From a virus, in IMG/VR virus record IMGVR_UViG_3300048839_001720, positions 1-31,272 of that record: a DNA stretch of 31,272 nt. The stretch is one strand, 5' to 3'. Below the pieces are notes generated by a model, which had not been told where the DNA came from, did not search any database, and was given only the letters and a program-made list of their open reading frames with translations. This document shows, one piece after another, positions 1 through 31,272 of the stretch. Position 1 is the stretch's first letter; each line of letters begins with the position of its first letter. A program made the translations under genes and the position numbers.

Positions 1-1636
1 CAATCAACTTGATCGCTGTGCCCCCGCCTGCACCATGCCCTTGGTTAGCGTCGTTGTTCCCCGCGCCGCCGCCGCCCGTCACGAAGACCCAGGCGTAAAG
101 CAGGCCCGACGGCTTGGTGTAGGTGCCCGAAGCCGTGAACACCTGCGTCGACATGGCGATGCCGCCACCACCCGCCAGGGCGGCAATGGCCTGGGCAACG
201 CGCTCGGCGGACCAGGATCTGGGCGTGGTTGCCGTTCCGGCTTCGGCTTCGGCCTGCGACGGCAGGGGCAGCAAAGCCGCGATAGCCTGAGCTACTCGCA
301 ACGACGTCGTCGCCTTGCTGTTGTCGGTGCCGGCCTCCGCTTCCGCCTGGGAGGCGATGGGCACGTCGATGGTGCGCGTCTCGTTGCCGCCGTCGTTCTG
401 GGTGGCGAGCGCGGCGAGCCCCGTCGCCAGCAGCTTGTCCTCCAGGTGGCCGGGGGTGGTGTCGTCGGCCGAAACCTTGAGCCGGTGCGGCGCGCCGCCG
501 TCGGACAGCACGGAGCCGGAGCCGTCGGCGTAGGTCGCCATGTTTCCCGCCGTCGCGGAGCCCGGCCCGGTCACGTCGCCGGTTCCCGGCGGGCCTTGCT
601 CACCCTGGATGCCCTGTTCGCCTTGCGGCCCGGTCGCGCCCGTGGCGCCCTGGGTCCCGGCCACCCGGATGGTCCAGTCGGCATGGGTGCCGGAGCCGCC
701 AACGTTGGTCACGTTCACCGCCAAGTCGGTGCCCGAATAGGCCGTGACCTGGCCGTGCAGGTAGTTGGCCGGATCGGCGTCGGAGGTGAGGAGGAGCCAG
801 GTTCCGGCCTCGAAGAACTTGCCCGACTGCGTGGTGAAGGCCTTGGAGCCCGTCCCAACCGCGACGCTGGACGTGCTGGTGCCGGACAGCTTGGCCGCCG
901 CCGCTTCGGCCGCCGCCTGGGCGGCTTCCGCGTTCGTCTCCGCCGTCTCAGCAGCGGTCTGCGCGGCCTCCGCTGCGGTCTGCGCCGTCTCGGCTAGACC
1001 TTGGGCCGCCTCGGCCGCCGTCTGCGCGGCCTCCGCCGCCGTGGCCGCGTTGCCGGCCGTGGTCGCGTGACCGGAGGCCGTCGAGGCGCTGGCCGCCGCC
1101 GCGACCGCCGAGGCCGCCGCGTTTGCCGCTTGATCATCATAATCGTCTGCCGATACGCCAACATTTCCGTCGGCATCGAAAACCATGGCTTTGTTCGCGC
1201 GAAGGGCCGCTACCGGCAATTCCGGATCGAGCGAAACGCTGTCCGAGACCGGGAACCGAATGGCGCGGTCGTTCTCTTCCGCGACCTGTTGCAGCATCAT
1301 CGTCAGTTCATCCCAGCGCCGCTCGTGCGTTTCGTTGGGCACCTCAGACTGGTTGTTCAGGCTGTCCGGTTGCAGCAGTTCTAGCTTGCGGCGAATGGTC
1401 AGCGTCTCCCCGGACGCCGGGGCCGTAACCATGGTGACGTTGCCCCCGCCGTCGTTCCCGACGCCCGACACCGCGTAGTGGGTCGAGATGGTCTGGACCG
1501 TTTCGACGCCGTCTTCGTCGGCGAGCACCACCTCAAGATCGCCTTCATCGTAGACCTTGAAGGCATAGCCGAAGACCGTTGTCGCGCCGTTGCCGCTAAA
1601 GGGTCCGCTTCGGGTGGTCTCGCTGGAAATCGTCAT
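1..1636 (-). CDS. Tail fibre protein with T7-type N-terminal domain (C-terminus cut by window edge)
   Basis: Receptor-binding tail fibre; 545 residues are visible before the left edge. Residues 1-127 match the T7 gp17-type tail-attachment domain: an FSGNG start, a VFGYAFKVYDEGDLEV stretch, a GGxVT strand, SGETLTIRR and a WDELTMMLQQ helix. Residues 165-250 are Ala/Glu/Thr-rich heptad-like repeats (coiled coil). Residues 327-353 are collagen-like Gly-X-Y triplets. Residues 429-457 and 460-487 are two copies of a SQAEAEAGT...RVAQAIAAL repeat. A glycine-rich tip domain begins near 495 (VFTASGTYTKPSG, then GGGG). AAGGAGA precedes the ATG. The gene is last in the visible leftward late operon. Fold assignments are by family pattern; the host receptor is unknown. 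Confidence 0.9.
   Translation of the reverse strand, partial: MTISSETTRSGPFSGNGATTVFGYAFKVYDEGDLEVVLADEDGVETVQTISTHYAVSGVGNDGGGNVTMVTAPASGETLTIRRKLELLQPDSLNNQSEVPNETHERRWDELTMMLQQVAEENDRAIRFPVSDSVSLDPELPVAALRANKAMVFDADGNVGVSADDYDDQAANAAASAVAAAASASTASGHATTAGNAATAAEAAQTAAEAAQGLAETAQTAAEAAQTAAETAETNAEAAQAAAEAAAAKLSGTSTSSVAVGTGSKAFTTQSGKFFEAGTWLLLTSDADPANYLHGQVTAYSGTDLAVNVTNVGGSGTHADWTIRVAGTQGATGATGPQGEQGIQGEQGPPGTGDVTGPGSATAGNMATYADGSGSVLSDGGAPHRLKVSADDTTPGHLEDKLLATGLAALATQNDGGNETRTIDVPIASQAEAEAGTDNSKATTSLRVAQAIAALLPLPSQAEAEAGTATTPRSWSAERVAQAIAALAGGGGIAMSTQVFTASGTYTKPSGLLYAWVFVTGGGGAGNNDANQGHGAGGGTAIKLI
190..370 (-). repeat. Tandem protein repeat in the tail fibre
   Basis: Two consecutive copies, about 30 residues each, share SQAEAEAGT at the start and RVAQAIAAL at the end. 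Their middles differ (DNSKATTSL versus ATTPRSWSAE). Such repeats often join the shaft to the tip in phage fibres and can change in copy number by recombination. Boundaries are approximate. Confidence 0.75.
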
Positions 1637-1688
1637 GCGGCATCTCCTTTTCGATCACTTATCCGTCCGCCAAGGTCCCAGTTGGGTC

Positions 1689-4600
1689 TCAATCCTTACG
1701 ATAGCCAGTCACCAGGGCTTCCCAGGCGCTGAACCCGTCGGTTTCGCCTTCCTGGTGGCGCCAAAGGTAATCGACCGTCCGCCAAGCCTGCCGGGTCGGC
1801 AGGTGCCCAAGGTATCCGGTCGCCATGACGGCGGACCTGACCAAGGCGCGATCCAATTCGCCCTGCATGGCCTGCTTCGCCACATCACCCACGGTTTGCA
1901 GGGCACGGCCGGCGGGGGCGAAGCTGTAGCCGTAGTTCTTGTCGGAGAGGATGTAGGATGCGATGTCGCGGCCGATGACGAAGCCGTTCAACGAATAGAG
2001 CCCCACCGCCCTGGCCGCCTTGATGGCCTTTTCCTCCGGCTCGTCGTCGCCTTGCAGAAGGCCGTTGAGGACGATCTCGTTCAGCAGTGCCGGAGCGACG
2101 ACGATCAGCATGACTTGGCCCGTCAGGCGCGCCAGGTCGCCGGGGTCGCGGAAATCCGCTTGCTCCACCGCGTCGGCCAGCATGTTGTAGGTGACGGAGA
2201 AGTAGGAATAAAAGGCGGTGAACAGCCGCGCCGCTTCCCCGCCCCTCTGGACTTCCGCCAGATCCTTGGCGAGGCCGGATGCCTGCGTCATGCGCACAAC
2301 TGCATCGGCGTAGTCGATTGCCTTGGCCTCGTCCGCCCCGAAGTCCACCATGCCCTTGTCAAAGGCCGCCTGCCAGGTGGGCACGGAAACCAGCATGTCC
2401 ATGGCGCCGATGAAGGAGAAATAGGATTCCTTCAGCCTGTACAGGCGATCCCCCTCGCCCAGCTTGTTCAGTTGGTCGGCGATATCGCGGTCGAACAGCT
2501 TGGTGCGGTTGCGCATGAAGACGGATTTCTCGACCACTTCCGCGTGGCCCTTGCCCCACATGGCCGCGTTGCCCAGGTAGCGGGCGAAGAAATAGAGCGT
2601 CCGCGCCACCCCGAGCCGGGCCGCCGACTGCAACAAACCCAGGGGCTGGACGATGGCCGTTCGCAGCGACCAGCCCATTTCGGCCACCGAAATCCCAACC
2701 CGGATATGCCGCAATGCCCTGTCGAATTTCGTATTCGCCACGGTCCCGGCCTGACCGACGGCGGCGTCCTTAAGCCAGGGCTCCAGGCTTTTGTAGCCTT
2801 CCAGCCCCTTGGCGGCGACAATGGCTTCCTGCACCGGACGGGACCGGATGACGCGCCCCACCCGGTTGACCGCCTCGCGGTGGGTCAAATCCTGGATCAC
2901 CTTGCCCAGGTGGTCGCCCAGCACGTCCAGGGACAGCGATATTTGCCGGTCGCCGCCGGCCCCGGCGCGGGCCTTGGTGTGGCCGTGGCGGGTAGCGGCC
3001 ATGTAATGCCCGCCCTTTGTCACCGCCTTGTAGGTTTCCGCCGCTTGGTCCCGGCCGGATTCCGCCGTCAGGTCGGAATCGTAGGAGATGGGATAATACC
3101 CGCCGCGCAGGACCTGGCCGGTGGGCGTCGTGAAGGCGACGGCCTCCACCTTAGGCGGGGCGACGCCGGTAATCTTTTCTTCCAGCGCCGCAATCTTCGG
3201 CCACCATGTTTCCAGATAGTCCCAGGTCTTCTGCGCGAAGGTCCAATCCTGCACCGTCAGGCGCGCGAGAACCGCGTTCAACTGGGCTTCCGTCCAGCCG
3301 TAGCCGTCCAGCACGCGGGCGCGGTTTTCCGCGTTCCCCATGTTGAGCCCCAGGGAAATGACGCCCATCCTGGTGAAGGACTGCCCGACTTCCGGCACGA
3401 AGATGCGTTCGGCGAAGCGTCCCCGTTCCTTGGGCGTGTAGAGGTCAAGCAGGCCCTTCAGGTCGCGCGTCGCCTTCTCGCGCAGCACGAGGCCTTCGTT
3501 GGCCGCGTCGTTGATCGGCTTGTAGATGGCTTCCCAGACGGCCCCCAGATCCTGGAACCCGTCCAGTTCGCGCAGCAGGAATTCCGCCTTGCGATGCGCC
3601 GCGAAGATCACATCCGCGCCCCGCCCGAACTTCTCCATCCGGCCCGGCTCGATGGACCGGGGCTTGCCTGCCTTGTTGTGGTCCCGGATATGCTCGCCCA
3701 GGGCCTGCATTTCGGCTGCAAATGCAGCGCGGGCCGCGTCGTTGTTCTCCCGCCCGTGCTTCAGGATGGACTTGACCGTACCGGCCAGGTCGCGAAGCTG
3801 TCCCGGCGTGGCGTCCCGCCAGTCGATGGCGGTTTCTGCGGTCAGGGTTTCCGGCAGGAAGACCGCCCCCACCGTGTCGGGATCGTCGTTGATCCCGGCG
3901 GCCCAGGCGTGCAGGCCGGATGCGGGGTCGTTGCCGTCCTTCGGGCGGCCGATGGCCTGGCGGGCCGCCACCGGATCGGCGAAGTTGCCCCCCAGCCCGA
4001 AGGCGGACAACAGGGTGCGGACGTTGATCAGATGGGCGGGCGGAACGTCCCGCTTCACGGTCTTCTTGCGGAACGGCTCCAGTCGCTTGACGATGCCGTC
4101 CAGTTCGGCCTTGGCCTTGGTCATCTCCAGCACCGTGTAGTGGTGCCACAGTTCCTGAAACTTGAACTCCGCCGCCGCCCGCCAGTCCTTGCGGGCGATA
4201 GCCGCCAGCGCGTTGCGCCCGGCCCTTCGTTCGTAGCGGGCCATTTCGGCGAAGCGGGAGATTTCCCGGTAGCTTATGCCCTCGACCCGGCGCCGGGCGG
4301 CTTCCCGCACCACCTGGTGGGGGACCTTCATTGCCTCGCGGAGCGCCCTGGCATTGGCGCGGGCGGCGCGGGCGTGGATGGCTGCCTCCGGCCCCTCCGC
4401 CCTGGCGGCTGATTTTTCCGCCTGGGCCAGGCGGGCGGCCATGTCGTCGCCCCGGTCCAGGGCGGTGGCAAGGGCTTCGTCCGCGTTCACCTGGGCGCCT
4501 GGCGTGGCGGACCCTCCGGCATCGGCCACCCGGCGGGCGGCGGCGGCGTCCGTCAGGGCCGCGCCCCCCAGCTTGCGCAGATGGCGCAGTTCCATCGCCA

Positions 4601-7028
4601 GGACCTCGCCCCGGTCCATATTGTGGATGGCTTCCTGCGCCCCTTCCAGGATCGAGCCGTCGGACAGCATGTCGCCATGCCGTTCGGCCATCAGTTCGTC
4701 CGTGCGGGCCTCGATCTGCTCCTTGATGCTGGGGTACTTGGTCCGGCCGTCCTTGGTGACGGCGGTTCCCAGGATGGCTTCCATCATCGCCTCGCCCGAG
4801 GAATAGCCCCAGTCGGCGGCCACCACGTCCGGGTGTGCCCCGTCCTTGGCGTGGATGGCGCCCTTGCCCTTGCCGCCCGGCAGGGACAAGAGAACGGCAT
4901 CCCCGAAGCGTTCCACCAACCACTGGCGATTCAGCTTGACGGGCTCCACCTTGGCTTCCGGATCGCCAAGCCTTTCCCCGAAGCGCAAGAAGTGGACCAA
5001 GCGGTTGACCTTCCGGGCCATCACCTCGGCTTCCGCGTCGGCGCGGGCGGCTTCGCGCAAGGACCGCCATTCCGCCGTGCGCTTCTTCTTCTCGTCCTTC
5101 ATCAGGCGGGCCAGCAGGATTTCCCTGGCCCGCTCGTGGGCCTCCGCCGCCAGTTCCCGGTAGCGGGCATATTCGCCTTCCGTCCATCCGACTTGGGCGG
5201 CGCTCTCGAAGGCTGGCATCAGGTGTCCGGCCGCGCGGGCCTGGGCAATCTCCTCGTCGGTCGCCAGAAGCCTGTCCATCACGTCCCGGACCTCCGGCGT
5301 GATTTCCCGCCCGCCCAAGCCCATCAGGGCCCTGGCCTCCCGGTAGATGCGGGCCAGCCAATCCTTGAACTGGCGGAAGACGGATCGCAGTTCGTCGGAC
5401 GGCGCCTTGCCGTCCATCAGGTAGGCCTCCCAGGAGCGGGCGAATGTCTCGTGGTGTTCCGTCGCGATCCCTTCCGCCGACGGCGCCCCGATCATCGCCA
5501 GGATGCGCCCGAAGTCATCCTTGAAGGCCGGATCTGTATCAGGCAGGGCCGCCAGATCGCGGGCCATCTCCAGGACCAGGTGGGCGCTCTCGTGCATGAA
5601 GGTGGAGCGGTTGGCGGTCTCGAACAGGGTAATGACCGGCTTGCCGCCGCCGAAGCGGAAGGAGCCGCGCTTGATCGCGGCCGCCCCGCCGTCGGGTTGG
5701 AAGTATTCCTTCCCCAGCGCCTCGTTCGTTGGTATACTGTCACTGAAGCCAAGGATGGGCTCCCTCCCCGACGATTGTTGTTGGGCCTGGTCAAACCATC
5801 CTTGGCTTCTTTCCTTATGCCGGTAGACGATGCGCCCTTCCCGGATTGCCTTGAGCATGGCGTCGGGCCGCCAACGCGGATGCGTCGTCACGACAAGATT
5901 AGTCGAGCGGTTTTCGACGGCCGCCCGTGGATGGATCACGGTCAGAACATCTTGGCCTCGTCCGTCCTTTATCAACACCGCGAAGCGCCCGTCATCCTGC
6001 CGTGCCACCATGATCGGGTCGCGCAGCACGTCCGGCAGGCGCCGCAGGGTCTCTTCGTCGATCAGGTCCTTGTGCTTGCCAAGCAGGGTCTTGTGCGCTT
6101 CCGACTGCTTGTAGACCAAGGGCAGATCAGGCAGGCCGGCCAGCTTCAGCGCCGGAGGCGTCGGCCCCATGTCCAGCACCTCCCCGCGCCCCAGGGTCCC
6201 GGCCTTCAGGGCGTCGAGCTTGCGGGTGAACTCGACGGCGTGGCGGGGCCGCAGCGCCTGGAACACCTCCGCCCCCTCCTGCCGCCCGGCCTCGCTTTCC
6301 CGTTGCAGCAATTCGCGAATGTCGGCGTTGCTGGCCTGGGCAAGGTCGATGTCGTGTTCGGTGAGGAAACGGTCCAAGTCACGGATGGCGGCCATCCGGT
6401 CCAGGGCGGCGCGGTCCATGTTGCGTTCGGCGAAGCGCGGGCGGCCCCGGCGCTCCTCGTCGATGGCGTCCAGCAAGGCGTTGATGTCCGGCCGCTGATC
6501 GCCGGCCTCCGGGAAATATCCGGCCTCCCAGGCGCGCAGCGTGGCATCGTCCAGGTTCTGGCCGTCGTCGCGCACCAGGCGCTTGCGGAACCGCTTCTCC
6601 CGGTGCCATTGCCCCAGGTCGCGGGCCGATAGTTCCCCGCCCTGGTCCTTCAGGCCACCCGCTTCGGCCAGGAATTCCGTCAGGCTGGGACCGGTGGCCT
6701 TGGCGGCAAGGATGGGCGCCCCCGCGCGTATCGTGTCCAGCAGTTCGTCCAAGGCCGAGGTGTCGGCGGCCTGCAAGGCCTGGGGCACGTCGCGGACGAT
6801 GGCCGGCCCCCAGCGGTCCCAGAGATCGCGCACGTCGCGCCCGGATCGGGCATCGTCGAGGTTGCGGCGGGCGGCTCCGGCCAAGGCATCCAGCGTCACC
6901 GCATGGGCCGGGCCGGCAATGGTCAGGGTCCAGCCGGTGGGTTCTCCGGTGCTCGGATTGAGGACCCGCATCTCGGCGGTGTCGGAATAGGTCCAGGCGG
7001 ACAGGTCGAAGGGAGCCGGGTCGGTCAT
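1689..7028 (-). CDS. Giant polyvalent virion protein with tail-chaperone-like N-terminus
   Basis: A 1,779-residue protein in the position normally held by the tape measure. Residues 1-75 (FDLSAW, DTAEMRVLNPSTGEPTGWT, TIAGPAH) resemble small tail-assembly chaperones. Residues 115-200 (EFLAEAGGLKDQGG, WEAGYFPE, INALLDAIDEE) look like the N-terminal domain of phage polyvalent proteins. Residues 330-405 (LPDVLRDPIMV to VYRHK) resemble MuF-C/barnase-like domains. FMHESAH near 480 is an HExxH zinc-protease-type motif. Long helical regions follow. The last 400 residues contain W-S-L-R-T-A-I-V-Q, SVFMRNR and FYSYF motifs seen in large injected phage proteins, plus hydrophobic segments. The ATG overlaps the upstream TGA (TGATG); an in-frame GTG lies one codon earlier, at 7031. 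Domain names are my inference. Enzyme activity is unproven. Confidence 0.85.
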   Translation of the reverse strand: MTDPAPFDLSAWTYSDTAEMRVLNPSTGEPTGWTLTIAGPAHAVTLDALAGAARRNLDDARSGRDVRDLWDRWGPAIVRDVPQALQAADTSALDELLDTIRAGAPILAAKATGPSLTEFLAEAGGLKDQGGELSARDLGQWHREKRFRKRLVRDDGQNLDDATLRAWEAGYFPEAGDQRPDINALLDAIDEERRGRPRFAERNMDRAALDRMAAIRDLDRFLTEHDIDLAQASNADIRELLQRESEAGRQEGAEVFQALRPRHAVEFTRKLDALKAGTLGRGEVLDMGPTPPALKLAGLPDLPLVYKQSEAHKTLLGKHKDLIDEETLRRLPDVLRDPIMVARQDDGRFAVLIKDGRGQDVLTVIHPRAAVENRSTNLVVTTHPRWRPDAMLKAIREGRIVYRHKERSQGWFDQAQQQSSGREPILGFSDSIPTNEALGKEYFQPDGGAAAIKRGSFRFGGGKPVITLFETANRSTFMHESAHLVLEMARDLAALPDTDPAFKDDFGRILAMIGAPSAEGIATEHHETFARSWEAYLMDGKAPSDELRSVFRQFKDWLARIYREARALMGLGGREITPEVRDVMDRLLATDEEIAQARAAGHLMPAFESAAQVGWTEGEYARYRELAAEAHERAREILLARLMKDEKKKRTAEWRSLREAARADAEAEVMARKVNRLVHFLRFGERLGDPEAKVEPVKLNRQWLVERFGDAVLLSLPGGKGKGAIHAKDGAHPDVVAADWGYSSGEAMMEAILGTAVTKDGRTKYPSIKEQIEARTDELMAERHGDMLSDGSILEGAQEAIHNMDRGEVLAMELRHLRKLGGAALTDAAAARRVADAGGSATPGAQVNADEALATALDRGDDMAARLAQAEKSAARAEGPEAAIHARAARANARALREAMKVPHQVVREAARRRVEGISYREISRFAEMARYERRAGRNALAAIARKDWRAAAEFKFQELWHHYTVLEMTKAKAELDGIVKRLEPFRKKTVKRDVPPAHLINVRTLLSAFGLGGNFADPVAARQAIGRPKDGNDPASGLHAWAAGINDDPDTVGAVFLPETLTAETAIDWRDATPGQLRDLAGTVKSILKHGRENNDAARAAFAAEMQALGEHIRDHNKAGKPRSIEPGRMEKFGRGADVIFAAHRKAEFLLRELDGFQDLGAVWEAIYKPINDAANEGLVLREKATRDLKGLLDLYTPKERGRFAERIFVPEVGQSFTRMGVISLGLNMGNAENRARVLDGYGWTEAQLNAVLARLTVQDWTFAQKTWDYLETWWPKIAALEEKITGVAPPKVEAVAFTTPTGQVLRGGYYPISYDSDLTAESGRDQAAETYKAVTKGGHYMAATRHGHTKARAGAGGDRQISLSLDVLGDHLGKVIQDLTHREAVNRVGRVIRSRPVQEAIVAAKGLEGYKSLEPWLKDAAVGQAGTVANTKFDRALRHIRVGISVAEMGWSLRTAIVQPLGLLQSAARLGVARTLYFFARYLGNAAMWGKGHAEVVEKSVFMRNRTKLFDRDIADQLNKLGEGDRLYRLKESYFSFIGAMDMLVSVPTWQAAFDKGMVDFGADEAKAIDYADAVVRMTQASGLAKDLAEVQRGGEAARLFTAFYSYFSVTYNMLADAVEQADFRDPGDLARLTGQVMLIVVAPALLNEIVLNGLLQGDDEPEEKAIKAARAVGLYSLNGFVIGRDIASYILSDKNYGYSFAPAGRALQTVGDVAKQAMQGELDRALVRSAVMATGYLGHLPTRQAWRTVDYLWRHQEGETDGFSAWEALVTGYRKD
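5745..5809. repeat. Perfect 14-bp inverted repeat inside the polyvalent gene
   Basis: GAAGCCAAGGATGG at 5745-5758 is repeated inverted and without mismatch at 5796-5809, around a 37-bp spacer that looks more A+T-rich. It encodes residues near 410-430, a likely linker between the MuF-C-like and HExxH modules. It could be an RNA hairpin, a recombination scar at a module boundary or chance. Confidence 0.6.
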
Positions 7029-7279
7029 CACTTGGTCTCCTGGTCAGCAGGCTTGAGCACTTCATCCCCGATGGACTTGAGGGCCCACGAGAAGGCCTCT
7101 TCGGCCTTGGTGGCGGCGAGCGCCATCTCGCGGCCCTTGGGGCCGATAAGGTGAAGCATGGAGACGAAGTCCGAATGGGACTTCGCGAGGGCGAACAGAT
7201 CCTCGGCAATCTCCGGCTTCCTGGCCGTGATGGCCTGAAGGAGCGCGATCGCCGACGGACAGAGGGTGGATCCGGCCAT
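7028..7279 (-). CDS. 83-aa protein with Acb2/Tad1-like hairpin motif
   Basis: A small helical protein between the tail tube and the polyvalent gene. Its C-terminal half carries GREMALAATKAEEAFSWALK. This fits the pattern R-E-x-x-L-A-x-T-K-x-E-E-A-x-x-W-A of the Acb2/Tad1 hairpin family. Members of that family bind cyclic oligonucleotides and block CBASS or Thoeris immune signalling. The N-terminal half (LLQAITARKPEIAEDLFALAK) is predicted helical. The stop TGA overlaps the next ATG, so translation is probably coupled. The location would also suit a tail-assembly chaperone, which is the main alternative. Reality of the gene is well supported; function is inference. Confidence 0.75.
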   Translation of the reverse strand: MAGSTLCPSAIALLQAITARKPEIAEDLFALAKSHSDFVSMLHLIGPKGREMALAATKAEEAFSWALKSIGDEVLKPADQETK

Positions 7280-7292
7280 GGTTTCATCCCCC

Positions 7293-8504
7293 CTACAGGC
7301 TGCTGTCCTGGATCATCAGGGTGGTGCCGTCGTAGCCGGTGGTGTCCGGCTTGAGCAGCGCCTGGAACGGCAGGGTCTGGACGATGCCCTTTTCGCCGTC
7401 GTTCTCGGACGAGCCGCCCAGCTTGATGCGCGGCAGGAACAGCGAGACGAAGCCGGCCGGGCTGGCGGTATCGGTCATCATCAGGTGCAGTTCGAGTTCG
7501 CTTTCGGCGACGAAGTCGGAAAACAGGCCGTTGTCTTCCAGGTAGGCGGTGAGCTGGCCCGAGACCGTGGAGCGCCCCCGGAACAGGGCCGGCAAAGTGT
7601 TGGACCCCACCACCGGATCGCCGCTGACCCCCAGATCGAGGGTGAGCTGGGCTCCGGTCACCACGGCCACGTCGCTGCCGCCCAGGCGGAGGGTGCCGCC
7701 CACCGCCGCCAGCACGGCGCCGGTGCCGGCCGCCGTCGGCGTGGTGAAGTAGGGCGCGCTGGCGGCCTCCAGGGCCTGGGCATCCTTGCCGGTGAGGGAG
7801 AAGGTCACGCCCGCCATGCCGGTGGCCGGCAGGTCGAGGGCCATCCGGCCGACCACGCAGCCGATGAAGAGGCGCGAGACGTCGATGTCGGAGAAGTCAT
7901 GCTCGACGGTGAAGGAATCCGAGGTGTGGCCGGATGTCGGGATGAAGGAGACCTTGCCGACCGCTGCGCAGGTGCAGGATTCGTCGGCCACCGCATCGGT
8001 GGCCACGGCCTCGGCCACCGTCATCACCGTGGCGGTGAGCGCCGTGATGCGGAAATTGACGCCGTTGTTGGCGGTCTCGGCCAGGCTGGCGAAGCGGACG
8101 ATCTGGCCGACGCGGAAGCCGTCGTCGATCCAGGACCCGCCGCCCCCGCCGGCCCGGGTGAAGGTCTTGGTCGCGGAATCCGCGGTGATGCCGTCGCCGG
8201 CCGCCGCCGTGTAGCTGCCGCCGGCGGCGAAGTCGCGGCGCAGCGCCGCGGCCATCAGCAGGTCGTAGCCGCCGAGCGAGACCTCGCCCTTGATGTCGCC
8301 GCCCACCCGGCGGACGCCGTGCCGGTAATCCGCCACCTGGAAGTCGGCCCGGATTTCCTGACTCTGGTAGGTATCCTTCGACAGGGCCAGGCTGCTTTCG
8401 ACGCGGCGCAGGTAGCGCGAGCCGGATGCCCCGGCCGCCGTTCCCCAGGTGGTTTCCTTCTTGATGGCGAGCTTCTTGGCGACGCCGGAGGCGAAGGTCG
8501 TCAT
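7293..8504 (-). CDS. Phage tail tube (major tail) protein
   Basis: A 403-residue protein polymerising into the tail tube. The N-terminus (GVAKKLAIKKETTWGT, RRVESSLALSKDTYQSQEI, HGVRRVGGDIKGE) is the signature of the siphophage tail tube family. The remainder is Gly/Thr/Val-rich beta structure, as usual for tube proteins. GAAGGAG precedes the ATG at 8504. The reading frame stays open further upstream, but that part overlaps the tail-terminator gene in another frame and looks non-coding, so I reject the longer start. It follows the tail terminator by 13 bases, the standard order for this module. Confidence 0.88.
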   Translation of the reverse strand: MTTFASGVAKKLAIKKETTWGTAAGASGSRYLRRVESSLALSKDTYQSQEIRADFQVADYRHGVRRVGGDIKGEVSLGGYDLLMAAALRRDFAAGGSYTAAAGDGITADSATKTFTRAGGGGGSWIDDGFRVGQIVRFASLAETANNGVNFRITALTATVMTVAEAVATDAVADESCTCAAVGKVSFIPTSGHTSDSFTVEHDFSDIDVSRLFIGCVVGRMALDLPATGMAGVTFSLTGKDAQALEAASAPYFTTPTAAGTGAVLAAVGGTLRLGGSDVAVVTGAQLTLDLGVSGDPVVGSNTLPALFRGRSTVSGQLTAYLEDNGLFSDFVAESELELHLMMTDTASPAGFVSLFLPRIKLGGSSENDGEKGIVQTLPFQALLKPDTTGYDGTTLMIQDSSL

Positions 8505-8517
8505 GGCGGGTGCTCCT

Positions 8518-8949
8518 TCAGGCAAAATAGTGGAAAAGGAAAGGCACGGAGACCGTGACCTTGAACCAGTTGCCTTCTTCCTGGACGGCGGCGCCGCCAT
8601 CGACATCGGCGCCACGGCAGCGCAGGTCGGCGGCGGCATAGCCCTGGAAGACGCCGGCCAGGTCGGCGGCGATGTCGAGGGCCGTGGCGGTCCCGGAATC
8701 GGCCTTGACGTAGGCGGCGGCGAGAACGAACCCTTCCTGGCGCCAAAGGTTGTCGCCCGGACCGCCGCCGATGCCGGCGAGGAGGTTGGTGGTTCCGTGC
8801 ACCTCGCAGGATACCCAGGGCGCATTGGCGGCCGGACGGGTGAACTTCTCGTTCGGCCAACGCACGGGCACGTCGGGCCGGAGCGCCGGCCAGGCCGCCG
8901 CCAGGCGGGCTTTGAGGATCGCCTCGGCTTCCCGGAATCCGGTGCTCAT
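8518..8949 (-). CDS. Tail terminator-like protein (DUF4128/gpU type)
   Basis: A 143-residue protein expected to cap the tail tube and join it to the head. The pattern A-I-L-K-A-R-L near the start, VRWPNEKF, PWVSCEVHG, a G-rich loop then RQEGFVLAA, a long helix (ALDIAADLAGVFQG) and a closing FKVTVSVPFLF strand matches the DUF4128 tail-terminator-like family. Its ATG overlaps the preceding stop (ATGA). Position between the gp10-like neck protein and the tail tube supports the role. Confidence 0.78.
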   Translation of the reverse strand: MSTGFREAEAILKARLAAAWPALRPDVPVRWPNEKFTRPAANAPWVSCEVHGTTNLLAGIGGGPGDNLWRQEGFVLAAAYVKADSGTATALDIAADLAGVFQGYAAADLRCRGADVDGGAAVQEEGNWFKVTVSVPFLFHYFA

Positions 8950-9515
8950 GCCGCCCTCGCCTTCAATTTCAGGGCCGGATAGCGGCCGGCGCGGGACCGG
9001 CCGCCGGCCAGCTGGATCCAGGTGAAGCCGACCGCCACGGTGGCCCCGAAGCGGGACCTGACCTGGCGCGCGACGACCTCGTAGACGCCGTCCGGGGCCT
9101 TTTTCGATAGGCCGCGTTCGATCTTGCGGGCGTAGGGCAGGGCGTTCACCAGGGTGATCACCGTGCCGAAGGGAAGGCGGTCGGGGACCACGGCGCTTTC
9201 GCGGCCGGCCACCAGGACCTTGTGGTCGGCGCGATAGGTGCCGCGCCGCACCGGCGCGGCACGGCGCAGGGCCGCGAGGGCGAAGCGTGCCGCCTTGGCG
9301 ACATAGTCGAAGTCGTAGCGGATGATTCCGCCCTCGGCGGACACCGTTTCCTCGGCCGCGCCGGACCGGCCGTCCACGGTGACGCGGAAGGCGGAGGCGC
9401 CATGGGCCGCCAGCACGGCGTCGCGGCGCCGGCGGGCGTATGCGGCCGCCCTGACGGAGACCGGCCCGGCGGCGGCGTCGAAGATCTTGCGGATGGTGCG
9501 GTCAACAGCCTGCAT
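8946..9515 (-). CDS. HK97 gp10-like neck/tail-completion protein
   Basis: A 189-residue protein. The core APVRRGTYRADHKV followed by an ITLVNALPYARKIERG strand is the hallmark of the HK97 gp10 family (P-V-x-T/R-G-x-L/Y then N-x-x-P-Y-A-x-x-x-E-x-G). These proteins act at the head-tail junction. The N-terminal 65 residues are basic and helical. It sits one base downstream of the head-closure gene and overlaps the tail-terminator start. Confidence 0.8.
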   Translation of the reverse strand: MQAVDRTIRKIFDAAAGPVSVRAAAYARRRRDAVLAAHGASAFRVTVDGRSGAAEETVSAEGGIIRYDFDYVAKAARFALAALRRAAPVRRGTYRADHKVLVAGRESAVVPDRLPFGTVITLVNALPYARKIERGLSKKAPDGVYEVVARQVRSRFGATVAVGFTWIQLAGGRSRAGRYPALKLKARAA

Positions 9516-9516
9516 G

Positions 9517-9828
9517 TCAGCCTTCGACGGTCAGCAGGTAGAGGGCGGGATCGGCGCCCAGGAATTCGGCCTGCACCACCATGACGCGCAGGTCTTCGTC
9601 TCCCGCCACCAGGCGGTCTCCTTCCGCCGGAGGCACCGGGAACCCGGCGGCGGCGAGCGCCGCGGCCGCCAGGCGGGCCGTGCGTTCGCCCTGCTGGGTC
9701 CGTCCTTCGATGCCGCTGGGGGAGAAACGGTGCAACACGGCGGGAACCGTGACTGCCACCGCATCGCGGACCAGGGTGACGTCCTGGCCATGGCGGGCAA
9801 TGAAGCAGGAAATACCGGCCGGGGTCAC
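9517..9828 (-). CDS. Head closure / head-tail joining protein
   Basis: A 103-residue protein. The C-terminal block (PAEGDRLVAGDEDLRVMVV ... LYLLTVEG) matches small head-closure proteins, which have a P-x-x-G-D-R/x segment followed by beta strands. Its start overlaps the stop of the gp6-like connector by four bases. Position between the connector and the gp10-like protein fits the standard siphophage order. Sequence support alone is moderate. Confidence 0.7.
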   Translation of the reverse strand: MTPAGISCFIARHGQDVTLVRDAVAVTVPAVLHRFSPSGIEGRTQQGERTARLAAAALAAAGFPVPPAEGDRLVAGDEDLRVMVVQAEFLGADPALYLLTVEG

Positions 9829-10442
9829 AGCAGTTCCTCGCGGTAGGAGCGCAATCCTTGAGGGATCGGCTCGTCACCCGATCCGCCGACCCAGTAGGTC
9901 TCCGACCCGACGCCATCGACCGTGAGGTTCTTGACCAGCGGATCGCGATCGCGGGCAAACCAGAGCCCCTTGACGATGGACAGGCATGCCTGCTCGATGT
10001 CTGCCGGCAGGTCGGCGCCCGCGGTACCGGGCAGGATGTATCCGGCGGCGTAGGTGACGACGATCTTGGCAGCCGGCCAGTCGATCCGCCCGTCGGCGCC
10101 GTCCAGGCGGTAGAGCAGGCCGGAGCGGGCGTCCAGTTCCCAGTCGGCAGAGGCCAGGGTCTCGCCGGCCTCGGTGACCGCGAGCCCATCGGACACCACG
10201 GGGCGGCGGGCCAGCATCAGGTTCGGAAGGCGGCAGGAAGGGCGGAAGGTTTCGCTCAGGGCCTCGCGGGCGAAGGCCCGCCCGCAATAGGACATGATCA
10301 TTGCGCTTGCGCGATTGATCAGATCGGCCAGCAGGGCGTCGTCTTCGGTGCCGGAAAGGCCAAGGTCGGCCTTGACGGCGGCGAGCGTCGTCAGGTCGGT
10401 GCCTTCTGCGGCGCCGGTGACCGTGAGGAGGGAGAAATCCAT
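9825..10442 (-). CDS. gp6-like head-tail connector
   Basis: A 205-residue adaptor that docks onto the portal. It has the family layout: TTLAAVKADLGL, a D-D-A-L-L-A-D-L-I-N-R-A-S helix, the YCGR motif, EALSETFRP, LARRPVVS, a W-E-L-D-A-R-S-G-L-L-Y-R-L strand, IVVTYAAGY and a late helix (DIEQACLSIVKGLWFAR). This is typical of phiE125 gp8/HK97 gp6-like connectors. An intergenic hairpin precedes it (10451-10475). Confidence 0.85.
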   Translation of the reverse strand: MDFSLLTVTGAAEGTDLTTLAAVKADLGLSGTEDDALLADLINRASAMIMSYCGRAFAREALSETFRPSCRLPNLMLARRPVVSDGLAVTEAGETLASADWELDARSGLLYRLDGADGRIDWPAAKIVVTYAAGYILPGTAGADLPADIEQACLSIVKGLWFARDRDPLVKNLTVDGVGSETYWVGGSGDEPIPQGLRSYREELL

Positions 10443-10450
10443 GGCGGGCC

Positions 10451-10475
10451 GGGGCGGGAGGCTGGCTCCCGCCCC
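10451..10475 (-). other. Perfect 10-bp GC-rich hairpin between head genes
   Basis: Arms of ten bases (GGGGCGGGAG and its complement) flank a 5-base loop. It lies between the stop of the accessory head gene (10485) and the connector start (10442). No T-run follows, so it is not a standard intrinsic terminator. It may protect or attenuate the abundant capsid transcript. Confidence 0.6.
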
Positions 10476-10484
10476 TCTCCGTCG

Positions 10485-10922
10485 TCAGGTGGTGGGCGCC
10501 AGGGCCGGGTGGCCCTTGATGGCAGCCAGGCCCACCGGCGTGCCGTTGGTGTGGGTGCCGGTCAGGTCGACGACCAGGCGGGAGTAGCGCTTGGTGCCCC
10601 GGTAGCCGATGCGATAGACCGCCTCGTCCTCGGCCGCGGCGTCGATGGTGGCGAAGATGCCGTTGGTGTCCGGGGTGGTGCCCAGGACGTCGAGGGCGTC
10701 GGTAACGGCGGCCATGTCGGAGCCGTCGGCCGCATCCCCATGCTGTAGCTTGATGTCGATCTTGACCGAACCGGACAGGGTGTCGCCAGACTGGCCGATC
10801 AGGGCCAGGTGCTCGACGGAGCCGAAGCCCTGGGAATCGACGACGGCGCCGGTCTGGTCGGCGCTCGCCACCACCGGGTCCAGGGTCTGCTGGACCCCGA
10901 TGTTGTTGTGAAGGTCACGCAT
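10485..10922 (-). CDS. Accessory head protein (candidate decoration protein)
   Basis: A 145-residue protein directly after the major capsid gene. Recognisable features are the N-terminal MRDLHNNIGV, a DSQGFGSVEHLALIG strand pair and YRIGYRGTKRYSRLVVDLTG near 105-125. This pattern recurs in phage head modules next to HK97-type capsids. Size, beta-rich composition and position fit a decoration or stabilising protein, but I know no member of proven function. It is flanked by GC-rich hairpins on both sides, which could raise its expression, or the capsid's, relative to downstream genes. Confidence 0.72.
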   Translation of the reverse strand: MRDLHNNIGVQQTLDPVVASADQTGAVVDSQGFGSVEHLALIGQSGDTLSGSVKIDIKLQHGDAADGSDMAAVTDALDVLGTTPDTNGIFATIDAAAEDEAVYRIGYRGTKRYSRLVVDLTGTHTNGTPVGLAAIKGHPALAPTT

Positions 10923-10967
10923 GGTTGAATTCCTCGTTCAAGAAGATGGAGGTGGGGACCGGGCGGA

Positions 10968-10987
10968 CCCGGCCCCCGAAGGCCGGG
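10968..10987 (-). other. Hairpin immediately after the capsid stop codon
   Basis: A 7-bp stem (CCCGGCC with GGCCGGG) closes a 6-base loop five bases past the capsid stop. On the leftward transcript the loop reads UUCGGG. No U-tract follows. It may be a partial terminator or RNA-stabilising hairpin. Confidence 0.5.
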
Positions 10988-10991
10988 CCGA

Positions 10992-12251
10992 TCAGGTGCT
11001 GATCTTGAGCAGCTTGATGGCCTGGAAGTGCTGGATGCCGCCGCCGACGCGCTTCGTGGTATAGAACTTCACGAAGGGCTTCTTGGTGTAGGGATCACGC
11101 AGCGTCGCGATGCCCCGGCGGTCGACGATCCGGTAGCCGCGCTTGAAGTCGCCGAAGGCGATGGGGAAGGCGTTGGCCGCCACGTCCGGCATGTTGTCGT
11201 CGGTCGGCGCGCCGTAGCCCAGCAGGCGGTCCGGGACGCCGGCCTGGAGGCCGGGCTGCCAGAGGTAGTTGCCCTGTCCGTCCTTGAACTTGCGGATCTT
11301 GGCCAGGGTGAGGTCGTTGAGGAGGAAGGAGGCCCCGTTCCGGAAACCGGGCTTCAGGGAGTGGATCAGGCTGATCAGGGCGTCCGACGGGTTCGAGGAG
11401 GCGAAGTCGGAGGCCCCGCCCGACACCACGAAGCCCACCTTGCCCCAGGACCAGTCGGCATTGGCGATGGTGTCGTAACCGAGGATGCCCCGCGGCTGCT
11501 TGAAGCCGTCACCGTTGATGAAGGCGTCGCCCTCGGCCTCGGCGAAGGCCAGGGAAGCCTCTTCCTCGATGGTGGCGCCCAGATCGATCACGGCGTCTTC
11601 CAGGAGGTCGGCTGCGACATGCGGCTCGGCCGCCAGGTCCTCGGCCTCGATGGTGACCTGCGAATACCCGGGGCCGTTGGTCTCGCCCGGCTCCTCGGCA
11701 CGGCCGACCCACTTGGAGGCGGCGCCGCTGGTTTTGACCAGCTTCTTGTAGGACGGGGCGCCGATCTTCTGGACGGTCGCCAGGCCGCGCATCGCGGTCA
11801 TGGAGGCGAGGATGGAATCGATGGACTTCTCGAACTCCTCGGGCACGAGGTAGCCGCCATTCGGGTCGGCAGAGCCCACCATCGCCTTGCGCTCCAGGGC
11901 GTGCAGGTCAGCGTCGGCGGTGCCCTTGCGGAACCAAGCCTCGAAGGCCTGCTTGTGCTCGGCCTTGGCGGGGTCTGCTTCGGCATCGCCGCCCAGGCCG
12001 CGGCGGTTGGCCTTCTTTTCCAGCTCGGCCGTCTGCGCCTTCAGATCGCCGGAGATGCGGGTCAGTTCGGCGTTGATCTTGTCGACCGCGGCGGCGGTGA
12101 CGGCATCTTCGCCGCCCTTCTTCTCGATCTCCTTCAGGCGGCGGTCGTTGGCGGCCTTGAATTCCTCGAAGGCCTTGCCCTGCTGCTCGATCAGGGACTT
12201 GATCTCCTGGGCGGGATCGCCCTGGGGAGCTTCCTTGCGTTCGTAGCTCAT
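10992..12251 (-). CDS. HK97-family major capsid protein
   Basis: A 419-residue capsid subunit. Residues 1-95 form a charged coiled-coil delta (scaffold) domain (EIKSLIEQQGKAFEEF, ELTRISGDLKAQTAELEKK). The protease probably removes it between about 95 and 130. The HK97 fold then follows: DPNGGYLVPEEFEKSI, S-Y-K-K-L-V-K-T, an E-P-H-V-A-A-D-L-L-E-D block, EAEGDAFINGDG, QPRGIL, SLKPGFRNGASFLLND, LGYGAPTDDNMP and YRIVDRRG. These are the classic landmarks of the family. It lies just downstream of the protease, as expected. Confidence 0.96.
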   Translation of the reverse strand: MSYERKEAPQGDPAQEIKSLIEQQGKAFEEFKAANDRRLKEIEKKGGEDAVTAAAVDKINAELTRISGDLKAQTAELEKKANRRGLGGDAEADPAKAEHKQAFEAWFRKGTADADLHALERKAMVGSADPNGGYLVPEEFEKSIDSILASMTAMRGLATVQKIGAPSYKKLVKTSGAASKWVGRAEEPGETNGPGYSQVTIEAEDLAAEPHVAADLLEDAVIDLGATIEEEASLAFAEAEGDAFINGDGFKQPRGILGYDTIANADWSWGKVGFVVSGGASDFASSNPSDALISLIHSLKPGFRNGASFLLNDLTLAKIRKFKDGQGNYLWQPGLQAGVPDRLLGYGAPTDDNMPDVAANAFPIAFGDFKRGYRIVDRRGIATLRDPYTKKPFVKFYTTKRVGGGIQHFQAIKLLKIST

Positions 12252-12262
12252 GGTGTCCTCTT

Positions 12263-12934
12263 TCAGGTCCGGAGGGTTTCGATGTTGCGGCGGAGCTGGT
12301 CCGCCACATCCGACAGCCCGTTCCCGGCGTCCCGCAGGGATAGGCCCTTGTAGCCGTCGGCGACGATCGCCTTGGCTTCCTCGCGGCTGAACCCGGCGTC
12401 CCGCAGGGCCCGTTCCGCATCGCGTTTGGTGAGGTCCGACTTGACCGAGCCGACCCTTGCCAGCGGATTGGCCGGGAAGGTGACCAGGGAGATTTCCAGC
12501 AGGTCGACCTTCTTCAGGCTGCGCTTGGGCTCGCCCGGCTTGGTGCCGATGGAGAATTCCTTGGTCCGGTAGCCGATCGACAGGCCGGTGATGGCCGGCC
12601 GCGGCTGCATCTTGAGAAGGGCATAGGCCTCGCGCCCGCGGGCGGTGTCGGCCAGCTTGCCGTCCACCTTGAGGCCGGTGTCATCCTCGGAGAGGCCGGT
12701 CCAGATGCCCACCGGGGTCATGTCGTCGGCCCCGAAGCCGCCGTGCTGCATCAGCATGGCCGGCCAGTTGCCGGACTTCCGCGCTTCGGCCAGGGTGTCC
12801 TTGAAGGCGCCTTTTAGGATGGTGTCGCCCCAGGCGTCGACGTTGCCGAAGACCGCGCCGTAGCCGGAAAATGTCATGTCAGCGGCATCCCCGGAGGCCA
12901 GCTTGACCTCCAGGCCGCAGGTGAGGTGGTCCAT
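12263..12934 (-). CDS. HK97-family prohead protease
   Basis: A 223-residue serine protease (S78 type) that matures the procapsid. The fold signature FSGYGAVFGNVDAWGDTI is followed by the catalytic His in MLMQHG, the Ser in GLSIGY and the acidic residue in LLEISLVTFPAN. All three are present. I start at the ATG at 12934, which has GAGGG upstream and begins with the usual short lead to the first strand. An in-frame ATG at 13027 would add 31 basic residues with no good ribosome site. It lies between the portal and capsid genes. Confidence 0.92.
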   Translation of the reverse strand: MDHLTCGLEVKLASGDAADMTFSGYGAVFGNVDAWGDTILKGAFKDTLAEARKSGNWPAMLMQHGGFGADDMTPVGIWTGLSEDDTGLKVDGKLADTARGREAYALLKMQPRPAITGLSIGYRTKEFSIGTKPGEPKRSLKKVDLLEISLVTFPANPLARVGSVKSDLTKRDAERALRDAGFSREEAKAIVADGYKGLSLRDAGNGLSDVADQLRRNIETLRT

Positions 12935-13051
12935 CTTGAAGCCCTCGCGATCGTCGAGTACAATGAAGGTGCCGCCGGACGACCGGAAACACCGTCGCCG
13001 GCACGCTTCCCGAAAGGGCAACGGCATGGGGATTGACGTACCCCCCGGCGG

Positions 13052-14863
13052 CTAAATCTTTCCGGTGATTACCTTGTAGTGGGTTCCGCTCCTTAGGTTT
13101 TCGGCGGGGACCAAGCTGGCGCTCCAGATCACGTTGGCGGTGGCGGTGCGCCTTTTCTGCCCCCGGCGGGCAGGAACCCGCACCTGGGCGCCGAGCTTGA
13201 CGTAGATCCGGGCCAGGCGGCTTTCCCCCGGCACCCGGGACACATAGTAGAGCCCGCTGTCGTCGCCGACGCCCCGCAGGACTGCGACGGGCGACCGGAG
13301 CAGGGACGGCATCCGCGCCACCATGGCCGTCGGCAGGTTCTTGCCTCCCTTGGACGGCCTGGTCATGTGGTCGATGTTGCGCGACGTCAGCATGATCTTG
13401 CGTCCTGACGGAGCCAGGCCATCGGCCAGAGCCGCCTTCATCACCCCGTCATCGACCTCGGCCACCTGGCGGACGGTGTGCCGGAAGTGCCGTTTGGGAT
13501 GGCCCGGGCGACGTCGGTTGACCAGGGCCGTGACCCAGGCATCGACCCGGCCGTCGCTGGCGCCCGGCACCTTGGAAAATCGCCCGAGGTGATCGCGGAC
13601 GTAGACCAGGCCCTTGGTCTCGATGTCAAAAGGGCCGCCGGATTTTGCCGTACCTCCGTCCACGGCATCCTCCGGCGGAGGTTCGGAACCCCGGCCCATG
13701 TTGAGGGGGCGGAGGGGTTCGTCCAGGCCTTCGAGGGGATTCAGGTCCTCCAGCGCCCGCGCCTCGTTGCGGGTCAGCCATCCGTCCTTGATGCCGGCGC
13801 CGTAGAAGGCTGCCCGGTCCTTGGCGGCGCCCCGCATCAGGCCGTTGGCGACGAACTTGGTGTAGAGACCGCCTTCCGCCTCGTCGTCCGTCAGCAGGAA
13901 GGCGTCCGCCGACTGCTCGATCTCCGCGTACCAGGGACCGAGCGTGTGGACCACGTGGGCCAGGAACATCTGTTCGGCGCTGGCGTAGGTCGCGGTCTTG
14001 TCCGAGTAGCCGACCATGATCGGCATGACGCCGAAGGCGCGGCAGATTTCCTCGACCTGGAACTTCCTGGTTTCCAGGTGCTGGGCTTCGGCGGCGGTGA
14101 GGGCCTGCGGCAGCCACTTGGCGGCGTTGCCCAGGATCAGGGGCCGGCCCGTGGCCGCGACGCCGGTGTAGTGGGCATCGATCCAGGCGCGCAGGCGCTT
14201 GTAGGACTCGTCGTTCAGGTCGCGGTCGACCGATATGACGCCCGACGGACGCATGCCGTTCTTGTGCATGCGGGCGGCCTGTTCCTCGGTGGCGAGGCCG
14301 AGGCCGATCGCCTCGCGGGCCAGGCGGACCGGTTCCAGACCCATCCATGAATTCCAGGAGAAGCCCTTCAGGTGCCAGATCGTCCCGGCCGGGAAGATCC
14401 GGCGCTCTCCATGCTCGCCCGTCACCTCGTAGGAGAGGGTCAAGTCGCCATCCCGCTTGACCGTCACCCGGCCGGGCTCCAGGGGGATCAGCTCGACGAT
14501 CCTGCCCCGCACCCGGCTGACGAAAATGAAGGCCTGGCCGGTCAGCGCCCGGTGCAGCACCAGGGTGCGGCGGAAATCGACGCTGGTCTGCCAGTCGTTC
14601 GGCTTGCGCGCCAGGAGGCGGAACAGGGCGTTGTCGATGGCCGGTTCGCGGTTTCCAGGACCCGTTTCGCGATAGACCTTCCACGGAACCTGGGCCACGC
14701 CGTCGGCGATCACCCGCACGCAGGCCAGCACCGTGGTGACTTCGAGAGCCGTCTTCCAGTTGACGGTCAGGCCGGTTTTCGACTCCCCGCCGAACAGCTC
14801 GCGCAGGATGTCCAGCGACGTCGCCGACTTGCGGCGCCAGGGAAGTCGGTCAAGGAATGACAT
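13052..14863 (-). CDS. Portal protein with C-terminal nuclease-like domain
   Basis: A 603-residue protein; HK97 portals are usually about 400-430. Residues 1-390 are the portal: TALEVTTVLACVRVIADGVAQ, VYRETG, LLARKPND, HRALTGQAF, TIWHLKGFS, EEQAARMHKNG, E-I-C-R-A-F-G-V-M-P and the MFLAHVVHTLGPW helix. After a Gly/Pro-rich linker, residues 420-603 form an extra domain: GLVYVRDHLGRFSKVPG, IMLTSRNIDHMTRP, PSLLRSPVAVLRG, LARIYVKLG and a closing ANVIWSASLVPAEN. This resembles the barnase/EndoU/colicin E5/RelE-like nuclease (PBECR) domains known from phage polyvalent proteins. The portal call is firm; the nuclease label is inference. Confidence 0.92.
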   Translation of the reverse strand: MSFLDRLPWRRKSATSLDILRELFGGESKTGLTVNWKTALEVTTVLACVRVIADGVAQVPWKVYRETGPGNREPAIDNALFRLLARKPNDWQTSVDFRRTLVLHRALTGQAFIFVSRVRGRIVELIPLEPGRVTVKRDGDLTLSYEVTGEHGERRIFPAGTIWHLKGFSWNSWMGLEPVRLAREAIGLGLATEEQAARMHKNGMRPSGVISVDRDLNDESYKRLRAWIDAHYTGVAATGRPLILGNAAKWLPQALTAAEAQHLETRKFQVEEICRAFGVMPIMVGYSDKTATYASAEQMFLAHVVHTLGPWYAEIEQSADAFLLTDDEAEGGLYTKFVANGLMRGAAKDRAAFYGAGIKDGWLTRNEARALEDLNPLEGLDEPLRPLNMGRGSEPPPEDAVDGGTAKSGGPFDIETKGLVYVRDHLGRFSKVPGASDGRVDAWVTALVNRRRPGHPKRHFRHTVRQVAEVDDGVMKAALADGLAPSGRKIMLTSRNIDHMTRPSKGGKNLPTAMVARMPSLLRSPVAVLRGVGDDSGLYYVSRVPGESRLARIYVKLGAQVRVPARRGQKRRTATANVIWSASLVPAENLRSGTHYKVITGKI

Positions 14864-14864
14864 C

Positions 14865-16634
14865 TCAGGCCCATTCTTCCGGGTCGAGGGTTTCGAAGTA
14901 GCTGGCCTCGCGCCTCTCGCCCATCACCCAGGGGGCAATGGCGTTGATGGCCGCGTCGATGCCGTCGATCTTCATGGCGCTGCCCGGTGTTTCCTTTTTC
15001 GGGATGATCGATCCGTCCACCCGGCGCGACACCACCGTGTTCGCCGCCATCCAGGTGAGCACCGGATTGCCGTCGTGGCGGAGCAGGCCGGCCTTGACCC
15101 GGGCTTCCAGTTCCCTGGCCGGGTCCGTGACGTTGGGGGCAGACTTGTGCAGGATGGCCGCAAGCGGGTCGTCCGGACTGCCCAGGTCTTCGTTCAGCCG
15201 GCTGGCCATCGCCTGGGCCGCGGCGAATTGGTCGAATGTCACCTTCCTGGCCCCGTAGCGGGCAATCCAGATCCGGACCAGGAATTCCACCTCGTCGTGG
15301 TCGATCCAGTCGCCCTCGGTGATGACCAGGTGGCCGGACTTCGCCCAGGCCCGGTAAGGGGCCACGCCGGAGGTGCCCTCGGCGTCCTTCGTGGTCTTCA
15401 GCACCGCCTCGGGCAGGAAGAACACCGGCTTGATCAGCAGCATTCCGTCCGGCCGGAGACCGGCCAGCACCACCGCGCAGATGTCGTCCTTGTCAGCCAG
15501 GTCGGCCCCGACGTAGCAGTCCAGGCCGTCGAAGGAATCCCAGCCGAGGCCCGGGTCATCGCAGGCCCGCCACTGCGCCATGTTCAGCCAGGCCGAGGCG
15601 GCGCCCAGCCAGAGGTTCAGGCGCTTGGTCTTGAACTCGCCCTCGGAAGCCGGCGAGGCCATCGCTTCCGCCGCGTAGGCCTCCATGGACTGCAGCGTCG
15701 GCGTCACCCCCAGCATGGGGTTGGCCTTCACCCAGGTCTCCGGGTCGTAGGGATCGTCACCCTCGTCCAGGGTGAAGATGATCCCGAAGTAATGCTCGGC
15801 GGCCAGCGCGCCGTCGAGGATGCGGCAGACCAGAGCCCGCTGCTCGTAGCAGACCCCGGCCATGTTGTAGCCCGCCGTCGTGATCACCCACATCAGCGGC
15901 GCCTTGCGGGCCCCGAAGGCGGACTTGATCACATCGTAAAGCGCCCGGTCCTTGTGGGCGTGCAGTTCGTCCATCACCCCCAGGTAGGGGTTCCAGCCGT
16001 CCTGGGTCTTGCCCTTGGCGTTGATCGGCTGGATGTAGCCGCCGTTTTCCGCGCAGGTGATCGAACGGGACCAGGCCTGGAGCCCGAATGCCTCCTGCAG
16101 GTCAGGCGTCTTGTCGACCATGGCCTTGGCCGGCTTGAAGACCTTGCCCGCCTGCTCCCCCGTCGTCGCGCCGATCACCACCTGGGGGCCCGTCTCTCCC
16201 TCGCAGGCCAGGCAGTAGAGCGCCACGCCGGCCGTCAGGGTCGACTTGGCGCCCTTGCGTGCCATCTCGATGTAGACCGAGGTGAAACGCCGGAGACCGT
16301 CCGACCTGCGGCGCCATCCGAAGATCACCACCAGGATGAAAATCTGCGGCGGCTCCAGGGTGATGGTGGGGGTGTCCCACTCGCCCTCGACATGGGGCAA
16401 TTTTTCGATGAAGTCGCAGACGTCGTTGCCCCACCAGGCATCGAACTCGTAGGGCCAGGATGGATCAGATTCAGACCGGGCCAGGTCGTTCAGGTGCCGC
16501 TCGGCAGCCAACCGGATCCATTTGCAGAAGCGCCGGGCGTTGGCCCCGTCAGCCGCCTCGGCAGCGTAGCCGAGCGCGATCTCCGCAAAGTCACGCGCGT
16601 GCCCGGTGTCCGTTCTTGGCGAATTTGTTTTCAT
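14865..16634 (-). CDS. terL: Terminase large subunit
   Basis: A 589-residue packaging motor. The ATPase half has ARKGAKST (Walker A, about residue 127) and LGVMDELHAH (Walker B with catalytic Glu, about 220), then a coupling motif ITTAGYN. The nuclease half has conserved acids in YVGADLADKDD, FDQF and a late DGIDAAINA. It is an HK97/phage-type TerL of normal length. I choose the ATG at 16634, which has GGAAGG at the right distance, over 16646. The gene overlaps the end of terS by 44 bases and is followed by the portal one base later. Confidence 0.94.
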   Translation of the reverse strand: MKTNSPRTDTGHARDFAEIALGYAAEAADGANARRFCKWIRLAAERHLNDLARSESDPSWPYEFDAWWGNDVCDFIEKLPHVEGEWDTPTITLEPPQIFILVVIFGWRRRSDGLRRFTSVYIEMARKGAKSTLTAGVALYCLACEGETGPQVVIGATTGEQAGKVFKPAKAMVDKTPDLQEAFGLQAWSRSITCAENGGYIQPINAKGKTQDGWNPYLGVMDELHAHKDRALYDVIKSAFGARKAPLMWVITTAGYNMAGVCYEQRALVCRILDGALAAEHYFGIIFTLDEGDDPYDPETWVKANPMLGVTPTLQSMEAYAAEAMASPASEGEFKTKRLNLWLGAASAWLNMAQWRACDDPGLGWDSFDGLDCYVGADLADKDDICAVVLAGLRPDGMLLIKPVFFLPEAVLKTTKDAEGTSGVAPYRAWAKSGHLVITEGDWIDHDEVEFLVRIWIARYGARKVTFDQFAAAQAMASRLNEDLGSPDDPLAAILHKSAPNVTDPARELEARVKAGLLRHDGNPVLTWMAANTVVSRRVDGSIIPKKETPGSAMKIDGIDAAINAIAPWVMGERREASYFETLDPEEWA

Positions 16635-17013
16635 CCCGCCTTCCATGGCCGGCCGGAACTTTCTGGGATGAAGGGGTGTCGAAAAACTCTGCCGACCAGA
16701 GACGGTGCGCGTTCACCATCGCCATCGTCGCTGTTCCGTTCTTCCAGGCCTTATTGAGGGCCGCTTCAAGCTCGCAGAACTGCCGGAGCGCGTCCTCAAA
16801 CCCCTGCACCTTCTGGCCGCGCCGGCGGTAGCGGGAAACCTTCTCGTTCCAGATGCGCTTGGCCGACGGTGTCATGCTCGTGGGCGGCGGCAGCTCCTCG
16901 GGATCGGGACGACTGGCGTGGTCCGGGTAGATCGAGACCACTTGGCGCGACGGGCGGGTCTCTCCCCTCGCTTTCTGCTGCTCAGGAGACAGTCCCTTAG
17001 GTCCTGGCTTCAT
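16591..17013 (-). CDS. terS: Terminase small subunit (P27 family)
   Basis: A 140-residue DNA-recognition subunit. It starts MKPGPKGLSPEQQKARGETRP, the P27-family opening. A proline-rich segment, a helix with KRIWNEKVSRYRRRG, FEDALRQFCELEAALNKAW and a C-terminal basic tail follow. It lies between the HNH gene and terL, the usual order in cos-type HK97-like phages, and overlaps terL. Confidence 0.85.
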   Translation of the reverse strand: MKPGPKGLSPEQQKARGETRPSRQVVSIYPDHASRPDPEELPPPTSMTPSAKRIWNEKVSRYRRRGQKVQGFEDALRQFCELEAALNKAWKNGTATMAMVNAHRLWSAEFFDTPSSQKVPAGHGRRDENKFAKNGHRARA

Positions 17014-17102
17014 CTGGAACTTCCGGAAACCTTAATTCGTCCGCGCCAAATTTCGACCCCCAACCGGTCGCGGGCCCCATGCTACCCCAAGATTTCACCC
17101 CC
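17014..17102. other. Non-coding gap between HNH and terS genes; candidate cos region
   Basis: This 89-bp gap has no gene and contains short palindromes (ACCGGT, GGGCCC). In HK97-like phages the packaging site lies between the HNH gene and terS, and the prophage keeps the two adjacent. The assignment is by position only. Confidence 0.35.
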
Positions 17103-17402
17103 CTACCCCTGGCGGGGGTGTCCGAACCCCCCGTCTCGAGAGGCGGTCTTCCGGGAGTGGCAGCGCTTGCATAGGGCCTGGAGGTTCGCAGGGTTCCAGA
17201 ACAGCTGTCCATCTCCCCGATGGGGCGTGATGTGATCGACCTCGGTTGCCTTCGCGCCGCAGGGGCAGAGAGGATGCCGTACCATGTATTCGGCACGAAG
17301 CCGCTTCCAGTCTGATCCATATCCTCGCTCGGCCGATGTTCCACGCTCCCGCTTGAGCTGAGGAGCCCCGTGACGGGTCAGGCTATGAGGTTTCCTTGGC
17401 AT
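17103..17402 (-). CDS. HNH endonuclease of the packaging module
   Basis: A 99-residue HNH nuclease. Motif order: RGYGSDWKRLRAEY, a C-P-C-G zinc pair, ATEVDHITPHRGD (catalytic His pair), LFWNPANLQALCKRCHSRKT (Asn, second Cys pair and final H). In HK97-like phages such a protein works with the terminase in cos cleavage. I prefer the ATG at 17402; it lies directly after the U-tract of an intrinsic terminator. An in-frame ATG at 17462 would place the terminator inside the gene and is unlikely. Confidence 0.85.
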   Translation of the reverse strand: MPRKPHSLTRHGAPQLKRERGTSAERGYGSDWKRLRAEYMVRHPLCPCGAKATEVDHITPHRGDGQLFWNPANLQALCKRCHSRKTASRDGGFGHPRQG

Positions 17403-17403
17403 G

Positions 17404-17433
17404 AAAAAAGCGCCTCGGACGGGTCCGGGCGCT
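17404..17433 (-). terminator. Intrinsic terminator at the early/late boundary
   Basis: On the leftward strand, AGCGCC then CGGAC pair with GTCCG and GGCGCT around a CC loop, with a single bulged A. Six T's follow at once. The run ends one base before the HNH start codon. It would stop leftward early transcription before the packaging and head genes. Confidence 0.85.
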
Positions 17434-17477
17434 CCTCTGAGATCATGGCGAAAACTTGGCACGAAACCTCCCCAAGG

Positions 17478-17984
17478 TCAAGCGACACGTTTTTCCACCC
17501 ATCCGGCGATCTCGGCGTAGCGTGTGAGGGCGCCCTGAACGATGGCGAGGACCGTTCCATTGCGCAGACCGAGCAACTTCTCGATCTGCCACGTCCCGAT
17601 GTTGTGCTCGACGAGCAAGACGACGATGGTCAGAGCCGAAGCGCCGGCCCCAGTCCTGATGGCCCGGACCTCCTGCGCCCATGGACGGTAGACGTCCCGC
17701 CACTGCCTGTACTTGGCCGGCGCCATGCGTTCGAGCGGCGATGAGGAGACGCGCCCGACGACCTTGATGCTCTGCGTCCCGTCCATCACGCGGGCCGGGT
17801 ACATCGCTCGCTCGATCTCGGAGAGGAGGTCCCGGATGTGCTCGGCTGCCAGCTTCTGCTCGTTCCTCAGCCGCCCAGCGGCATGGAGCTTGAAAACCAC
17901 GTCGGCCCTCAGCTTCCGGGCCGTCTCCGGCGTGGGCCCGACCCGATCCTCGGCATGGCGTTGCTCCATCCCCTTGCGCGCCAC
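17478..17984 (-). CDS. HTH-containing phage protein; candidate late regulator
   Basis: A 168-residue protein of no family I can name. The N-terminal third (GPTPETARKLRADVVFKL, RNEQKLAAEHIRDLLSEIE) is charged and helical. The C-terminus (GTWQIEKLLGLRNGTVLAIV, ALTRYAEIAGW) looks like a helix-turn-helix. It starts at GTG with GGGGGTGA upstream; an ATG five codons on is the alternative. It is the last early gene before the 17.4 kb terminator, the place where phages keep late-gene regulators or antiterminators such as Q. Role inferred from position only. Confidence 0.72.
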   Translation of the reverse strand: MARKGMEQRHAEDRVGPTPETARKLRADVVFKLHAAGRLRNEQKLAAEHIRDLLSEIERAMYPARVMDGTQSIKVVGRVSSSPLERMAPAKYRQWRDVYRPWAQEVRAIRTGAGASALTIVVLLVEHNIGTWQIEKLLGLRNGTVLAIVQGALTRYAEIAGWVEKRVA

Positions 17985-17994
17985 AGCTCACCCC

Positions 17995-19122
17995 CTATCC
18001 CTGTGCATGTGGTTGTGTCGTGATCTCGACCCGCCGCACGCCCAATGCGTTGGCCAGGAACTGGCTGTAATGGTTGGCGATCCAGTCGCGCCGGAACTTC
18101 TTCGGTTCGACGAAGACCGCCGTCCGGTCGCTCAGGCTCGGCTCCGGCAATCCGGCGATCCACGACCGGTATTCCGTAGCCCCGCCGGGCAGCAGGCCGG
18201 CTACCCGTTTTCGCCACCCGTCCGGCACCTCGTCCAGGCTGGCGGTGGGCTGCCAGTCGGTGGCCCCGGTCAGGCCGGATTGCGCCTCGGTGGGCGCCTT
18301 TCCGGACTTGGCCTGGGCGATGGCCTCGGCTACGGACAGCCGGAAGAACCGGAGCGAGCGGACGGCACCCTTGCCCTGGTCTTTGGCCCTGTCCATCCCG
18401 GCGGCCATGACCTCGTCCAGCAGGGCGACGGTGGCCCCCTGGTCGAGGTATTCCCTGGCCTGACGGAGCAGGGACGCGGACGGCACCGCGTCGGGCTCGC
18501 CGCCCGGCCAGCGTTCGGCCACGAGGCGGCGGAACGCCTCGCAGACGGCCTTGGCTTCCAGATCGCCGGCGGGAACGGCATCCCCAGGGGTTGGAACGGC
18601 ATCCCCCCCCTTGCCCTTCGATCCATCCTCGCTCGAACCACCGCCGCCGCCCTCGTGCGGGGCATCCTGGTAAGGCGGTGGTAAGGTAGTATTATCTTGG
18701 TATTGGATATGGTCGCATATGCCGGAAGGGGGTTTCGGCATATGCCGCGCCGATGCCGTGGCATCACATGTATCGTTGTTTGTCAATGAGTTGCCGTTCC
18801 AGCGCGCATTCGCCTTCTCGCGATTTTTCTCGCGGGTTTTCATCGCGAATTGCCACGTTTTCTCGAGCTTTTTCTGCCGCCAAGTGCCGGCCGATAGATC
18901 AAAAAAGGGGGCCAGGGCGGGGCGCAGTTTCGATGTCCACCGGGATGGAGTCACCCCCAGCATGCGGGCGATCTTGGTGTCGTTGTCGGGCAGAGGTTGC
19001 CCATTGTTGCGCCAGGTGATCATCAGCAGCTTGAGGTACGCCCCATGCTCCTCCAGCGACAAGTGCATGGTGTCCGCAAGGTAGGCGTCGCAGAACAGCG
19101 GCATGGATGGCGCCTGGCTCAT
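17995..19122 (-). CDS. DUF1376 protein with DnaA-N-like C-terminal domain (phage replication)
   Basis: A 375-residue protein. Residues 1-110 are a DUF1376 domain: MPLFCDAYLADTMHLSLEEHG, AYLKLLMITWRNNG, LPDNDTKIARMLGVTPSRW. A Gly/Ser/Asp-rich linker lies in the middle. Near the C-terminus, W-R-K-R-V-A-G-L-L, EYRSWIAGLPEP and FVEPKKFRRDWIANHYSQFL resemble the DnaA N-terminal domain, which contacts helicases. It probably helps start phage DNA replication with the helicase encoded upstream. The ATG at 19122 has a G-rich ribosome site and overlaps a 21-codon ORF (ATGA). The DNA around 18.7-18.9 kb is visibly less G+C-rich than its surroundings. Confidence 0.85.
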   Translation of the reverse strand: MSQAPSMPLFCDAYLADTMHLSLEEHGAYLKLLMITWRNNGQPLPDNDTKIARMLGVTPSRWTSKLRPALAPFFDLSAGTWRQKKLEKTWQFAMKTREKNREKANARWNGNSLTNNDTCDATASARHMPKPPSGICDHIQYQDNTTLPPPYQDAPHEGGGGGSSEDGSKGKGGDAVPTPGDAVPAGDLEAKAVCEAFRRLVAERWPGGEPDAVPSASLLRQAREYLDQGATVALLDEVMAAGMDRAKDQGKGAVRSLRFFRLSVAEAIAQAKSGKAPTEAQSGLTGATDWQPTASLDEVPDGWRKRVAGLLPGGATEYRSWIAGLPEPSLSDRTAVFVEPKKFRRDWIANHYSQFLANALGVRRVEITTQPHAQG

Positions 19123-19184
19123 GCCGCCCCCCCATAGTCTGCGGCGATTTCCTCCTCGCGGTAGTCCATGGTCCCGTCCTTCAT
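19119..19184 (-). CDS. 21-aa coupled mini-ORF
   Basis: A 21-codon ORF (MKDGTMDYREEEIAADYGGAA is the whole product plus one residue shift; it is acidic). Both ends overlap neighbouring genes by ATGA: its start with the stop of the zinc protein, its stop with the start of the DUF1376 gene. This suggests translational relay between the two. Whether the peptide itself has a role is unknown. Confidence 0.45.
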   Translation of the reverse strand: MKDGTMDYREEEIAADYGGAA

Positions 19185-19444
19185 GCCGCGATCTCCTCTC
19201 CGCTGGGGAAGAGCAGAAGTTGGCCGGTATCGACGCCATCGTGGCGGGCAAGGTGGGCCGCCTCTGCCCGCGCCGTGCACTCCGGGCAGGCGTCCAGCCC
19301 GCCGACGCGCTGGACGACGGTTTCGCTGAACGTCTTCCAGGCTCCGGCAGGCCCATCCAAGTAGCGGCGCTCGATTTCCTGGGAGGTCTCCCGAACCGGC
19401 CCGAAGATCGCGCCGCCGCCCCCGCAGGTATTGCAAGTCACCAT
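19181..19444 (-). CDS. Small zinc-binding protein
   Basis: An 87-residue protein with C-N-T-C-G-G-G-G near the start and C-P-E-C at about 55-58. The two CxxC pairs suggest a zinc ribbon like those of DnaJ-type or small phage replication proteins. Its ATG lies inside the end of the helicase gene, so the two are probably coupled. Function unknown; the operon position suggests an accessory role in replication. Confidence 0.7.
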   Translation of the reverse strand: MVTCNTCGGGGAIFGPVRETSQEIERRYLDGPAGAWKTFSETVVQRVGGLDACPECTARAEAAHLARHDGVDTGQLLLFPSGEEIAA

Positions 19445-21939
19445 CGCATGCCTCCCATCCGACCCATGGGTCCGGAGCGCGGGCTGAACCTGGCCTTGTA
19501 CTGGTTGCGGGTCCGCAGAACGTTGTCAGCCCAGGCGACCGGATGTTCCATGCGGCGGAGGCGGCCGTAGGACACCAGATCAGCCCTGGTCTTCAGCGCC
19601 GCCACCGCGTCCTTGAACTTCATGCGGATCAGCACGTCGGCCTGGATGCCGGCGATGGGGGGATGCGATTCCACGGCGGCCGAGGCGAAGCCGGACACCG
19701 CCTGGGTATTGCCGCAGGAACAGCGCATGTGGATATGGCCTTCCGGCCGTTCGTGGACGCGGGAGCAGTGCCGGCAGCGCCAGGTGGCCTGGACGGCCTT
19801 CTCCAGGCCCTTCAGGCCGCCCTTTAGGTCCCAGGGCCGGGGCGCGTCGTACATGCCGTGGCGGCCGCAGTTGCCCACCAGATCCAGGATGATGGCCTGG
19901 CTCTTGTCGGCATGGGGCCGGAGCGCCCGGCCGCAGTTTCCGACGATCACGACCTTTCCTCGACGCCTAGTAACGAGGGTCCCGAGAGAATTCGTGAGGC
20001 ACCAGACAGTATCGTTGGCTGCGGTGGCTTCCGAAATTGTCATTCTGGATCGTCCGGCTTCACAATTGGCGCCCCCGACGATGGCGGTCGCCTGTTTTTT
20101 GATGTGAAGTGTGTATGCAGGAAGACGGCCTTCCAGGGCTGGGCTGCAAGCGCCGAGATTGCACCGGTAGCCACGCCTGACGGCCAATGATTGGAGCCTG
20201 TCGGCAAGGGTCCGGTTTGCCCCGCAGGAAATGTCCATGGTGCGCTTTGTCCAGGATAGGCCGGACGGATGGGCGCCGTGACCTGAATTCATGGCTTCCA
20301 GCAAAATTCCAACCTGACGCTCGTCCATGCCGTCGAGCGCCGGGGAAAAATCCCGGTCAATGTATTCTTCCAGATGTGCCCAGCCACGCAGGTGCTTGTC
20401 TCTTCCGCGTGGCTGGCCGTGGGAAATGTTGTACCTGACGAGGCGACGATATTTCTTCATCTCCCCGACTCGCTGCGGAGAGTAGACGCCATATTTCAGC
20501 CCGCAGCCATCCAGGCATTTCTTGATTTCGTCATTTTCTTGCTTGCCCTCCGCTTGGCAAATAGTGATGGCGTTCGTCCTCTTGTTGATCCCTCCATTTG
20601 TCAAGTGCCACCCGATGAAGCGAATCTCGTCATCGGACAGCGGCAGGCCGGGCGCGTGTTGAATCCCTGACACCGGCAGGCGGAATTGCCCTTTCAGTGC
20701 GGCAAGATCGGATGCCTCGCGGATTTTCCAGTGCTTGGCGGTCTCGCTCCGGCAGCGGTACACCATGCGGTGCCCGCCGGTCACCACGAGGTTCAGGTGC
20801 GGGGACTCGACCGCGAACATCGGTTCGCCCGCTGCCCGTCGGCGTACCACCTTGTTCTCGATGGGGCGCCATTCGATCCGGCCCGTCGCCATATCGAAGG
20901 CGGCGACCTGACCGCCGATGGACACCTCGTCGTGCCTTTTCCATCCCTCCTGTGTCAGGACCTCGGTATCAAGGTCAAGACACTGCTGGACGTAAAGGCT
21001 TGTCGAGGCCGTCGGGCGCTCCAGGATCGCCACCGAGATGGCCGGGATGTCGAGGCCCTCGCCGATCAGGGCGCAGGAGGTGAGCACCTGCACGGAGCCG
21101 TCGGCCAGGCCCTGGATCGCGGCGGCGCGTTCCTTCGGGGACATGGAGCCGTCGACCGACCGGGCCAGCCAGCCGGCGGCGCGGTAGGCCTCAGCCGATG
21201 CCTCGGCCAGTTCCACCGTCGAACAGAAGACCACGGCCGGCTGTCCGGGGGCGTGCTTGGCGTACCAGCGTCGGCCGATCACGGAAATCCCTGATTTGGC
21301 CACCGCCTCGGCCACCTCGTTGAGGGCGTAGTCGCCGGCCCGGACCTTGATGCCCGACAGGTCGAGTTCGGTCTTGGGAGCGTAAACGACAGCCGGCGCC
21401 AGGTAGCCCTGTTTCGTCAGGTCGCGAATCCCGGGGCAGCGGACGACGTGATGGAAGTGCCCGTCCTCTCCCAGGCCCTTGCCGTCCAGGCGGAAGGGGG
21501 TGGCGGTCAGGCCGATGTTCTGCGCCTTCGTCATGGCATGGGCGATGCGCGTCCAGCCGGCGGCGGCGATGTGGTGCGCCTCGTCGAAGACGGCGATGTC
21601 CACCTTGGACAGCCAGGGTGCCAGGGACGCCATGCGGGCCAGCACCGTGTCCACCGAGGCGATATGCAGCTTATGACCGGTCAGCTCGTGGCCGGGGCGC
21701 AGCATGCCGTGCGGGATGCCCAGGGCCGTGGCCCGCTGGCTGGCTTGGTCGAGCAGCTCGGCGCGGTGGGCGAACCAGACCACCGTCTTCCCGGCCGCCA
21801 GCAGGGTCCGCAGTCCCTCCATGCCCATAGAGGTTTTCCCGCTGCCCACCGGGCTTTCCAGCAGCACGCCGGGCGAGCCCCGTTGCAGCCAGGCGAGGGT
21901 TTCGTTGACGGCGGCGGTCTGGTAGGGCCTCAGCTGCAT
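19438..21939 (-). CDS. Superfamily 2 DNA helicase interrupted by an intein
   Basis: An 833-residue precursor. The helicase extein has a Q-motif start (LRPYQTAAVNETL), Walker A SPVGSGKTS near 30, FDEAHH near 120, TATPF near 147, a G-L-D-I-P motif V and a motif VI split after YVQQ. The intein (residues 320-668) ends in VGN; the extein resumes with CGRALRP, restoring Q-Q-C-G-R-A-L-R. The C-terminal part has a zinc ribbon (CRHC, then CSC). Splicing would give a helicase of about 484 residues, so activity depends on splicing. The ATG overlaps the upstream stop (TGATG); a GTG lies one codon earlier. It probably acts in phage DNA replication. Confidence 0.93.
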   Translation of the reverse strand: MQLRPYQTAAVNETLAWLQRGSPGVLLESPVGSGKTSMGMEGLRTLLAAGKTVVWFAHRAELLDQASQRATALGIPHGMLRPGHELTGHKLHIASVDTVLARMASLAPWLSKVDIAVFDEAHHIAAAGWTRIAHAMTKAQNIGLTATPFRLDGKGLGEDGHFHHVVRCPGIRDLTKQGYLAPAVVYAPKTELDLSGIKVRAGDYALNEVAEAVAKSGISVIGRRWYAKHAPGQPAVVFCSTVELAEASAEAYRAAGWLARSVDGSMSPKERAAAIQGLADGSVQVLTSCALIGEGLDIPAISVAILERPTASTSLYVQQCLDLDTEVLTQEGWKRHDEVSIGGQVAAFDMATGRIEWRPIENKVVRRRAAGEPMFAVESPHLNLVVTGGHRMVYRCRSETAKHWKIREASDLAALKGQFRLPVSGIQHAPGLPLSDDEIRFIGWHLTNGGINKRTNAITICQAEGKQENDEIKKCLDGCGLKYGVYSPQRVGEMKKYRRLVRYNISHGQPRGRDKHLRGWAHLEEYIDRDFSPALDGMDERQVGILLEAMNSGHGAHPSGLSWTKRTMDISCGANRTLADRLQSLAVRRGYRCNLGACSPALEGRLPAYTLHIKKQATAIVGGANCEAGRSRMTISEATAANDTVWCLTNSLGTLVTRRRGKVVIVGNCGRALRPHADKSQAIILDLVGNCGRHGMYDAPRPWDLKGGLKGLEKAVQATWRCRHCSRVHERPEGHIHMRCSCGNTQAVSGFASAAVESHPPIAGIQADVLIRMKFKDAVAALKTRADLVSYGRLRRMEHPVAWADNVLRTRNQYKARFSPRSGPMGRMGGMRW
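19936..20982 (-). mobile_element. Intein (349 aa) with degenerate LAGLIDADG endonuclease
   Basis: The intein starts at Cys (CLDLDTEVLT, block A) and has block B LVVTGGHRMVYR. It ends with block F (TVWCLTNSLGTLVTRR) and block G VVIVGN followed by extein Cys. The middle holds two LAGLIDADG-like helices, FIGWHLTNGGI and GILLEAMNSGHG. In both, the usual acidic residue appears to be replaced (Asn and His). Splicing residues look intact, with Gly instead of the usual penultimate His, a variant seen in phage inteins. The DNA of the central part is visibly more A+T-rich than the helicase on either side. Confidence 0.9.
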
Positions 21940-22598
21940 CACTCCGCCCTCCCGTCGTCCACGGCGGCGAAATCCTTGACCAGCCCGAGGGCCTCCCTGG
22001 CGGCCTCCAGGGACCGCAGGGCGTCGGCGACGACGATCCCGGCCCGGAAGGGCTGGGCCTCCAGAAGATCGCCCTCCAGGACGAAATGCAGGTCCCTGGC
22101 GGCGGTGGCGGCGCCGAACAGGGCCTTGGCGAGGCGGGTCCGCTGCTTGCCGGCGGGCGAGGCGCCCAGGGCTTCGCGCATGTGCGCCAGGCCCATGGCG
22201 AGGAAGGCTTGATATCCGGCGTCCTGGGTGGGCGCGGGGGCATTGCCCCGCCGCCCATCCGCCGTCAGGCGGCCCGACCGATAGGCCATGAAGACCTCGA
22301 TCAGGGCCTTCCTGACCTGGGCGGCCTTGGGCGTCCGCGACAGGGCACAGGCGAGGAGGGCCTGGGGCTCGTTGAGGAAGTACTCGGTGAACTCTTGTCC
22401 GCGCGACTTGCCACGCCGTGTGGCGAGTGAGCCGTAGGTCTCGAATTCGACCTTGTTGCGGTCGATCAACTGGCGCATCGCCCTGGGGCGCTCGAAGCCC
22501 AGGCGCTCGGCGACTAGGGTGTCCAGCACCCGAGGCTCGTGGTTGACGGTGGTGTTGAGGTCGGACAGGGACAGAATCGTCCCATCGATGGCGGTCAT
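21939..22598 (-). CDS. Rha/antirepressor-like phage regulatory protein
   Basis: A 219-residue protein. The N-terminal half has PRVLDTLVAERLGFERPRAM, RQLIDRNKVEFETYG, then YFLNEPQALLACALSRTPKA and VRKALIEVFMAYRSG. This is the layout of phage Rha/Ant-type DNA-binding and antirepressor proteins. The C-terminal half is helical and Ala/Leu-rich with no known domain. The ribosome site (AGGA, eight bases before the ATG) lies inside the closing stem of a structured leader RNA. The stop overlaps the helicase start. Antirepressor function is inference from the fold pattern and the C4-like leader. Confidence 0.75.
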   Translation of the reverse strand: MTAIDGTILSLSDLNTTVNHEPRVLDTLVAERLGFERPRAMRQLIDRNKVEFETYGSLATRRGKSRGQEFTEYFLNEPQALLACALSRTPKAAQVRKALIEVFMAYRSGRLTADGRRGNAPAPTQDAGYQAFLAMGLAHMREALGASPAGKQRTRLAKALFGAATAARDLHFVLEGDLLEAQPFRAGIVVADALRSLEAAREALGLVKDFAAVDDGRAE

Positions 22599-22606
22599 GG
22601 CTTGGA

Positions 22607-22708
22607 TCCTATGTCTAAGCCTGCCGCCGGCCCTGCAAAAAGCCTGGCGGCAGGCGCCCGCGGGTTTGCAGACCCGGACATAGGAACGGGCAGGCCCGAA
22701 GGCCTCCC
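22607..22708 (-). ncRNA. Structured leader: candidate C4/P4-CI-type antisense RNA
   Basis: Read leftward, a hairpin with a cUUCGg tetraloop (22708-22688) comes first. A 9-bp stem UCCUAUGUC/GACAUAGGA (22685-22677 with 22615-22607) then encloses two hairpins. The first (22676-22661) has a 5-bp stem and the loop CUGCAA. The second (22655-22619) has a perfect 10-bp stem, and its loop contains UUUGCAG, the complement of the first loop. The 3' strand of the outer stem holds the AGGA ribosome site of the next gene. Phage P1/P7 c4 RNA likewise has two segments complementary to the antirepressor leader downstream. The UUCG loop points to leftward RNA. No homology search was possible. Confidence 0.62.
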
Positions 22709-22772
22709 GCGAGCGCCCACCATGGGAAAGCCGCGCAGGGATAGTTCCGGCGCGGCTGGCGCCTATGATCAC

Positions 22773-22788
22773 GGGGCTGCAAATCCCC
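22773..22788 (-). other. Upstream hairpin repeating the UUUGCAG loop
   Basis: GGGG and CCCC flank an 8-base loop that reads AUUUGCAG on the leftward strand. It is a second complement of the CUGCAA loop at 22671-22666. Phage P4 has a comparable seqA-seqB-seqC arrangement around its CI RNA. Another hairpin (8-bp arms at 22729-22736 and 22750-22757) lies between. Nothing else recognisable is seen in 22710-22850. Confidence 0.5.
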
Positions 22789-22855
22789 ATCGGCGGAACG
22801 CCCGCCGACGAGGAAATCCTGCCACCGTTGGCATCGCGGCGCAAGGGTGTCGTTT

Positions 22856-22900
22856 TTGTATCCACAAAAACATTGACCGACGTTGTTTTTGTGGATACAA
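22856..22900. promoter_or_regulatory. Operator of brnTA: perfect 16-bp inverted repeat
   Basis: TTGTATCCACAAAAAC at 22856-22871 is repeated inverted without mismatch at 22885-22900, around a 13-bp spacer. Each arm also contains TTGT-N4-ACAA. The repeat covers the brnT promoter, the expected target for autorepression by the ribbon-helix-helix antitoxin BrnA. Confidence 0.85.
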
Positions 22901-22901
22901 T
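22873..22901 (+). promoter_or_regulatory. brnTA promoter, apparently leaderless
   Basis: TTGACC (-35) at 22873-22878 and TACAAT (-10) at 22896-22901 are 17 bases apart. The brnT ATG begins seven bases after the -10 box, at the expected transcription start. No ribosome site is present. Confidence 0.8.
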
Positions 22902-22907
22902 AACCCC

Positions 22908-23180
22908 ATGATCATCACCTGGGACGAAACCAAGCGCCGGAGAACCCTGGAGGATCGGGGCCTCGATTTCGCCGACGCCGCTCTGGTCTTCGCCGGCCAT
23001 GCCCTGGAATTCGAGGACGACCGCGCCGATTACGGCGAACCCAGGATGGTCACGGTGGGCCGCCTGGCCGGACGGATGGTGATCGTGGTCTGGACTCCGC
23101 GCGGCGCGGAACGCCGCATCGTTTCCATGAGGAAAGCCAATGACCGGGAAAACGCGCGTTATGGGCAGCGACTTGGCTAG
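22908..23180 (+). CDS. brnT: BrnT-family toxin (ribonuclease)
   Basis: A 90-residue BrnT toxin; the family cuts RNA and stops translation. Family landmarks are in order: IITWDETKRRRTLEDRGLDFADAALVF split over the first helices, a DYGEPRMVTVGRL strand, VIVVWTPRGAERRIVSMRKA and a terminal RENARYGQRL. The start at 22908 is set by the promoter spacing and family length. Toxin first, antitoxin second is the usual brnTA order. The pair runs opposite to the surrounding early operon and is convergent with the resolvase gene, which suggests later insertion. Confidence 0.92.
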   Translation: MIITWDETKRRRTLEDRGLDFADAALVFAGHALEFEDDRADYGEPRMVTVGRLAGRMVIVVWTPRGAERRIVSMRKANDRENARYGQRLG

Positions 23181-23433
23181 GGTGGATGCCCACGTCGTCG
23201 GGCCGGCAGAGTACGAGGAAATCCCGGAACTGACGGACGAGATGATGGACCGGGCCGACGAATACCTGGCGGGCAAGCTGGTCCGCAAGGGGGGGAGGCC
23301 CAAGTCAGACTCCCCGAAGGTGGCCGTCAACATCCGCCTGTCCCCCGACGTGGTGGCGGCCTTCAAGGCCACCGGCAAGGGCTGGCAGACCCGGATCGAC
23401 GAGGCGCTGCGCAAGGCGGTGGGGTTGCTGTAG
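23140..23433 (+). CDS. brnA: BrnA-family antitoxin
   Basis: A 97-residue antitoxin. The N-terminus is acidic (EYEEIPELTDEMMDRADEYL), suited to binding the basic toxin. The C-terminus has the BrnA ribbon-helix-helix: KVAVNIRLSPDVVAAFKATG, then WQTRIDEALRKAV. It overlaps brnT by 41 bases, tightly coupling the two. AGGAAAG sits upstream of the ATG. It should bind the inverted repeat at 22856-22900 and repress its own operon. The stop is four bases from the stop of the convergent resolvase gene. Confidence 0.9.
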   Translation: MTGKTRVMGSDLARVDAHVVGPAEYEEIPELTDEMMDRADEYLAGKLVRKGGRPKSDSPKVAVNIRLSPDVVAAFKATGKGWQTRIDEALRKAVGLL

Positions 23434-23437
23434 ACCG

Positions 23438-23962
23438 TCATCGCCCCATCTCCTTGCGGTACAGGGCGCAGCCCAGGTCCCAGATGGCCAGGGCGTCGGC
23501 CTCGTTATCGTCGAAGACTTCCCATCCGCGCTGGCGGCAGGCGGCGATCATGTCCGGTTTCTTGGCGTTGCCCTTGCCGGCGAAGTGCTTCTTGATGCTG
23601 GCGGGCTGGGCGATGCGGCGCCAGCGGATGCGCCACTGGTCGGCGACCTTCTGGGCGATCCCGGCCATGGACATCAGCTTGCAGACCGTCTCGAAGCTGG
23701 TGAGCTTGGGCAGGAGCGGTGCCTCGATGATCAGCCCGCCGGGCCGCTTGTCGTCCAGGAGCCCGGTCAGACGCTCCTCGAACTCGGCCAGGAAGTGGCC
23801 GAGTCCGCCGGCTTCCGTGAGGACACGGATGATGCCGGAATCCGGCTTGGGGGGACGGACTGCCGACGCCTCCAGGGCGGTCGTGCCCCGGAGCGGGACG
23901 CGGCCGTAGGCCCACCCCGTCCGGGTCGCGATGTCGAGTGCCAGCAATCCCCCCGTCGCCAT
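23438..23962 (-). CDS. RuvC-like Holliday-junction resolvase
   Basis: A 174-residue nuclease of the RuvC fold, probably resolving branched phage DNA before packaging. Acidic residues lie where expected: D10 in LALDIATRTGW, E80 in GLIIEAPLLP, and the DDNEADALAIWDLG block near 151-164. The length is normal for a phage RuvC-like protein. It lies in the early leftward operon 11 bases after the coiled-coil/RMF-like gene. Confidence 0.82.
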   Translation of the reverse strand: MATGGLLALDIATRTGWAYGRVPLRGTTALEASAVRPPKPDSGIIRVLTEAGGLGHFLAEFEERLTGLLDDKRPGGLIIEAPLLPKLTSFETVCKLMSMAGIAQKVADQWRIRWRRIAQPASIKKHFAGKGNAKKPDMIAACRQRGWEVFDDNEADALAIWDLGCALYRKEMGR

Positions 23963-23973
23963 GGCCGTGATCC

Positions 23974-24723
23974 TCAGTGCGCGATCGAGTGCTCGGGAAA
24001 GACGCCGTCGGCGACGGTCACCAGCGCGCCTCCGGTGCTGGTGCGCTCGGAAAAGCCCTTGCCCCAGCCCTTGTCGTAGATGTCGTGCGATGCCGTCCCG
24101 GCGGGATGGGGGTTGGATTCCCGCGTCAGGCCCTCCAGCCCGGCCCGGCGCCCTTCGGCGAAGGTGAAGCCGGCGCCGTCCATTTCCTCGTCCGATCCCT
24201 CGACGATCACGGGCGGCTCCTCGGGCTCCGGTTCGGGCTCGGCGGCCTTGGCCTTCCGTCCCTTACCCTTCTTGGCGGGCGCCGGCTCGGCGGCCTCGGC
24301 GAAGTCCTGCTCCGGCGCCTCGTCGCCCTCGAACATGTCGCCGGCCGGAGACATTTCCGCCGACGCCTCGTCGCCCTCCAGGACGGACAGGAAGTCCAGC
24401 GTCTGCCCCGCCTGCAAGGCCGCGTAGGCGCGCCTCAGGTTGGCGACGATCCGCTTGCCTTCCGCCTCGTCCTCCAGTTCGGCGGCCACCCGGGCCCGCT
24501 TCCAGAGCTTGTAGAACAGGTCCAGGTCCTTCCGCGCGATGTCGGTCCCGGCCTTCAGGTCGCGCCAGGCCTTGGTGCGGGCGGCGGCCACCGGCTCGAT
24601 ATGCTTGGCCTTCAACTCGTCGATCCTGGCTTCCAGGCGGTGGATTTCCGTGAAGGCGGCCTTCAGGGCGCCGGGAAGTTCATCCGTGGTCAGCAGGCGG
24701 ATGTCGTCATCGTTCTTGGTCAT
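23974..24723 (-). CDS. Coiled-coil protein with C-terminal RMF-like motif
   Basis: A 249-residue protein. Residues 15-125 are helical and coiled-coil-like (LKAAFTEIHRLEARIDELKA, LFYKLWKRARVAAELEDEAE). Residues 130-195 form a low-complexity Glu/Pro/Ala/Lys linker. The C-terminus (FAEGRRAGLEGLTRESNPH, then DKGWGKG) follows the ribosome modulation factor pattern G-x2-A-G-x2-G...N/C-P...G-W. The ATG at 24723 has AAGGA upstream and overlaps the GcrA-like gene by 17 bases. It might bind nucleic acid or ribosomes; the function is not known. Confidence 0.72.
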   Translation of the reverse strand: MTKNDDDIRLLTTDELPGALKAAFTEIHRLEARIDELKAKHIEPVAAARTKAWRDLKAGTDIARKDLDLFYKLWKRARVAAELEDEAEGKRIVANLRRAYAALQAGQTLDFLSVLEGDEASAEMSPAGDMFEGDEAPEQDFAEAAEPAPAKKGKGRKAKAAEPEPEPEEPPVIVEGSDEEMDGAGFTFAEGRRAGLEGLTRESNPHPAGTASHDIYDKGWGKGFSERTSTGGALVTVADGVFPEHSIAH

Positions 24724-25342
24724 GGTCTGGATCCTTTGGCTTGTGGTGACAGCGGGCATGATGGGCGGCGCAATAGACCGATCCCGGCATCCGGTCGTCC
24801 TGGCAGTAGCGCCAGTCGGCACCGGGCAGGGTGTCGCCGATGATGTAGCGGCAGCCCCTGGGCTCCTTGGCGCCCAGGTGCGGCAGCGGGATGGATGGGG
24901 CGTGAGGCGGGCCCGCCGCCGTCAGAACCGGCTCGCCCCCAGGGGAGCCGCCGCCAGTCGGGTCGCCGCCAGTCGGGCAAGGGATCGACATGGGACGCAA
25001 GCGGCGGCTCGCCTCGGGGCGGGCCTCGGAAAAGCGGCCGGAGGGGTGAGCGCCCCCTCCGGCCCGAGTCGAACAGGGAGGCTTCACGTCGTGGATCGGA
25101 GACTGGTCCGGGCGGATTACCGCGGCCCGGGGGGAGCCCGCGAGGGCGGGGGTCTCCCCCCTGCCCTTGATTCCGGGGGACACCCCCGTGGCCCCCGGTT
25201 CCTGCGCGGATTGAAACTCGACGCCGGCGATGATGCGCGCGACCGCCTGGTAGCTGGTCAGCAGTCCGGCTGCGATCTGCGCCGGCGGGATGCCCTTCGC
25301 GTGGGCTTTCAGGATCAGTTCGGCCAGCCGTTCCGGCGTCAT
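24707..25342 (-). CDS. GcrA-like regulator
   Basis: A 211-residue protein. The N-terminus (TPERLAELILKAHAKGIPPA, then QIAAGLLTSYQAVARI) is a helix-turn-helix like that of GcrA. The C-terminus (GCRYIIGD, DWRYCQDDRMPGSVYCAAHH) has the Cys/His pattern of the GcrA C-terminal domain. The 100-residue middle is Pro/Gly-rich and low complexity, longer than in cellular GcrA. GcrA works with sigma-70 at methylated promoters in alphaproteobacteria. A phage version could redirect host transcription. The start overlaps the preceding stop (ATGA). Confidence 0.65.
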   Translation of the reverse strand: MTPERLAELILKAHAKGIPPAQIAAGLLTSYQAVARIIAGVEFQSAQEPGATGVSPGIKGRGETPALAGSPRAAVIRPDQSPIHDVKPPCSTRAGGGAHPSGRFSEARPEASRRLRPMSIPCPTGGDPTGGGSPGGEPVLTAAGPPHAPSIPLPHLGAKEPRGCRYIIGDTLPGADWRYCQDDRMPGSVYCAAHHARCHHKPKDPDHDQER

Positions 25343-25539
25343 GGCATCCCCCCGGCATCGCGATCGGAGGTGGCTCGGACGACATCCCGGCAGGCCTCGA
25401 ACAGGCGATAGCCCAGCCGCATGCCGAATTCTGGATCACGGAACTCGAACCACTGGTTGGACCCGACGCACAGGCAGACCGTGCCCTCGCGGCATTCCAC
25501 GCGGGCATCGACCGATTCGGCGTCGGGCCGGGCGGCCAT
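25339..25539 (-). CDS. 66-aa conserved-looking protein, unknown
   Basis: A 66-residue protein with VCLCVGSNQWFEFRDPEFG and a helix LGYRLFEACRDVV. I do not recognise a family. Its start overlaps the previous stop (TGATG), and its stop overlaps the GcrA-like start. This places it firmly in a coupled run of early genes. The frame upstream of 25539 is arginine-rich and shadows the neighbouring gene. Confidence 0.62.
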   Translation of the reverse strand: MAARPDAESVDARVECREGTVCLCVGSNQWFEFRDPEFGMRLGYRLFEACRDVVRATSDRDAGGMP

Positions 25540-26030
25540 CAGGCCTGCCCCCCCATGTCGTCCAGCAGCGCCTGCAAAGCAGTGACGGCATCGCCGGCCT
25601 CCTTGGCGATCCGGGCGCGTTCGTTGGTCGACACCGCCCCATCGGCCAGCGCGTCCCGCACGGCGCCGGCAACGTCGCCCACCTCGGCCATGATGGTCGT
25701 CAGGCGGTCGCGCGGATCGGCCGGCTTGCGACGGGGGGCGCCGAATCCTTCCAGGATGGCGGCATAGGCGGCCAGGATCGGGGGATGGCTCAGGACGTCC
25801 GGCAGGTCCGGATGCTCGGCCGCCCAGGCCATGTAGGCGGCGTCCAGGGCGATGGCCTGGGACAGCTTCGGTTCGGGCTGGACATCGTCGTCGTCGGAGA
25901 CCGGGGCGCCCCACTTGTAGACGTGACCGACCGACTTGCCGACAACCCTTGCCGCCTCGGCGGGCGAGATCGATCCCAGGACGCGCGAGACGGCTTCGTG
26001 GATGGTGCCGGGCAGGCGCGACTTGGTCAT
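25539..26030 (-). CDS. HTH phage regulator (CII/CP76-like candidate)
   Basis: A 163-residue protein. The N-terminus (TIHEAVSRVLGSISPAEAAR, VVGKSVGHVYKWGAP) is a helix-turn-helix with the look of phage CII/CP76-type regulators. KLSQAIALDAAYMAWAAEHP follows. The C-terminal half is helical (DRLTTIMAEVGDVAGAVRDA). AAGGAG precedes the ATG. It begins a run of overlapping early genes. The DNA target is unknown. Confidence 0.75.
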   Translation of the reverse strand: MTKSRLPGTIHEAVSRVLGSISPAEAARVVGKSVGHVYKWGAPVSDDDDVQPEPKLSQAIALDAAYMAWAAEHPDLPDVLSHPPILAAYAAILEGFGAPRRKPADPRDRLTTIMAEVGDVAGAVRDALADGAVSTNERARIAKEAGDAVTALQALLDDMGGQA

Positions 26031-26131
26031 CGGTTCGGCTCCTTGAAAATTGAAGCGGGACCGGACTCGACGCCCGGCCCCGCAACCGCCATGATGGGTC
26101 CTGGGAAAACACCTATCATGGAGGATGTGTT

Positions 26132-26326
26132 ATGGCGGATACGGCTCCCCAAATCGTGCAGGGCTCCAGCAAGGAAGCCGTGGCCTACGCGCTGCTGCTC
26201 GCCATTGCCTTGAAAGAGGGGAAGATCAGCTACGGCGGTTCGACGCCTTACGTCATGGCGGAAGAGGGGTGGGTGTTCGAGACCTACCGGAAATGCCTGA
26301 TCGCGGCTGGTGGCGGACGGACTTAG
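26132..26326 (+). CDS. Small 64-aa protein, unknown
   Basis: A 64-residue protein: SSKEAVAYALLLAIALKEGK forms a helix, and WVFETYRKCLIAAG a second. It has a strong ribosome site (GGAGGA) and a TATCAT -10-like box at 26114-26119. It is a lone rightward gene between leftward early genes, so leftward readthrough from 26.8 kb would be antisense to it. Function unknown. Confidence 0.62.
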   Translation: MADTAPQIVQGSSKEAVAYALLLAIALKEGKISYGGSTPYVMAEEGWVFETYRKCLIAAGGGRT

Positions 26327-26331
26327 CACGG

Positions 26332-26508
26332 TTATCCCCCGACCTTCTCGGCCAACTCGCGGGCGGCGCGGACGATCTCCGCGTCGTTCCGTCCCGTCAC
26401 GAAATCGGCGAAGGCGCGGGCAGCCTCAACGATCAGCCCGGCGTCGCGCGTCGCCTCGATCTGGACGGCAAGCCGGAGGCATTCGAGGCGGAGTTCGGCG
26501 TCATCCAT
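26332..26508 (-). CDS. 58-aa helical protein, unknown
   Basis: A 58-residue protein, mostly helical and charged (DDAELRLECLRLAVQIEA, then RAARELAEKVGG). AGGAGAG precedes the ATG with good spacing. It follows the Cro-like gene in the leftward early operon. Nothing in it indicates function. Confidence 0.6.
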   Translation of the reverse strand: MDDAELRLECLRLAVQIEATRDAGLIVEAARAFADFVTGRNDAEIVRAARELAEKVGG

Positions 26509-26533
26509 GCGATTCTCTCCTCTCCATTCGCCT

Positions 26534-26785
26534 TCAGGCGGCGGTATCTGTGGGGGTAGGGTGGGGGTCGTGGATCAACAGCTCGGGAGGACACTCGAAA
26601 TCGGCCGGGATGATCGCTTCGATCTTCCGCAGCGTCTCCACCGTCGGGTTCCAGCCCGGCTTGTCGAAGTTCCGGAGCGTCGTGATGTTGATCCCAGCCT
26701 CAACGGCCAGGCGGCATTTGCCCCACGCGTTCGCTTGGGCGAAGGCGCGGATGCGGATGATGGCGGCGTCGATGTTCGGGCTCAT
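26534..26785 (-). CDS. Cro-like HTH protein
   Basis: An 83-residue XRE-type protein: CRLAVEAGINITTLRNFDKP is the helix-turn-helix, followed by PTVETLRKIEAIIP. It is divergent from the CI-like repressor and shares the operator at 26798-26815, the layout of a cro/cI pair. I choose the ATG at 26785. A longer in-frame start at 26821 lies on the -35 box. With TATCAT ending at 26792, transcription would begin at about the ATG, so the mRNA is probably leaderless. Confidence 0.8.
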   Translation of the reverse strand: MSPNIDAAIIRIRAFAQANAWGKCRLAVEAGINITTLRNFDKPGWNPTVETLRKIEAIIPADFECPPELLIHDPHPTPTDTAA

Positions 26786-26791
26786 GGGTTG

Positions 26792-26821
26792 ATGATAAAT
26801 GCACCTGAGTGCATTAGTCAA
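26792..26821 (-). promoter_or_regulatory. Leftward early promoter with internal operator
   Basis: TTGACT (26821-26816) and TATCAT (26797-26792) are 18 bases apart. The whole spacer is the palindrome AATGCAC-N4-GTGCATT. Six bases separate the -10 box from the Cro-like ATG. Confidence 0.8.
26798..26815. promoter_or_regulatory. Operator O1 of the immunity region
   Basis: An 18-bp palindrome, AATGCAC-CTGA-GTGCATT. It lies between the -35 and -10 of the leftward promoter and at the -35 region of the rightward repressor promoter. The same arms recur at 31050-31067. Confidence 0.85.
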
Positions 26822-26833
26822 GATGTCATGCCC

Positions 26834-26839
26834 TATAGT
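26834..26839 (+). promoter_or_regulatory. Candidate -10 box for the CI-like repressor
   Basis: TATAGT lies 40 bases before the repressor ATG. No good -35 is seen; O1 occupies that position, so an activator-dependent promoter like lambda PRM is possible. Confidence 0.5.
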
Positions 26840-26878
26840 GCAGTTGCATCCCTGGGTTGGCGCCTCCAGGATATCCGC

Positions 26879-27577
26879 ATGAATGTCCCTAACGACTTTG
26901 GTCCGGAACAGGTACGCGAAGCATTGCAGCGCTTCATCGCCGCCCGCCCGGACCTAAATGTTGGGAATTGGACGAAATCCGCCGGCCTCGCCTACAACAC
27001 GCTCAAGAAAATTCTCATCGGAAAGACGCGGGATGTAGAGTGGGGAACGCTACAGCGACTTGCCGCCGCCGCTGGCGTCACCATCGGGGAGTTGCTCGGC
27101 CTTCCCGACGGCCCCACCCTCATGCACCGCCAGGCCGAGGTGGTATATGTCCCCCTGTGGGGCGCGGTCGGGCCGGGGGTCCCGGAGGAGCGCTTCCGGC
27201 GCCCCGAATCGGAATGGGGGTCCCTCCCCATCATCAATCCGGGAGACGCGGAAGACTTGGCGGCGGTGACCGTCGAGGGCGCCGACATGGCCCGCGAGTT
27301 TCCGCCCGGCACCGTGCTGTTCTTCCGCCCCGTGGCCGACGACCGGCCCGCCCGGCCGGGGGATTACGTCATCGTCGCCCACGATACCGGCCAGGGGGGC
27401 GAGCATCTCTGCCGCCGCCTCGCCCAGGTGGATGGCGAATGGTGGCTGAACGCCGAGACCGACGACCCCCGCCTGGCAGCCCCGATCCCGCTGGCCTCCC
27501 GGCCCGGCGCGCTGCCCCTGGGCGGCCGGGTGCGGGTGCTGGGCGTCGTGGTCACCGCCTTGAAGGCCTACCGCTGA
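26879..27577 (+). CDS. CI-like repressor with degenerate S24 domain
   Basis: A 232-residue repressor. Residues 10-75 form a helix-turn-helix (NWTKSAGLAYNTLKKILIGK, then WGTLQRLAAAAGVTIGELLG). After a linker (WGAVGPG), residues 88-232 have the LexA/S24 layout. The catalytic Ser motif G-D-S-M is G-A-D-M here (134-137). The Lys of V-K-R-L is replaced in C-R-R-L (178-181). Self-cleavage should therefore be lost. AGGA precedes the ATG at 26879; an ATG at 26828 lies before the -10 box and is unlikely. The stop overlaps the aspartyl protease start (TGATG). Confidence 0.85.
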   Translation: MNVPNDFGPEQVREALQRFIAARPDLNVGNWTKSAGLAYNTLKKILIGKTRDVEWGTLQRLAAAAGVTIGELLGLPDGPTLMHRQAEVVYVPLWGAVGPGVPEERFRRPESEWGSLPIINPGDAEDLAAVTVEGADMAREFPPGTVLFFRPVADDRPARPGDYVIVAHDTGQGGEHLCRRLAQVDGEWWLNAETDDPRLAAPIPLASRPGALPLGGRVRVLGVVVTALKAYR

Positions 27578-28014
27578 TGCCCTGCGTGACCCGGCAGTTC
27601 GATCCCGCCGCCGGCCCCGTCCTGCACGTCTTCCTGTCGCCGCCTTTGCAGGGTGGTCCGCCCCGCGAATCGGCCATGGTCCCCGCCTGGGCCCTGATCG
27701 ACACCGGCGCCTCCCATTCCGGCGTCACGGCCGAGCTGGCCGGGCTGGCCCGCCTGCCGGAATTCGCCCCGGTGGCGGCCCGCACCCCGGCCGGAACCCT
27801 GGTCCGCCGCGCCTTCGCCGGCGCCATCCTGATCCCGGAGAAGGACCGGGGCGCCCGCCCCCAGGGCCAGATGATGATGTTCCCGGGCGACATCCCTCTC
27901 GCCGAAGTGGACAGCCACGGCGAGGAGTGGCATCTTTTGATCGGCCGCGATCTGCTGCGGCACTGTTATTTCGGGTTCACTGGTTACGCGGAGCAGTTCA
28001 CGCTCTGCTTTTGA
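27577..28014 (+). CDS. Retropepsin-like aspartyl protease
   Basis: A 145-residue protein with the retropepsin flap layout. ALIDTGASHSGV (42-46 is DTGAS, the catalytic Asp loop) is followed by strands and then LLIGRDLLRHC (121-130), the second family motif. A single domain of this length would act as a homodimer. Its start shares bases with the repressor stop, so the two are co-translated. A protease paired with a repressor that cannot cut itself is suggestive of cleavage in trans, which is my inference. Confidence 0.75.
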   Translation: MPCVTRQFDPAAGPVLHVFLSPPLQGGPPRESAMVPAWALIDTGASHSGVTAELAGLARLPEFAPVAARTPAGTLVRRAFAGAILIPEKDRGARPQGQMMMFPGDIPLAEVDSHGEEWHLLIGRDLLRHCYFGFTGYAEQFTLCF

Positions 28015-28033
28015 TCGAGCGGGGAGGGGAGAT

Positions 28034-28495
28034 ATGCGGTGGATCGGCCTGGCCTTGGCCGTTGCGATGGTCGCCGGATGCGTCCAGGGGGGCGGGCCTT
28101 CTTACGTCTCGCAGCCTGCCCAGCCTACTCCGGCTGAGCGGAAGGTCGCCGAGACCCGGAGTGCGGTAGAAGAGTTTAAGGGCGAGGCCGGATGCGATGG
28201 CCAGTCCTACCGCAAGGCAAAGGCGGGGGTGGATGAATTGCAGCGTTCAGCGGAAATTCTGTCCGGTGACCCCTCATACGTCGTTTACAAATATGCCGTA
28301 ATTGCAAGGGATCACCATACGCAAACGGCATTTCTGCTTGCCGATGCCGCGAAGGGAAAAGGATGTCTTGACGTGGCCGATTCCATCTATCGTGGCCTGA
28401 TCTCCCTCTATGTCGGCAGCGCCTACGGGGGCATCCGCGACCGGGCCCGGCTGGGGATCGAGGATATCCGGGAGCTGCGGAGCCGCAAGCGGTGA
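28034..28495 (+). CDS. Lipoprotein, unknown function
   Basis: A 153-residue lipoprotein. The signal peptide RWIGLALAVAMVAGC ends in a lipobox (VAGC), so Cys at about 17 should be lipidated. The mature part is helical, with two further Cys residues in GEAGCDGQSY and GKGCLDVA. G-rich ribosome site upstream. Lipoproteins next to phage repressors are often lysogenic-conversion or superinfection-exclusion factors; that role here is only a possibility. Confidence 0.75.
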   Translation: MRWIGLALAVAMVAGCVQGGGPSYVSQPAQPTPAERKVAETRSAVEEFKGEAGCDGQSYRKAKAGVDELQRSAEILSGDPSYVVYKYAVIARDHHTQTAFLLADAAKGKGCLDVADSIYRGLISLYVGSAYGGIRDRARLGIEDIRELRSRKR

Positions 28496-28620
28496 AGGGT
28501 GCGCACCCCACCGGCGACAGGATCGACCGCGCCCGTATCCGTCGCTGGGTTGCAGAGCGTGCCGGAGACCTGGAGCGGGCGCAGGCCGAAAATCGCTTGC
28601 CGCAACTCCGTCTCATATGA
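28492..28620 (+). CDS. 42-aa basic protein, coupled ORF
   Basis: A 42-codon ORF with a GTG start inside the lipoprotein stop (GTGA) and a stop overlapping the next start (ATGA). The product is basic and helical (RARIRRWVAERAGDLERAQ). Overlaps on both sides support translation; function is unknown. Confidence 0.5.
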   Translation: MKGAHPTGDRIDRARIRRWVAERAGDLERAQAENRLPQLRLI

Positions 28621-28916
28621 AGGACGCCATCGAAGGCGCATTCCCGGACTTGCCGCCCGATGCCACGGCGCGATTACGGGAGGTTTTCGCCGAGGAGATG
28701 GAGGCGGCCTGCCAACAGATGAGAATTGGCGGCGCCGTGGTGGTGCAGCAGGTGGAGCGCAAATCGCGACAGCTGACGCCGGGCCAGGGGCTGGCGCTTA
28801 TCCTTGCCGTCCTTCTCGCCGTCGCGGGAATCTTTGCGGCGTTGGGAACGGGTGATTTTTTCAACGCCTGGCCTGCGGCCGTGGGGTTTTTCGTCTACTG
28901 GGTGTTTGCAAGGTGA
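28617..28916 (+). CDS. Small membrane protein (DUF2335-like layout)
   Basis: A 99-residue protein. The first 55 residues are soluble and helical (ATARLREVFAEEMEAACQQM). Two membrane segments follow: LALILAVLLAVAGIFAALG and WPAAVGFFVYWVF. This arrangement recalls DUF2335 membrane proteins of phages, but the match is loose. It could be exclusion-related or holin-like; no lysis genes are seen nearby. Confidence 0.62.
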   Translation: MKDAIEGAFPDLPPDATARLREVFAEEMEAACQQMRIGGAVVVQQVERKSRQLTPGQGLALILAVLLAVAGIFAALGTGDFFNAWPAAVGFFVYWVFAR

Positions 28917-28973
28917 TGGTCCGGCGGATGTCGTGCTGTTGACCCGCCGCTTCGCCGGAGGCATATTCAAGCC

Positions 28974-29237
28974 ATGACGACCATCACCTTCGACACCCTG
29001 AAATTCGTGGAACGGCTCCGGGCGGCCGGAGTTCCGGAAGGCCAGGCCAAGGCGGAGGCCGAGGCCCTGGCGGAGGCGCTGTCGGAATCGGCCGCCAATA
29101 CCCTGGCGACCAAGCAGGATATCAATCGGATCGAGGTCAAGCTCGCCGAGCACGACGGGGAATTCAAGCTCCTGAAATGGATGACCGGCCTTCTCCTGGC
29201 CGGCGTGATGTCGCTGATCCTCAAGGCGTTCTTCTAG
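28974..29237 (+). CDS. DUF1640-type coiled-coil membrane protein
   Basis: An 87-residue protein. It has the DUF1640 pattern: TFDTLKFVERLRAAGVPEGQ, A-E-A-E-A-L-A-E-A-L, LATKQDINRIEVKLAEHD and a C-terminal membrane helix (WMTGLLLAGVMSLILKAFF). The family is common in alphaproteobacteria and their phages; its role is not established. TTGACC and CATATT (28939-28967, 17 apart) end six bases before the ATG, so it may be another leaderless transcript, although GGAGG lies 12 bases upstream. Confidence 0.8.
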   Translation: MTTITFDTLKFVERLRAAGVPEGQAKAEAEALAEALSESAANTLATKQDINRIEVKLAEHDGEFKLLKWMTGLLLAGVMSLILKAFF

Positions 29238-29250
29238 GCCGGAGGGTCCG

Positions 29251-30957
29251 CTACTCCCCCGCCACCACCGCCGATCCGCCCGACCGCCAGTCCAGCAGAT
29301 CGGACTGATTGCGGTGCCCCGTCTTCCCGCCCTCGATGGGAAAGGTGAAGCTGAGCTGGGGGGATGCCTTGGCCAGCTTCCGCAAGGGCGCCGTGCCCCG
29401 CAGCAATTCCCGCCGGCTGTGGATGACATGGGGAGGCGGCAGGCCAGGGTCGTGGCCGGCCAGCAGGTCCTCGATCAGTACAATCCGCACCTTGGGATGT
29501 TTTCCATGCGCGGTGGTCACCAGGCCGGTGGCCGCCGCCGTCTCATAGGCCCTCGCGGACGGCCGGTTGAGGGATACCAGCACCCCCAGAGTGGCTTCCC
29601 GCAGCTCCATGGCGCCCAGCAACTCCCGCACCGCGTCCGGACCCACCGCGGCGGCGCTCTTGACGTTCGCCACAATGATGCCCTCTCCGAAGGGACCGTT
29701 CTTGAAGAAATAGAGGCCGTCGATCCCCCGCTCGCCCCGTTCCTCGTTGGCATGGGCCCCCAGGAGCCAGGTCGCCCACCACTGGAACTGATGGCGGTTG
29801 CGGGCCGCCAGGTGTCTGGCCGCCTCCATGTCCCGAGGCCGGCCGATCACCTCGACCTTCGCATCGGGGAAGGCGTCGGCGATCCGGTTCTCGATCAGCG
29901 AGACGGCGTAATGGGTGACGTCGATCCCGATCCATTTCCGCCCCAGGGCCTCGGCCGCGTGGACCGTGGTGCCGCAGCCGCAGAAGGGGTCGAGCACCAC
30001 GTCGCCGGGATTGCTCGACGCCTGGATGATCCGCTCCATCAACTTCAGCGGTTTCTGTGTCGGATAGCCGAGCCGCTCGGCCGCCAGGTTGTGCATCGGG
30101 GGAATGTCGGTCCAGACGTCCTGGAGCGGCGTCCCCGGCTGATCGTCCAGGTATCGCTTCAGCATGGGCATGCCGCCGGCCTTGCGAGGCCAATGGATGC
30201 GCCCCTCGGCGTCCATCCTGTCCAGGTCCTGGGGCGCGCAAGACCAGTGGCGCCCCTTCGCCGTCACGTCGATGCCGCGCCAGGGCTTTCCCGTCTCGCC
30301 GTTGCGGACCCCGGCCCCCGTCAGGTCGGAGCGCCGCCATCGCCGGCCTTCCGGGTCCCGGTGGGTGTAGAAGGCCTCGACATATTGCGGGTCGTAGTCC
30401 TGGAACTGGGGATTCCAGACGTGGGTCCCGGAGCGGGCGTAATAAAGCAGCACATCGTGAACCGGGCCATACCGCTTGGCGCCGCTATGGGCGCTCGTGC
30501 GCTTCCAGATCACCTCGCTCCGGAACCCCTCCGGCCCGAACACCGCGTCCAGGATGATCTTCAGGTAGTGGCTGGCAGTGGGGTCGCAGTGCAGGTACAG
30601 GCTGCCGGCGGGCTTCAGCTTCTTCCGCAGTTCGATCAACCGTGCCGTCATCATGGCCAGGTAGGCGGTCACGTCCGTCTCTCCCAACGACTTCTTGAGG
30701 CAGGACAGGATTCCCGCCACCGCCCCTCCGGCCCCCATGACCTCGCCGAAGGAGAAACTGGCCTCCTCCCCCCAGCGCCAAGTATCGACGAAGGCCGCCG
30801 CCTGTGCGCCCGACGGTTCGCCGGATGGCGAGCGGAACAGCAGGTTGTAGGTGGCGTCCGAATTGAAGGGCGGATCGAGGTAGACCAGGTCCACCGATTC
30901 GTCGGCCACGTGCTCGCGCAGCGTGACCAGGTTGTCGCCGTAGTACAGGGTGCCCAT
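29251..30957 (-). CDS. DNA methyltransferase fused to a restriction-nuclease-like domain
   Basis: A 568-residue protein. Residues 1-310 are a beta-class amino-methyltransferase: VDLVYLDPPFNS (catalytic motif IV), LYLHCDPTASHYLK, then PTQKPLKLMERII and VVLDPFCGCGTTVHAAEALG (motif I, AdoMet). The order IV before I is typical of that class. Residues 370-470 (FQWWATWLLGAHANE, GERGIDGLYFF, EGIIVANVKSAA) resemble a PD-(D/E)xK nuclease with Asp in GIDG and Lys in NVKS. The start at 30957 has GGGAGGG upstream. It runs opposite to its neighbours and starts near operator O2. Confidence 0.85.
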   Translation of the reverse strand: MGTLYYGDNLVTLREHVADESVDLVYLDPPFNSDATYNLLFRSPSGEPSGAQAAAFVDTWRWGEEASFSFGEVMGAGGAVAGILSCLKKSLGETDVTAYLAMMTARLIELRKKLKPAGSLYLHCDPTASHYLKIILDAVFGPEGFRSEVIWKRTSAHSGAKRYGPVHDVLLYYARSGTHVWNPQFQDYDPQYVEAFYTHRDPEGRRWRRSDLTGAGVRNGETGKPWRGIDVTAKGRHWSCAPQDLDRMDAEGRIHWPRKAGGMPMLKRYLDDQPGTPLQDVWTDIPPMHNLAAERLGYPTQKPLKLMERIIQASSNPGDVVLDPFCGCGTTVHAAEALGRKWIGIDVTHYAVSLIENRIADAFPDAKVEVIGRPRDMEAARHLAARNRHQFQWWATWLLGAHANEERGERGIDGLYFFKNGPFGEGIIVANVKSAAAVGPDAVRELLGAMELREATLGVLVSLNRPSARAYETAAATGLVTTAHGKHPKVRIVLIEDLLAGHDPGLPPPHVIHSRRELLRGTAPLRKLAKASPQLSFTFPIEGGKTGHRNQSDLLDWRSGGSAVVAGE

Positions 30958-31037
30958 TCCAGCCCTCCCATCTCGCGCGAATCGCGATCCCCCACCATCG
31001 CCGCAAACCATTGAACGGCGGGTTAACGGATGAGGGG

Positions 31038-31067
31038 ATCATAGCGCAAAATGCACCACAGTGCATT
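31038..31067 (-). promoter_or_regulatory. Leftward promoter of the methyltransferase gene and operator O2
   Basis: TATGAT (31043-31038) is a good -10. The -35 position is filled by operator O2, AATGCAC-CACA-GTGCATT (31050-31067), a perfect palindrome with the same arms as O1. Repressor binding would block this promoter. Confidence 0.7.
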
Positions 31068-31071
31068 TATG

Positions 31072-31100
31072 TTGACTGTGCACTCCAGTGCATTTATCAT
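31072..31100 (+). promoter_or_regulatory. Rightward promoter with internal operator O3
   Basis: TTGACT (31072-31077) and TATCAT (31095-31100) are 17 bases apart. Operator O3 (31077-31094; TGTGCAC-TCCA-GTGCATT, one arm imperfect) fills the spacer. It is nearly the same promoter as at 26792-26821. Confidence 0.78.
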
Positions 31101-31213
31101 CCCTCCTTGTCGCCACCCAGTCCGGCGACACCCCTTCTCCCCGACCCCGGCGGCGCCCCTCTCCTCACAAAGGCCGCCGGGGAAGGGAAGGGGGAAACAG
31201 GAGGAGGAAGAAC

Positions 31214-31272
31214 GTGACCGCCAAGACGAAGCGCGCCAGGAAGACCAAGCCCCCCGTCGCTCCGGCGCCGGA
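31214..31272 (+). CDS. Start of a rightward gene, lysine/arginine-rich (cut by window edge)
   Basis: A GTG with GGAGGAGGAAG upstream opens a frame to the window end. The 19 visible residues are very basic (TAKTKRARKTKPP), then Ala/Pro-rich. It would be expressed from the O3-controlled promoter with a leader of about 105 bases. Too short to identify. Confidence 0.6.
   Translation, partial: MTAKTKRARKTKPPVAPAP

Follow-up and report, generated by a model that had tools for sequence, protein, structure and literature searches.

A C4-type antisense RNA locus ahead of an antirepressor-like gene in a phage probably of alphaproteobacteria

The C4 RNA of phages P1 and P7 is processed by RNase P; one of its loops covers a ribosome-binding site and the other gives specificity (PMC5320573, PMC12197685). 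The CI RNA of phage P4 pairs with the segments seqA and seqC, leading to premature transcription termination, and acts on replication genes (PMC4825925). In the Gifsy-1 IsrK/STnc1160/orf45-anrP system, one transcript comprises a target-like upstream RNA, a stable downstream RNA and an antirepressor gene (PMC4825925). A hairpin termed Region 1 was noted upstream of 15 C4-like Group 1 RNAs of Acinetobacter baumannii (PMC5320573); it is probably an a1b1 target, a1 and b1 being the upstream, and a2 and b2 the downstream, complements of the two C4 antisense arms a and b.

We analysed a 31,272-nt stretch of viral DNA (the window; IMG/VR record IMGVR_UViG_3300048839_001720), for which an initial annotation had proposed a C4/P4-CI-type antisense RNA blocking an antirepressor-like gene, and had named the Rfam C4 covariance model as a check. 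That model (RF01695) matches the minus strand at 22643-22727 with 69.8 bits (E 7.5e-12), well over the curated cut-off of 45. The cmscan match spans model positions 1-87 of 87, and all 27 consensus pairs are intact and standard, with none non-standard. The same search scored 68.8 bits for P1, 69.6 for P7, 74.9 for P4 and 78.8 for N15. By covariance-model score the window C4 equals these founding members in quality, and the comparison with C4 and P4 CI was apt, as all four phages fit one model and have the layout described below in common. A search of phage records at the DNA level for the C4 locus gave no match.

The C4 RNA of 85 nt, like all features of the locus, is read on the minus strand. 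The sequence AUGGU at 22723-22719 supplies the GG(U/A) motif at the 5′ end of stem P1, the predicted site of RNase P processing, and the predicted 5′ end of mature C4 is the GGU at 22721-22719. Stem P1 has 17 pairs between its 5′ strand (22706-22722) and its 3′ strand (22648-22664). Stem P2, with a UUCG loop, occupies 22692-22705, and four of its five pairs have changed on both sides among C4 sequences. Stem P3 (22672-22691), supported by the cmscan alignment and by covariation, holds in its loop arm b, UCCUAUGUC (22677-22685), which has an exact complement of 9 nt at b2 and of 6 nt at b1. Arm a, CUGCAAA (22665-22671), is single-stranded between P3 and the 3′ strand of P1, and has exact 7-nt complements at both a1 and a2. 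An 81-nt C4 segment, with a folding energy of −50.1 kcal/mol (z −3.57), took the consensus C4 shape, in which stem 3 presents arm b in its loop while arm a stays unpaired.

Read leftwards on the minus strand, the segment 22788-22598 carries, in order, a GGGG-AUUUGCAG-CCCC hairpin, CAUAGG, a GC-rich hairpin, C4, UUUGCAG, GACAUAGGA and a start codon. The upstream target consists of a1 (UUUGCAG, 22777-22783), lying in the loop of the first hairpin (22788-22773), and b1 (CAUAGG, 22762-22767). Downstream, a2 (UUUGCAG, 22633-22639) offers seven exact pairs to arm a; b2 (GACAUAGGA, 22607-22615) offers nine to arm b and covers the Shine-Dalgarno sequence AGGA, which stands 8 nt before the AUG at 22598. 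The 31 kb of the window contain three copies of the combined motif TTTGCAG-N5-30-CATAGG, against a mean of 0.01 in 100 shuffles; the three copies are the two minus-strand targets and the plus-strand complement inside the C4 RNA.

These assignments revise parts of the initial annotation. Its 9-bp stem, UCCUAUGUC (22685-22677) with GACAUAGGA (22615-22607) over the AGGA ribosome site, is present in the sequence, but its two strands are arm b of C4 and the target b2, which can pair in cis or in trans. The complementary segments that it placed in two hairpin loops are present, at 22671-22665 and 22639-22633, although CUGCAAA is unpaired between stems 3 and 1′ and forms no hairpin loop. The cUUCGg hairpin was correctly seen, at 22705-22692. 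The further upstream hairpin also exists; it is a1, only half of a second full target whose other half, b1 (22767-22762), had been missed.

Between the upstream target and C4 stands a GC-rich hairpin, GCCGCGC...GCGCGGC followed by UUUCCC (22727-22756), in the usual terminator position of C4 loci; 24 of 30 C4 loci were found to have a terminator-like hairpin there, against 6.4 expected. The hairpin in the window does not qualify as a terminator, its U-run being too short (UUU, then CCC), so P4-like attenuation is uncertain here. When the minus strand was scanned for leader promoters and terminators, we found no convincing element, and no convincing sigma-70 promoter. A BrnT/BrnA toxin-antitoxin gene pair at 22908-23433 (plus strand), with an inverted repeat at 22850-22906, is transcribed away from the C4 locus; the presumed brnT/brnA operator adjoins the region expected to contain the C4 promoter. 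A match to MIR4359 at 22850-22906 was rejected as chance, since it falls on this inverted repeat preceding brnT, the toxin gene.

The window thus holds a further C4 locus, laid out like those of P1 and P7 and like the majority of C4 loci. With P1 and P7 it shares the fold, the score, the order a1b1-C4-a2b2, the position of b2 on the ribosome site and the GGU at the known or predicted processing site. The b2 site of P1 and P7 falls at icd, a small reading frame preceding ant, whereas that of the window lies directly at the Bro-N/Rha-like gene; the arm sequences also differ. The P4 CI RNA (seqA-CI-seqC) and the N15 CA RNA belong to the same Rfam model and likewise have targets upstream and downstream of the RNA, but unlike P4 CI the window has a doubtful terminator. 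The three-part arrangement of Gifsy-1 is also predicted in the window. In Gifsy-1, however, the short IsrK was shown to activate translation (PMC4825925).

Conservation was examined in a plain MAFFT alignment of 27 C4 sequences including the window, unfitted to structure, with the structure taken from the Rfam match in the window. Of all cells belonging to the 27 pairs, 94.2% held standard pairs; in sliding-structure controls, paired cells dropped to 32–48%. Changes on both sides were seen in 20 of the 27 pairs, and none of 500 shuffles reached these pairing and covariation values. The initial annotation had named a lack of covariation in relatives as grounds for refutation; covariation was found both in the C4 stems and in the C4-to-target pairings. 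The C4 fold, its covariation and both target pairs are observed features of the locus, and they are conserved in relatives.

The pairings were assessed with an arm test, which took the arm region of each RNA and looked for a pair of exact complements, each 6 bp or longer and correctly ordered and spaced, in a locus's own flanks versus those of other loci. Its limits were chosen on a first set, made up of loci from known phages and from alphaproteobacteria, and applied unchanged to two held-out sets. For the 13 C4 loci of the first set, the arms matched their own flank in 11 cases upstream and in 11 downstream, compared with 1.2% for other loci's flanks. In the held-out C4 set, of 30 loci across Pseudomonadota, the upstream flank was matched at 25 (controls 5.5%) and the downstream flank at 27 (controls 1.0%). 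We therefore regard a1b1-C4-a2b2 as the normal layout. It is directly readable in P1 and P7, and Rfam has a1b1 as a separate family. Two other scorings were dropped in favour of this position-constrained test: RNAduplex scoring of arm versus flank was fine upstream but lost sharpness downstream, owing to the large distance between a2 and b2, and a free-position helix score was weak too.

The gene downstream of b2 (21939-22598, minus strand) encodes a 219-aa Bro-N/Rha/Ant-like protein, a probable antirepressor. Its likeness to Bro-N, Rha and phage antirepressors resides in the N-terminal 110 residues and stays below curated cut-offs: Pfam Bro-N scored 21.2 bits (cut-off 25.6) and pRha 18.9 (cut-off 29.9), and the PHROG anti-repressor Ant family gave E 1.3e-4. 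This N-terminal domain is conserved in relatives. Elsewhere in the window are a CI-like repressor gene (26507-27577, plus strand) with HTH_26 and Peptidase_S24 domains above Pfam cut-offs, and a gene for a CII-like protein with a Phage_CP76 profile match (25539-26030, minus strand). The phage therefore looks temperate, and an antirepressor could act on the CI-like repressor or the CII-like protein. With a separate CI-like repressor gene present, calling the C4 region a second immunity locus, as the initial annotation did, is reasonable. An alphaproteobacterial host, also proposed there, is likely given the relatives of this one gene, which were found in Azospirillum, Niveispirillum, Brucella and Pseudoroseomonas as well as in phages; the terminase had only distant matches, scattered over many hosts. 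C4 itself was found in 4 of 385 alphaproteobacterial genomes. By eye, 20 loci of target-gene relatives had no C4-like leader, so this gene family is not always preceded by such an RNA.

We consider it highly probable that the region is an RNA-based immunity locus of the C4 type, whose processed C4 silences the gene at 21939-22598. P1, P7 and P4 serve as the models for cleavage of the RNA from its leader, for its action in trans and its block of translation, and for attenuation and antirepressor activity. A leftward transcript would start upstream of 22788 and run through a1b1, C4, a2b2 and the antirepressor-like gene. C4 would be cut from this leader at the conserved AUGGU/GGU, as RNase P does in phage P1, and the excised RNA would fold into its three stems with arm b looped and arm a unpaired. 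Its 7-bp pairing with a2 and 9-bp pairing with b2 would hide the Shine-Dalgarno sequence and stop translation of the gene; since b2 covers the AGGA eight bases before the AUG, translation should be blocked. With the antirepressor-like gene off, the separate CI-like repressor would keep the prophage silent. Pairing of C4 with a1b1 of the nascent leader, comparable to P4 seqA, probably lowers read-through into C4 and the gene.

The pairing of arm b with b2 might instead hide the ribosome site within one molecule, the leader acting in cis with no separate RNA; when the full leader of 211 nt is folded, its minimum-energy structure does pair UCCUAUGUC with GACAUAGGA. A cis hairpin has no need, however, of the full C4 fold, the conserved stems or the GGU start of RNase P type, and it leaves the duplicated upstream a1b1 unexplained. 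The studied relatives P1, P7 and P4 moreover work through a processed RNA (PMC5320573, PMC4825925), and we judge a purely cis-acting leader improbable. Less probable still, to the point of being hardly credible, is that the locus is a decayed C4 remnant with no present function. The lack of a proper U-run after the terminator-like hairpin would fit decay, but the intactness of 27 of 27 consensus pairs, the perfect target matches of 7 and 9 bp and the intact target gene speak against it.

Silencing of the adjacent gene by processed C4 is compatible with a further role, in which C4 would mainly silence the antirepressors of incoming related phages, conferring superinfection immunity, rather than its own gene. 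The arms vary by locus and fit their own flanks far more often than those of others, as immunity specificities would, and C4 underlies the heteroimmunity of P1 and P7 (PMC12197685). We found no other phage with identical arms, though, and as the main function we regard superinfection immunity as possible but rather unlikely.

Loci of target-gene relatives showed that this family is preceded by differing RNAs in different phages. At one of them a C4 RNA (72 bits) lies ahead of the relative, with Rfam isrK and c4-a1b1 matches just upstream. At eight others the place of C4 is taken by sRNA-Xcc1 (RF02221), above the cut-off at four (69.3 to 55.1 bits) and below it at the other four; these eight loci have their own a1b1 and often an a2b2. 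Two relatives have a third leader form, a long hairpin with repeated GUCCAGG (L020, upstream of 1824; L041, upstream of 1965), which has no Rfam C4 match, and in which a1b1- and a2b2-like segments were seen by eye.

sRNA-Xcc1 was discovered in 2010 as an 88-nt RNA of Xanthomonas (PMC2996969). It has since been discussed as an RNA controlled by HrpG/HrpX and located on integrons ahead of symE (PMC12444791), and as vesicle cargo with 212 predicted targets (PMC12189769). It is usually associated with virulence and assigned numerous predicted targets. In the literature that we searched, sRNA-Xcc1 and C4 antisense RNA were named together only in an annotation table of PMC12189769; an earlier remark elsewhere is possible. 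Rfam keeps sRNA-Xcc1 as a separate family outside the C4 clan, and a search with RF02221 found no match anywhere in the window. The RF02221 consensus topology is nevertheless that of C4: an outer stem, a tetraloop hairpin, a b-loop hairpin and an unpaired a.

In the arm test, sRNA-Xcc1 arms matched their own upstream flank at 31 of 41 loci in the first set and at 24 of 29 held-out loci (controls 2.7% in both). A downstream a2b2 was less frequent, at 10 of 41 loci (versus 0.64%) and 3 of 29 (versus 0.4%), respectively, and mostly in phages with antirepressor genes. The gene following the held-out loci encoded Bro-N in five cases (one just under cut-off), KilA-N in one, and P22_AR_N, Rha and SymE in two each; an antirepressor-domain gene follows 10 of the 29. 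sRNA-Xcc1 was present in 46 of the 385 alphaproteobacterial genomes and in 57 of 398 from Pseudomonadota. Two alphaproteobacterial genomes (L152-L162 and L163-L171) carry about ten sRNA-Xcc1-like units each, with differing arm specificities and matching a1b1, upstream of a Bro-N-like gene or of genes for short related proteins. By a looser test, the own upstream site was matched in 19 of 20 of these units, compared with 16 of 380 cross pairs.

Because, judging by sequence, sRNA-Xcc1 has C4 topology, matches its own a1b1 and occupies the same site ahead of target-gene homologues, we think it very probably a C4/CI-type antisense RNA. Each would have its own a1b1 and control the adjacent downstream gene (Bro-N, KilA-N, P22-AR, Rha, SymE or a small protein), with about ten units per genome in some alphaproteobacteria, each of its own specificity. 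At sRNA-Xcc1 loci lacking a2b2, control would have to go through a1b1 (attenuation) and not through the ribosome site.

The window provides a complete, testable C4 locus in a phage probably of alphaproteobacteria, a group in which C4 is rare, and the wider comparison shows two flanking targets to be the general arrangement at C4 loci. If the C4 logic is true of sRNA-Xcc1 as well, the adjacent gene would offer one concrete and cheap test, replacing open-ended target prediction.
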